Assembly: GCA_021780115.1 (NCBI GenBank)
Contig: JAJXZI010000063.1
Location: 1 to 47,838, forward strand
DNA: 47,838 nt
From: a bacterium
GTDB taxonomy: Bacteria; Verrucomicrobiota; Verrucomicrobiia; Limisphaerales; JAJXZI01
Direction of reading: 5' to 3'
Shown: positions 1-47,838 of the stretch, piece by piece
Layout: every line of letters begins with the position of its first letter
How positions within the stretch are numbered: position 1 is the stretch's first letter
Notes under the pieces: model-generated
What the model was told of the DNA's origin: nothing
Seen by the model: only the letters and a program-made list of their open reading frames with translations
Databases searched by the model: none
Program-made: the position numbers and the translations under genes

Positions 1-786
1 CAACCAGTCCGCCACCTCCACGGCGTCGCGCACGGTCAGCGCGTAGATGATCCCGCTGCCAGTGAGCGTTGGAAGCCGTTCCGCCAGCCAAGCCAGACGC
101 TCGGCCTGGCTCGGCATCCGAATTGTCTGAAGTAGGAGCGAGGGGCGGGCCAAGTCACCGCGCGAGATGGCGAGGCCGGGTCCCAGCACGGTCTGCAAAT
201 CTTCCAGCACGCGATTGTTGGCCGTGGCCGTCGTGGCCAACAGGCGAAGATTCGGCGGCAAGCTGCGCGCCAGTCTTTCGATGAAGCGATAGTGCGGACG
301 GAAATCGTGGCCCCAGTCCGAGATGCAATGCGCCTCATCCACCACCAGCAGACCGATGCGCGCCGCCACGGATGCCAGTACGACGGATCGGAAGCGCTCG
401 TTGGCTAGCCGTTCTGGCGAGATGAGGAGAATATCCACCGCATTCCGCGCAAGCTCCGCCTCAACCGCCTGCCACTCATCCTGGTTTTCCGAGTGAATCG
501 TCCGCGCCCACACACCCATACGCTCGGCGGCGGCGATCTGATTGCGCATCAAGGCGAGCAACGGCGAGATCAGCAATGCCGGGCCACCGTCCTGCTCGCG
601 CAGCAAACGGGTAGCGATGAAATAGACAAAGCTCTTTCCCCACCCAGTCTTCTGAACCACCAGCAGCCGCCCGCGCCCCTCGACGACGTGTCGGATTGCT
701 TCTTCCTGCCCAGGGCGAAAAACTGAAGTGGGAGTCTGAGTTCCTTGCCGAAGAAGCTCCAGAGCGCGGGGGGCATTGTATTCCAT
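1..786 (-). CDS. RecQ-like DEAD/DEAH-box DNA helicase (partial, N-terminal part)
   Basis: An open reading frame starts at an ATG at 786 and stays open to the window edge, giving 262 residues of the N-terminal RecA-like domain. Visible helicase motifs are a FRPGQ segment (Q-motif region), a Walker A variant QKTGWGKS, the RecQ-type motif II VVDEAHCISDWGHDFR, and motif III LLATTATA. The DEAH box followed by CISDWGHDFRPHY is characteristic of RecQ-family 3'-5' helicases. The TGWGKS P-loop (instead of TGxGKS with a small residue) resembles defence-island RecQ-like proteins more than housekeeping RecQ; this last point is inference. The gene begins 6 bp after the stop of the truncated DndC-like gene on the same strand, so the two probably share a transcript. 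The C-terminal helicase half and any accessory domains lie outside the window. Confidence 0.85.
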   Translation of the reverse strand, partial: MEYNAPRALELLRQGTQTPTSVFRPGQEEAIRHVVEGRGRLLVVQKTGWGKSFVYFIATRLLREQDGGPALLISPLLALMRNQIAAAERMGVWARTIHSENQDEWQAVEAELARNAVDILLISPERLANERFRSVVLASVAARIGLLVVDEAHCISDWGHDFRPHYRFIERLARSLPPNLRLLATTATANNRVLEDLQTVLGPGLAISRGDLARPSLLLQTIRMPSQAERLAWLAERLPTLTGSGIIYALTVRDAVEVADWL

Positions 787-792
787 GTTGGC

Positions 793-1602
793 TTAGTTCG
801 GACCATCTGCACACTTCACAGGGAACAAAGGGGGTAGTATCCTCCGCCAGGCGGAGTTCCAGTTGCCGCAGGCGGGCGTGCTGGTGACAATCTGGATAGG
901 GCACTCGCCGCCGCCGGCTTGGGAATAGAGCTTGAAGAGCGCGCGGTTGTCGCCGCCCCAAGGATTCGGATGTTGGAGCAGGTAGGCCCAGACTTCCTCC
1001 GTGCTGAGGAACTGGATCGGATTGGAAACCCAGACGCGCGGCAGGTCGGGATGCCGCGTGAGGCCGTTGCGCGTGGGGCGCTCACCGAGAGTCTGGGCGC
1101 GACTGGCGCTTTCGGCGCGGCGCGCTCCGAGATGGAGGATGGCTTCGCCCCATTGGCCCATGCGCTGCTCCACGAAGCGGTTGACCGGGTCAATCTTGAG
1201 CCGCTGCGTACACCAGCGGAAAGTGCGGTTGGGCGGCGGGTAGCCACGGCCAATGATGTTGACCCAGAAACTTTCCTCGGCGGGCGGGCGCAGGAGTTGG
1301 ACTTCGATGTTCAGGCCGTTGTCCTGGGAGAATTTTCGCATCCGGCCCAACCCCGCTTCGATCATCTCCACGATGGCCGGGATTTCCACGCGGGTGTCGG
1401 TGCAAAGGATGGCGATCTCCTTCTGGCGAGCCTCCGCTGGCACAGACAGGACAGCGTCGAAAATGAGTGACGCCAGCATCGTGCTGTCCTTGCCCCCGCT
1501 GAACCCGACGAGCCACGGGCGCGGATCGGCCAGATACAACTCGCGCAGGGACTCCCCGATTTCCTGAAAGCGGCTGGGGGCGGCGGGAAACAATTCAGAC
1601 AT
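793..1602 (-). CDS. dndC: DndC-like PAPS-reductase-family sulfurtransferase, C-terminally truncated
   Basis: The protein has 269 residues starting MSELFPAAPSRF. It carries the PP-loop WLVGFSGGKDST (about residues 31-42), then FWVNIIGRGYPPPNRTFRWCTQRLKI and the ILHLGARRAESASRA segment. These are hallmarks of DndC, the DNA phosphorothioation sulfurtransferase of the PAPS-reductase family. The sequence follows the family up to GECPIQIVTSTPACGN. In DndC this is followed by SRFGCW-C, which supplies the remaining Fe-S cysteines. Here the frame instead runs WNSAWRRILPPL and ends. Family members are roughly 500 residues, so the C-terminal half and all but the first cluster cysteine are missing. A small palindrome (CTCCGCC-A-GGCGGAG, 842-856) lies at the point of divergence, which fits a deletion or element insertion. 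The product is probably inactive in phosphorothioation unless this is a divergent short subfamily. Confidence 0.75.
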   Translation of the reverse strand: MSELFPAAPSRFQEIGESLRELYLADPRPWLVGFSGGKDSTMLASLIFDAVLSVPAEARQKEIAILCTDTRVEIPAIVEMIEAGLGRMRKFSQDNGLNIEVQLLRPPAEESFWVNIIGRGYPPPNRTFRWCTQRLKIDPVNRFVEQRMGQWGEAILHLGARRAESASRAQTLGERPTRNGLTRHPDLPRVWVSNPIQFLSTEEVWAYLLQHPNPWGGDNRALFKLYSQAGGGECPIQIVTSTPACGNWNSAWRRILPPLFPVKCADGPN

Positions 1603-2233
1603 GGGCGTCGTTGGTGCGCGTGCTCCGCACGGTGCCCCGGCGGAATTCCCTCGTTGTCGATGCGGACAGGAGCCGAAGCCACGCGGAATCAGTGGGTGTG
1701 CTGTCTCGTCAGTTCATTCCGTGTCTTCCGAACGCCGCGAGACTACCGCAGGCCGCCGTCCGCCGGCAACGGCTTTCCTCCACCGGCCTGGGCGGCCTGC
1801 GCCTCCGCCCCCCCCTCCTGACTTTCCACATGGGCAAGAGCACGCCGGGGGCGGGAGGATAACAACATGGGCCAACTGGTGATGCCGATGGAGGAATCGC
1901 CTTCGTTCTCCTTCTCGTCCGCGCAAGGGAGGATGCCACGGGCCGGAGGCCGTTTGTGCGTGCTCCGGCCCTCTTTCCGCTCGCGCCGGACAGGGAGGTG
2001 CCGATCGGGCCTCAATGCGCGGTTCATCGCCTCGAACGGCGCGGACGCGGATTGTGTTTTCGATTCTGGTTCCCAGCGGCCTGGGAGTCGGCGGGATTGG
2101 CGGAATGCCGCTCACCAACAATCCAACGCGGTTTCCGCTGAACCAGGCGTACGTGATCGGGGATGGAATGTTGGCGGCCTTTCCACCGTCGCGCGCGGCG
2201 ATTTCCCGGCTGCAGATGACGGTTTGCCGGCCG
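1603..2233. other. Intergenic region without a supportable gene
   Basis: This 631-bp stretch separates the DndC-like gene from the DinG-like helicase. Open frames exist on both strands but show low-complexity Arg/Pro/Gly composition and no recognisable motif. A plus-strand segment around 2050-2170 (…VPSGLGVGGIGGMPLTNN…) reads more protein-like but has no plausible start or family. It could be a relic. No tRNA, promoter or terminator stands out. Confidence 0.4.
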
Positions 2234-4411
2234 TCACACGATCTCCACCGGACATTTCGGCAGCGCGTCGAGGAAGGCTTGGCCGTATTTCTTCACCAAG
2301 ACGCGGTTGTCGAGCACCACGACGATGCCGGTGTCGGCCTTCGTCCGGATGAGCCGGCCGACGCCTTGGCGGAACTTCAAGATCGCCTCGGGCAGCGAAA
2401 ACTCGCTGAACGAGTTGCCGCCGCGCGCCTCGATGGCCTCGAGGCGCGCCTCGATCAGCGGATGGTCCGGCACCGCGAACGGCAGGCGCGTGATGATGAC
2501 GTTGCTCAGCGCCTCCCCCGGCACGTCCACCCCTTGCCAAAAGCTGTCCGTGCCGAACAGGACCGAGTCCACGTCCTCCTTGAACTGCTCCAGCATGGTC
2601 GAGCGCGGTGTGCCGGTGCCCTGGACGAAACACGCGATGCGGAGTTGGCGGAAGAACGGCTCCATGCGCTCGCCCAACTCCTGCATCAGCTTGTAGTTGG
2701 TGAACAGGACGAAGGCCTTGCCGTGCGTCAGGCGGACGAAATGCTCGATCCAGTGTTCCAGCGCGTCGGCATAACCCGCGTCGCGCGGATCGGGCATTTT
2801 GCTGGCGACGAACAGCTTCATCTGCCGCTCGTAGTCGAACGGCGTGCCAACCTGGAGCTGCATGGCCGATTCAGCGCCGACGCGCTTCACGAAATAACGC
2901 AGGGCCGGCGTCACGCCGGCTTGCTGGGCCGCGGGAGCGGCCGGCGGCATCGTCCTTTGCGTTGCAGCCCCGTCGGCGCTCGCGCGCTCGGCGGGCCGGT
3001 GGGACGCCGTCCCGACGCTGGTCGCCAGCGTCGCGCTCGTCATCACGATGCTCGTGTCGCTCGCGAACAGCCGGCGGCGCAGGAACTCCGCCACGTCCAC
3101 CGGCGCGGCGTTGAGGGCGAGGCTGCGCTGCGCCTTGCCGCTGCGCTCGACCCAATAGACGTGGTCCGGCGCGCTCTGGCCCAGGAACTCCGCCACTTCG
3201 TCGCGCAACTCGCCCAGGCGGCGATTGCACTCCAGCAACTCCTGCCCGATTTCCTTGTCCTCGCTGGCCTTGATCGCCTCGCTCACCGCCTCGCGCAACC
3301 GCTGGATGGGCAGGGTCACGTTGTCCGGCACCAGTTCGGCCCGGCGGATGCGCAACTCGGTCCAGTCGCGGCGCCGCCGGGGAGGCGAGCGTCCTCGCGC
3401 GCCGTGACTTTCCTCGCCGCCGGACTGCGTTTGGTGCAATTCCTCGCACGCCGTCTCGACGTGGGCGAAGAACTGGTCCGCCGCCGCGAGCAACTCCGCC
3501 ACCAGCTTGACCGCGGCCCCTTGGCGCAGCGTGGCCAGGAGTCCTTTTTCCGTGCGCGGATTCCACAGCCGGTGCAGCGCCCAGCGCACCTGCCCGCTCG
3601 ACACGCTCAGGCCGATGTGCTTCGAGGCGACATGCTCCATCTGGTGCGCCTCGTCGAAGATGACGAAATCATTCTTGAACAGGATGCCGCCGGCGACTTC
3701 CTCGTCGAGACCACCAAGCAGGGTGAAGAACAGCGTGTGGTTGACCACGAGCACGTCGGCCGCGAGAAACCGCTGCCGCGCCCGCTGGAAAAAGCAGGGC
3801 GGATGGTCCTTGGCGAACTCGGACGGATGCCCGCACAACTTTGGCGTGCAGAGTCCGCGCTCGGAGCAAACCAGCGCCCAGACCTTCGGGTCCGGCTCGG
3901 GGTCGAGGTCGGACAGGCTGCCGTCCTCGGTCGCGCGGGACCATTCGTAGAGGCGCTTCAACTCCCCGGCCTCGGAGGAGGTGAACAGATTGCCGGATTG
4001 CTGCAGGGCTTTATGGAGCCGGCGGGTGCAGAGATAATTCGCACGGCCCTTGAGCATGGTGAAACTGAACGGCGCCGGCAGAATCTGCGTCAGCATCGGC
4101 AGATCCTTCTGGGTGAGCTGCTCCTGGAGGTTGATCGTGTGCGTGGAGACGATGGCTTTCTTCTTGCGCGCGACGGCGAAGAAAATCGCCGGGATCAAGT
4201 ACGCCAGGCTCTTGCCGACGCCGGTGCCCGCCTCGACGGCCAGGTGCTCCCCGTTCACGAGCGCGCGGGCCACGGCCACCGCCATTTCCTGTTGCTGCGG
4301 GCGAAACTCGAAATTCCTGGACCGCGAGAGCAAACCGCTCGGCGAAAAAACCGCCTCGACCTGCGCGATCAGGTCGGCGCCGGCGGGTTGGTAGTCGAGG
4401 GTGCTGATCAC
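2234..4411 (-). CDS. DinG/YoaA-type (XPD-like) ATP-dependent DNA helicase
   Basis: The 725-residue protein is taken from the GTG at 4411 (VISTLDYQPAG). Further-upstream starts would run back into amtB. Walker A AGTGVGKS is at residues 61-68 and the DEAH box at 253-256 (IFDEAHQMEH). The C-terminal region has WQGVDVPGEALSNVIITRLPFAVPDHP and the arginine-finger motif QGVGRLIR. Cysteines at 128, 182, 188, 193 and 206 between the Walker motifs fit the [4Fe-4S] domain of DinG/XPD helicases, which unwind DNA 5'-3' and act on R-loops and damage intermediates (family knowledge). Two segments look like in-frame insertions: residues about 331-348 (SGGEESHGARGRSPP...) and about 465-503 (SVGTASHRPAERASAD...). 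The latter lies directly after the conserved MTSATLAT motif. Both are encoded by palindrome-rich DNA. The gene lies 94 bp downstream of amtB on the same strand. Confidence 0.9.
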   Translation of the reverse strand: MISTLDYQPAGADLIAQVEAVFSPSGLLSRSRNFEFRPQQQEMAVAVARALVNGEHLAVEAGTGVGKSLAYLIPAIFFAVARKKKAIVSTHTINLQEQLTQKDLPMLTQILPAPFSFTMLKGRANYLCTRRLHKALQQSGNLFTSSEAGELKRLYEWSRATEDGSLSDLDPEPDPKVWALVCSERGLCTPKLCGHPSEFAKDHPPCFFQRARQRFLAADVLVVNHTLFFTLLGGLDEEVAGGILFKNDFVIFDEAHQMEHVASKHIGLSVSSGQVRWALHRLWNPRTEKGLLATLRQGAAVKLVAELLAAADQFFAHVETACEELHQTQSGGEESHGARGRSPPRRRRDWTELRIRRAELVPDNVTLPIQRLREAVSEAIKASEDKEIGQELLECNRRLGELRDEVAEFLGQSAPDHVYWVERSGKAQRSLALNAAPVDVAEFLRRRLFASDTSIVMTSATLATSVGTASHRPAERASADGAATQRTMPPAAPAAQQAGVTPALRYFVKRVGAESAMQLQVGTPFDYERQMKLFVASKMPDPRDAGYADALEHWIEHFVRLTHGKAFVLFTNYKLMQELGERMEPFFRQLRIACFVQGTGTPRSTMLEQFKEDVDSVLFGTDSFWQGVDVPGEALSNVIITRLPFAVPDHPLIEARLEAIEARGGNSFSEFSLPEAILKFRQGVGRLIRTKADTGIVVVLDNRVLVKKYGQAFLDALPKCPVEIV
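2903..3019. repeat. Palindrome-rich in-frame insertion in the DinG-like helicase gene
   Basis: About 117 bp (39 codons) encode residues 465-503, a low-complexity Ala/Pro/Gln stretch between conserved MTSATLAT and LRYFVKRVG. The DNA contains a 7-bp-arm hairpin GCCGGCG-TCA-CGCCGGC (2904-2920) at one end and GGGACG-C-CGTCCC (3001-3013) at the other. Such hairpin-bounded, frame-preserving segments match those seen in purL. The exact boundaries are inferred from where family similarity stops. Confidence 0.5.
3368..3421. repeat. Second short in-frame repeat in the DinG-like helicase gene
   Basis: Residues about 331-348 (SGGEESHGARGRSPPRRR) interrupt an otherwise helical linker. The forward-strand DNA includes GCGAG-CGTC-CTCGC, a small hairpin of the type common between genes in this lineage. 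It preserves the frame. The boundaries are approximate. Confidence 0.35.
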
Positions 4412-4469
4412 GGAACCCCGAAAGCTAAAAGCCGCGCCGCCCCACAGGTCAATGGCGGAATGAACCGCC

Positions 4470-4495
4470 GCGTGCCGCGGGTCAGTGCGGCACGC
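4470..4495 (-). terminator. Hairpin downstream of amtB, possible terminator
   Basis: A perfect 9-bp stem, GCGTGCCGC / GCGGCACGC with an 8-nt loop, lies 11 bp past the amtB stop and before the helicase GTG. No U-tract follows in the minus direction. It could be a weak or Rho-assisted terminator, an mRNA-stabilising hairpin, or a REP-like repeat. Confidence 0.35.
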
Positions 4496-4505
4496 GCAGC
4501 CTCGT

Positions 4506-5948
4506 TCATTCGATGATGTAGCCCTCCTCGCCGTGCTCGGCCAGATCCAGGCCGAGCGTCTCGGTTTCCTCGCTGACGCGCAGGCCGCCGAGGGCGAAGC
4601 CGACGACTTTGGCGATGACAAAGGTGCCCAGCCCCGCCCAGACCAGCACCAGCGCGGCGGCCTTGAGTTGCTCCAGCCACAGGCCGTGGCCGACGTAGGT
4701 GGCGATGGCCGGGGCGGCGAGGTTTGGGTTCACCGCCGCCGTCGCCAGGAAGCCCGTCAACACCGTGCCGAGCGTGCCGCCCACGGCGTGGACACCGAAG
4801 GTGTCGAGCGAATCGTCGTATTGGAAGCGGGCCTTGAGGGTATTGCAGGCGAAGAACGTGGCCGCGCCGGCGGCCAGGCCGATCAGCACCGCGCTGTTGG
4901 CACTGACAAACCCGCTGGCCGGCGTGATCGTGGCCAGACCGGCCACCGCGCCCGAGCAGAAGCCCAGCACACTCGGCTTGCCGCGCAGCGTGTATTCCAG
5001 CGCCGGCCACATGAAGCAGCCCGCCGCCGCCGCCAGCGTGGTGGTGACGAAGGCGTTCACTGCCACGCCATCCGCCGCCACGGCGCTGCCGGCGTTGAAG
5101 CCGTACCAACCGACCCACAACATGCCCGTGCCCACCATGCACAGCACCATGCTGTGCGGCGGCATGGGCTCGCGCCCGTGGCCCAGGCGCCGGCCCAGCA
5201 ACAGGCACAACGCCAGCGCGCTCCAGCCGCTCGTCATGTGAACGACGATGCCGCCGGCGAAATCAATGGCTTTGATGCCGGCGTGGGCGTTGGCGAGGCC
5301 GTTCATCCAGCCGCCGACGCCCCAAAGCATGTGCGCGACCGGGAGATAAACCAGGAACAGCCACAGCACGCTGAACCAGAGCAGCGCGGCGAACTTCATG
5401 CGCTCGGCGATCGCGCCGACGATCAGCGCCGGCGTGATGATGGCAAACATGAGCTGGTAGATGGCGAAGAGGTTGTGCGACACCCACTGGGCGTAATCGC
5501 CGTTGGGCGTCACGCCGACGCCGCTCAGGAAGGCATATTTCAATCCGCCGATCACGCCGTTGCCCGGCGCGTAGGCCAGGCTGTAGCCGCAGAGCCACCA
5601 GAGCATCGTCACCACGCCCGCCAGCCCCAGGCATTGCGCCAGCACCGAGAGGACGTTTTTCCGGCGCACCAGGCCGCCGTAAAACAGCGCCAGCCCCGGC
5701 AGCGTCATGAACAGCACCAGGGCCGAGCTGACCATCATCCACGCGCTGTGGCCCGGGCCGGGGCCGGGGACTTTCGACGCCGCCTTGCCGTCGGTGGCGC
5801 GGGCGGTGTTGTTGAGGTACGCCTCGACGTCGGCCAGCCGCTGCTCGACGGTCGGCGGCGGCAGTTTGACGGCATCTTCCGCGGGCAACCGGGCCGGCGC
5901 GGTCAGCGCGGCGGCGATGAGCACAAAAACGAGCGCAAGTTTCCTCAT
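4506..5948 (-). CDS. amtB: Ammonium transporter AmtB
   Basis: The 480-residue protein is taken from MRKLALVF at 5948. This start gives a signal peptide (MRKLALVFVLIAAALTAPARLPA). A start at 6014 would overlap glnB. A short mature N-terminal region with predicted helix (VEQRLADVEAYLN) precedes the eleven-helix Amt core. Diagnostic features are ALFYGGLVRRKNVLS, the first pore histidine in VVHMTSGWSALAL, the second in FGVHAVGGTLGTVLTG, and the C-terminal cytoplasmic tail ETETLGLDL, where PII proteins dock. It conducts ammonium/ammonia across the inner membrane and is blocked by GlnB/GlnK when nitrogen is plentiful (family knowledge). It follows glnB by 40 bp on the same strand, the classic glnK-amtB arrangement. 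Confidence 0.95.
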   Translation of the reverse strand: MRKLALVFVLIAAALTAPARLPAEDAVKLPPPTVEQRLADVEAYLNNTARATDGKAASKVPGPGPGHSAWMMVSSALVLFMTLPGLALFYGGLVRRKNVLSVLAQCLGLAGVVTMLWWLCGYSLAYAPGNGVIGGLKYAFLSGVGVTPNGDYAQWVSHNLFAIYQLMFAIITPALIVGAIAERMKFAALLWFSVLWLFLVYLPVAHMLWGVGGWMNGLANAHAGIKAIDFAGGIVVHMTSGWSALALCLLLGRRLGHGREPMPPHSMVLCMVGTGMLWVGWYGFNAGSAVAADGVAVNAFVTTTLAAAAGCFMWPALEYTLRGKPSVLGFCSGAVAGLATITPASGFVSANSAVLIGLAAGAATFFACNTLKARFQYDDSLDTFGVHAVGGTLGTVLTGFLATAAVNPNLAAPAIATYVGHGLWLEQLKAAALVLVWAGLGTFVIAKVVGFALGGLRVSEETETLGLDLAEHGEEGYIIE

Positions 5949-5988
5949 GGCAGGTAGAGCGACGAATAAACTGGGGCGACGGCGGGGC

Positions 5989-6330
<342 letters not shown>

Positions 6331-6347
6331 TCAGGTTCGGAGCGGAG

Positions 6348-6374
6348 GCGCGGACAGGGAATGTCCGCCGCGCC
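6348..6374. repeat. Inverted repeat in the leader of glnB
   Basis: GCGGACA (6350-6356) pairs with TGTCCGC (6362-6368) across a 5-nt loop, with further GGC/GCC pairing outside. It lies 21-47 bp upstream of the glnB ATG. It could be an operator or leader hairpin for glnB-amtB, or a dispersed palindromic repeat. The sequence alone does not decide. Confidence 0.35.
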
Positions 6375-6489
6375 CTGCCCGTCCGCAGCGCCAACGATGG
6401 CAAAAGCGCCGGGGCGGGGCAAATGCTTTGATGCTCCCTCGGCCGCCCTCGACAGGCGCCGGAACCGGGCATAGGCTCACCCCGGTTCT

Positions 6490-8175
6490 ATGCCACAAGC
6501 CGAAACGCCCCCGCCGGTCCTTCCCGCCGATCTCGTCATTCTGAACGCCACCGTCCGCACCCTGGATCCGGCGCGTCCGGCCGCTCAGGCGGTCGCGATC
6601 CGCGGAAATCGCCTCGTGGCCGTGGGCGCGACGGCGGAAATTCGCCCGTTCATCGGCCGGCGCACTTGCGTCTGGCAGCTCCGACGGCGGCTGGTCCTGC
6701 CGGGCTTCAACGACGCCCACGTGCATTTCTTGTTGGGCGGATTCTCGCTCTCCTCGGTGGATTTGCGCGACGCGCGGTCGCCGGAGGAGTTCATCCGGCG
6801 GCTGGCCGCGTTCGCCCGCCAGACGCCGCCGGGCCGCTGGATTCTGGGCGGCGACTGGGACCACGAGAAATGGCGCGGCATGCCGCTGCCCACGCGGGCG
6901 TGGATCGACGCTGCGACCCCGGAGCACCCGGTGTTCGTCCACCGGCTCGATGAGCACATGGCCGTAGCCAACAGCCGCGCCCTCCGTCTGGCGGGCGTGA
7001 CCCGCCGCACGCGCGAGGTGCCCGGCGGCGTGATCATACGCGACCATACCGGCGAACCGACCGGCCTGCTTAAAGACGCGGCGATGGCGTTGGTGGAGCG
7101 CGTCCTGCCGCCACGGAGCTTCGCCGAAAAGGTGGAAGCGGCCCGCGCCGCCACGCGCCACGCGGCGAGACTCGGCGTCACCAGCGTGCAGGACATGCTG
7201 ACGAACGACGACGCGGGGGTGTATCAAGCCCTGCTGGAGCGCGGCGAGTTGCTGACGCGCATCTATGCCTGCCGCACCATCACGGACTGGCGGACCCAAG
7301 CCCGGTTGCTTCACGCGGAAGGCGGAAGGCCATCCGATGCCCGCCACCGCACCTCGGCGGCTGTGAGCATGGTGCGCCTCGGTGGCGTGAAGGGCTTCGC
7401 TGATGGCAGCTTGGGATCGGCGACGGCACGGTTCTTTGAACCGTACGCCGACGCTCCGGAGAACCGCGGGCTGTGGTTCGACCAGATGCTTCCCGACGGC
7501 GCAATGCTTCGGCGCGTGCTGGGCGCCGACCGGGCCGGCCTGCAGGTGATCCTGCATGCCATCGGCGACGAGGCGAACTGGCGCGTGCTGGAGATCTACC
7601 GCCAGACGGCGGAGAAGAACGGCCCGCGCGACCGGCGCTTCCGCATCGAGCACGCGCAGCACTTGCGGCCGGGTGAAATTCCGCGCTTTGCCGCCCAGCA
7701 GGTGGTCGCGTCCGGGCAACCATATCACGCGATCGACGACGGTTGCTGGTGCGCGGCACGCCTGGGACGCCGACGAACACCGGGCGCGTACGCCTTCCGG
7801 TCCTTGCTCGACAGCGGCGCGCGGCTGGCCTTCGGCTCGGACTGGCCGGTGGCGCCGCTGAATCCCTTGCCGGGCATTTACGCCGCGGTGACGCGCCGCA
7901 CCCTGGACGGCAAGAATCCCGGCGGCTGGATTCCGCGGCAGAAGATTTCGGTGGAGGAAGCCGTGCGCGCCTGCACGGTCGGGTCGGCCTACGCCGAATT
8001 TGCCGAGCGGGTGAAAGGCACCCTCACGCCCGGCAAGCTGGCGGATCTGGTAGTGCTGGACCGCGACATTTTCCGCGTCGATCCAGCAGAGATCGCCGCG
8101 GCCGGCGTAGTGCTGACCGTGGTGGGCGGTCGGGTCGTCTTCGCCGCGGCCGGATTGACGGGAACCGGACAGTGA
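6490..8175 (+). CDS. Amidohydrolase family 3 protein (YtcJ-like)
   Basis: The 561-residue protein starts MPQAETPPPVLPADLVILNATVRTLD, the composite-domain start of amidohydrolases. The metal-binding HxH lies in FNDAHVHF (residues 75-80). Further on are GGLKGF-like GGVKGFADGSLGSATA, the IHAIGDEAN-like LHAIGDEANWRVLE, RIEHAQHLRP, FGSDWPVAPLNP and the C-terminal GTLTPGKLADLVVLDRD. These motifs place it in the YtcJ branch, metal-dependent hydrolases of largely unknown substrate. There is no signal peptide, so it is probably cytoplasmic. A non-conserved segment around EGGRPSDARHRTSAA may be a small in-frame insertion. The gene is alone on this strand, divergent from glnB, and 125 bp before the CBS gene. 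Confidence 0.88.
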   Translation: MPQAETPPPVLPADLVILNATVRTLDPARPAAQAVAIRGNRLVAVGATAEIRPFIGRRTCVWQLRRRLVLPGFNDAHVHFLLGGFSLSSVDLRDARSPEEFIRRLAAFARQTPPGRWILGGDWDHEKWRGMPLPTRAWIDAATPEHPVFVHRLDEHMAVANSRALRLAGVTRRTREVPGGVIIRDHTGEPTGLLKDAAMALVERVLPPRSFAEKVEAARAATRHAARLGVTSVQDMLTNDDAGVYQALLERGELLTRIYACRTITDWRTQARLLHAEGGRPSDARHRTSAAVSMVRLGGVKGFADGSLGSATARFFEPYADAPENRGLWFDQMLPDGAMLRRVLGADRAGLQVILHAIGDEANWRVLEIYRQTAEKNGPRDRRFRIEHAQHLRPGEIPRFAAQQVVASGQPYHAIDDGCWCAARLGRRRTPGAYAFRSLLDSGARLAFGSDWPVAPLNPLPGIYAAVTRRTLDGKNPGGWIPRQKISVEEAVRACTVGSAYAEFAERVKGTLTPGKLADLVVLDRDIFRVDPAEIAAAGVVLTVVGGRVVFAAAGLTGTGQ

Positions 8176-8300
8176 ACTGGGGTGGGGCTGAGTCCGGGCC
8201 GCGGCCGCGTTTTTCCGTTCCCGTCCGCCCCGGGGCGATTCCCTGGCCCTGAAATTCCGTGACGACGAATGCGCGGACTTGTGATAGCTTGCGCCTGCGC

Positions 8301-8750
8301 ATGAACACCACCGGAACCATCGAGAATATTTTGCACCACAAAGGGCGGGACGTCTGGTCCGTTCCCCCCGAAACCACGGTCTTCGACGCCATCACGCTGC
8401 TCGCGGAAAAGAACATCGGCGCGCTGCTGGTGATGGACGGGGACCGGCTGCTCGGGATGTTCTCCGAGCGCGATTACACGCGCAAAATCATCCTCAAAGG
8501 CCGTTCCTCGCGCGACACCAGGGTCGGTGAAGTGGTTTCGACGCCGCTGGTGACGGTGTCGCCGCAGCACACGGTGGAGGAATGTATGCGCTTGATGACC
8601 GACCACCGTGTTCGCCATCTGGCCGTGCTGGAAGCCGGCCAGGTCGCGGGCATCGTCTCCATTGGCGACCTGGTCAACTGGACCCTCGGCGCCCAGACTG
8701 CGGCGATTCAGCAGATGCAGAGCTACATCGCGGGCGGGTATCACGCCTGA
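8301..8750 (+). CDS. CBS-domain pair protein
   Basis: The 149-residue protein is taken from MNTTGTIENILHHKG. The upstream in-frame start would add 14 non-conserved residues. There are two tandem CBS domains, about residues 5-62 (VWSVPPETTVFDAITLLAEKNIGALLVMDGDRLLGMFSERDYTRKI) and 72-130 (TPLVTVSPQHTVEECMRLMTDHRVRHLAVLE...GIVSIGDLV). Such stand-alone pairs bind adenine nucleotides and act as small regulatory modules (family knowledge). The partner here is unknown. The short tail TAAIQQMQSYIAGGYHA is typical of this subfamily. Confidence 0.9.
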   Translation: MNTTGTIENILHHKGRDVWSVPPETTVFDAITLLAEKNIGALLVMDGDRLLGMFSERDYTRKIILKGRSSRDTRVGEVVSTPLVTVSPQHTVEECMRLMTDHRVRHLAVLEAGQVAGIVSIGDLVNWTLGAQTAAIQQMQSYIAGGYHA

Positions 8751-8880
8751 CGCGGTGGCGGCGGGTGCCTCCCTCGGCGGATGGGCCGGGCATGCCCGTG
8801 CGACGGCAACACGGTTTCCGTTTCGATCCTGATCGGCCGCGACACCGGCATGAGAGAATCCAGCCAGGCAACGCGGTTCC

Positions 8881-9033
8881 TTAAGGGATTCGGAACCGGA
8901 TATCGGACAGCAGAAAGGTGATGCCCGCCACAAGGAGCACGACCAAGACGACCGCCGCCACGAGGAAGAGAAAAGGCATGTGTTCGCGGCAGTACTTTTC
9001 CCACCGATGCCGCAGCCGTGAGTGACGAGGCAT
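8881..9033 (-). CDS. Small single-span membrane protein (hypothetical)
   Basis: A 50-residue reading from MPRHSRLRHRWEKY. A basic N-terminus is followed by one strong hydrophobic helix (FLFLVAAVVLVVLLVAGITFLL) and a short polar end (SDIRFRIP). Positive-inside logic puts the N-terminus in the cytoplasm. The frame could start further upstream, but that extension is low complexity. It is convergent with the CBS gene and divergent from yicC. No family is recognised. It is supported mainly by the clear transmembrane design. Confidence 0.45.
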   Translation of the reverse strand: MPRHSRLRHRWEKYCREHMPFLFLVAAVVLVVLLVAGITFLLSDIRFRIP

Positions 9034-9146
9034 GGCGGACCATCGGCCACCCCTCGCTTGCCGGCAAGCCCGTTTTTCCCTCCCCGCGCCGGCCCGGCGG
9101 GAAAAAAGTTCGCTTGGCAGGGCCGCATTTCGCATATTCACCCGGC

Positions 9147-10028
9147 ATGAGATCGATGACGGGTTACGGACGCGGGGAATGCGTCCAGGCTGGCTTCAAG
9201 ATCACCACGGAGCTTAGTTCGGTGAACCGCCGCCAGGGTGAAGTGGCGGTGACCCTGCCGCGCGAGCTGGAGGTGTTGGAGGCCCAGGTCCGCGACATAG
9301 TCAACCGCTCCATTGCGCGCGGCCGGCTGACGGCGCGGGTGTCGCTGCACGCGCCCACCGGCCAGACGTTCGCCCGGATGCATCTAAACGTGCCACTCGC
9401 GAAGGCTTACGCCCGCGAGTTGAACAAGCTGGCGCAACAACTCGGGCTGCCCGGCACCGTGACCCTTGACCACTTGGTCCGCGCTCCGGGCGTGTTTCAG
9501 ACGGACGAAGAGATTGCCGAGGCGGAGGCGTTCTGGCCGGCGGTGAAAAGGGCGCTCGAAGAGGCGCTGGGCGCACTGGTGAAGATGCGCGAACGCGAGG
9601 GGGCGCACCTGGCGCGGGACCTGGCCGCCCGGGTGGCGGCGATGCGCAAGTCCGTGGCGCGGGTCCGCAAACAGGCGCCCCGGGTCCAGAAACGCTACCG
9701 CGAGCAGCTCGTCGAGCGGATCCACGCGGCCGGGCTGGAGCGGCCCCGGTTCGACGACGACCGGCTGCTCAAGGAAGTGGTGCTCTTCGCGGACCGCTCG
9801 GACATCTCGGAGGAGCTGACCCGGATGCAGAGCCACTTCCAGCAGTTCGACGATTGCCTGAAGTCCCGCGAGCCAGTGGGGCGGACCCTGGACTTCCTGG
9901 CCCAGGAAATGAATCGGGAGGTGAACACCATCGGCTCCAAGGCGAGCGACGCGCTAATCGCCCGTGAAGTGGTGAACCTGAAGGCGGAACTGGAAAAATT
10001 CCGCGAACAAGCTCAAAACGTGGAATGA
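9147..10028 (+). CDS. yicC: YicC family endoribonuclease-like protein
   Basis: The 293-residue protein starts at MRSMTGYGRGE, the invariant YicC N-terminal signature. An upstream in-frame start is not conserved. The C-terminal DUF1732 region contains LDFLAQEMNREVNTIGSKASD, also diagnostic. YicC proteins are endoribonucleases implicated in sRNA/mRNA turnover (family knowledge). It heads a long plus-strand run and lies 174 bp ahead of gmk, a common bacterial pairing. Confidence 0.92.
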   Translation: MRSMTGYGRGECVQAGFKITTELSSVNRRQGEVAVTLPRELEVLEAQVRDIVNRSIARGRLTARVSLHAPTGQTFARMHLNVPLAKAYARELNKLAQQLGLPGTVTLDHLVRAPGVFQTDEEIAEAEAFWPAVKRALEEALGALVKMREREGAHLARDLAARVAAMRKSVARVRKQAPRVQKRYREQLVERIHAAGLERPRFDDDRLLKEVVLFADRSDISEELTRMQSHFQQFDDCLKSREPVGRTLDFLAQEMNREVNTIGSKASDALIAREVVNLKAELEKFREQAQNVE

Positions 10029-10202
10029 CGACACGTCCGAATCCCGAAGTCCGAAGTCCGAAGGGAAGCCGAAGCCCGGAGCCCGCGGTGCCCACGGCGG
10101 GCGCGGAGGCGGCCGACGCCGCGCGACGAGGGACAAGGTCAATGGCCTCGGTTGCGGCTCAAACGCGCAGTGCTTTTCGGCTTTTGGATTTCCGATCCCC
10201 TC

Positions 10203-10826
10203 ATGCCTGACCCAGTTTCCAGCGCGCTGTTGATCCTGATTTCCGCGCCGTCGGGCGCGGGCAAGACGACGCTCTGCCAGCAACTCCTGGCGGCACGGCC
10301 GGAGGTGACGCGCGCGGTGACCTGCACGACGCGTCCGCCGCGGGCCGGCGAGCGGGAGGGCGTGGATTATTTTTTTCTCGATGCCGCCACCTTCCAGCGG
10401 CGCGTGGCCGCCGGCGAATTCCTCGAACACGCCACGGTGTACCAGCACAGCTATGGCGTGCTGAAAAGCGAGTTACTCGCCCGGCTGCGCCAGGGCAAGG
10501 ACGTGTTGCTCAACGTGGACGTGCAGGGGGCGGCCACCATCTGCGCCCAAGTCCGGCCAGACGCGGAACTCCGGCACGCCTTGGTGACGGTCTTCCTGAC
10601 GACGCCGTCCCTGGCCGACCTCGAACGGCGCCTGCGCCGCCGCGCCACCGACGCGGAGGAAGTCATTCAGCGGCGCCTCGGCGTGGCCCGCGCGGAGATC
10701 GCCCAGTGGCCGCACTTCGACTACCTGCTGCTCAGCACGACCATTCCGGAAGACCTGCGCCGGATGCTGGTGATCTACGAGGCGGAGAAAATGCGGTCGG
10801 GCCGGGCCGCGCCCCCGGGCGTATGA
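10203..10826 (+). CDS. gmk: Guanylate kinase
   Basis: The 207-residue protein starts MPDPVSSALLILISAPSGAGKTT, with the P-loop SGAGKTT at about residues 17-23. The GMP-binding region TCTTRPPRAGEREGVDYFFLD, the SYGVLKSEL segment, and NVDVQGAATI match guanylate kinase, which phosphorylates GMP to GDP with ATP. The start follows a repeat-rich intergenic stretch. Its TGA overlaps the ATG of coaC by 4 bp (ATGA), indicating translational coupling. The rpoZ gene that often follows gmk is not seen here. Confidence 0.95.
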   Translation: MPDPVSSALLILISAPSGAGKTTLCQQLLAARPEVTRAVTCTTRPPRAGEREGVDYFFLDAATFQRRVAAGEFLEHATVYQHSYGVLKSELLARLRQGKDVLLNVDVQGAATICAQVRPDAELRHALVTVFLTTPSLADLERRLRRRATDAEEVIQRRLGVARAEIAQWPHFDYLLLSTTIPEDLRRMLVIYEAEKMRSGRAAPPGV

Positions 10827-11410
10827 GTCCAAAATCCAAAATCCAGAGTTCAAAGCCGGCCCCGGCGCGCAACGTCGTCCTCGGCGTCACCGGCTCCATC
10901 GCGGCCTACAAGGCCGTGGACCTGGCCAGCCAGCTCACCAAGCGGGGGTGCGACGTGCATGTGGTCCTGACGGCCGACGCCCAGCGTTTCATTACGCCGC
11001 TCTGCTTCCAGACCCTTTCCCGCCATCCGGTGGTGACCGACCTCTACGACGAGGAAGACGGCTGGAAGCCCACGCATATCGGCCTCGCCGACGCCGCCGA
11101 CCTGCTGCTCATCGCGCCCGCCACGGCCCACACGCTCGCCCGGCTGGCCCACGGCCTCGCCGATGACGCGCTGACCTGCATCGCGCTGGCGTTGAACCCG
11201 AAGGCCAGGCTGGTCCTCGCGCCGGCCATGAACGGCAAGATGTGGTCCCATCCGGCCACCCAGCAGAATGTCGCCACGCTCCAACAGCGCGGCGCGCGGT
11301 TCATCGGCCCGGATCGGGGGCTGCTCTCCTGCGGCTACGAGGGTCTGGGGCGGCTCTGGCCGGTGGACGAGATTGCCGCGACGGTCTGGGAAATCCTCAA
11401 TCACACCTGA
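10823..11410 (+). CDS. coaC: Phosphopantothenoylcysteine decarboxylase (stand-alone CoaC flavoprotein)
   Basis: The 195-residue flavoprotein of the HFCD family begins with the variable MSPKSKIQSSKPAPA, then VVLGVTGSIAAYKAVDL. Active-site features are His in THIGLADAADLLLIAPATA, the PAMNGKMW clamp motif (APAMNGKMW), and the catalytic cysteine in LSCGYEGLGRL. It should decarboxylate 4'-phosphopantothenoylcysteine in CoA synthesis. The C-terminal CoaB synthetase domain of the usual CoaBC fusion is absent, so CoaB must be encoded elsewhere. The N-terminal codons read through a TCCAAAATCCAAAATCC microrepeat. It is coupled to gmk. Confidence 0.9.
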   Translation: MSPKSKIQSSKPAPARNVVLGVTGSIAAYKAVDLASQLTKRGCDVHVVLTADAQRFITPLCFQTLSRHPVVTDLYDEEDGWKPTHIGLADAADLLLIAPATAHTLARLAHGLADDALTCIALALNPKARLVLAPAMNGKMWSHPATQQNVATLQQRGARFIGPDRGLLSCGYEGLGRLWPVDEIAATVWEILNHT

Positions 11411-11440
11411 GCCGGCCGCGTCCGGCCCGGCCGCCCGCCC

Positions 11441-12829
11441 ATGACCGCGGATCCCGCCCAATGGCTCGCCAAGCTCCTCACGTCGCTGGAAGTGCCGGCG
11501 CCCGAGGCGGCCTACCGGATCGAGCGCATCGAACTGGTCGAGCGCCGCTTCGTGTTGCCGATCAAGATCGCGGCCATCCTGATGCTCGTGCATTCGTTCC
11601 GCGCCTCGCCCTGGTTCGGCACGGCCCTGAGCGCGCTCGACGTGGCGGTGGACACGGTGCAGACGATCTCGGTGATCTACGTCGCCGTGAACGTCGTGGT
11701 CGCGGTCGTCCTGTTTTTCACGCGGCGGCTGCCGTTCGTCTTGATCCGGTGGGCCGTCTTCGCCAGCAGCCTCGTGGACGCGGTGTTCCTGGCCGGCGTG
11801 ACGCTGCTGACCGGCGGGTATGACAGCGTGTTGTACTGGCTCTTCGTCGGGTTGATCGTACGGAACGCGGCCAGCATCCCCCCGGCCTGGTCGCAGTTGG
11901 TGCTCAATCTTTGCGCCAGCTTCTGCTACGTGAGCGCCGGCCTCCTGGACATCGCGATCAGCGAAAACGTGGCCGAGGCCTTCGTCCAGCCCATGCGGGG
12001 AGCGATCCCGGTGGAACTGCCGGAAAGCCCCACGGAAAATCTGCTCATCCGCGTGGTGGTGCTGCTGCTGACCACCGCCTGCTGTTACGGTCTCCAAGTG
12101 CTGCTGGAAAAGCAGCGGCTGGCCGTGGGGGAGGCGCGGGAATCGGGCCTGCGCGAAGGCCAACTGCGCCTGGCCGGCCGGCTGGCCGCGGAAATCGCGC
12201 ACCAGATCAAGAACCCGCTGGCCATCATCAACACCGCCGCCTTTTCGGCCAGGCGCGCCCTGGCCGCGGGGAAGGGCGTTGCGCCGCAGCAGATCGGGAT
12301 CATCGAGGAGGAAGTCGAGCGGGCCGACCGCATCATCACCCAGGTGATGGGCTACGCCCAGTTGGCGGAGGGACACGTCGAACGGCTGAACGTGGCCGAG
12401 GAACTGGACCACGCCCTGGCGCAAGTTTTCCCCTCGGCCGCGGGCTACGCCGTCACCGTGCAGCGGCGCTACGCCGCCCATCTGCCGCCGCTGTTGATGC
12501 AGCGCAGCCACCTGGCGGCGATCCTAGAAAACCTGCTGCTCAACGCCCGCGAGGCCACCCCAGGCGCCGGCCACATCGCCGTCTCCGCCCGGGCGGCGCC
12601 GGACAACACCGTGGAGATTGAGATCGGCGACAACGGTCCGGGTATTCCGCCCGACAAACAGGAACGGATTTTTGAGGCCTATTACACCACCAAGGCCAAG
12701 GGCACCGGCCTGGGGCTGGCCATCGTCAAGCACAACGTCGAACTCTACGGCGGCGCGGTGCGGGTGGAATCGGCGCTTGGAAAAGGCGCGCGGTTCATTT
12801 TAGTATTCCCGGCAAAAACGAAGATTTGA
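11441..12829 (+). CDS. Membrane sensor histidine kinase, NtrB-like
   Basis: The 462-residue protein has an N-terminal half with about five to six hydrophobic helices (residues about 38-220) and no large extracytoplasmic domain. The DHp H-box EIAHQIKNPLAI carries the phospho-acceptor His254. The ATPase has the N-box ILENLLLNAREA, G1 IGDNGPGIP, the F-box and G2 GTGLGLAIVKHNVELYGG. HQIKNPL is close to the HEIKNPL of NtrB-type kinases. It is 59 bp upstream of a sigma-54 response regulator, its likely partner. The membrane segment may sense a lipid-soluble or membrane-state signal (inference). Confidence 0.92.
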   Translation: MTADPAQWLAKLLTSLEVPAPEAAYRIERIELVERRFVLPIKIAAILMLVHSFRASPWFGTALSALDVAVDTVQTISVIYVAVNVVVAVVLFFTRRLPFVLIRWAVFASSLVDAVFLAGVTLLTGGYDSVLYWLFVGLIVRNAASIPPAWSQLVLNLCASFCYVSAGLLDIAISENVAEAFVQPMRGAIPVELPESPTENLLIRVVVLLLTTACCYGLQVLLEKQRLAVGEARESGLREGQLRLAGRLAAEIAHQIKNPLAIINTAAFSARRALAAGKGVAPQQIGIIEEEVERADRIITQVMGYAQLAEGHVERLNVAEELDHALAQVFPSAAGYAVTVQRRYAAHLPPLLMQRSHLAAILENLLLNAREATPGAGHIAVSARAAPDNTVEIEIGDNGPGIPPDKQERIFEAYYTTKAKGTGLGLAIVKHNVELYGGAVRVESALGKGARFILVFPAKTKI

Positions 12830-12888
12830 AGGCCAAACCGACAGACCTGGATGCGCTTGGGATCCGGCCACTCAACGTTCCCGGTTAG

Positions 12889-14315
<1,427 letters not shown>

Positions 14316-14322
<7 letters not shown>

Positions 14323-14741
14323 ACCTGATTTTCGCCATTGCTTCGCCGACGGACCCCAACGGTGTCGAGTTGAAACTGGGGTTGACCCCGGGGATGCTCC
14401 AGACCCTCATCGTTCTCGGCGTCATCTTGCTGGTGGTCATCGTGGTCTTCGCCTGGGTCGCGATCCGCAATTCGCCGGGCCGCTCGTCCAAGCGCCGGCA
14501 TCGCCATCACCGTCATCACCATCATCACCACCACCACGATGAGGGGACCACGCCGGCGACCGACGCCGCCGGGGCGGAGGTGGAAGAGGAATTCGAGGAG
14601 GAACCGCGCATGGACGGCCAGCCGCGCCGCCGCATCCGCCGCCGCCATCGCCCGCGCAATCCGACGCTGGCGCAGACGGGCGGCCTGCCCCCGAAACGAT
14701 CCGACTTGTCGCCGCCCGGCACGCCGCCGCCCCAGGCCTGA
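14316..14741 (+). CDS. Single-span membrane protein with a poly-histidine tract
   Basis: The 141-residue protein (MLNLIFAIASPTDPNGVELKLG) has one transmembrane helix at about residues 28-50 (MLQTLIVLGVILLVVIVVFAWVAI). A basic tract follows, containing RHRHHRHHHHHHHHD (about 61-75), then an acidic patch (EVEEEFEEEP), an Arg-rich patch (RRRIRRRHRPR) and a Pro-rich end. The soluble part is probably cytoplasmic and disordered. Poly-His could bind Ni/Zn/Co. No family is recognised. It overlaps the response regulator stop by 7 bp (ATGCTGA) and its own stop shares a base with the next ATG (TGATG), so it is expressed with both. Confidence 0.8.
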
Positions 14742-15610
14742 TGCAGCAGAGCCGGCTGATCACCCGTAAAAGCGCCTCGAACCTGGCGCTGGCGTTCGTG
14801 CTGCTGCCCAAACCGCGCCGCGACGCCATGTCCGCCCTCTACGCCTTCTGCCGCGAAGTGGATGACTTGGCTGACAACGAAGCGCCGCCGGTCGCCCAGC
14901 GTCGGGAGCAACTGGCCGCCTGGCGGGCAGACCTCCAGCGCGCCTGCCGCAACGAGGCGGCACAGCTCCCCGTCAACCGCGAGTTGCAGCCCTTTCTCCA
15001 GCAGTACCGTCTGCCTTTCGAGCTGTTCGACGAGCTGCTCCGGGGCGTCGAAATGGACCTCGACATCAAGCGTTACGCCGACTGGGAGCACCTGGAACTC
15101 TACTGCCACCGCGTCGCGTCCGTCGTCGGCTTGCTCAGCATCGAAATTTTCGGCTACCGCGATCCGGCCTGCCGCGACTACGCCGTGTGTCTAGGCAAGG
15201 CGCTCCAACTGACCAACATCCTCCGCGACGTGCGGACCGACGCCGAACGCGGCCGGATTTACCTGCCGTTGTCGGAGCTGGCCCGCTGCCAGGTGACGGA
15301 GCGGGAAATCCTGCGCGGCGAATATTCGGACCGGTTCGCGCGCCTCGCCACCGGCGTGGCGGAGCGGGCGCGGGACTTCTACCGTCGCGCCCGCGCCACG
15401 CTGCCGGTGGTGGACCGCCACTCGATGGCCGCGGCCGAGCTGATGGGCGCGGTGTATTGGCGGCTGCTCGGCAAGCTGGAGCAGCGGCGGTTCCAGGTCT
15501 TTGATCCCACGCCGGCACGCCTGAGTCGGCCGCACAAATTGCTGCTCATCCTGCAGACATGGTTCGGCGTCGCCTGCGGCGCCCCGACGCCCGGCTATGG
15601 CACGAACTGA
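14741..15610 (+). CDS. hpnD: Squalene/phytoene synthase family protein, HpnD-like
   Basis: The 289-residue protein is full length for trans-isoprenyl diphosphate synthases of this class. The first Asp-rich motif is YAFCREVDDLAD (Asp41/42/45) and the second NILRDVRTDAERGRIYLP (Asp163, Asp167). VGLLSIEIFGY is typical of HpnD, which makes presqualene diphosphate from two farnesyl diphosphates in the HpnCDE squalene route. A phytoene synthase role cannot be excluded. HpnC, HpnE and squalene-hopene cyclase are not in this window. It overlaps the hpnK-like gene by 14 bp. Confidence 0.88.
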   Translation: MQQSRLITRKSASNLALAFVLLPKPRRDAMSALYAFCREVDDLADNEAPPVAQRREQLAAWRADLQRACRNEAAQLPVNRELQPFLQQYRLPFELFDELLRGVEMDLDIKRYADWEHLELYCHRVASVVGLLSIEIFGYRDPACRDYAVCLGKALQLTNILRDVRTDAERGRIYLPLSELARCQVTEREILRGEYSDRFARLATGVAERARDFYRRARATLPVVDRHSMAAAELMGAVYWRLLGKLEQRRFQVFDPTPARLSRPHKLLLILQTWFGVACGAPTPGYGTN

Positions 15611-16430
15611 CGCCCCGCGCCGGCTCATCGTCAACGCCGACGACTTCGGGCGCAGCCCCGCGATCAACGAAGCCATCATCCGCGCCCACCGCGAGGGCAT
15701 CCTCACCAGCGCCAGCCTGATGGTCAACGAACCGGCCTTCGACGAGGCGGTGGCCCTGGCCCGCCAGCACCCGCGCCTGGGCGTGGGACTGCACCTGACA
15801 CTGCTCTGCGGCCACGCGACGCTGCCGCCAGCGCTCATCCCCGATCTGGTGAACGCGGAGCGGGAGTTCAGCCGCAACCCGGCGCGGGCCGGGTTGCGCT
15901 ACTTCGCCGCCCGCGGCCTGCGGTCCCAGTTGCGCGAGGAAATCTGCGCCCAGTTCCGCCGGTTCGGCGGCACCGGCCTGCCGCTGGATCACGTGAACGG
16001 CCACCTCCACATTCACCTGCATCCGACCATTTTCCGCATCCTCATCAAAAACGCCGACTTGATCGGCCTGCGGCGCATCCGGCTGACGCGCGACAGCTTC
16101 TGGCGCAACGCCCGCCTGGCCCGCGGCCGTTGGGGCTATCGCCTGACGCACACCGTCATCTACCACCTGCTGGCGGCCCGCGCCCGCCGGCCACTCCGGC
16201 AACGCGGCATCGTCCACACGCGGCGCGTCTTCGGCCTCCTCCAAGACTCGCGGGTGGATGAGGCGTTCCTGCTGAAGCTCCTGCCACGCCTGCCCGCCGG
16301 CGATTCGGAGCTTTACTCCCATCCGTCGCTGGACGAGTTTCGGCATGAATTCGAGGCCTTGGTCAGCCCGCGCGTGCAGGCCGCCGTCGCCGAACAAGGC
16401 ATCCAACTCATCCGCTACCAAGACCTGTGA
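15597..16430 (+). CDS. hpnK: HpnK/ChbG-YdjC family carbohydrate deacetylase-like protein
   Basis: The 277-residue protein has the signature IVNADDFGRSPAINEAI (metal-binding Asp15/16), GVGLHLTLLCG, the His cluster DHVNGHLHIHLHP, and SELYSHPSLD. This is the YdjC/ChbG polysaccharide-deacetylase-like fold. In hopanoid loci the relative is called HpnK and is thought to act on a hopanoid side chain (family knowledge). Placement directly behind an HpnD-like gene supports the HpnK reading. Confidence 0.85.
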   Translation: MARTDAPRRLIVNADDFGRSPAINEAIIRAHREGILTSASLMVNEPAFDEAVALARQHPRLGVGLHLTLLCGHATLPPALIPDLVNAEREFSRNPARAGLRYFAARGLRSQLREEICAQFRRFGGTGLPLDHVNGHLHIHLHPTIFRILIKNADLIGLRRIRLTRDSFWRNARLARGRWGYRLTHTVIYHLLAARARRPLRQRGIVHTRRVFGLLQDSRVDEAFLLKLLPRLPAGDSELYSHPSLDEFRHEFEALVSPRVQAAVAEQGIQLIRYQDL

Positions 16431-16502
16431 CGCAGGAAGAAGGCAGAAAAACGAATGCCGAAACCGGCCGCTTCCCGGCCGTGGACGTCGCTAGGTTGCT
16501 GG

Positions 16503-16549
16503 CTTTCTTCCTTCGGCCTTCGGCCTTCGGCCTTTTTCCTGGGGTTCTG
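16503..16549. repeat. CTTCGGC microrepeat between hpnK and the EamA-like gene
   Basis: The unit CCTTCGG(CC) is repeated in tandem in the 133-bp gap. A related string appears at about 17624-17644, where it is translated as the first codons of the nucleosidase gene. It resembles low-complexity intergenic repeats (GAAGGCCGAAGG) dispersed elsewhere in this window. Confidence 0.6.
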
Positions 16550-16563
16550 CTTTCGCCCTTTCT

Positions 16564-16992
16564 ATGCTGAAGCTCATCACGATCCTCCTCCTCGGCCTGA
16601 TCCTGGAAGCCGTCGGCGTGGTGCTCCTGAGCCAGGGCCTGCACGAGATCGGCGAGGTGAAGCGGATTTCCGCGGGTGAAATCGGGCGGATCATTGCGCG
16701 CGGCGCCGCCAGCCGGAATGTCCTGCTGGGCGTGGCGTTCGAGGCCGTCTTTTTCGGCGTGCTGCTCTACCTGCTCTCGCAACGAGACGTGAGCCTCATC
16801 TGGCCGCTGACCTCGCTGGGCTTCGTCATCACGGCACTGGCGGCGCGTTTCGTCCGGCACGAGGAAGTCAGCGCCTTGCGTTGGGGCGGCGTCGCCATCA
16901 TCGTCGTCGGCGCCGCGCTGGTGGCCTGGAGCGAGCAGACGAAGCCCAAGCCGGCACCAGCGCCGGCGGAATCCTCGCTCAACTCGCGGTAA
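16564..16992 (+). CDS. Four-helix EamA/SMR-like membrane protein
   Basis: The 142-residue protein has four hydrophobic helices (about 3-25, 50-70, 78-95, 103-122), the half-size architecture of SMR/ArnE-like and EamA transporters. RWGGVAIIVVGAALVAW resembles the last helix of EamA domains. The C-terminal tail is Pro/Ala-rich. It is the last gene of the plus-strand run after hpnK, so a role in moving a lipid-linked sugar or amine is conceivable but unproven. Its stop overlaps the stop of the opposite-strand nucleosidase by 14 bp. Confidence 0.75.
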   Translation: MLKLITILLLGLILEAVGVVLLSQGLHEIGEVKRISAGEIGRIIARGAASRNVLLGVAFEAVFFGVLLYLLSQRDVSLIWPLTSLGFVITALAARFVRHEEVSALRWGGVAIIVVGAALVAWSEQTKPKPAPAPAESSLNSR

Positions 16993-17650
16993 CCTGCGCC
17001 AGCACGGCCGCCAGCCGTTCCGCCGCCCGCCGGGTCTGTTTCCGCAATCGCAGCAGCGCCCCGATCTTCGCCGGTGACTTCGCAATCGCCCAGGCCAGCT
17101 TCGCGTAGTCCAGGTTCAGGTTGGGCTTGGCCAGTTGGTTGAAGTCCAGGGGGAGATCCTCGTCCGCGGTGTCGGAGATGACGCGCACGGTGGCGCACGG
17201 AATCCGGCGCTCGCGGCAGACCGCGTGAATGGCTTCCGATTCCATCTCGACGGCGGCGGCGGCGGTGGCGCTCCGGAGTTCGTGCTTCTCGACGGCCGTG
17301 GTCGCGATGCGCGCCGCGCAGTGGAAGCGCGCCGCCCGGGCGCCGGCCACCAGCAATCGGGCCGCGAACCCATCCGCCTCGGCGACCGAGAAAACGACCG
17401 TGCCGACGCCCAGGCGCGGGTCCAGTCCGCCGGCGAAGCCGCACGTCAGCACCCGCGCCGGCGCGAGCCGCGCCAGGGCTTCCCGGATCGTCGCTTCCGC
17501 GTTCCGGCGCCCGATGCCGGTGAGGAGAATGCGGAGATCCGCCCGGCCAGCGGCGATTCGGCGGAACGGCGCGGCTTCTTCTTCCAAGGCAAAACAAACC
17601 AGCGTGATGCCGCCGGTTTCCGCCTTCGGCCTTCTTCCTTCGGCGTTCAC
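16979..17650 (-). CDS. MTA/SAH nucleosidase-like protein, HpnG-type phosphorylase
   Basis: The 223-residue protein is taken from the GTG at 17650, which overlaps the exonuclease TGA (GTGA). The first 13 codons come from a GGCCGAAGG-type repeat, and family similarity begins at ITLVCFALEEEAAPF. Recognisable PNP/UDP-family parts are LLTGIGRRNAEATIREAL, VLTCGFAGGLDPRLGVG, and VEMESEAIHAVCRERRIPCATVRVISDTADEDLP. The last is the substrate-binding MES segment of the nucleosidase family. In hopanoid loci the relative HpnG cleaves adenosylhopane. With HpnD/HpnK next door that role is plausible; MTA/SAH nucleosidase is the alternative. Confidence 0.82.
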   Translation of the reverse strand: MNAEGRRPKAETGGITLVCFALEEEAAPFRRIAAGRADLRILLTGIGRRNAEATIREALARLAPARVLTCGFAGGLDPRLGVGTVVFSVAEADGFAARLLVAGARAARFHCAARIATTAVEKHELRSATAAAAVEMESEAIHAVCRERRIPCATVRVISDTADEDLPLDFNQLAKPNLNLDYAKLAWAIAKSPAKIGALLRLRKQTRRAAERLAAVLAQVTAS

Positions 17651-18366
17651 TTGATCCCCGCCAGCCGCTCTTTCCAGACGCGGTGGAGTTGCACGGTCGC
17701 CTGCACGTCGCGGAGGCAGTACTCGGCGATGTCGCGGAAGCGGCCCCCGGCGAGCAGGCGGTTCACGTCCAGGCCGGTGACGCCGTGGCTTTTGGGCGAG
17801 TCGATGCCGAAGGCCTTGCAGTAGAAATCGAGGTTGAACCGGCGCGCGGCGCCCTCGCGGCCGCTGACGTTGTAGAACGTCAGTTGCTCCGCCAGGTCGC
17901 AGTGCGGCTCGGTGGCAAAACGGTAGCCGAGCCAGTTCTTCTTCGAGATCGGCACGTTCAGGAGCGCGGAGCGGAGGTAAAGGAACGGCACGTCGAACCC
18001 GCGGCCGTTGAAGGTGACGACCTCGTCGTAGTGTTTGGCCACGTCCCAGAAGGCGGTGAGCAACTCCGCCTCGTCCACGCACGCCACGAATTCCACCGGC
18101 CCGGCCCCGGTCTCGCCCGGTTCGTAGTCGTCGGCGGTGAAGAGCGCCTGGCCGCGGGCGGTGTCCGCGTTGAGCATGGCGATGCAGACGACCTGCGCGG
18201 TGAACGGCCAGAGGTTGAACTGCTGGAGAATCTCCCGGCGCCGCGCGTCCCGGGCGGCCTCGTCGGCGATCTTCTCCGTTTCGCGGAAGAGGTATTCCTG
18301 CTGCGCCTCGTCGAATTGCTCCAGCGGCAGGGCGGAGGTTTCGATGTCGAAAACGAGTTTGGCCAT
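17647..18366 (-). CDS. Predicted 3'-5' exonuclease, PolB-exonuclease-like (DNA_pol_B_exo2)
   Basis: The 239-residue protein has the DEDD exonuclease signatures: Exo I LVFDIETSALP (Asp7, Glu9), Exo II VVTFNGRGFDVPFL, and Exo III IAEYCLRDVQATVQLHRVW. It fits the ribonuclease-H-fold family related to the DNA polymerase B proofreading domain. It lacks polymerase parts and so is probably a stand-alone DNA or RNA exonuclease. Its first codons lie just behind a hairpin (18371-18387). It is translationally coupled to the downstream nucleosidase gene by a 4-bp overlap. Confidence 0.87.
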   Translation of the reverse strand: MAKLVFDIETSALPLEQFDEAQQEYLFRETEKIADEAARDARRREILQQFNLWPFTAQVVCIAMLNADTARGQALFTADDYEPGETGAGPVEFVACVDEAELLTAFWDVAKHYDEVVTFNGRGFDVPFLYLRSALLNVPISKKNWLGYRFATEPHCDLAEQLTFYNVSGREGAARRFNLDFYCKAFGIDSPKSHGVTGLDVNRLLAGGRFRDIAEYCLRDVQATVQLHRVWKERLAGIK

Positions 18367-18370
18367 GATG

Positions 18371-18387
18371 CACCCGGACTCCGGGTG
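18371..18387 (-). promoter_or_regulatory. Hairpin directly before the exonuclease start codon
   Basis: CACCCGG-ACT-CCGGGTG forms a 7-bp stem with a 3-nt loop and ends 4 bp before the ATG at 18366. It occupies the ribosome-binding region, and no other Shine-Dalgarno sequence is visible. It also lies between the last PEP-CTERM gene and the exonuclease gene, so it may instead end or stabilise the PEP-CTERM transcript. Confidence 0.4.
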
Positions 18388-18440
18388 ACACGGTTGTAAA
18401 CTCAGGCGCCGGAAGCCGCCAGCCCTTTCGCGTTCCGTCG

Positions 18441-19031
18441 TTACCCGGGGTTTCCCCTGTGCCGGCGACGGAAGGCCAGCCAGCCGGCCAAGCCCAGCGC
18501 CATCAAAGCAGTCGTGGATGGTTCGGGGCGCTCGAAGATAATGGGACCGGGTATGCTCAGCAAAGCCGGGACGGTAGGCGGTCCCAGCGGGTCAGGAACA
18601 TCCGCAGTACCGACTGCTTGCGACCACAGCAGGCTCTCGCCCCGCGAACCTGAAGCCGACGCCCAGGTCGCGGCCCCCGTCCATTCCAAGATTTGGAAGA
18701 AAGCGCTGCCGTGGGCAGGAACTCCGGGAACCACGCCATAGCCCACATCAAAGTAGCTGCCCGAACCCGGCCCCCGCGCATTCACGCCGGACGGCAAAAT
18801 GGTGAAGATCGGGCCAACCCCGGTTGAGGTGACCAAGGGAACCATCGTGTTCGCCGAGTAGCCGGCCAGCACCTCGAAAAACGTGCCGGCGGGAGCGGGA
18901 TCCAAGAAATTCCCACGGTACATTCCCATCCCGGAATCGTAGTTGTTGAGCCACACCGTTCCTTGCGCGGGCAGCCGCGCCGGAGCGAGCGCGGCGCCAA
19001 TCGCCAGGATGGCCAGGAGTGTCGTTTTCAC
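18441..19031 (-). CDS. PEP-CTERM secreted protein, tandem copy A (last in the array)
   Basis: The 196-residue protein starts at the GTG 19031 (VKTTLLAILAIGAALAPARLPAQ), a signal peptide shared with its paralogues. The mature part has GTVWLNNYDSGMGMY, FEVLAGYSAN, GPGSGSYFDVGYGVVPGVPAHGSAFFQILEWTGA, and LLWSQAVGTAD. It ends with the sorting signal PEPSTTALMALGLAGWLAFRRRHRGNPG, so it should be processed by an exosortase and exported. It is the most divergent copy (MYRGNFLDPAP, PALLSIPGPIIF). It ends soon after the Arg cluster, the normal PEP-CTERM architecture. Its GTG overlaps the stop of copy B by 4 bp. The leader AAAGGAAACCCAA before the start is shared by the array. The function is unknown. 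Confidence 0.88.
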   Translation of the reverse strand: MKTTLLAILAIGAALAPARLPAQGTVWLNNYDSGMGMYRGNFLDPAPAGTFFEVLAGYSANTMVPLVTSTGVGPIFTILPSGVNARGPGSGSYFDVGYGVVPGVPAHGSAFFQILEWTGAATWASASGSRGESLLWSQAVGTADVPDPLGPPTVPALLSIPGPIIFERPEPSTTALMALGLAGWLAFRRRHRGNPG

Positions 19032-19675
19032 TTGGGTTTCCTTTCGCGTTGGGTCGCCTCGTGTCCAGTCGCTTCGCGGCCTGATCGCTCGTTGCGGCAA
19101 CGGAAGGCCAGCAAGCCAGCGAGTCCGAGTCCCGCCAGAGCGGTGGTGGACGGCTCTGGTAGCATGAAGGCAATCCGTCCTGGAATATTGAGCGGCATGG
19201 GAGAGCCCGGTGTCGGTGGAAACGGATTGTCGGCCCTGCCGACAAGCTGGGACCAAACAGGCGTCCTACCCACATAAGGGGCAGCCCAGAAGTTGCTGGC
19301 GCCATACCAGACGAGTATTTGGAAAAAAGCTGCCCCGCCCGACGGCACGCCAGGCACGAAGCCGTAGCCGGCGTCGAAGTAACTTCCGCTCCTCGGCCCC
19401 AACGCCTCAACGCCCCCGGGCACGATGGTGTAGATGGGGCCGGCCCCAGCCGAGTTGACGAGCGGCGTCAGGGTCGTAGGCGTCGGTCCACCGAAAACCT
19501 CGACGAAGGTGCCCGCTGGCGCGGGGCCATAATACTCGGGGAGGTAGATTCCCATCCCTGAATCGTAGTTGTTCAGAAGCACCGTTCCGTTCAGGTACAC
19601 CGTCCCTTGCGCCGGCAGCCGCGCCGGAGCGAGCGCGGCGCCAATCGCCAGGATGGCCAGGAGTGTCGTTTTCAT
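19028..19675 (-). CDS. PEP-CTERM secreted protein, tandem copy B
   Basis: The 215-residue protein starts at ATG 19675, with signal peptide MKTTLLAILAIGAALAPARLPAQ. It has a short extra stretch (GTVYLNGTVLLNNYDSG) that repeats the GTV-LNN motif. The core GPRSGSYFDAGYGFVPGVPSGGAAFFQILVWYGAS and PVWSQLVGRADNPFPPTPGSP is close to copy C in its second half. PEPSTTALAGLGLAGLLAFRCRN is followed by a 20-residue tail (ERSGREATGHEATQRERKPK). That tail is translation of the repeated inter-gene leader and ends in the stop that overlaps the GTG of copy A. The two genes are therefore translationally coupled. Confidence 0.87.
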   Translation of the reverse strand: MKTTLLAILAIGAALAPARLPAQGTVYLNGTVLLNNYDSGMGIYLPEYYGPAPAGTFVEVFGGPTPTTLTPLVNSAGAGPIYTIVPGGVEALGPRSGSYFDAGYGFVPGVPSGGAAFFQILVWYGASNFWAAPYVGRTPVWSQLVGRADNPFPPTPGSPMPLNIPGRIAFMLPEPSTTALAGLGLAGLLAFRCRNERSGREATGHEATQRERKPK

Positions 19676-19728
19676 TTGGGTTTCCTTTCGCGTTGGGTCG
19701 CTTCGCTTCCAGCCGTTTCGCGGCCCGC

Positions 19729-20292
19729 TCACTCCTCGCGGCGACGGAGGAGCAGCACGCCGACGATCCCCAGCGCCGCCAGAGCGGCGGTGGACGGCTC
19801 TGGTAACACAAGGTCAAGCCGTCCTGGAATATTGAGCGGCGCGGGAGAACCCGGTGTCGGTGGAAACGGATTGTCGGCCTTGCCAACGAGCTGGGACCAA
19901 ACAGGCGTCGCGGCACCCTCGAAGCCGCTGGCGCCATACCAGGCGCGTATTTGGAAGAATCCCGTTCCCCCGGAAAGCACCCCGGGAACAGCCCCATAAC
20001 CCGCGTCGAAGTAGCTCCCGCTCCCCGGCCCGAACGCCTCCAGCCCCGCCGCTGTGATGGTGAAGACCGGGCCGGCACCGGCCGAGGTGAGAAGCGGATA
20101 GAGGTTGTACGGATTCGGCCCGCCCAAAACCTCGACGTGGGTCCCGAGCGGCGCCGGAGTGATTTCATCGGAGTAGCGGTAGATGCCGGCCCTTGAATCG
20201 TAGTTGTTCAGGAAGACCGTTCCTTGCGCCGGCAGCCGCGCCGGAGCGAGCGCGGCGGCAATCGCCAGGATGGCCAGGAGTGTCGTTTTCAC
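19729..20292 (-). CDS. PEP-CTERM secreted protein, tandem copy C (mosaic)
   Basis: The 187-residue protein starts at GTG 20292. Residues 2 to about 105 match copy D except for one substitution (IYRYSDE against IYLYSDE). The underlying 298 bp (19994-20291) differ from 20626-20923 at only two positions. The second half (PVWSQLVGKADNPFPPTPGSPAPLNIPGR) instead matches copy B. It ends PEPSTAALAALGIVGVLLLRRREE with a regular stop, so unlike B, D and E it carries no tail and leaves a 53-bp gap before copy B. The pattern indicates recombination or gene conversion between neighbours. Confidence 0.87.
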   Translation of the reverse strand: MKTTLLAILAIAAALAPARLPAQGTVFLNNYDSRAGIYRYSDEITPAPLGTHVEVLGGPNPYNLYPLLTSAGAGPVFTITAAGLEAFGPGSGSYFDAGYGAVPGVLSGGTGFFQIRAWYGASGFEGAATPVWSQLVGKADNPFPPTPGSPAPLNIPGRLDLVLPEPSTAALAALGIVGVLLLRRREE

Positions 20293-20924
20293 TTGGGTTT
20301 CCTTTCGCGTTGGGTCGCCTCGTTTCCAGCCGCTTCGCGGCTCGCTCGCTCCTCGCGGCGACGGAGGACCAGCAAACCAGCGAGTCCCAACCCTGCCAGG
20401 GCGGTTGTTGACGGTTCGGGCACCCAGAGATCGATCCGCCATACTGGAATTTTCAAAGGAACGGCCAAACCCGGTGTGGGGGGTGGTCCCGTGTCGGCGG
20501 TGCCAACGCCCTGGGACCAGACCGGGGAGAATCCCCGTAAATCGGCCCCGACGAACGAGTCCGCCCCCCACCAAGCGAGAACCTCGAAGAACGCCATTCC
20601 ACTGGACGGCACGCCGGGGACCGCGCCATAACCCGCGTCGAAGTAGCTCCCGCTCCCCGGCCCGAACGCCTCCAGCCCCGCCGCGGTGATGGTGAAGACC
20701 GGGCCGGCACCGGCCGAGGTGAGAAGCGGATAGAGGTTGTACGGATTCGGCCCGCCCAAAACCTCGACGTGGGTCCCGAGCGGCGCCGGAGTGATTTCAT
20801 CGGAGTAGAGGTAGATGCCGGCCCTTGAATCGTAGTTGTTCAGGAAGACCGTTCCTTGCGCCGGCAGCCGCGCCGGAGCGAGCGCGGCGGCAATCGCCAG
20901 GATGGCCAGGAGTGTCGTTTTCAT
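20289..20924 (-). CDS. PEP-CTERM secreted protein, tandem copy D
   Basis: The 211-residue protein starts at ATG 20924 and overlaps the stop of copy E by 4 bp. The signal peptide is MKTTLLAILAIAAALAPARLPAQ. The core GTVFLNNYDSRAGIYLYSDE, THVEVLGGPNPYNLYPLL and GPGSGSYFDAGYGAVPGVPSS is followed by a unique segment, AFFEVLAWWGADSFVGADLRG. Then come PVWSQGVGTADTGPPPTPG and PEPSTTALAGLGLAGLLVLRRREE. A tail RASREAAGNEATQRERKPK, read from the inter-gene leader, ends in the stop overlapping the GTG of copy C. Confidence 0.87.
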   Translation of the reverse strand: MKTTLLAILAIAAALAPARLPAQGTVFLNNYDSRAGIYLYSDEITPAPLGTHVEVLGGPNPYNLYPLLTSAGAGPVFTITAAGLEAFGPGSGSYFDAGYGAVPGVPSSGMAFFEVLAWWGADSFVGADLRGFSPVWSQGVGTADTGPPPTPGLAVPLKIPVWRIDLWVPEPSTTALAGLGLAGLLVLRRREERASREAAGNEATQRERKPK

Positions 20925-21556
20925 TTGGGTTTCCTTTCGCGTTGGGTCGCTTCGCTTCCAGCCGTTTCGCGGCCCGCTCGCTCCTCACGGCGCCGGGAAA
21001 CCAGCAAGCCAGCGAGTCCGAGAGCCGCCAAAGCAATCGCGGACGGCTCAGGAACCCACATACTCAACCGTGTTTCGGGGATATTCAGGGAGACGGCCAT
21101 GCCAGGCGTCGGCGGCGGTCCCGCGTCGGCCGTGCCAACGCGCTGGGACCAAACCGCAGTGGAACCCTGAAGCGGGGCTGCGGAGAAGTCGCTCGCACCA
21201 TACCAGGCGCGGACTTGGAAGAACCCTGTTCCGCCGGACGGCACACCGGGGACCGCGGCATATCCAGCATCGAAATAGCTTCCGCTGCCTGGACCGAGCG
21301 CCTCCACTCCCCCAGTGGTGATGGTGAAGATTGGGCTTCCGCCAGCCGAGTTGACGAGGGGCCACAGCGCCGCTTGGCTTGGCCCGCCGAGGACTTCGAC
21401 ATAAGTACCCGGGAGCGCTGGGCGATCCTCATCCGGATAAATGTAAATCCCCATTCTTGAATCGTAGTTGTTCAGGAACACCGTCCCTTGCGCGGGCAGT
21501 CTGGCCGGCGCGAGCGACGCCGCGAGGGCCAGTATTGCCAGGAGTGTCGTTTTCAT
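20921..21556 (-). CDS. PEP-CTERM secreted protein, tandem copy E (first in the array)
   Basis: The 211-residue protein starts at ATG 21556 behind an AAAGGATCCC ribosome-binding region. The signal peptide is MKTTLLAILALAASLAPARLPAQ. The core GTVFLNNYDSRMGIYIYPDEDRP, YVEVLGGPSQAALWPLV, GPGSGSYFDAGYAAVPGVPSGGTGFFQVRAWYGAS and AVWSQRVGTADAGPPPTPG is most like copy D in its last third. The sorting signal PEPSAIALAALGLAGLLVSRRREE is followed by an 18-residue tail. This is the promoter-proximal gene of the five-gene array and lies downstream of a terminator that isolates it from the cytochrome gene. Confidence 0.87.
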   Translation of the reverse strand: MKTTLLAILALAASLAPARLPAQGTVFLNNYDSRMGIYIYPDEDRPALPGTYVEVLGGPSQAALWPLVNSAGGSPIFTITTGGVEALGPGSGSYFDAGYAAVPGVPSGGTGFFQVRAWYGASDFSAAPLQGSTAVWSQRVGTADAGPPPTPGMAVSLNIPETRLSMWVPEPSAIALAALGLAGLLVSRRREERAGRETAGSEATQRERKPK

Positions 21557-21644
21557 TTGGGATCCTTTCGGTGGGGCTTCGTTCTCTGGTGCCGCGGCGT
21601 GCGATCCGCCGGGTCCAGGGACCGAACCCGTTTTCAACGCTGCC

Positions 21645-21673
21645 AGCGTAGTCTCTACTTCTCCAGTTGTCGA
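21645..21673 (-). promoter_or_regulatory. Candidate sigma-70-like promoter for the PEP-CTERM array
   Basis: On the minus strand TCGACA (21673-21668) and TACGCT (21650-21645) are separated by 17 nt, about 90 bp before the copy E start. The -35 box is good and the -10 box weak. It lies between the upstream terminator and the first array gene, where a promoter is needed. Confidence 0.3.
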
Positions 21674-21731
21674 GCATGAAACAGTTGATCGTGTTGTTGG
21701 CCCGGGGCGCGGGCGGCCGGCCGCGAAAGCA

Positions 21732-21760
21732 AAACCCCTCCGCGCGCGGCGGAGGGGTTT
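21732..21760 (-). terminator. Strong intrinsic terminator after the cytochrome gene
   Basis: AAACCCCTCCGC and GCGGAGGGGTTT form a 12-bp stem around a 5-nt GC loop. It lies 42-70 bp past the stop of the multihaem cytochrome in its direction of transcription and before the PEP-CTERM array. The A/T ends let it work in either direction. Confidence 0.8.
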
Positions 21761-21801
21761 GCGAGGAACGATCTGACGGGCTTCTTATGAAGCCTCAACG
21801 G

Positions 21802-24024
21802 CTACGGACCGAGGACCACGCGGTAGAACTGCTGCGCGTTGGACCGCGTCGGCGTCACGTAGCTCATGGAGTTGCCCGTGCCGGTGATCGGGCTGCCGAT
21901 GTTCTGCCAGCCGCCGCCGAGCGACGAAATGGCCTGGAGTTGGTAGGTCTTGCCCGCGTCCGTGTTGAACGCGATCTCGGCAGCCGTGTAGATGGTGATG
22001 GCGTTGGTGCCGGCCGGATTGACGACATCTTTGCCGTCGGCCCACACGACGCCGCCGGGGACGGCCACGCCGGGCACCATCGGATCCAAGCCCAGGGCGT
22101 ACTTGAGCCAGTTGGGCACGCCGTCGCCCGCCGGGGTGGCGTTGGGAGCGGCGTTCGGGCTGGTCAGCGAGCCGAAGTATTGGAGCACCCAGGCATCGGG
22201 CAAACCGCCGGCCGCGGACACGCCCGTCAGGTTGGCAATGGAGGCCTTGAGCAGGCCCACGGCGTAGGCGGTGTTGTGAATGCCGTGGCTGCCATCGTTC
22301 TGCACGAACAGCCAGTTGTAAGCCGCCTCCAATTGGGGCCGCGTCCAAGTGCTGTCGATGCTGAGGGACGACTGGACCTGTCCGCCCGGCGGCAACAGCG
22401 TGGACAACTTGTCCATGAGATGCTGGACCTCGGTCTGCACGCCTTCGATCACGCCGTCGCCATTGTAGTCCTGCAGCGGGAAGTCGAAGCTCGTGACCTG
22501 CGGGCCGTGGCAGTTCTGGCAAGCGGCGACCAAGTCAACCGAGTTGGTGGCGTTGCTCCAACCGACCTTGAAGGTGTGGCCGCCCGCCTGCAAGAAGCTC
22601 GGGTCGCCGACGGCTACCGTCTGCATGTGGCAGGTGACGCAGGTGTCGCCGACGGCCGTGCGGTGGGCGGAACTGGGAAGGGTCTGGCCGTAGGTGAAGC
22701 CGTTGACGCCCTCGATCATGTCGCCTTGCGGTCCATGATGCGGGCCGAAATAGGCGCTGCCCTTGGAAGTCGCCGCATAGACCGCCGCGTTTTGCCGGGC
22801 GTGGTGGCAGTTCATGCACAGGGTCCCCATGCCGGCGTTGGTGACGGTGGTGCCATCCATAAAGGTCACCGAGGCCAGGGTCCGGATCAGATGCACGTTG
22901 TTAGTCGGCACAGTCTGGCCATGCGGTTCGTGGCAGGTCTGGCATCCGATCGCGCTGTAAATCGTGTTCGTCGTGGCTTCTCCCCGGCTGAGGAAGCCGT
23001 TGCCGGTGTGGCAGATCACGCAACTGGCGTTCCCGGCGGGATCGCGGGTGGTCGTTGCGTGCAGGGAGTTATACCACTCCGTCCCCTTGATGTGGTGGGT
23101 CGGGGCGTCGTGGCATTGGTTGCAGTCGCCCGAACTGACGGTGCGCGAGATACTGGGCCAAGCTGCGACGTTCGTGGCGCCAAGCAACTTCGCGTGTTCG
23201 CTGCCAGGCCCGTGGCAGTTTTCGCACTGGATGTTGGCGAGACTGGCAAGCTGGGGATAGTTGGTCTGCATGCTCGCCCAGTTGCCGTTGGTCAAGACCG
23301 TGGGGAAAGTCCAACCAAGCTGCTTGGCGACGTCGTCAAACCCGCCATCGACCGCGTTGGTGTTGGTGTCATAGCCGGCGGTGTGACACTGAAGACAGGA
23401 CTGGCTGTAATGGCCCAGGATGCCATCAATGCCTTGGGAGAAGATGTGCGCGTGGGCGGTTTGGGACCAAGGCACCACTTTGTTCTGTGCGATTTCGCCG
23501 CCGCTATGGCAGAGGGCGCAGGTGTTAACGCCCATATAGGTGCCGGCCGTGATGGTCCGGCTCACGTTGGTCGAGTCGGTCGCGGTCGAGATCGTCGCGA
23601 TCACTGTATATTTTCCCGCGAGGTCCGGCCGGAGGAGCATGCGAGCAGCCACCTGGGAAACCAGCCGGTCCGCCGGTTCGTACACCGGGACGTTGGTTCC
23701 CAGCGGACTGGGTTGCAGCGTGGCGGCGGACCCAGGCGGGGTATTGGTCAGGAGCCAAGTCACGCTGACGGCGTTGGTCAGGGCAATGTTCACGTCTGCC
23801 TCCAGATACACCGGCGTGCCAATGCCTACGGTGGACAACCCTCCCGAGGTTTCCGTGCCGGTGGGCAGCTTGTAATTTGTAACATTCCCGGGAGTCACTG
23901 GGCGCAACACCAACTGGCCCTGGAGGGCGGTTTGCGCCTTCGCGGTTGTCGCGGCCCCCGTGGCCAACAGCACGACTGCCAGGAGGCAAGTCGGCGCTCT
24001 TCGGATCGAGGTTTTCATCTTCAT
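21802..24024 (-). CDS. Secreted nine-haem c-type cytochrome with C-terminal surface/sorting-like domain
   Basis: The 740-residue protein is taken from MKMKTSIRRAPTCLLAVVLLATGAATTAKAQ, a clear signal peptide. Residues 31-160 are beta-rich and haem-free. Nine CXXCH motifs follow at about 169, 210, 267, 301, 335, 361, 403, 462 and 502, so nine covalent haems are expected. Additional His residues (for example ARQ after MNCHH, GPHHGP, TAHAHIF) could supply distal ligands. The layout resembles doubled-CXXCH/multihaem cytochromes used in extracellular electron transfer. After residue 600 comes a verrucomicrobial-style region GDGVPNWLKYALGLDP and YQLQAISS...QQFYRVVLGP, seen in exported proteins of the group. 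It lies next to hemA, which supplies haem precursors. The electron partners are unknown. Confidence 0.9.
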   Translation of the reverse strand: MKMKTSIRRAPTCLLAVVLLATGAATTAKAQTALQGQLVLRPVTPGNVTNYKLPTGTETSGGLSTVGIGTPVYLEADVNIALTNAVSVTWLLTNTPPGSAATLQPSPLGTNVPVYEPADRLVSQVAARMLLRPDLAGKYTVIATISTATDSTNVSRTITAGTYMGVNTCALCHSGGEIAQNKVVPWSQTAHAHIFSQGIDGILGHYSQSCLQCHTAGYDTNTNAVDGGFDDVAKQLGWTFPTVLTNGNWASMQTNYPQLASLANIQCENCHGPGSEHAKLLGATNVAAWPSISRTVSSGDCNQCHDAPTHHIKGTEWYNSLHATTTRDPAGNASCVICHTGNGFLSRGEATTNTIYSAIGCQTCHEPHGQTVPTNNVHLIRTLASVTFMDGTTVTNAGMGTLCMNCHHARQNAAVYAATSKGSAYFGPHHGPQGDMIEGVNGFTYGQTLPSSAHRTAVGDTCVTCHMQTVAVGDPSFLQAGGHTFKVGWSNATNSVDLVAACQNCHGPQVTSFDFPLQDYNGDGVIEGVQTEVQHLMDKLSTLLPPGGQVQSSLSIDSTWTRPQLEAAYNWLFVQNDGSHGIHNTAYAVGLLKASIANLTGVSAAGGLPDAWVLQYFGSLTSPNAAPNATPAGDGVPNWLKYALGLDPMVPGVAVPGGVVWADGKDVVNPAGTNAITIYTAAEIAFNTDAGKTYQLQAISSLGGGWQNIGSPITGTGNSMSYVTPTRSNAQQFYRVVLGP

Positions 24025-24238
24025 AGTTGCACTGTTGAGTTTTGAACGTTCACCGTCACGCGTACTAGGTTGGATACTAAAAGAACGTGGTCTGGGAGCT
24101 ATCCCTCCGTTGGCCAATGCCAGCCATCAATTGCCTCAGCACATAAGACGCGCGGGGCATGCGGCCATCGCTATGAGTGATGGACCTATTAAGTCCTTCC
24201 GATTCATGGATGAGATTCGCCGGGCGCATAGGAGGACA

Positions 24239-25324
24239 CTAACCACAACACGCGGCCGGCTGGAACAGCGTGAAGCCGGAGTCGCCCGGGACCGCGGCTT
24301 TCCCGTCCCGGACCGGTACCCGGTCGAGACGTGCCTGCACCTCCCGCGCGTGCTCGGCAATGATGGCCTGACAGCGGCTCAACTCCTGTTCGCGCAGGTG
24401 CAGGTTCTCGCGCACGATCGCCTCTAAGTGGTCGATGTTGTAGAGATAGACGTTTTCGAGCCTTTGCACCTCGGGGGCGATGTCGCGCGGCACCGCGATG
24501 TCAATGAGCACGAGGGGGCGGTTGCGTCGAACGCGCATCGCGGCCTCGATCTCGGGCCGGTGCAACACCGTCTGCGGGCTGCCGGTGGAACTGACCACAA
24601 TGTCCGCTTCCGCCAGCGCGCGGGCGCAATCTTCGAGACCCAGCGCGCGTCCACCGAACTCATTCGCCAAGTTCTGCGCGCGCTCCAGCGAACGGTTGGC
24701 CACGAGGACGGTGCGCACCCCCTTCTTGGCCAGGTGCCGCACGCAGGCCTCCCCCATCTTGCCGGCGCCAAGGATCATCACCGTCTTCTGCGTGAGATCG
24801 CCGCCGAAAATCTTTTCCGCCAGTTCCACCGCCACGCGGCCGACGGACGTGGCGCCGCGACCGATCTGGGTGCGGGTGCGGATGGCTTTGGCCGTCTGAA
24901 ACGCCTTTTGGAACAGCCGGTTCAGGACCGGCCCCGTCAACTTGGCGCCGTGCGCGGTTTCGTAGGCCAGTTTCACCTGCCCGGTGATCTCCGTTTCGCC
25001 CAACACCATCGAGTCCATTCCGCTGGTGACGGAAAGCAGATGGCGGATGGCCGGGGCGCCTTGGTGGACGTACATTCCGGACTGGCAATCGGTACCTTCG
25101 GGGGCCAGTTGCTGGAAGATCGCGTCAGGACTGGGGCTGCGGTCCATCGCCACGCCGTAAACCTCCACCCGGTTGCACGTCGAGAGCACGACCACTTCCG
25201 CCAAGCCACCGCCGACTTTCAGCCGGCATCCCGCGCAACCGAGCTTCCCCGGCGCCACCGCCAGGCGCTCGCGCAAATCGACCGGCGCCGTCTTGTAGCT
25301 CAGGCCTGCCGCGAAGAGCTTCAT
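24239..25324 (-). CDS. hemA: Glutamyl-tRNA reductase
   Basis: The 361-residue protein starts MKLFAAGLSYKTAPVDLRERLAV. The catalytic cysteine Cys50 lies in VVLSTCNRVEVY. GMDSMVLGETEITGQVK and the NADPH-binding ILGAGKMGEACVRHL, DIVVSSTGSPQTVL and IDIAVPRDIAPEV segments are all present. It reduces glutamyl-tRNA to glutamate-1-semialdehyde, the first step of C5 tetrapyrrole synthesis. It is shorter than many HemA proteins (about 420), the C-terminal dimerisation region being reduced to a short helix and a Cys-containing end (QPAACCG). It is transcribed toward the cytochrome gene. Confidence 0.95.
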   Translation of the reverse strand: MKLFAAGLSYKTAPVDLRERLAVAPGKLGCAGCRLKVGGGLAEVVVLSTCNRVEVYGVAMDRSPSPDAIFQQLAPEGTDCQSGMYVHQGAPAIRHLLSVTSGMDSMVLGETEITGQVKLAYETAHGAKLTGPVLNRLFQKAFQTAKAIRTRTQIGRGATSVGRVAVELAEKIFGGDLTQKTVMILGAGKMGEACVRHLAKKGVRTVLVANRSLERAQNLANEFGGRALGLEDCARALAEADIVVSSTGSPQTVLHRPEIEAAMRVRRNRPLVLIDIAVPRDIAPEVQRLENVYLYNIDHLEAIVRENLHLREQELSRCQAIIAEHAREVQARLDRVPVRDGKAAVPGDSGFTLFQPAACCG

Positions 25325-25681
25325 TGTGACCTCCCGATAATTCCGCCGAGGAGTTTTGGCGTCCTCCGGCAGCCCATCGCCGCCGGCGATCCGCCGCCGT
25401 TCCGCGAGCGGCGGTTTCGCTCACGAGCCTGATGACGCGCAACTGGGTTCATCTTAATGTCGTGCGACTGTTGAGCCGTTTCCGGCCTCAGATGACAGAC
25501 ATCCTTCCCGCCCACCGGCAATTGCTCTACACCTCCCTTGTGAATCTTTTAGCGTTTTTTGTGGCGCTGGAGCGGGCGGAGGTGCCCGCCACGAAGCGAT
25601 CCGGACCGGACCGGTTGCGCGCAACGAACCCCGTGGTTTTCGCTATTGTTTCGGGCGCCGGGCTTTGTTTGACTTGCGCCC
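25325..25681. other. Divergent intergenic region between hemA and the C-methyltransferase gene
   Basis: The 357-bp stretch must hold promoters for both flanking genes. It contains hairpins ATCGCCG/CGGCGAT near 25377-25391 and CCGCCG...CGGCGG near 25395-25415. A more A/T-rich segment runs from about 25530 to 25670. No protein-coding frame with a recognisable family and no RNA gene was found. Confidence 0.4.
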
Positions 25682-26971
25682 ATGTCATCGCTGTCTTTTT
25701 CACCGATTCTGGTCACGCGGAACACGTGCCGGATCTGCGGCAGCCGGGCGCTGACGCCGGTCGTCGCGCTGGGCGACCAATACATCTCCGGGGCGTTCGC
25801 GGGCCCGGATGGCCGGCCCCCGGTGCAGCGGCGCATCCCGCTGGATCTGGTCCGGTGCGACCCCGGTCTGGACCAGGGCGCCTGCGGGCTGGTGCAGTTG
25901 CGTCATTCGGTACCACCCAAGATTCTCTATCGTTCCTACTGGTACCGCTCGGGGATCAACCAGACCATGCGGGACAACCTGGCCGGCATTGCGCAGATGG
26001 CCGAGGATCTGGCTGGAGTGCAGGCCGGCGACTTGGTGATCGACATCGGGTGCAACGACGGCACGCTGCTCAAGTCGTATCGGACCCAAGGGCTGCGCCT
26101 GTTGGGGTTCGATCCGGCCACCAACATCGTCGAGTACGCCAAGGCCAACGGCGTACCGGTGGTCAATGACTTTTTCTCCGCCGCCAACTTGCGGGCGGTT
26201 TATCCGGAGGAAAAGCCCAAGGTGATCACCTCGATTGCGATGTTCTACGACCTGGAGAACCCGCACCTGTTCGTCGGCGACATCAAGGGCCTCCTCCACG
26301 AGCGGGGGATTTGGATCCTGGAGTTGAGCTACCTGCCGACGATGCTGGAGATGAACAGCTTCGACACCCTCTGCCACGAACACCTGGAGTATTACTCGCT
26401 GGCGCCGCTGGAACGGCTGCTGGCCGAGCACCAGTTGGAAGTGGTGGACGTGACCCTGAACGACATCAACGGCGGGAGCTTCCGGATCGCCGTGGGGCAC
26501 GCGGGCAAGCTCAGCCCGCCGGCCGAGGCGCGGGCGCGGGTCCAGCAGTTGCGGCTGCGGGAATTCGAGCTGGCGCTGGACACCGACGCGCCGTACGCGG
26601 TCTTTCGGAAGAACATCGAGAAAATCCGCAAGGACTTGCTGGCCTTCCTGAAGAAGGCCAAGGCGCAGAAGAAACGGGTCCACGGTTACGGCGCCTCGAC
26701 CAAAGGCAACACCATCCTGCAGTACTGCGGCGTCACGCCCGACCTGGTGCCGGCGGTGGCGGACCGGAACCAGGACAAATGGGGATCGTTCACCATCGGC
26801 ACGAACCTCCCGATCATCTCGGAAGAGGCGTCGCGGAAGCAGAAACCGGATTACTACCTGGTCCTGCCGTGGCATTTTATCGCGGAGTTCCAAAAGCGGG
26901 AGGCGGAGTTCCTGGCCCGGGGCGGGAAGTTTTTGCTGCCGATGCCCGAGGTGCATCTGGTCGGCAAGTGA
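25682..26971 (+). CDS. NDP-sugar C-methyltransferase-like protein (class I SAM-dependent)
   Basis: The 429-residue protein has the three-domain layout of TylCIII-type sugar C-methyltransferases. The N-terminal Zn-binding part has NTCRICGSRALTPVVALGDQ and ACGLVQLRHSV. The central Rossmann methyltransferase has VIDIGCNDGTLLKSY. The C-terminal domain has VHGYGASTKGNTILQYCGV and LPWHFIAEF. FDTLCHEHLEYYSL matches the family's catalytic His/Glu/Tyr region. Such enzymes methylate a carbon next to a 4-keto group of a nucleotide-activated deoxysugar. It lies 6 bp upstream of a nucleotide-sugar dehydratase-like gene, so both probably act on the same sugar. Confidence 0.88.
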   Translation: MSSLSFSPILVTRNTCRICGSRALTPVVALGDQYISGAFAGPDGRPPVQRRIPLDLVRCDPGLDQGACGLVQLRHSVPPKILYRSYWYRSGINQTMRDNLAGIAQMAEDLAGVQAGDLVIDIGCNDGTLLKSYRTQGLRLLGFDPATNIVEYAKANGVPVVNDFFSAANLRAVYPEEKPKVITSIAMFYDLENPHLFVGDIKGLLHERGIWILELSYLPTMLEMNSFDTLCHEHLEYYSLAPLERLLAEHQLEVVDVTLNDINGGSFRIAVGHAGKLSPPAEARARVQQLRLREFELALDTDAPYAVFRKNIEKIRKDLLAFLKKAKAQKKRVHGYGASTKGNTILQYCGVTPDLVPAVADRNQDKWGSFTIGTNLPIISEEASRKQKPDYYLVLPWHFIAEFQKREAEFLARGGKFLLPMPEVHLVGK

Positions 26972-26977
26972 GCCGCC

Positions 26978-28006
26978 ATGAAACGGGCGGCCATCACGGG
27001 CATCGCGGGGCAGGATGGAACGTATCTGGCGCGGTGGCTGTTGCGGAGCGGCTACGAAGTCCACGGGCTGCTCCAGTTTCCGTTCGACCGCGAGGAGCCA
27101 GGGCTGCGGCGGCGCTTCAGCGCGGAGGCAATGCAGTCCGTGCGCTGGTACAACGGCTCGCTGGAGGATCCGTTTTCGCTGGTGCGCTTCTTGAAGGCGG
27201 CCCAACCCGACGAAATCTACCACCTCGCCGGGCTGACCGACTCGCGCCACAGTTTCCTCGTGCCGGAGGAGAGCGTTCTTTCCATCACGCTGGGCACGCT
27301 GCGCCTCCTCGAAGCGGCGCGGGAATTGTGCGCCGGGGCGCGGCTGTTCCTGGCGTCGTCGTGCGAAGTGTTCGGCGTCCCGGCGCAAATCCCGCAGGAC
27401 GAGACCACGCCGATGCGGCCGTTGACGCCGTACGGCATCGCCAAGCTGGCGGCGGACCAGTTCGCCCGGCTGCATCGGGAGAAGTACGCGCAGTTCGTGT
27501 CGGTGGGGATTCTCTACAATCACGAGTCACCGTTGCGCCCGCCGAACTACCTCAGCGCCCGCGTGGCGCAAGCCGTGGCCGCCATCCGGCAGGGCCGCAG
27601 CCGGGAGCTGCCCCTGGGCGATCTCACCGCCGAACGCGATTGGAGTGACGCCCGCGACTTTGTGCGCGGCTTCTGGCTCGCGCTCCAGGCCCAGGCGCCG
27701 GGCGATTACGTGTTCGCTTCCGGCGTGCGCCACCGGGTCGAGGATTTCGTGGCGTGCGCCTTTCATGCGGCGGGACTCGATTACCGCCCGTTCGTCACCG
27801 GCACGAAGCGCAACCGCGAGGCGCCGCAGGTCGCCACCGGCCTGTGCGGCAACGCGCACAAGGCCGAGGGCGAGTTGGGTTGGCGGCGCCAGTGGACGTT
27901 CGAGGAAACCGTGGAAGATCTGGTCCGGGCCGAGTTGGAAGGCCGGCCGGAGATCGAGCGCGCCGATCCCGCGCCGGCGCGCGGCACCACAGCGGCCCGA
28001 TCCTAA
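26978..28006 (+). CDS. GDP-mannose 4,6-dehydratase-like extended SDR
   Basis: The 342-residue protein has the NAD(P)-binding motif ITGIAGQDGTYLARWLL, as in GMD. The active site has LASSCEVFG (Ser and Glu in place of the GMD Thr/Glu pair) and the YxxxK PYGIAKLAA. The GMD-like substrate loop NHESPLRPPNYLSARVAQAVAAIRQGR is followed by LPLGDLTAERDWSDARDFVRGFWLAL. It should convert a GDP-sugar to the 4-keto-6-deoxy form. GDP-mannose is the default substrate. GDP-D-glycero-D-manno-heptose is an alternative, because a GDP-heptose-forming enzyme is encoded at 34620. Confidence 0.88.
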   Translation: MKRAAITGIAGQDGTYLARWLLRSGYEVHGLLQFPFDREEPGLRRRFSAEAMQSVRWYNGSLEDPFSLVRFLKAAQPDEIYHLAGLTDSRHSFLVPEESVLSITLGTLRLLEAARELCAGARLFLASSCEVFGVPAQIPQDETTPMRPLTPYGIAKLAADQFARLHREKYAQFVSVGILYNHESPLRPPNYLSARVAQAVAAIRQGRSRELPLGDLTAERDWSDARDFVRGFWLALQAQAPGDYVFASGVRHRVEDFVACAFHAAGLDYRPFVTGTKRNREAPQVATGLCGNAHKAEGELGWRRQWTFEETVEDLVRAELEGRPEIERADPAPARGTTAARS

Positions 28007-28025
28007 GCGGCCGCGTTGCGGCGCC

Positions 28026-30809
28026 TCACCTCGGCGGCGGGCGCTGGGCACCCTCCGTCGCTGCGGGGGTCTTCGGCTTGGCCACCACCAGGACCGCGCA
28101 GAGAATCACTCCCAAGGCGATGGCGGCCAAGCTGACGTAGAGCGCGCCGGCGGGAGGTTGGAACTTGAACTCCACTGTGTGCGCGCCGGGCTGGAGGTAA
28201 ACGCCGCGCATGAGGTAGTTGCAGCGCAGCAGGCGGTCCGGCCGACCGTCCACCCACACCTGCCACTGCGGATCGTACTTGTCGTTCAGCAACAACACCG
28301 CCGCCTCCGGCGCCTGCGCCTTGAGCACGATGTCCTTCGGGGCGTAGCTGGCGAATTCCACCGTGCCGGCGGCGACAGCGGCGTTGGTGGCCGCCGACGG
28401 CGCCGGCAACATGCTGGCAACGAGCACGGATTTCTCCGGATCGAACGAGAGGCTGGTGAGTTCCTGGAGCGTGGCCGCGTCGTTCGTGTTGACCTGCCAC
28501 CGGGCAAACAAGTGGGCGCGCGGCAAGGCGCCGGTGAACTCGTACAGCGCGTAGTTGCCGTTGGTCGCGGGCGCCGCGGTGAGTTCCTCCAGCCGCGTCG
28601 GCGCGGAAACGCCCGGCTTGGGGGCGATGTCGAACCGCGTGACGATTTTGAACCGCTGCTGCGCCGGGTCGAATTGCTGGTTCAACAGGTCCAGAAAGGC
28701 CGCCGCGCCCAGCAAGTAACGGGTGTTCGTCAGTTGCCAGCGGCGCCCCGTCAGGTACAAGGCGTCCCCCCGCGGCTGCAACGCCCCTTCGAAGACTTTG
28801 AGGTCCGCGGGCATCCGTGACATCTGCACGATGTCCAGGGATTGGATGTCGTAATATTGGAAGAGGTGCTGCATCCACTCGATGGTGTAGAGTTGGCCGT
28901 TAAAGAATTGCTCGGCGGCCGCCAGTTGCTTCGGGAGCCTGAATGCCTTCGGCAGCCACGCGGGCAGGGCCGCCACGCGGTGTTCGTAAGGCTTGGCGCG
29001 CAGCAGGTCGATGATCGGGTTGCGGGCGTTCGGGGTGCTGGCGTATTTCTGCGGCCAGTCCCAGTAAATGATCCACGGCCGGTCCGCGCGCGCCAGATCC
29101 ACCACCAACAGCAGGCCCAGCAGCAGTCCGGCCCATTTGGCCCGCGCCCCGCCCAGCCAGCCGCTCACCACCAGCGCGACCAAGCCCACCGCCAGCGCGA
29201 GGAAGAGGACGAACCACCCCACTTGCTGGACGCTGAAGGCGGCAATCGCCTTGGCCGCGCCCGCATCGAACTGCACCGTCTGCAAATACGCCTCCAGACT
29301 GTTCCGAGACGACGAGTAGAGCAGCCAGCCGAGCAGGCTCAACGCGACCGCCAGGAGGCTTCCGATGGTCCACCGGCGATCGAACCCCCTCACCTTCGCC
29401 CACCACGTCCGGAGATGCGCCGAAAGCGACGGGGCGGCGGGCGCGGGCGTCTCCAGGTAGCGCCGGCCCAGACCGTGGACGCCGTAAGCGAAGACTACGA
29501 TCAACGCCCAGTTGAACACGTCCATGAACTTGGCCGGATTGCGGATGGTGGAGAAATACGGCAGCGCGTAAAGGAACTGGTAAAACGGCGCGTAGCGTCC
29601 GAAGGCCAGCAGCAACGCGATGAGCATCACGCCGAGCCAAAACCAGATGAGCTTCCGACTGGGCAGCGAGAAGACCGATCCTTGGCGGCGGAGCGCCTGG
29701 GCGCCCGCCCACACGGCGATCAGCACGACCAGCACACCGGCGTAGATGCCCCCCCCCGAGTAACGCAGGAAACCGCCCGGCGGCGGGCCTTGCTCGCCAC
29801 GGGCAAAGTAGAGGTCCCACGCCGGGTCGCGTCCGGCCGCGCCCCAGTACTCGCCGCCGCCGGGCGTGTCCATCCGGTAGCCGAAGAGTCCGGGCACGAT
29901 GAGGCCCAGCGTCTCGCGTTTGGGCAAACTCCACTGCGTGGCCCAGTCCCAGCGTTCCTGTTTCGTGCGGGTGTCCTGCTCCATGCCGGCGACGCCCTGA
30001 ATCTGCGTGCCGATCAGCACCGAAAGCGAGTTGGCGGCGAGGAACGCCGCGCAGACGGCCACCAGCGCGACTTGGCCGACGCCGCGGGCGGCGCGGCGGA
30101 CGGGTCCGCCTTCGCCCATGAGGCCGACGTAGAAGACAAAAGCGGCGACAAACAGGCTGAAGATCGCCCCGACATCCGAGCCTTCGACCACGCCCATGCC
30201 GACCGCAAAACCCGCGAGGACCCAGCGGAGCGCCGGCCAGCGCGCCCTCTGGCCGGACACGGCCGCGACGGCCAGATAGCTCAGTCCGAAGCAAACCGCC
30301 TGCGGTCCCACGCCCCAGCAGGCGATGGAGAAAAACAGCGAGTTCAGCGCCGCGGCCAACCCGCCCAGCACGCACGCCAGCGGCCCCAGATGCAAACGGC
30401 GGAACAGGAACCAAGCGCTGCCGCCCAGGAACAGCAACGCCAGCGGGACGTAAAACTTGGCGAAGTAGAGGGGCCCGAGCAGCCAAAGCAAGGCCCAGGT
30501 GATGTTCGGGGAGTAACTGCCGCCATTGATCCCCACGGTATTCAGGTCCAACCACACACCGGACAGCGAGGAGGACGCGTCAAGGGCCTTGGCATGGTTC
30601 GCGCCTAGCGGGCCGTCATTGGAGAACAGGATTTGTTGGGGCGCAAAGCTCGAGTGAAAGAGCAGCAGCAACGCCCCCGCCAGCGACAGCAGGAAGATCA
30701 CCGCGTGGCCCGGGACGGGTCCCGGCGGAGCGGCGGGTTTCACGTCAGGTTTCATATCGACTGAATCGAACGCCGGGTCCGCGGTTTCGGCGGCGTTCCT
30801 CGATGTCAA
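28026..30809 (-). CDS. YfhO-like large multi-pass membrane protein
   Basis: The 927-residue protein has about 12 hydrophobic helices from about residue 33 to 585 and a soluble C-terminal part. It ends with another helix (LYVSLAAIALGVILCAVLVVA). Near the N-terminus FSNDGPLGANHAKALDAS resembles the first-loop acidic motif of GT-C-fold proteins. FGRYAPFYQFLYALPYFSTIRNPAKFMDVFNWALIVVFAYG and YDPQWQVWVDGRPDRLLRCNYLMRGVYLQPGAHTVEFKF are typical of the YfhO/DUF6311-like family. Members are linked to glycosylation of cell-surface polymers. The start could instead be MKPDVKP at 30755. It converges with the dehydratase-like gene. Confidence 0.85.
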   Translation of the reverse strand: MTSRNAAETADPAFDSVDMKPDVKPAAPPGPVPGHAVIFLLSLAGALLLLFHSSFAPQQILFSNDGPLGANHAKALDASSSLSGVWLDLNTVGINGGSYSPNITWALLWLLGPLYFAKFYVPLALLFLGGSAWFLFRRLHLGPLACVLGGLAAALNSLFFSIACWGVGPQAVCFGLSYLAVAAVSGQRARWPALRWVLAGFAVGMGVVEGSDVGAIFSLFVAAFVFYVGLMGEGGPVRRAARGVGQVALVAVCAAFLAANSLSVLIGTQIQGVAGMEQDTRTKQERWDWATQWSLPKRETLGLIVPGLFGYRMDTPGGGEYWGAAGRDPAWDLYFARGEQGPPPGGFLRYSGGGIYAGVLVVLIAVWAGAQALRRQGSVFSLPSRKLIWFWLGVMLIALLLAFGRYAPFYQFLYALPYFSTIRNPAKFMDVFNWALIVVFAYGVHGLGRRYLETPAPAAPSLSAHLRTWWAKVRGFDRRWTIGSLLAVALSLLGWLLYSSSRNSLEAYLQTVQFDAGAAKAIAAFSVQQVGWFVLFLALAVGLVALVVSGWLGGARAKWAGLLLGLLLVVDLARADRPWIIYWDWPQKYASTPNARNPIIDLLRAKPYEHRVAALPAWLPKAFRLPKQLAAAEQFFNGQLYTIEWMQHLFQYYDIQSLDIVQMSRMPADLKVFEGALQPRGDALYLTGRRWQLTNTRYLLGAAAFLDLLNQQFDPAQQRFKIVTRFDIAPKPGVSAPTRLEELTAAPATNGNYALYEFTGALPRAHLFARWQVNTNDAATLQELTSLSFDPEKSVLVASMLPAPSAATNAAVAAGTVEFASYAPKDIVLKAQAPEAAVLLLNDKYDPQWQVWVDGRPDRLLRCNYLMRGVYLQPGAHTVEFKFQPPAGALYVSLAAIALGVILCAVLVVAKPKTPAATEGAQRPPPR

Positions 30810-30850
30810 AGGCTCTTTGGTTCATGGAGGTTGTAGGGTGAACCGCTCGC

Positions 30851-31759
30851 TCAACGCTTGTTCTTAACGCGGGTGAAGGAAAGCCGGTTGCGGAAGGAGC
30901 AGGATTGGCTGAAGGGCGTCCGCAACAGCGTCTCCACCGCGCGCACCAGCCTGGGCGCCAGTTCCAAAAGCGTGCGGCCGACCCGCCGGGCGTCGTTCGC
31001 AGCGGCTGGCGTCGAACCGGCCGCCGCCGCGCCCCGGCCGCCGGGACGGTCGTGCCATTGCGCGGCGTAATCGCTTTGCTGGGGCGGCTCGACCAGGACG
31101 GGCACGCTGGCGGTTTTCCGGGCCCGGACAAAGAGCAGGACGGGGAACATGTTCACCAAGGTGACGCGCGTCCGGAGGGCGAGCGGGTCGGCGACCTCGA
31201 ACCAGCGCCGTCGGGGGCCATATTCGACCGCCACCATGCGCTCGACCTGAAACCCGTTTTTTGCCGAGAAAATGCGGAAGAACAACTCCGGGCTGAACTG
31301 ATAAAAGCCGTGGCCGAAATAGTTGTTGCAGGGCGTGCAGGCCAGGAAATGTCCGCCGGTCGTCACCATCGCCAGACAATTCCGGATCGCGGTGGGAAAG
31401 TCAAAAACATGCTCCAGCGTTCCCAGGTCGCAAACGGCGTCGAACCGCTCCTTCAGGTCCGGCGGGATGGGCTGGTTCATGTCGTGGACGCGCGAGGCGC
31501 CCTCAAAGTCCGAGGCGTCAATCGTGGTCAGTTCGCGCGCTCCCAGCAGCTCCCAGAACGGCTCGGCGAAACGGGTCCGGGCGCGGGAGAGAAATTCGGA
31601 TCGCGCGCCCGGCTCCACGCCGTATTCGCGCAACAACCCCGCGGCTTCCCGTTCGCCGAGGTAGTAATTCTGGCGTCCCAGCGTCGCGCAGCGCTGAAAC
31701 GAGACGCCGCTGCGCCGGCTGGCCAGCAGGAACCTCGCGGATTCGATGTCGATTCCCAT
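30851..31759 (-). CDS. SAM-dependent methyltransferase-like protein in the glycan region
   Basis: The 302-residue protein is taken from ATG 31759 (MGIDIESARFLLASRR). A TTG eight codons upstream is possible. ELTTIDASDFEGASRVHDMN and FDAVCDLGTLEHVFDFPTAIRNCLAMVTTGGHFLACTPCNNYFGHGFYQFSPELFFRIF fit class I methyltransferases that modify sugars or lipids. A canonical GxGxG SAM loop is not obvious, so the assignment rests on the post-II and post-III regions. It precedes the YfhO-like gene by 41 bp on the same strand, so they are probably co-transcribed. Confidence 0.72.
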   Translation of the reverse strand: MGIDIESARFLLASRRSGVSFQRCATLGRQNYYLGEREAAGLLREYGVEPGARSEFLSRARTRFAEPFWELLGARELTTIDASDFEGASRVHDMNQPIPPDLKERFDAVCDLGTLEHVFDFPTAIRNCLAMVTTGGHFLACTPCNNYFGHGFYQFSPELFFRIFSAKNGFQVERMVAVEYGPRRRWFEVADPLALRTRVTLVNMFPVLLFVRARKTASVPVLVEPPQQSDYAAQWHDRPGGRGAAAAGSTPAAANDARRVGRTLLELAPRLVRAVETLLRTPFSQSCSFRNRLSFTRVKNKR

Positions 31760-31890
31760 GCAACGTAATTCACCATCCTGCAACCCCAGGCACTCCGCGC
31801 CTCACCGCCAGCGCCCAAAGATCCGAAGCCGCGCCCCGGGGGCGATGGCCGTCTGGGGCGCCGGGCCGCGGCCCCCGCGCGGCCGCCGCG

Positions 31891-32439
31891 CTAGATCTTC
31901 TGCAATTCAAAATACACTCCATCGTAGAGGTTGAAGAGGAAGTAGCGCAACACGCTCCGAAACGGAATGGCGTTGCGCAGCCGGTGCCGGAGCGTGGTGC
32001 GGTCGGCGGTCAACTCGGCCTTGAGCAGGCGGTACTTGCCCGCGGAATAGAAGTCGATGCCCGGGAAGCCGTCGCAAAAGTAGCTCAGCGTGTGCTCCGT
32101 GAAGAAATGCTTGTGCGTCGGGTCTTGGAAGGCCCAGTCGCTCTTGGCGTACGGCACCCGGACCTTCAGCACCCCGCCGGACTTCAGGATGCGATGCAGT
32201 TCGTCCATCACCCGCGGAATGTCCTCCAGGTGCTCCAGGACCTGGTCCATGAAGATCTCGTCCGCGACGCCGGATGCGAGCGGATACGGGAACTTCTCCA
32301 AGTCAAAAAACTGGTCGGCCTTGACCCGAGGATTGACGTCACAATTGACGTAGCCCTCGTAATATTTGCGGCCGCATCCGAGGTTGACCTTCACGGGCTG
32401 GGCAACGGCGGTGGTGAGATGCGCGTTCAATGGAATCAA
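31891..32439 (-). CDS. SAM-dependent methyltransferase (Methyltransf_11 type)
   Basis: The 182-residue protein has SAM motif I KVNLGCGRKYYEGYVNCDVNP, DEIFMDQVLEHLEDIPRVMDELHRILKSGGVLKVRVPY, and HKHFFTEHTLSYF. This composition is common in polysaccharide loci. No ATG is available: the start is TTG at 32439 or 32430, or GTG at 32394 just before VKVNLGCG. A TTGACA box on the minus strand (32467-32462) would place transcription close to the later start. It is divergent from the epimerase-like gene. Confidence 0.85.
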   Translation of the reverse strand: MIPLNAHLTTAVAQPVKVNLGCGRKYYEGYVNCDVNPRVKADQFFDLEKFPYPLASGVADEIFMDQVLEHLEDIPRVMDELHRILKSGGVLKVRVPYAKSDWAFQDPTHKHFFTEHTLSYFCDGFPGIDFYSAGKYRLLKAELTADRTTLRHRLRNAIPFRSVLRYFLFNLYDGVYFELQKI

Positions 32440-32543
32440 GCTGTCCGTCAGAGAATCACTTTGTCAAGCTGGCCCCTGCGGCGGAACCAGTTGGGAGTTG
32501 ACAATCAACGATGGGTGCCGCTCGATTCCATCATGGCATTTGC

Positions 32544-33512
32544 ATGAAACGGGCATCTTGCTGGGTCACCGGCGCCGCCGGGTTCATCGGCAGTCATCTA
32601 GTCGATCGGTTGTTGGCGCGCGGCCACCGGGTCGTCGGCGTGGACAACCTGGTGCTGGGCAGGCGCTCGAATTTGATGCAGGCCATGCAGAACCCGCACT
32701 TTAGTTTCGGCGCGCTGGATGTCAACGATTACGAGGCCAGCCTGCGCTTCCTCCGGGAGCAGACCACGGCGGCGCCGATCCAGACCGTGTGGCACCTGGC
32801 CGCCAACTCAGACATCCAGGCCGGCGGCCGCGATCCGGACGTGGACCTGCGGCTCACCTTCCTGACCACCTACCAGGTACTCCGGCTGATGCAGACGCTG
32901 GGAATTCCGCACCTGGTCTTCGCCTCCACCTCGGCGATCTACGGGGCGCATGACGTCGCCCTCAAGGAGGACACCGGCCCGCTATTTCCGGTGTCCAACT
33001 ACGGCGCCATGAAGCTGGCGTCCGAGGCCATCATCTCGGCGGCGCTGGAGCGGTTCCTCCAACGCGCCTGGATTTGTCGTTTCCCGAACGTCGTCGGCAG
33101 CCGCGCCACCCACGGCGCGATCTACGATTTCCTGCAAAAGCTGCGCGCCAACCCGGCCGAACTGGAAGTGCTCGGCGACGGCACGCAGGAAAAACCCTAC
33201 CTCCACGTCAGCGAACTGCTGGACGCGATGCTGTTCCTCTTTGACCACAGCCAGGACCGGCTGAATTTCTACAACATCGCGCCCGAAGCCGGGGCAACGA
33301 CGGTGCGTGCCATCGCCGAAGCCGTGGTGCGGGCCGCGGCGCCCGGCGCGCGGATTCGCTACACCGGGGGGCCGCGCGGTTGGATCGGCGACGTGCCGCG
33401 CTTCCGCTACTGCACCGAGAAACTGAAGAACCTCGGCTGGTCCCCGCAACTGAGTTCCGACGAAGCGGTCGAACGGGCCATCCGGGAGAATCTGCAACCT
33501 GTGTCGCGCTGA
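32544..33512 (+). CDS. NAD-dependent epimerase/dehydratase (UDP-glucose 4-epimerase-like SDR)
   Basis: The 322-residue protein is taken from MKRASCWVTGAAGFIGSHLVDRLL, with glycine motif GAAGFIG. VWHLAANSDI, the Ser/Thr site VFASTSAIYG and YGAMKLASEAI (YxxxK) complete the extended-SDR active site. FPNVVGSRATHGAIYDFLQKL and LGDGTQEKPYLHVSELLDAM correspond to the substrate half. It should interconvert or modify an NDP-sugar; GalE-like activity is the first guess. It stands alone on the plus strand between two minus-strand genes. Confidence 0.88.
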   Translation: MKRASCWVTGAAGFIGSHLVDRLLARGHRVVGVDNLVLGRRSNLMQAMQNPHFSFGALDVNDYEASLRFLREQTTAAPIQTVWHLAANSDIQAGGRDPDVDLRLTFLTTYQVLRLMQTLGIPHLVFASTSAIYGAHDVALKEDTGPLFPVSNYGAMKLASEAIISAALERFLQRAWICRFPNVVGSRATHGAIYDFLQKLRANPAELEVLGDGTQEKPYLHVSELLDAMLFLFDHSQDRLNFYNIAPEAGATTVRAIAEAVVRAAAPGARIRYTGGPRGWIGDVPRFRYCTEKLKNLGWSPQLSSDEAVERAIRENLQPVSR

Positions 33513-33654
33513 CGCGCAAATAAACCAGCCGGCGCCCGCGGGGTTGGGTCAGGCCGCTCCGCGTCAAGTGGCAAAACCCTCATCTACCGGGGGGCCGCCG
33601 TGTCGCGCCAGAGATTGCGTGGGACGAAGGGGACGGGTCGCGGCTTCAGCAGTC

Positions 33655-34416
33655 TTAGTTGGAGGTTTTCGGAATCGCGTCCTGCACTCGCTGGAGGTCG
33701 CGGTCCCCCACCGGTGCCGGCTGGGAGTAACTGATGAACCGCAGCACGCTGTTCTCCTTCCAACGCCAATACTCCAAGTGACCGTCGGCGAAGGACAGGA
33801 CGCATCCTTTCCGGTGCCGGCTCGCCGGAAGGTTCCACCACCTCCAGTCGCCCGGCGGGAAAATTCCCAAGGCTCCGTTGTCAATGCTCTCCTCGTTTTC
33901 ATCCAGGAAGGCGAGGACGCCGGTCGGCGGGGGCGCGACGAGTTGGTTCAGCCGGCTCACCGGGCCGGCGGGGGGAAAGGGAACCCAGCCGTTGAGCCAA
34001 TCATTCAGGGAGTAGCTGCGGGGCCTCAGCATACCCGAGCCGGGCACGACCGACCGATCGCTCGGACATCGGTAAACCTCGGTTGAACGGACGTAGGGAT
34101 ACAGCGTTCCGCTCACGATGTCCGCTGGCGTCGTCTCTGTTTGCACGTTGTCGTCAGTCCAAGCGTGGTTCGGTGGGCCAAAGTCCCGATTCAACGGCAG
34201 GAACTCGGCATCGTCCTGGGCGTACACCAGCCAGGCGATCTGGAGCTGGCGCACATTGCTGACGCACTTCACGCGCCGGCCCGACTCCTTGGCATTGCTA
34301 AACGCCGGCAGCAGGAGAGAGGCGAGAATGGCGAGGATCGCCACCACAACCAGTAGCTCGATGAGGGTAAAACCCCGCCTCCGACGCGGAAGCAAGCCTG
34401 ACCATCTGGCGTTCAT
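33655..34416 (-). CDS. Prepilin-type N-terminal cleavage/methylation protein with H-X9-DG-type C-terminus
   Basis: The 253-residue protein is taken from [39 protein letters not shown]. The type IV prepilin/pseudopilin signature is complete: basic leader, G|FTLIE cleavage site and hydrophobic helix. Then follow [25 protein letters not shown] and YRCPSDRS. The C-terminal [20 protein letters not shown] matches the H-X9-DG family expanded in Verrucomicrobia and Planctomycetes. It should be cleaved by a prepilin peptidase and act in a type II secretion- or pilus-like system. No assembly genes are nearby, so it is an orphan within the glycan region. Confidence 0.9.
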
Positions 34417-34508
34417 GCTGCGCAAGGGGACAGTCGACCGCATCTGCGCTCCCGATTCCCGCGCTCGGCACGGACCCATCATGCGGTCGCCTACTCTTTG
34501 CGAGGCCA

Positions 34509-34536
34509 AGGTTAACTGGGGAGATACGATTGTCAA
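34509..34536 (-). promoter_or_regulatory. Candidate sigma-70-like promoter for the prepilin-like gene
   Basis: On the minus strand a consensus -35 TTGACA (34536-34531) is followed after 16 nt by TAACCT (34514-34509). Transcription would begin about 85 nt before the ATG at 34416. An imperfect inverted repeat GCCAAGGTTAAC/GTAACCGTTGGC (34505-34549) overlaps both boxes and could be an operator. Confidence 0.45.
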
Positions 34537-34619
34537 CGTAACCGTTGGCCGCGAACTCAGCGCGGGATGTCATCATGCGGGTTGACCCCACCGAGATCGC
34601 GTGAAACCTTTGGGGCTTC

Positions 34620-35954
34620 ATGAAGCAACTCGTCATCCTCGCGGGCGGCCAAGGCACGCGCTTGAGCGCCCGGCTGGGCGACCTGCCCAAGCCGATGATC
34701 CCCATCGGCGGCAAGCCGTTGCTGGAACACTTGGTCGCGCTGGCCCAACGCCACGGCTTCACCGACCTCCTGATCTTCGCCTGTTACCGCGCGGACCTCA
34801 TCGCGGCCCATTTCGGCGACGGCCGCGCGTGGGGCGTCCGGATTCGCGTGGTGGTGGAACCCGCGCCGCTGGGCACGGCAGGCGCGGTGCTCGCCGGCTT
34901 CGACCAGCTCGCGGAGCACTTCCTCGTCCTGTACGGCGACACGCTGGTCAACGTGGATTTGGAGCGCGTCTGGCAGGCGCACTGGCGCGGCGAGGCGGAC
35001 GCGACGCTGCTGCTGCACCCCAACAATCATCCGCTGGATTCGGACTTGGTCGAGACGGATGCGCTCGGCGGGATCACCGCCTTTCACAACCGGCCGCACC
35101 CGGCGGATCGCTGGTTTCAAAACCTCGTGAACGCCGGCCTGTATGCGGTCCGCAAATCTGCGCTCCGGCCTTGGACCGCCGCGACTGAGCCAATGGACTT
35201 CGGGAAGGATCTTTTCCCGGCAATGCTCCGGCGCGGCGCCCGGCTGCTCGCTTACCACAGCCCGGAATACATCAAGGACATCGGCACGCCGGAGCGCTAC
35301 GACCGGGTTTGCGCCGAGTTCGCCGCTGGCGTCGTGCAGCGCGGCTCCCTCGCCACGCCGCAACGCGCCGTCTTCCTGGACCGCGACGGCACGCTCATCG
35401 CGGACAAAGACTGCCTGCGCTCGGCCGATGGTCTGGAGATCCTGCCCGGTGTGCCGGAGGCGGTTCGATTGCTCAACCATCACGGCTGGCGGGCCGTCGT
35501 CGTCACCAACCAGCCGGTGATCGCCAAGGGCTGGTGTACCGAAGCCGAGTTGCAGACGATGCACAACAAGCTCGAAACCCTGCTGGGCCGCGAGCACGCC
35601 TTCCTGGACCGGATTTACTACTGCCCGCACCATCCCGAGCAGGGTTTCCCCGGCGAGCGGCCGGAGTTGAAGATCGACTGCGACTGCCGCAAGCCGAAGC
35701 CGGGCCTGCTCCGCCAAGCGGCGCGCGATTTGAACCTCGACCTCGCCGCCTGCTGGCTCGTCGGCGACACGACCACCGACCTGGCCGCCGCCCGCAACGC
35801 CGGAGTGAAGGCCGCCTTGGTGCGCACCGGCTACGGCGGCGCCGATGGCAAGTGCCCCGCGCAACCGGACTTCGTTGCCGACAACTTGCTCGACACCGTG
35901 CGGCGGATTCTCGGAGAGCCTCCCACCGGATCGCTATCAGCGGGAGGCGGTTGA
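34620..35954 (+). CDS. Fused heptose-1-phosphate guanylyltransferase-like / heptose-1,7-bisphosphate 7-phosphatase (HddC-GmhB-like)
   Basis: The 444-residue protein has two enzymes in one chain. Residues 1-235 are a sugar-nucleotidyltransferase: LAGGQGTRL, LPKPMIPIGGKPLLEH, VVEPAPLGTAGAVL, YGDTLVNVD and EYIKDIGTPERY, closest to HddC. Residues about 248-430 are a HAD-IIIA phosphatase of the GmhB type: FLDRDGTLI (catalytic Asp254/256), VVVTNQP, the zinc loop CPHHPEQGFPGE...CDCRKPKPG and VGDTTTDLAAARNAG. Together they would dephosphorylate heptose-1,7-bisphosphate and load GMP to give GDP-D-glycero-alpha-D-manno-heptose for an S-layer or O-antigen glycan. The isomerase (GmhA) and kinase (HddA) are not in this window. 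Other hexose-1-phosphate substrates are possible. Confidence 0.87.
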   Translation: MKQLVILAGGQGTRLSARLGDLPKPMIPIGGKPLLEHLVALAQRHGFTDLLIFACYRADLIAAHFGDGRAWGVRIRVVVEPAPLGTAGAVLAGFDQLAEHFLVLYGDTLVNVDLERVWQAHWRGEADATLLLHPNNHPLDSDLVETDALGGITAFHNRPHPADRWFQNLVNAGLYAVRKSALRPWTAATEPMDFGKDLFPAMLRRGARLLAYHSPEYIKDIGTPERYDRVCAEFAAGVVQRGSLATPQRAVFLDRDGTLIADKDCLRSADGLEILPGVPEAVRLLNHHGWRAVVVTNQPVIAKGWCTEAELQTMHNKLETLLGREHAFLDRIYYCPHHPEQGFPGERPELKIDCDCRKPKPGLLRQAARDLNLDLAACWLVGDTTTDLAAARNAGVKAALVRTGYGGADGKCPAQPDFVADNLLDTVRRILGEPPTGSLSAGGG

Positions 35955-36016
35955 CGTGCGCCGCCTCAGCGCCATTGGTCCCTGCCTTCGAGAGCCACCC
36001 AGTCCCGCGAACAGAA

Positions 36017-36901
36017 TCACAGCCGAGCGGGAGCAGACTTCTGGCCGGCCACGACCTCGGGGGAGAACGCACGCTTGCGGTAAACCAAAAACGAGGGCTC
36101 GCCGAAGTCGAACCGCACGTATTGGTGGATTTTTAGTCCCAGATCCGCCGGTTCCAGGTCCCCATAGCGCCGGGCAATGAAGGCCTGCCATTCGGCGTGG
36201 CTCATGCGGGTCTGGTGGAGTTCGACCCCATCGATGACGCTGGGGCTGGAACTGGTGGAGGCGATGAAGAAGCCGCCCTCGACCAAGTGCTCCCGGATGT
36301 TCGCGAACAGTCTGTCCAGATCGTTGGGGTGGATGTGTTCCATGACCTCCCACGCCGTGATCAAGTGGAACCGAAGGTCGCTTTGATCCCGTTGCACCCG
36401 GAAGGGCTGGGTGATGTCGCACGTGAACAGATTTTTTCCGGCCAGGTGCCGCCAGTTGGCCCGCCGATGTCTCAAAGAGTAGTCGGAGCCTTCCAGACCC
36501 ACGGCGGTCCAACGCAGGGCGGCGAAATCCGCCACCAATTGCCCCCCGGAGCATCCCAGGTCCATGAAGCCCAGGCGGCTTTGGGGAAACGCCCGCCGGA
36601 AGTATTCATGCATGAGCAGAACGAACTTGCGGTTCGTGTTGTTGTTGTACTTCGTCCCATGCGGCACCAAATGGTCCGGGGAACTGAAGGCGACGGGATG
36701 GTCCGTGTTCACCTTCAGGGTGGCGGGCGGCCCCACGGGTGTTCGGGCGCGCAGGAACGGAGCACGGACGAGGAAGACCAGGTAGTAGGCGCCCAGGTAG
36801 GCCCGCGCATAGAGGGCCGCCCAGACGCGCCGCCACTCGCCGCGGCGGAGGAGTTGCAGCGCCAAGGCGGCGTTCTTCAGGACATATTTCAGATAAAACA
36901 T
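36017..36901 (-). CDS. SAM-dependent methyltransferase of the glycan region
   Basis: The 294-residue protein is taken from MFYLKYVLKNAALALQLL at 36901. A hydrophobic N-terminal stretch (YLGAYYLVFLVRAPFL) may be membrane-associated. The methyltransferase core has GFMDLGCSGGQLVADF (motif I), VGLEGSDYSLRHR, LITAWEVMEHIHPNDLDRLFANIREHLVEGGFFIAST and a C-terminal FGEPSFLVYRKR. It converges with the HddC-GmhB-like gene 62 bp away. The substrate is probably a surface sugar or lipid carrier, but it cannot be named. Confidence 0.83.
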   Translation of the reverse strand: MFYLKYVLKNAALALQLLRRGEWRRVWAALYARAYLGAYYLVFLVRAPFLRARTPVGPPATLKVNTDHPVAFSSPDHLVPHGTKYNNNTNRKFVLLMHEYFRRAFPQSRLGFMDLGCSGGQLVADFAALRWTAVGLEGSDYSLRHRRANWRHLAGKNLFTCDITQPFRVQRDQSDLRFHLITAWEVMEHIHPNDLDRLFANIREHLVEGGFFIASTSSSPSVIDGVELHQTRMSHAEWQAFIARRYGDLEPADLGLKIHQYVRFDFGEPSFLVYRKRAFSPEVVAGQKSAPARL

Positions 36902-37127
36902 GGTCGTTCGCTGATTGGCCAGTCCGGATCGTTCGTGGGTCAGCGGCGGCAATACTCCGCTGACCCTGATGCCCCTGTGCCACGGCGGGTGTCTTGCCGG
37001 TTCCCATTGCAGACTGGACGCGCAACTGTTTGCCTCGCTCCGTCGGTCATGTCAATGCGTCCTTGGCTGCCTCAACGGTCAACCATCTCAACGAAACGAA
37101 GGGCGGGCCGACGGCGGCCTCGTGTCG

Positions 37128-38231
37128 TCAGGCGGGCCGCGGCTCGGTCCACGCCAGGCCGTGGGCCTCGGCGACCGCCTGGCACGTGAGCTGGCCGTGC
37201 AAGACGTTGATGCCCCCCGTCAGCGCGGGCTGCTGCTGGCAGGCCTCCGCCAGGCCGTGGTCGGCCAGCAGTTCCACGTAGCGGTAGGTCGCGTTGGCCA
37301 GCGCCTGCGTGGCCGTGCGGGCGTAGGCGCCGGGCATGTTGGCCACGCAATAGTGGGTGACGCCTTCCTCCACGAAAATCGGGTCGTGGTGAGTCGTCGG
37401 GCGCGAGGTTTCCGCGCAACCACCCTGGTCAATGGCGATATCTACCAGGACGCTGCCGGGGCGCATGCGGCGGAGCATTTGGCGGGTGATGAGGCGCGGC
37501 GCGCGCGCGCCCGGCACCAGCACCGCACCGATGAGCAGGTCCACGCCGGGCAGCAGGTCGAGCAAGTGCGCCTCGTTCGAGTATAGCGTGTGCGCGGTGT
37601 GCAGGGTGATGTCCAGAAAGCGCATCCGTTCAACATCGACTTCCAGGATGGTCACGTCGGCGCCCAAGCCGGTGGCCTGGCGCGCGGCGTTGATGCCCGA
37701 CACGCCGCCACCGAGCACGACGACCTTGCCCGGCAACACGCCTGGCACGCCGCCAAGCAACGTGCCGCTGCCGCCAAAATGCTTGGCCAGAAAGTAACCG
37801 CCGACGAGGACCGACATGCGCCCGGCGATTTCGCTCATCGGCTCGAGCAGCGGCAGGCGATGGTTGACCTCGACGGTTTCGTAGGCGATGGCGGTGACGC
37901 CGGTCTTCAACAGCGCGTCGGTGAGCGGTCTGCTCGCCGCGAGGTGCAGGTAGGTGAAAAGCATCTGGCCGGGACGCAGGAGGGGCAACTCCGCCGGCAG
38001 CGGCTCCTTGACTTTCACCACCAATGTGGCGCGCTCGAACACCTCCCGGTGCTCGGCCAACAGCGTCGCTCCGGCGTGTTCGTAGTCGCCATCCGGGTAG
38101 CCGGCACCCGCGCCGGCACCGCGCTCGACCAGCACCTGGTGGCCGCGCTTGATGAGTTGATAGGCCGCGGACGGTAACAACGCGACGCGGTATTCCTGCT
38201 CTTTGATTTCCTTCGGGACGCCGATGATCAT
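37128..38231 (-). CDS. ald: Alanine dehydrogenase
   Basis: The 367-residue protein is full family length and starts MIIGVPKEIKEQEYRVALLP. Active-site residues seen are Lys75 or 73 in VVKVKEPLP, His96 in LFTYLHLAAS and Asp268 in LVDIAIDQGG. The NAD-binding motif is VVLGGGVSGINAARQATGLGADVTILEVD. THYCVANMPGAYARTAT is diagnostic. It interconverts L-alanine and pyruvate plus ammonium using NAD. It stands alone, 209 bp downstream of yihY on the same strand. Confidence 0.95.
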   Translation of the reverse strand: MIIGVPKEIKEQEYRVALLPSAAYQLIKRGHQVLVERGAGAGAGYPDGDYEHAGATLLAEHREVFERATLVVKVKEPLPAELPLLRPGQMLFTYLHLAASRPLTDALLKTGVTAIAYETVEVNHRLPLLEPMSEIAGRMSVLVGGYFLAKHFGGSGTLLGGVPGVLPGKVVVLGGGVSGINAARQATGLGADVTILEVDVERMRFLDITLHTAHTLYSNEAHLLDLLPGVDLLIGAVLVPGARAPRLITRQMLRRMRPGSVLVDIAIDQGGCAETSRPTTHHDPIFVEEGVTHYCVANMPGAYARTATQALANATYRYVELLADHGLAEACQQQPALTGGINVLHGQLTCQAVAEAHGLAWTEPRPA

Positions 38232-38440
38232 GGCAAACGCGGGGTGGTGGAGGGACAGTGTGAGGAGGCGATGGGACGGGGGGACATCGGCGGCAGAATC
38301 CAAAACCCCAAAAAGTGCAGTCCGCGGTCGGGTTCCCTGAGCGACGCCATCGGAATGATACTGCGCGTGCCGCGGCAGGGTTTCTCCTTTCGGATTTTGG
38401 ATTTTGACATTCGGATGTCCTTCGCATTTCGGATCTGATC

Positions 38441-40147
38441 TCAGTCGGGGAAGGGCACGGGCTCCTCCTCGGCGCGTTCCGACGCGGAGGGCGGTTCGGA
38501 TTTCGGCGTCGAAGCCGCGGCGGCGGTCAGCGGCGCGGGCGACGCGGCCACGGTCGGGGTGTCCTCCGCGGCGGCCGGCGCCGCCAGTTCCAGCCGGGCC
38601 TGGGCGCGGTGGACCAGCGCGAGCAGCGTCACGCCCGAGGCGGCTTGCCGCTCCGCCTCCTGGATGCGGTGGAACTCGCCCAGCACTTCCGCGCGCACAG
38701 GTTCGTCGCGGGTGGCCAGTTCCTGGCCTTGGGTGGCGCGCAGGGCCAGGAGGACGTGGTGGCAATTGATGGTTTCGAGCGGGCGCGCCGGCGCAAAACC
38801 CAGCTCGGCGCCGGCGACCTCCACGATCAGTTTGGACGCCAGCAAGGTCTGAAGCACTTGCTGGATCAGGCGCGACGGGACGCCCAGTTCGGCGGACATC
38901 TGCGAGATGGTGGGCGGCCTCTCGGCGCGCTGGAACCGCTGGCCGATGCAGGTCATCAGGCGCAGCGCGATGAACTCGCGCCCGCGCTGATTGACGCCTT
39001 CGGCCAGCCGCTCCTGCAAGTAGGCGGCGCGGTTCTGCCAGGCGTAGGCCACCTGCGCGCCGAAAAGCAGAATCAGCCACGAACAGTAGAGTCCCACCAT
39101 GAAGACGGGCACCAGGGCGAGGCTGCCGTAGATCTTGCTGTTGGTGACGACGCGCGAGACGTAGAGGAAGCCGAAGACGTTGTTGAGCATCCAGAGCGCG
39201 CACCCCACCAGCCCGCCGACGGCCGCCGCGCCCCACTTGACCTTGGTGTTGGGCATGAGCTGGTAGAAAAACGTGAACACCAGCCACAGCATCGCCAGCG
39301 GCAGGACCTTGAACAGGAGACTGCCGGCGAAGCCGAATTCGCCGATGACCCGCCGGAGACCCGCGAATTGGGAACTGGTCAGCAGCCCCAGCCCGGCCAG
39401 GACCAGCAGCGGCCCCAGGCTGATGGTGGTCCAATACAGCACGACGCGCGTCACCCAGCTCCGGCCGCGCGCCACGCCCCAGATGTCGTTGAACGTCCCC
39501 TCGATCTTGCTCATCAGCGAGATGGCCAGAAACAACAGCAGCACCACGCCGCCCGCGCCCAGGGCGCCGCTGCGGGTGTTCTGGATGAACTGGTTGATCT
39601 GACGCGCGACCGCGTCCCGCGCCGCAATGACACGCTCATCCCTGGCCAACGAGGCGATAGCCGCGGCGTTGGTGGAAGCGCCGCCCGCAACGGCGTTCGT
39701 GCCTTCCCCGGCCGCTCCCGCGTCCGCTGACGCGGGGGAGGTGTCCAGCGCCGCTGCCGGCTCGCTTGCGAGACCGGCCGGTCCCTGGCGGGCGGCCCGG
39801 ACGCTGTCGGCGGTCAGGTTCGTGTTCAGGTCGGCCGGCGGCACCACGCTGTCCACCAGTTTGGTGATGTACTTGTTGATGCCTTCTTCACCTTGGGTCT
39901 TGAGCAGGCTGCTGGTGACGCTGACCACCACCGCGAGCATCGGGATGAGGGCCAGCAAGGTGGTGTAGGACAGCGCCGAGGCACGGACCGGGCAGCGGTT
40001 GCGGACGAAGCTGCGCACCACCATCACCCAGAAATGGGCGACGCGCCGGAACGGCGTGCGCTCGCCGTCAGACGGGACCGCGTCGTCGAGCAGGGCGCGG
40101 GCGCCATCCTGGGCTTTCTTGAAATCGAGCAGTGAACGCTTCGTCAT
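38441..40147 (-). CDS. YihY/BrkB family inner-membrane protein with long N-terminal loop and C-terminal tail
   Basis: The 568-residue protein is taken from MTKRSLLDFKK at 40147. The YihY core has RASALSYTTLLALIPMLAVV, IEGTFNDIWGVARGRSW, FTFFYQLMPNTKVKWGAAAVGGLVGCALWMLNNVFGFLYV and YGSLALVPVFMVGLYCSWLILLFGAQVAYAWQ, giving six helices. After the core a winged-helix-like segment (PPTISQMSAELGVPSRLIQQVLQTLLASKLIVEV) and an Ala/Pro-rich tail follow. Residues about 120-168, in the first periplasmic loop, are low complexity and encoded by palindrome-rich DNA. Once misnamed RNase BN, the family's role is unknown. Confidence 0.88.
   Translation of the reverse strand: MTKRSLLDFKKAQDGARALLDDAVPSDGERTPFRRVAHFWVMVVRSFVRNRCPVRASALSYTTLLALIPMLAVVVSVTSSLLKTQGEEGINKYITKLVDSVVPPADLNTNLTADSVRAARQGPAGLASEPAAALDTSPASADAGAAGEGTNAVAGGASTNAAAIASLARDERVIAARDAVARQINQFIQNTRSGALGAGGVVLLLFLAISLMSKIEGTFNDIWGVARGRSWVTRVVLYWTTISLGPLLVLAGLGLLTSSQFAGLRRVIGEFGFAGSLLFKVLPLAMLWLVFTFFYQLMPNTKVKWGAAAVGGLVGCALWMLNNVFGFLYVSRVVTNSKIYGSLALVPVFMVGLYCSWLILLFGAQVAYAWQNRAAYLQERLAEGVNQRGREFIALRLMTCIGQRFQRAERPPTISQMSAELGVPSRLIQQVLQTLLASKLIVEVAGAELGFAPARPLETINCHHVLLALRATQGQELATRDEPVRAEVLGEFHRIQEAERQAASGVTLLALVHRAQARLELAAPAAAEDTPTVAASPAPLTAAAASTPKSEPPSASERAEEEPVPFPD
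39644..39790. repeat. Palindrome-rich in-frame segment in the yihY-like gene
   Basis: The segment encodes the low-complexity Ala/Gly/Ser stretch of residues about 120-168. It contains two hairpins, CTCCCGCGTC/GACGCGGGGGAG (39715-39740, one mismatch) and GCCGG-CTCGC/GCGAG-CCGGC (39756-39778). It resembles the frame-preserving elements in purL. The boundaries are uncertain, because the loop is variable in the family anyway. Confidence 0.45.
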
Positions 40148-40199
40148 GGCCGGCTCCGGCAACGCTAACAAACCCATCGGCGCCGCTCAAATGCGAAAA

Positions 40200-40213
40200 C
40201 CCCCGCGCGGGGG
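40200..40213 (-). promoter_or_regulatory. C5/G5 hairpin upstream of the yihY-like gene
   Basis: CCCCC-GCGC-GGGGG with AAAA next to it on the plus strand reads on the minus strand as a GC hairpin followed by TTTT, about 50 bp before the yihY ATG. It has the form of a short intrinsic terminator or attenuator. Only four U residues follow, so the activity is doubtful. Confidence 0.3.
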
Positions 40214-40331
40214 GACACTCTCCCTCTCGGGCGCGAATCGGGCGCCGCCGGACCGGCGATAATTCTCTCGCCCGGCGCGACGGCTTGCCGCATCCTCCCG
40301 CCGTGTTCCGACGGCCTTTCGCCGCGATGCC

Positions 40332-40571
40332 ATGAAAGCCAGAATCATCATCACCCCGAAGAAAGCGGTCGTGGATCCGCAGGGCAAGACCGTGCGGAGC
40401 GCCCTGGAACACCTGGGTTACAGCGGCATCGGCGCGGTCCACGTCGGCAAGTACCTCGAGGTGGAGCTGGACAGCGCCGACCCGGAGGCCGCGCGCCGTC
40501 AACTCGACGAGGCCTGCCACAAGTTCCTCAGCAATCCCATCATCGAGGACTACCGGCTGGAGATCGAGTGA
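40332..40571 (+). CDS. purS: Phosphoribosylformylglycinamidine synthase subunit PurS
   Basis: The 79-residue protein is full length for Pur[47 protein letters not shown] matches the family pattern (K.V.DPQG.T...AL..LG...V..VR.GK...). PurS bridges PurL and PurQ in the FGAM synthetase complex. It opens the pur cluster, with purQ following after 91 bp (or 10 bp if the upstream ATG of purQ is used). Confidence 0.93.
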
Positions 40572-40662
40572 TGCGCAACAAATGCGGAGCATGGAAAAGC
40601 GCCGTGGGCGCGGGCCCGCGAAGGCTTCTCCCGCCCCGCCCGCTTCCATCTTCGATCCTCGC

Positions 40663-41376
40663 GTGAACTTCGCCGTCCTCCAATTCCCCGGTTCCAATTG
40701 CGACCAGGATGCCGTCCACGTCCTGCGGAACGTGCTCGGCCAGTCCGCCCGCCTTCTCTGGCACAAGGAATCCTCGCTCGGTGGCACCGACGCGGTGATC
40801 GTGCCTGGCGGTTTCAGCTATGGCGATTACCTGCGCACCGGCGCCATCGCACGGTTCAGCCCGGTGATGCAGGCGGTGCAGCAGTTCGCCGCCAACGGCG
40901 GGCTGGTGCTGGGCATCTGCAACGGGTTCCAGATACTCTGCGAAGCGGGCCTGCTGCCCGGCGCGCTCGTCCGCAACCGCTCGCTCCAGTTCCGCTGCGA
41001 ACACATCTTCCTGAAGACCGCCACCACCGACTCGCCGTTCACCAACCGGACGCCCGCCGACAAGTTGCTCCGCATACCCATTGCTCACGGCGAAGGCAGC
41101 TATTTCGCCGACGAAGCGACGCTGGCGGAATTGCAGGCGAAGCGCCAAATCCTCTGGCAATACTGCTCTGCCCAAAGCGAGTTGACTGAGGAGTCGAATC
41201 CAAATGGCTCGCTGCTGAACATCGCGGGCGTCTGCAACGAGCGGCGCAACGTCGCCGGCCTGATGCCGCATCCCGAGCGCGCCAGCGAACCGCTGCTCGG
41301 CAGCGACGACGGCCGGCTGGTCTTTGAGAGCATGATCGCGGCGCTGGAAACAAAACACCTCGCGCCGGCCGCGTGA
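40663..41376 (+). CDS. purQ: Phosphoribosylformylglycinamidine synthase glutaminase subunit PurQ
   Basis: The 237-residue protein is taken from the GTG giving [16 protein letters not shown], the conserved PurQ start. An ATG at 40582 would add 27 non-conserved residues. The class I amidotransferase triad is Cys86 ([12 protein letters not shown]) with His203 and Glu205 ([10 protein letters not shown]). It supplies ammonia from glutamine to PurL. Its last 25 conserved residues ([25 protein letters not shown]) recur, 88% identical in DNA, beyond the toxin-antitoxin cassette at 41935-42009. Confidence 0.93.
41272..41346 (+). repeat. Direct repeat, upstream copy (inside purQ 3' end)
   Basis: The 75 bp encoding [25 protein letters not shown] match 41935-42009 at 66 of 75 positions. 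Most differences are synonymous. The pair brackets the HigBA-type cassette. Confidence 0.9.
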
Positions 41377-41382
41377 AACGCC

Positions 41383-41673
41383 ATGCACATCATCACCCGC
41401 AGGCGGCTGAACGAATTCGCCGACAGGCATCCGACGGCGACCAGCGGCTTGGCGCATTGGTATCGCGCGTTGAAGCGGAACAATCCCGCGAATTTTGCCG
41501 AACTGCGGCGTGCCTTTCCGCACGCCGATCAAGTCGGCGGTCTGACGGTTTTCAACATCGGCGGCAACAAGGCCCGCCTGGTTGCCGCGCTTCACTACCA
41601 TCGCCGGAAAGTGTATATTCGCGCCGTTCTGACGCACGCCGAGTATGACGCCGGCAAATGGAAGGAAAGATAG
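41383..41673 (+). CDS. higB: HigB-family mRNA interferase toxin
   Basis: The 96-residue protein starts [30 protein letters not shown]. The family hallmark [38 protein letters not shown] is intact. HigB toxins cleave mRNA at the ribosome and are neutralised by the co-encoded antitoxin. The gene starts 6 bp after the purQ stop, on the same strand, and is 2 bp ahead of the antitoxin gene. The toxin-first order is typical of higBA. Its position inside a purine operon is unusual. Confidence 0.9.
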
Positions 41674-41675
41674 TC

Positions 41676-41900
41676 ATGTCCACCGCGCAAATGGAAAAAG
41701 CCTTCGCCGTCTGGCCGCAAATCGAGCCGGCGATTCATGTGCCCCGCACTGACCGCGAATATCGCCAGCTCGTGAAGCTGCTCGACCGCCTTGTGGACGA
41801 AGTGGGCGAAAATGAAAACCATCCGCTCGCCTCGCTGATGGAGGTCCTCGGCGTGCTCGTCGAGAAATACGAGGACGAAAATGTGGCAGAACTGGCGTGA
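41676..41900 (+). CDS. HigA-like antitoxin lacking a recognisable HTH domain
   Basis: The 74-residue protein is taken from ATG 41676 (MSTAQMEKAFAVWPQIEPAIHVPR). A start at 41658 inside higB is possible. TDREYRQLVKLLDRLVDEVGENENHPLASLMEVLGVLVEKYEDENVAELA matches the N-terminal, toxin-contacting region of HigA. The C-terminal HTH_3 DNA-binding domain of full HigA is missing: the frame stops right where it would begin. The protein could still neutralise the toxin but not act as a canonical autorepressor. Confidence 0.85.
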   Translation: MSTAQMEKAFAVWPQIEPAIHVPRTDREYRQLVKLLDRLVDEVGENENHPLASLMEVLGVLVEKYEDENVAELA

Positions 41901-41901
41901 A

Positions 41902-42054
41902 ATGAAGCAAACGCAAACCAACCTGACGTGGCTTCCCGAACGCGCCAGCAAACCACTGCTCGGCAGCGACGGCGGGCGGCTGATCTTTGAAAGTATGATC
42001 GCGGCGCTCCGGAACAAGTTTGCCGCGCCCCTCGCTTATCTCTTTTGTCCATGA
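41902..42054 (+). pseudogene. Detached second copy of the purQ 3' end, still an open 50-codon frame
   Basis: An ATG one base after the antitoxin stop opens a frame of 50 codons. From residue 12 it reads [25 protein letters not shown], the C-terminal end of PurQ, and then [13 protein letters not shown]. Its TGA overlaps the purL ATG (ATGA). It lacks the glutaminase active site and so is not functional as PurQ. It may be translated and couple the antitoxin to purL. Confidence 0.75.
41935..42009 (+). repeat. Direct repeat, downstream copy (detached purQ 3' end)
   Basis: The partner of 41272-41346, 66/75 identical, 663 bp further on. The encoded peptide differs at three of 25 residues (E to K, D to G, V to I), while six differences are silent. 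Confidence 0.9.
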
Positions 42055-44678
42055 CCGAGCCTGCCATCACCCCCGAACTGGTTGCCAAACACAACCTCAC
42101 GCCGGACGAATACGCCAAGATTCAGGAAATCCTTGGCCGGACGCCGAGCTACACCGAACTGGGCATCTTCTCGGTGATGTGGAGCGAGCATTGCAGCTAC
42201 AAGAACACGCGTCCGCTGCTCAAGACCTTCCCCACCAAATCGCCGAAAATCCTTGTCGGCGCGGGCGAGGAGAACGCTGGCATCATTGACATCGGCGACG
42301 GGCTGGCCATCGCGTTCAAGATCGAATCGCACAACCATCCCAGCGCCGTCGAGCCGTTCCAGGGCGCCGCCACCGGTGTCGGCGGCATCGTGCGCGACAT
42401 TTTCACGATGGGCGCCCGGCCGATTTGCTCGGTGAATTCGCTGCGCTTCGGACCGATCACAAGCGAGAACGGGAGCGCGACCGTCCCGGTCGCAACTTCC
42501 GGCGTCTCGCCGGAAGAAAATAAGAACGCTTCGATTCAGCGAGGCGCAGAATCGGGCAAGCCAGAGGCCCGCGCTCCCCGGAACGACGCGGATGAAACCG
42601 CTTTGAAGAACAACCGCCGGCTTTTCGCGGGCGTCGTCGCCGGCATCGCGCACTACGGCAATTGCTTCGGCATTCCGACCATCGCGGGCGAGGTCTATTT
42701 CGACAAGTGCTACGAGGGCAATCCGCTGGTGAACGCCTTCTGCCTCGGCGTGCTGCGCCACGACCAGATCGCCCGTGGCGCGGCCAAGGGCATCGGCAAT
42801 CCCGTGTTCTACGTTGGCCCAGCCACCGGTCGCGACGGTTTGGCGGGCGCGGCGTTCGCGTCGCAGGATTTGACCGAGGAATCCGCCGAGCAGCAGCGCG
42901 GCGCCGTCCAGGTCGGCGATCCGTTCATGGAGAAGCTGGTCTGCGAGGCGTGCCTTGAACTCTTGGCCACTGGCGCCGTCGCGGGCATCCAAGACATGGG
43001 CGCCGCCGGTTTGACCTGCTCGACTTGTGAGACCGCCGCCCGCGCCGGCACCGGGATCGAGATCGAACTCGACAAGGTTCCTCAGCGCGTCCCGAACATG
43101 TCCAGCTACGACCTGATGCTTTCCGAATCGCAGGAACGGATGCTCATCATCGTCCACAAGGGCCGCGAGGAGGAGGTGAAGCGCATCTTCGACAAGTGGG
43201 ACCTGCCGTGGGCGGAAGTCGGCTTCGTCACGGACACCGGCCGCATGGTGGTGAAGCATCACGGCCAAGTGGTGGCGGACATTCCGGCGAAGAAGATCGC
43301 CGACGAATCGCCGGTGTATCAACGCGAGGCACGGGAGCCGGATTACCTGCGGGAAGTGCGGGCGTTCCGGCTGGAGACTCTGCCCGATTTGTCCAATCCG
43401 ACCGATGCCGCCGATGCCTTGAAGCGCCTCCTCGCTTGGCCAACCATCGCCTCCAAGAACTGGGTCTATCGCCAATACGACCACATGGTTCGCGACAACT
43501 CCGTGGTCTGCCCCGGCAGTGACGCCGCCGTGCTGCGCATCAAGGCCGATTGCGTGCCGATGGCCGGGGTGGAACAGGCCTCCGGCCTGTCGTCTGCGGT
43601 GTCCTCGACGCAGACACGGGGTGCGACGGATAATGCCAACCTGCCGAATGGTTCGGTCGCACCGACGCTTGGCGCGACGCCTGTTCCACCGGAGAAATTC
43701 CTCGCCCTCTCCGTGGACGGCAACGGCGGCTACGTTTATCTCGATCCCTACGAAGGCGGGAAGATCGTGGTCACTGAAGCGGCGCGAAATCTGGCCTGCT
43801 CCGGCGCGGTGCCGCTGGGCGCGACCGACAACCTCAACTACGGCAATCCGCACAACCCCGAACTGTTCTGGCAACTCCGGGAAAGCGTGCGCGGCCTCAG
43901 CGACGCCTGCCGTGCGTTCAACGCGCCGATCACCGGCGGCAACTGCTCGCTCTACAACCAAAGCCCCGCCGGCCCGATTGACCCCACGCCGACGGTCGCG
44001 ATGGTCGGGCTGATCGAAAAGCCCGAGCACATCACGACGCAATGGTTCGAGGACGAAGGCGACGCCATCATCCTGCTCGGCGAACCGGTGGACTCCACCG
44101 ACCCGCTCCTCGGTCTGGGCGGCAGCGCGTATCTGCAGGTCATCCACGACCGGAAGACCGGCACGCCGCCGCGGTGCGACCTCGAAACGGCCCGGACGCT
44201 GCACACGACGCTGCTGGGACTGATCCAGTCCGGCCTCGTGAAGAGCGCGCATGACTGCAGCGAAGGCGGGCTGGCGGTGTGCCTGGCCGAGTCGTGCATC
44301 AGCCAGCAGCCGGCCCGCGAAACGCCGCGGCTGATCGGGGCGACGGTGGATTTGGTGGGACCGGCTTCCAGCCTGTCTGCGGGGGCGCGCTCCGCAGCCG
44401 AGGCCGAAGCCAAGCCGGACAGGCAGGATGCCAGTCCCACTCCACGCCTCGACGCCCTCCTCTTCGGCGAGACGCAGAGCCGCATCGTCATTTCCACCAA
44501 GCCGCTGGACGCGGTGAAGGTCGTCGAGCGCGCCAAACTCATGGGCGTGCCCGCCACCCGCATCGGCACCGTGGGAGGCGGGGGGCTGATTATCAAGACC
44601 GCCGCTGGCGAGCTAAGTTGGCCGGTGGCCGAGTTGCGCGACCGGTGGTGGAAGGCGATCGCGCGGGCGATGAAATGA
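42051..44678 (+). CDS. purL: Phosphoribosylformylglycinamidine synthase subunit PurL, enlarged by in-frame elements
   Basis: The 875-residue protein starts at ATG 42051 ([21 protein letters not shown]). Core motifs are [127 protein letters not shown] and [11 protein letters not shown]. All belong to small-type PurL, the ATP-dependent synthetase subunit of FGAM synthetase. Family members are about 730-770 residues. Three non-conserved segments (about residues 141-176, 506-547, 768-797; together about 106 residues) lie between conserved blocks, and each is encoded by DNA bounded by inverted repeats. The catalytic blocks are intact, so the enzyme is probably active. Confidence 0.95.
42471..42578. 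mobile_element. In-frame palindromic element 1 in purL
   Basis: The element is 108 bp (36 codons) between GGGAGCGC (42471-42478) and GCGCTCCC (42571-42578). It contains two further hairpins: GCGACCG-TCC-CGGTCGC (42477-42493) and a 9-bp-arm stem CTTCCGGCG/CGCCGGAAG (42496-42516). The encoded residues 141-176 fall between conserved LRFGPI and [17 protein letters not shown], where PurL normally has a short loop. Confidence 0.7.
43568..43690. mobile_element. In-frame palindromic element 2 in purL
   Basis: The element is 123 bp (41 codons) bounded by a perfect 12-bp inverted repeat, GGTGGAACAGGC (43568-43579) and GCCTGTTCCACC (43679-43690). It encodes [18 protein letters not shown]... between conserved [10 protein letters not shown] and [16 protein letters not shown]. 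No transposase is encoded, so it is a MITE- or REP-like passenger. Confidence 0.78.
44354..44440. mobile_element. In-frame palindromic element 3 in purL
   Basis: About 87 bp (29 codons) have 23-bp terminal inverted repeats (44355-44377 against 44418-44440) that match at 20 positions. The ends read GTGGGAC...GCCTGTC and GACAGGC...GTCCCAC. It encodes [21 protein letters not shown]... just before conserved [16 protein letters not shown]. Confidence 0.75.
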
Positions 44679-44679
44679 C

Positions 44680-46146
44680 ATGCAGGACTACCCAAAGCAT
44701 TACTGCGGTGTTTTCGGCATTTTCGGCGACCCCAACGCCGCGGAGCTGACCTATTACGGCCTCTACGCGTTGCAGCATCGCGGCCAGGAGAGCGCCGGCA
44801 TCGTGAGCTGCCACGAGGGACGGTTCTTCAAGCACCACGGCATGGGGCTGGTGCCGCAGGTCTTCAACGCCGGCGTTCTCAGCGAGCTCGTCGGCAACAT
44901 GGCGGTCGGCCACACGCGCTACTCCACCTCCGGCGCCTCGCACCTCCGCAACGCCCAACCGCTGACGGTGGATTGCAAACGCGGCCAGATCGCCGTCGCC
45001 CACAACGGCAACCTCACCAACGCCGCCCAACTTCGCGACGAACTGGAGAGCAAGGGGCTGGTGTTTCAGACCACCGTCGATAGCGAGATCATCATCATGA
45101 TGCTGGCCCAGCCGACGCTCGGTGGCGAGGCCAACAGCATCGTGCAGACGGTCCGTCGCATCGAGGGGGCCTATTCGCTGGTCATCATGACCGAGAAGGA
45201 GCTGATCGGCGTCCGCGACCCGCACGGTTTCCGCCCCTTGGCCATCGGACGGAAGAACGGCGCCTGGGTGCTGGCCAGCGAGACGTGCGTGTTCGACCTG
45301 ATCGGCGCCCGATTCGTCCGCGACGTGCAGCCCGGCGAAGTCGTCACCATCGACGCCACCGGCCTGCACAGCACCCAGGCCTTTCCGGAGCACACCCGGC
45401 GCGCCTTCTGCATCTTCGAGTACGTCTATTTCGCGCGGCCGGACAGCAACCTCGCCGGGCGCAATGTCTATAACGTCCGCGTCGAAATGGGCCGGCAACT
45501 GGCCCGCGAGCACCCGGTGAACGCGGACCTGGTGGTGCCGGTGCCGGACAGCGGGAACTGCGCGGCGCTGGGCTACTCGCTGGCCAGCGGCATCCCCTTC
45601 GAGATGGCCTTCGTCCGCAACCATTACGTCGGCCGCAGTTTCCTCCAGCCCTCGCAACTGATTCGCGATTTCGACGTGCGGATGAAGCTCAACCTCATCA
45701 CCGAGCTGGTAAAGGGCCGGCGGGTGGTGGTGGTGGACGACTCGATCGTGCGCGGCACGACCTGCAAGGCGCGCGTGAACAACCTCAAGGAAGCCGGGGC
45801 CAAGGAGGTGCATGTGATGGTCAGTTGCCCCCCCCACATGAACCCGTGCGTCTATGGCATCGATTTCCCCGACCGCAGCAAACTGATGGCGGCCAGCCTC
45901 TCCCTGGAGCAGATCCGCAAGTTCCTGAACGCTGATTCGCTTCACTATCTCTCGCTGGAGGGCATGGTCCGGGCCACCGGGCTGCCGAAGGAGTCGTTCT
46001 GTCTGGCCTGCTACGACGGGCGGTACCCGGTGCCCTACGACCCCAAGACGGACAAACTCATCATCGAGCGCCGCCGCCGCCAGACCGAGACGCTCGGCGA
46101 GGCGCTGGCCAAGGACCGCGAGCAGATTCGGTTGTTGCCGGCATGA
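44680..46146 (+). CDS. purF: Amidophosphoribosyltransferase (glutamine PRPP amidotransferase)
   Basis: The 488-residue protein has an N-terminal nucleophile Cys9 (HYCGVFGIFG) behind an eight-residue propeptide that must be removed. LYALQHRGQESAGI, GHTRYSTSG and the PRPP loop VVVVDDSIVRGTT are canonical. Cysteines in RRAFCIFEYVYFARPDS, VSCPPHMNPCVYGID and SFCLACYDG match the [4Fe-4S] ligands of the Bacillus-type enzyme. It catalyses the first committed step of purine synthesis. It starts one base after the purL stop, so the two are co-expressed. Confidence 0.95.
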   Translation: MQDYPKHYCGVFGIFGDPNAAELTYYGLYALQHRGQESAGIVSCHEGRFFKHHGMGLVPQVFNAGVLSELVGNMAVGHTRYSTSGASHLRNAQPLTVDCKRGQIAVAHNGNLTNAAQLRDELESKGLVFQTTVDSEIIIMMLAQPTLGGEANSIVQTVRRIEGAYSLVIMTEKELIGVRDPHGFRPLAIGRKNGAWVLASETCVFDLIGARFVRDVQPGEVVTIDATGLHSTQAFPEHTRRAFCIFEYVYFARPDSNLAGRNVYNVRVEMGRQLAREHPVNADLVVPVPDSGNCAALGYSLASGIPFEMAFVRNHYVGRSFLQPSQLIRDFDVRMKLNLITELVKGRRVVVVDDSIVRGTTCKARVNNLKEAGAKEVHVMVSCPPHMNPCVYGIDFPDRSKLMAASLSLEQIRKFLNADSLHYLSLEGMVRATGLPKESFCLACYDGRYPVPYDPKTDKLIIERRRRQTETLGEALAKDREQIRLLPA

Positions 46147-46341
46147 AACGGCCCCGCGGAACGCCCTGCTGGCCGGAATGACACGTCGCTGGAAATCCGA
46201 AATCCGCAGGCCGAAACCGGAAGGCCATCCCAACCCCGGAACCTGCGGAGCGGGGCCTCGGTCCGCCGTTGCTGATTTCAGCTTTCGCGCCGCCGGGGGA
46301 TTTCGGTTCTCGCATTTCGGTTGTCGCCGCTAGCCGCCGTC
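46147..46341. other. Intergenic gap with TCCGAAATCC-type microrepeats
   Basis: The 195-bp gap after purF contains GGAAATCCGAAATCCG near 46190 and ATTTCGG-type strings near 46300-46320. These belong to the same degenerate repeat class seen at 10035-10070, 10831-10850 and 38390-38435. No gene or strong terminator was seen. Confidence 0.5.
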
Positions 46342-47838
46342 ATGGAAATCAGCACCATCGGTCGGCCCCGCAACGTCGGTTGGGTGCGGGCGGCGGCGCT
46401 GCTTTACGGCGACTGGGGCACGAGCAAGGCATACTTCATCGGCCTGGGCGTCGCGGCCATCGGCTTCACCGCGTTGCCGCACCTGCTGGCGGTCTGTCTG
46501 CTGACTGGCTTGGTCGGCGTCAACTACATCTGGGTCTGCAAGCATTTCCCCAACGGCGGTGGCGTCTATACCGCGGCCGGCCTGCACTCGCGCCGGTTGG
46601 CGACCATCGGCGGCCTGCTGCTCCTGGCGGATTTCATCGTCACCGCCGCGTTGAGCTGCCTGGATGGTTTCAAGTATCTCGGCATCGAGAACACGGTCGA
46701 GGCCAAGAAGTGGGCCATCACGGCGATCTTCGCCATCGGGGCGATCAATTTCTTCGGCCCCAAACACACCGGCGGCGTCGCCGTCTGGCTGGCGGTGCCA
46801 ATGCTGGGCGTGGTCGCACTGCTGCTCGCGGGTGGCGTGCCGCACATCAGCCACTTCCACCCCCAGCCGCCCGCGGGCGGGCCGCTGCACAATTGGACCG
46901 CCTTCGTGGGCATGATCCTCGCGCTGTCCGGGGTGGAAGTCGCCGCCAGCAGCACCGGCGTGCTCAAGCTCGATCCGGGCGCCACGCTCGACAAACCGTC
47001 CGTCTTCCTCACCGCCCGGCGCGCCGTGCTGGTCGTCATGGTGGACGTGGTGCTGGCCACCGGCCTGTTGTGTGTCCTGGCCATGTGCCTGCCGCCGGAC
47101 GCGCGGGACCATCAGGACGACCTGCTCCGGTTCATGGGGCTGAAGTTTTACGGCCCCCACTTCGCCGCGGCGGTCGGCTGGGTCGTCGGCCTGCTGCTGC
47201 TCTCGGCGGTGAACACGGCGATCACCGGCATCGTGGCGCTGCTCTACATCATGGCGCACGACCGGGAGCTGCCCGATCCGTTCCTGCAACTGAATCGTTT
47301 CGGCGTGCCCTGGGTCGCGCTCATCACCGCCACCGTCCTGCCCGTCATCGTGCTGAACGTGGACGATTCGGTGGAAGGCCTGTCCCACCTCTACGCCATC
47401 GGCGTCGTCGGCGCCATCGCCATCAACCTCGGTTCCTGCGCGTTCTCGCACCAGGTCGCGCTCCGCGCCTACGAGCGCCTGGTGATGAAGCTCACCTTCC
47501 TGGGGCTGGCCGGCGTCTGGCTGACCATCGCCGCCAGCAAGCGTCCGGCGCTGATCTTCGTCCTCATCATCCTTGGCGTCGGGTTGGCGTTGCGGGAGCT
47601 GACCTTGCGCCACCCGCCCGCCGAGCCGGCGGCGGCGGCCCCGCCCGGGTCCGCGCCGGCCCCGGCGGCGCCCGCGTCGGTCTTCCTCGGTCAATTCATT
47701 CTGGTGGCGGCGCGCGGCTGGACGCCCGCCCTGCAATTCGCCCTGGAAGAAAGCCGCGTGCGCGGCGCCCAACTGCTGGTCCTCTACGTCCGCGAGGTCG
47801 CCGTCAACATTGACATGGGCAGCGACTGGCGGCAGGAC
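46342..47838 (+). CDS. APC-superfamily permease with C-terminal UspA-like domain (partial, C-terminus off window)
   Basis: The frame is open for 499 codons from ATG 46342 to the edge. MEISTIGRPRNVGWVRAAALLYGDWGTSKAYFIGLGVAAIGF begins a 12-helix amino acid/polyamine/organocation permease. FPNGGGVYTAAGLHSRRL, GMILALSGVEVAASSTGVLKLDPG and SAVNTAITGIVALLYIMAHDRELPDPFLQLNRFGVPWVALI are typical of the family. After the last helix and a Pro/Ala linker (about 430-450), VFLGQFILVAARGWTPALQFALEESRVRGAQLLVLYVREV begins a universal-stress-protein domain. Such fusions are thought to let nucleotide or stress signals gate transport. The substrate is unknown. Confidence 0.87.
   Translation, partial: MEISTIGRPRNVGWVRAAALLYGDWGTSKAYFIGLGVAAIGFTALPHLLAVCLLTGLVGVNYIWVCKHFPNGGGVYTAAGLHSRRLATIGGLLLLADFIVTAALSCLDGFKYLGIENTVEAKKWAITAIFAIGAINFFGPKHTGGVAVWLAVPMLGVVALLLAGGVPHISHFHPQPPAGGPLHNWTAFVGMILALSGVEVAASSTGVLKLDPGATLDKPSVFLTARRAVLVVMVDVVLATGLLCVLAMCLPPDARDHQDDLLRFMGLKFYGPHFAAAVGWVVGLLLLSAVNTAITGIVALLYIMAHDRELPDPFLQLNRFGVPWVALITATVLPVIVLNVDDSVEGLSHLYAIGVVGAIAINLGSCAFSHQVALRAYERLVMKLTFLGLAGVWLTIAASKRPALIFVLIILGVGLALRELTLRHPPAEPAAAAPPGSAPAPAAPASVFLGQFILVAARGWTPALQFALEESRVRGAQLLVLYVREVAVNIDMGSDWRQD

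Follow-up and report, generated by a model that had tools for sequence, protein, structure and literature searches.

Five tandem PEP-CTERM genes and their junctions

Gene overlaps of 4 nt are often taken as signs of selected translational coupling, which raises the question of what such overlaps mean when they link the copies of a tandemly repeated gene. The case studied here lies in contig C331 (47,838 nt, the whole stretch of DNA that was analysed, referred to below as the window) of a draft metagenome bin. The initial annotation described five near-identical, secreted and exosortase-sorted PEP-CTERM proteins, encoded head-to-tail on the minus strand by what looked like one strictly coupled polycistron, and suggested that they are made in a fixed ratio, perhaps as interchangeable subunits of an extracellular matrix. 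ORF analysis located five PEP-CTERM genes in this arrangement at 21556-18441, in agreement with the annotated coordinates. The features of the array are as follows:

21557-21640, minus strand: array leader, homologous to the inter-copy tails; AAGGA at 21567-21563
21556-20921, minus strand: copy E, PEP-CTERM protein, 211 aa; first copy, with a 21-aa tail beyond RRR
20924-20289, minus strand: copy D, PEP-CTERM protein, 211 aa; ATG start overlapping the stop of E
20292-19729, minus strand: copy C, PEP-CTERM protein, 187 aa; GTG start overlapping the stop of D, early TGA stop
19728-19676, minus strand: C/B spacer, 53 nt; matches the last part of the E tail
19675-19028, minus strand: copy B, PEP-CTERM protein, 215 aa
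19031-18441, minus strand: copy A, PEP-CTERM protein, 196 aa; GTG start overlapping the stop of B
20924-20921, minus strand: E/D overlap, ATGA
20292-20289, minus strand: D/C overlap, GTGA
19031-19028, minus strand: B/A overlap, GTGA
20848-20950, minus strand: E/D junction block (tail, RBS, signal peptide), 98% identical to the query; AAGGA at 20936-20932
20216-20318, minus strand: D/C junction block, 99% identical to the query; RBS at 20304-20300
19599-19701, minus strand: C/B junction block, 98% identical to the query; RBS at 19687-19683
18955-19057, minus strand: B/A junction block, 99% identical to the query; RBS at 19043-19039

The 4-base overlaps at E/D, D/C and B/A are exact, and the overlapping start belongs, as annotated, to (M/V)KTTLLAILA, KTTLLAILA being found after M or V at the beginning of all five proteins. 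One of the four junctions, C/B, has no overlap and instead a gap of 53 nt. The tandem repeat of the array is well above chance expectation. The start-to-start distances (632, 632, 617, and 644 nt) are each 2 mod 3, and the within-gene indels between copies, including a 6-codon insertion in copy B that arose by local duplication close to the mature N-terminus, are all multiples of three, so that the phase between neighbours is inherited. In all copies, an AAGGA element is located 6-7 nt before the start. To compare the junctions, a 103-nt query across tail, RBS, and signal peptide was searched against the genome. It matched the four internal junctions with 98-99% identity and the 5' end of the array with 80% identity, and was not found elsewhere in the genome. 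As the block is present only in the array, an origin of the junctions from a dispersed repeat was rejected.

Sorting signals and predicted function

All five copies scored above the gathering score of 20.7 for PF07589 (Pfam), and the sequence MKTTLLAILAIxAALAPARLPAQ, present in all copies, resembles a signal peptide as judged by inspection only. The genome contains approximately 20 PEP-CTERM matches and two matches to the EpsH-family exosortase model TIGR02602 above the NCBIfam cut-off, on contigs C75 and C169. The PEP-CTERM/exosortase (EpsH) sorting system has been described by Haft et al. 2006 (PMC1569441). Like the proteins of those systems, the array proteins combine an apparent N-terminal signal peptide with a PEP motif, a transmembrane stretch and an arginine cluster, and there are likewise many copies per genome together with an exosortase in the same genome; what differs is the five-copy tandem array, with three ORFs running 21 residues past the arginine cluster. 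With PF07589 on all five copies and two EpsH-family genes, the annotated secretion and sorting by exosortase is probable, and a surface or extracellular-matrix role would follow from the PEP-CTERM/exosortase association (PMC1569441). The core appears as a beta-rich domain in a structure predicted with low to modest confidence (mean pLDDT 68), and the solved structures in the PDB gave no significant match for the core, either by structure or by sequence. An assignment as flocculation protein PepA (NF033554) was rejected, with at most 27 bits against an equivalog cut-off of 80, mostly contributed by the sorting signal.

The number of residues beyond the basic cluster is 2 in copy C, 6 in copy A, and 21 in copies E, D, and B. 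Other PEP-CTERM genes of the genome have 1-32 residues at this position, and since several PEP-CTERM genes that stand singly have long tails (14-32 aa) as well, the length of a tail is in itself hardly informative. In genome G000, groups of PEP-CTERM genes on contigs C102, C106, and C68, and on C314, C212, and C52, share near-identical sorting signals (PEPGGAALFLLG..SVRRR and PEPSVFA.GLLGGSLLALGRRR) and differ in their tails (6-32 aa), which points to a labile tail length genome-wide. The array also illustrates how run-on tails may be tolerated by a C-terminal sorting signal, which is expected to be cleaved off following export.

Origin of the overlaps

Alignment of the leader of copy E with the inter-copy tails gave a score of 39, which was reached by 1 of 500 shuffles. 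Because of this homology, translated leader is the best interpretation of the tails (EERAGRETAGSEATQRERKPK and relatives). Past the stop of copy C, the spacer is identical to the E tail except for a change of CGA to TGA, thus a single nonsense mutation is sufficient to make or break an overlap. Moreover, every copy starts with M-K (RTGAAA), so that the TGA within RTGA ends any read-through in the corresponding phase. As pointed out by Fonseca et al. 2013, after extension of an upstream gene a 4-nt overlap requires only an A following the start codon (PMC3887535). The array resembles these neutral 3'-extension overlaps in that the upstream ORF is extended to the TGA within the next RTGA, and differs from them in that the overlap has been multiplied by tandem duplication instead of originating separately each time. 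Since the repeat units are homologous, the three overlaps are not independent and would amount to about one evolutionary event, for which the chance of the right phase was roughly one in three.

Based on these data, we consider it likely that the locus reflects a lineage-specific tandem amplification of one exosortase-sorted surface-protein gene, with the overlaps as a by-product of duplication. The amplified unit would consist of leader and gene, and the frame of the upstream copy would continue through the duplicated leader, past the basic cluster, as a 21-residue tail that is probably dispensable, lying beyond the expected exosortase cleavage site. This frame would end at the TGA inside the RTGAAA start of the next copy, which would automatically generate the 4-nt overlap. 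The locus is a real, intact and probably recombining tandem PEP-CTERM array. With its overlaps read most simply in this manner, it is fairly ordinary in itself, and it offers a clear small example of how 4-nt overlaps can arise and multiply through duplication alone.

Tandem copies in related genomes

At E <= 1e-8, and scoring only the best candidates per genome, the family was found in 57 of the 293 genomes that were sampled from the order. The overlap architecture was searched for in these relatives and was absent from all of the ~10 sampled tandem pairs, a small sample in which start codons were chosen by eye. The tandem PEP-CTERM pair of G073 (L065) belongs to the same family and, like the array, is arranged head to tail with a duplicated leader containing an SD. 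However, it arose by an independent duplication (100/100 support), has a TAA stop and an 18-nt gap, and lacks the overlap. The copies in G107, G191, and G032 are spaced, those on contig C107 of G036 lie close together with gaps of ~3 and 13 nt, and PEP-CTERM neighbours in G007 and G018 are likewise without overlap. On another contig of G036 (C55; L071, 2488-4986), the beta-rich domain is repeated six times in one open frame of 1431 residues, which shows that in-frame fusion is a further possible route to amplification of this domain.

Transcription and translational coupling

Of the single polycistron originally proposed, co-transcription holds up as probable, given the common strand and the lack of a convincing terminator between copies. 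A terminator pattern scan returned only one weak terminator-like site, located inside copy A, fewer than in shuffled sequences; a pattern scan for sigma-70-like promoters found none, and Rfam gave no regulatory RNA match. One transcript across the array is likely. A further hairpin, missed by the terminator scan, is present upstream of the array:

21722-21760, minus strand: hairpin resembling a terminator, with T-rich tail; located 3' of the upstream multihaem cytochrome gene

The surrounding region (21715-21775) folds with -27.5 kcal/mol (z -1.5), and the hairpin suggests that the array is its own transcription unit.

An alternative explanation for the overlaps is that they are maintained by selection, with terminating ribosomes reinitiating on the next copy so that interchangeable matrix subunits are made in fixed ratios. 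The three ATGA/GTGA junctions, each with the SD inside the upstream ORF, speak for this, and such overlaps were coupled in the gene pairs tested in E. coli and Haloferax and are overrepresented in genes for subunits of heteromeric complexes (PMC6728339, PMC10666635). Retention of the overlap at 3 of the 4 junctions would also be predicted by selection for coupling. However, reinitiation drops almost to nothing at a distance of ~20 nt (PMC10666635), so that C/B, with its 53 nt, should not couple by this route, and the three overlaps count as one feature that was duplicated. For strict coupling in E. coli, masking of the downstream start by RNA structure has been proposed as explanation (PMC6728339), whereas folding of the junctions revealed no excess of RNA structure over shuffled sequences (z -0.06 to 1.3). 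Furthermore, 4-nt overlaps are absent from the tandem pairs sampled in relatives, and equal output would require a coupling efficiency of 100% (PMC6728339). Selection for coupled, fixed-ratio synthesis is therefore an unlikely explanation. Of the annotated strict coupling, a local and partial form at E/D, D/C, and B/A is plausible, but not strict coupling along the array, given the C/B gap. The fixed ratio is not supported, given this same gap, the absence of excess RNA structure hiding the starts, the mechanical origin of the overlap from RTGAAA after extension of the upstream ORF, the lack of this architecture in the sampled relatives, and the AAGGA SD that each copy has for itself, which, at 6-7 nt from the start, enables each copy to initiate alone. 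In the duplication scenario that we favour, a single transcript would be translated with each copy initiating from its own SD, local reinitiation would add to this at E/D, D/C, and B/A, and the array would yield beta-rich extracellular proteins that are related to each other, not a fixed-stoichiometry complex.

Sequence divergence and probable recombination between copies

The description of the copies as near-identical applies to the signal peptide and junction only, whereas the mature cores are 53-81% identical to that of D. A position-wise comparison along the unit showed core identities between copies that are often 50-70%, with copy A having the most divergent core of the five. By contrast, identity between D, C, B, and A reaches 96-98% in the initial 60 nt (signal peptide), and E, D, C, and B share 85-98% identity in their final 60 nt. 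Synonymous divergence follows the same pattern: among D, C, B, and A, dS in the signal peptide is 0-0.05, whereas in the core it is mostly 1.0-2.4, with lower values for D/C (0.35) and C/B (0.62) because C is a mosaic. Copy C is 98-100% identical to D over its first 300 nt, whereas within part of its 3' third B is the closest copy (82-92%), and D and C have a common run of 73 polymorphic sites (permutation p 0.0002). The signal peptide of E is almost the same protein, yet its dS towards the other copies is 0.7-0.9, thus protein sequence does not impose the identity in the other copies, and neither, probably, does DNA constraint. Recent homogenisation by recombination fits best with the signal-peptide identity of D, C, B, and A.

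Tandem gene families are known to be homogenised through unequal crossover or gene conversion. The array has in common with such families its mosaic copies and identical patches in an otherwise diverged sequence, and differs in that identity is concentrated in junction, RBS, and signal peptide. The near-identical junctions, together with copy C as a D/B mosaic, point to either of these processes. Homologous recombination at the junction repeats probably maintains a uniform RBS and secretion signal, whereas the cores, under purifying selection, have diverged. The dN/dS of the cores is 0.15-0.37, and such purifying selection says that the copies would make working proteins. Differences in the tails are mostly amino-acid-changing, with a number of codons that is too small to test selection firmly. 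A more far-reaching interpretation is that recombination at the junction repeats shuffles the variable mature domains while the RBS/signal-peptide module in front of them stays constant, which would make the array a standing device for diversifying surface proteins and their number between cells or strains. We regard this as quite unlikely. If the copies do recombine, the array would show how surface proteins diversify in a little-studied bacterial lineage.

Credibility of the assembly

Since the bin is a draft of 344 contigs (86% complete) from short-read metagenome data, mosaic structure and repeat number might be partly an assembly artefact. Among the searched contigs, close relatives were limited to one near-identical contig (L025, JAJXTA010000522.1; also G225:C469), of which positions 1-3628 are 99.945% identical to window positions 24699-21072. 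Its bin is assigned to a different family within the order, and the contig probably derives from the same species and was misbinned. This contig ends inside copy E, ~95 nt before the first junction repeat, which speaks for such an artefact. However, exact repeats between copies reach at most 123 nt, a length that could be spanned by reads of ~150 nt, the differing positions are located between the exact-repeat runs, and the ORFs are all intact. An assembly artefact is therefore very unlikely, and judging from the length of the exact repeats the assembly appears credible, with an array length that is draft-based.

Neighbourhood of the array

Directly upstream of the array lies a gene for a multihaem cytochrome-like protein (21802-24117, minus strand) of 771 aa, with nine CXXCH motifs counted by eye. 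Downstream of copy A, at 18400-18440 on the minus strand, the sequence GAACGCGAAAGGG is similar to the junction leader CAACGCGAAAGGA, and this stretch is possibly the remnant of a lost sixth copy. Elsewhere in the window there is a direct repeat of 87 nt (41259-41345 and 41922-42008, 663 nt apart), 86% identical and unrelated to the array.
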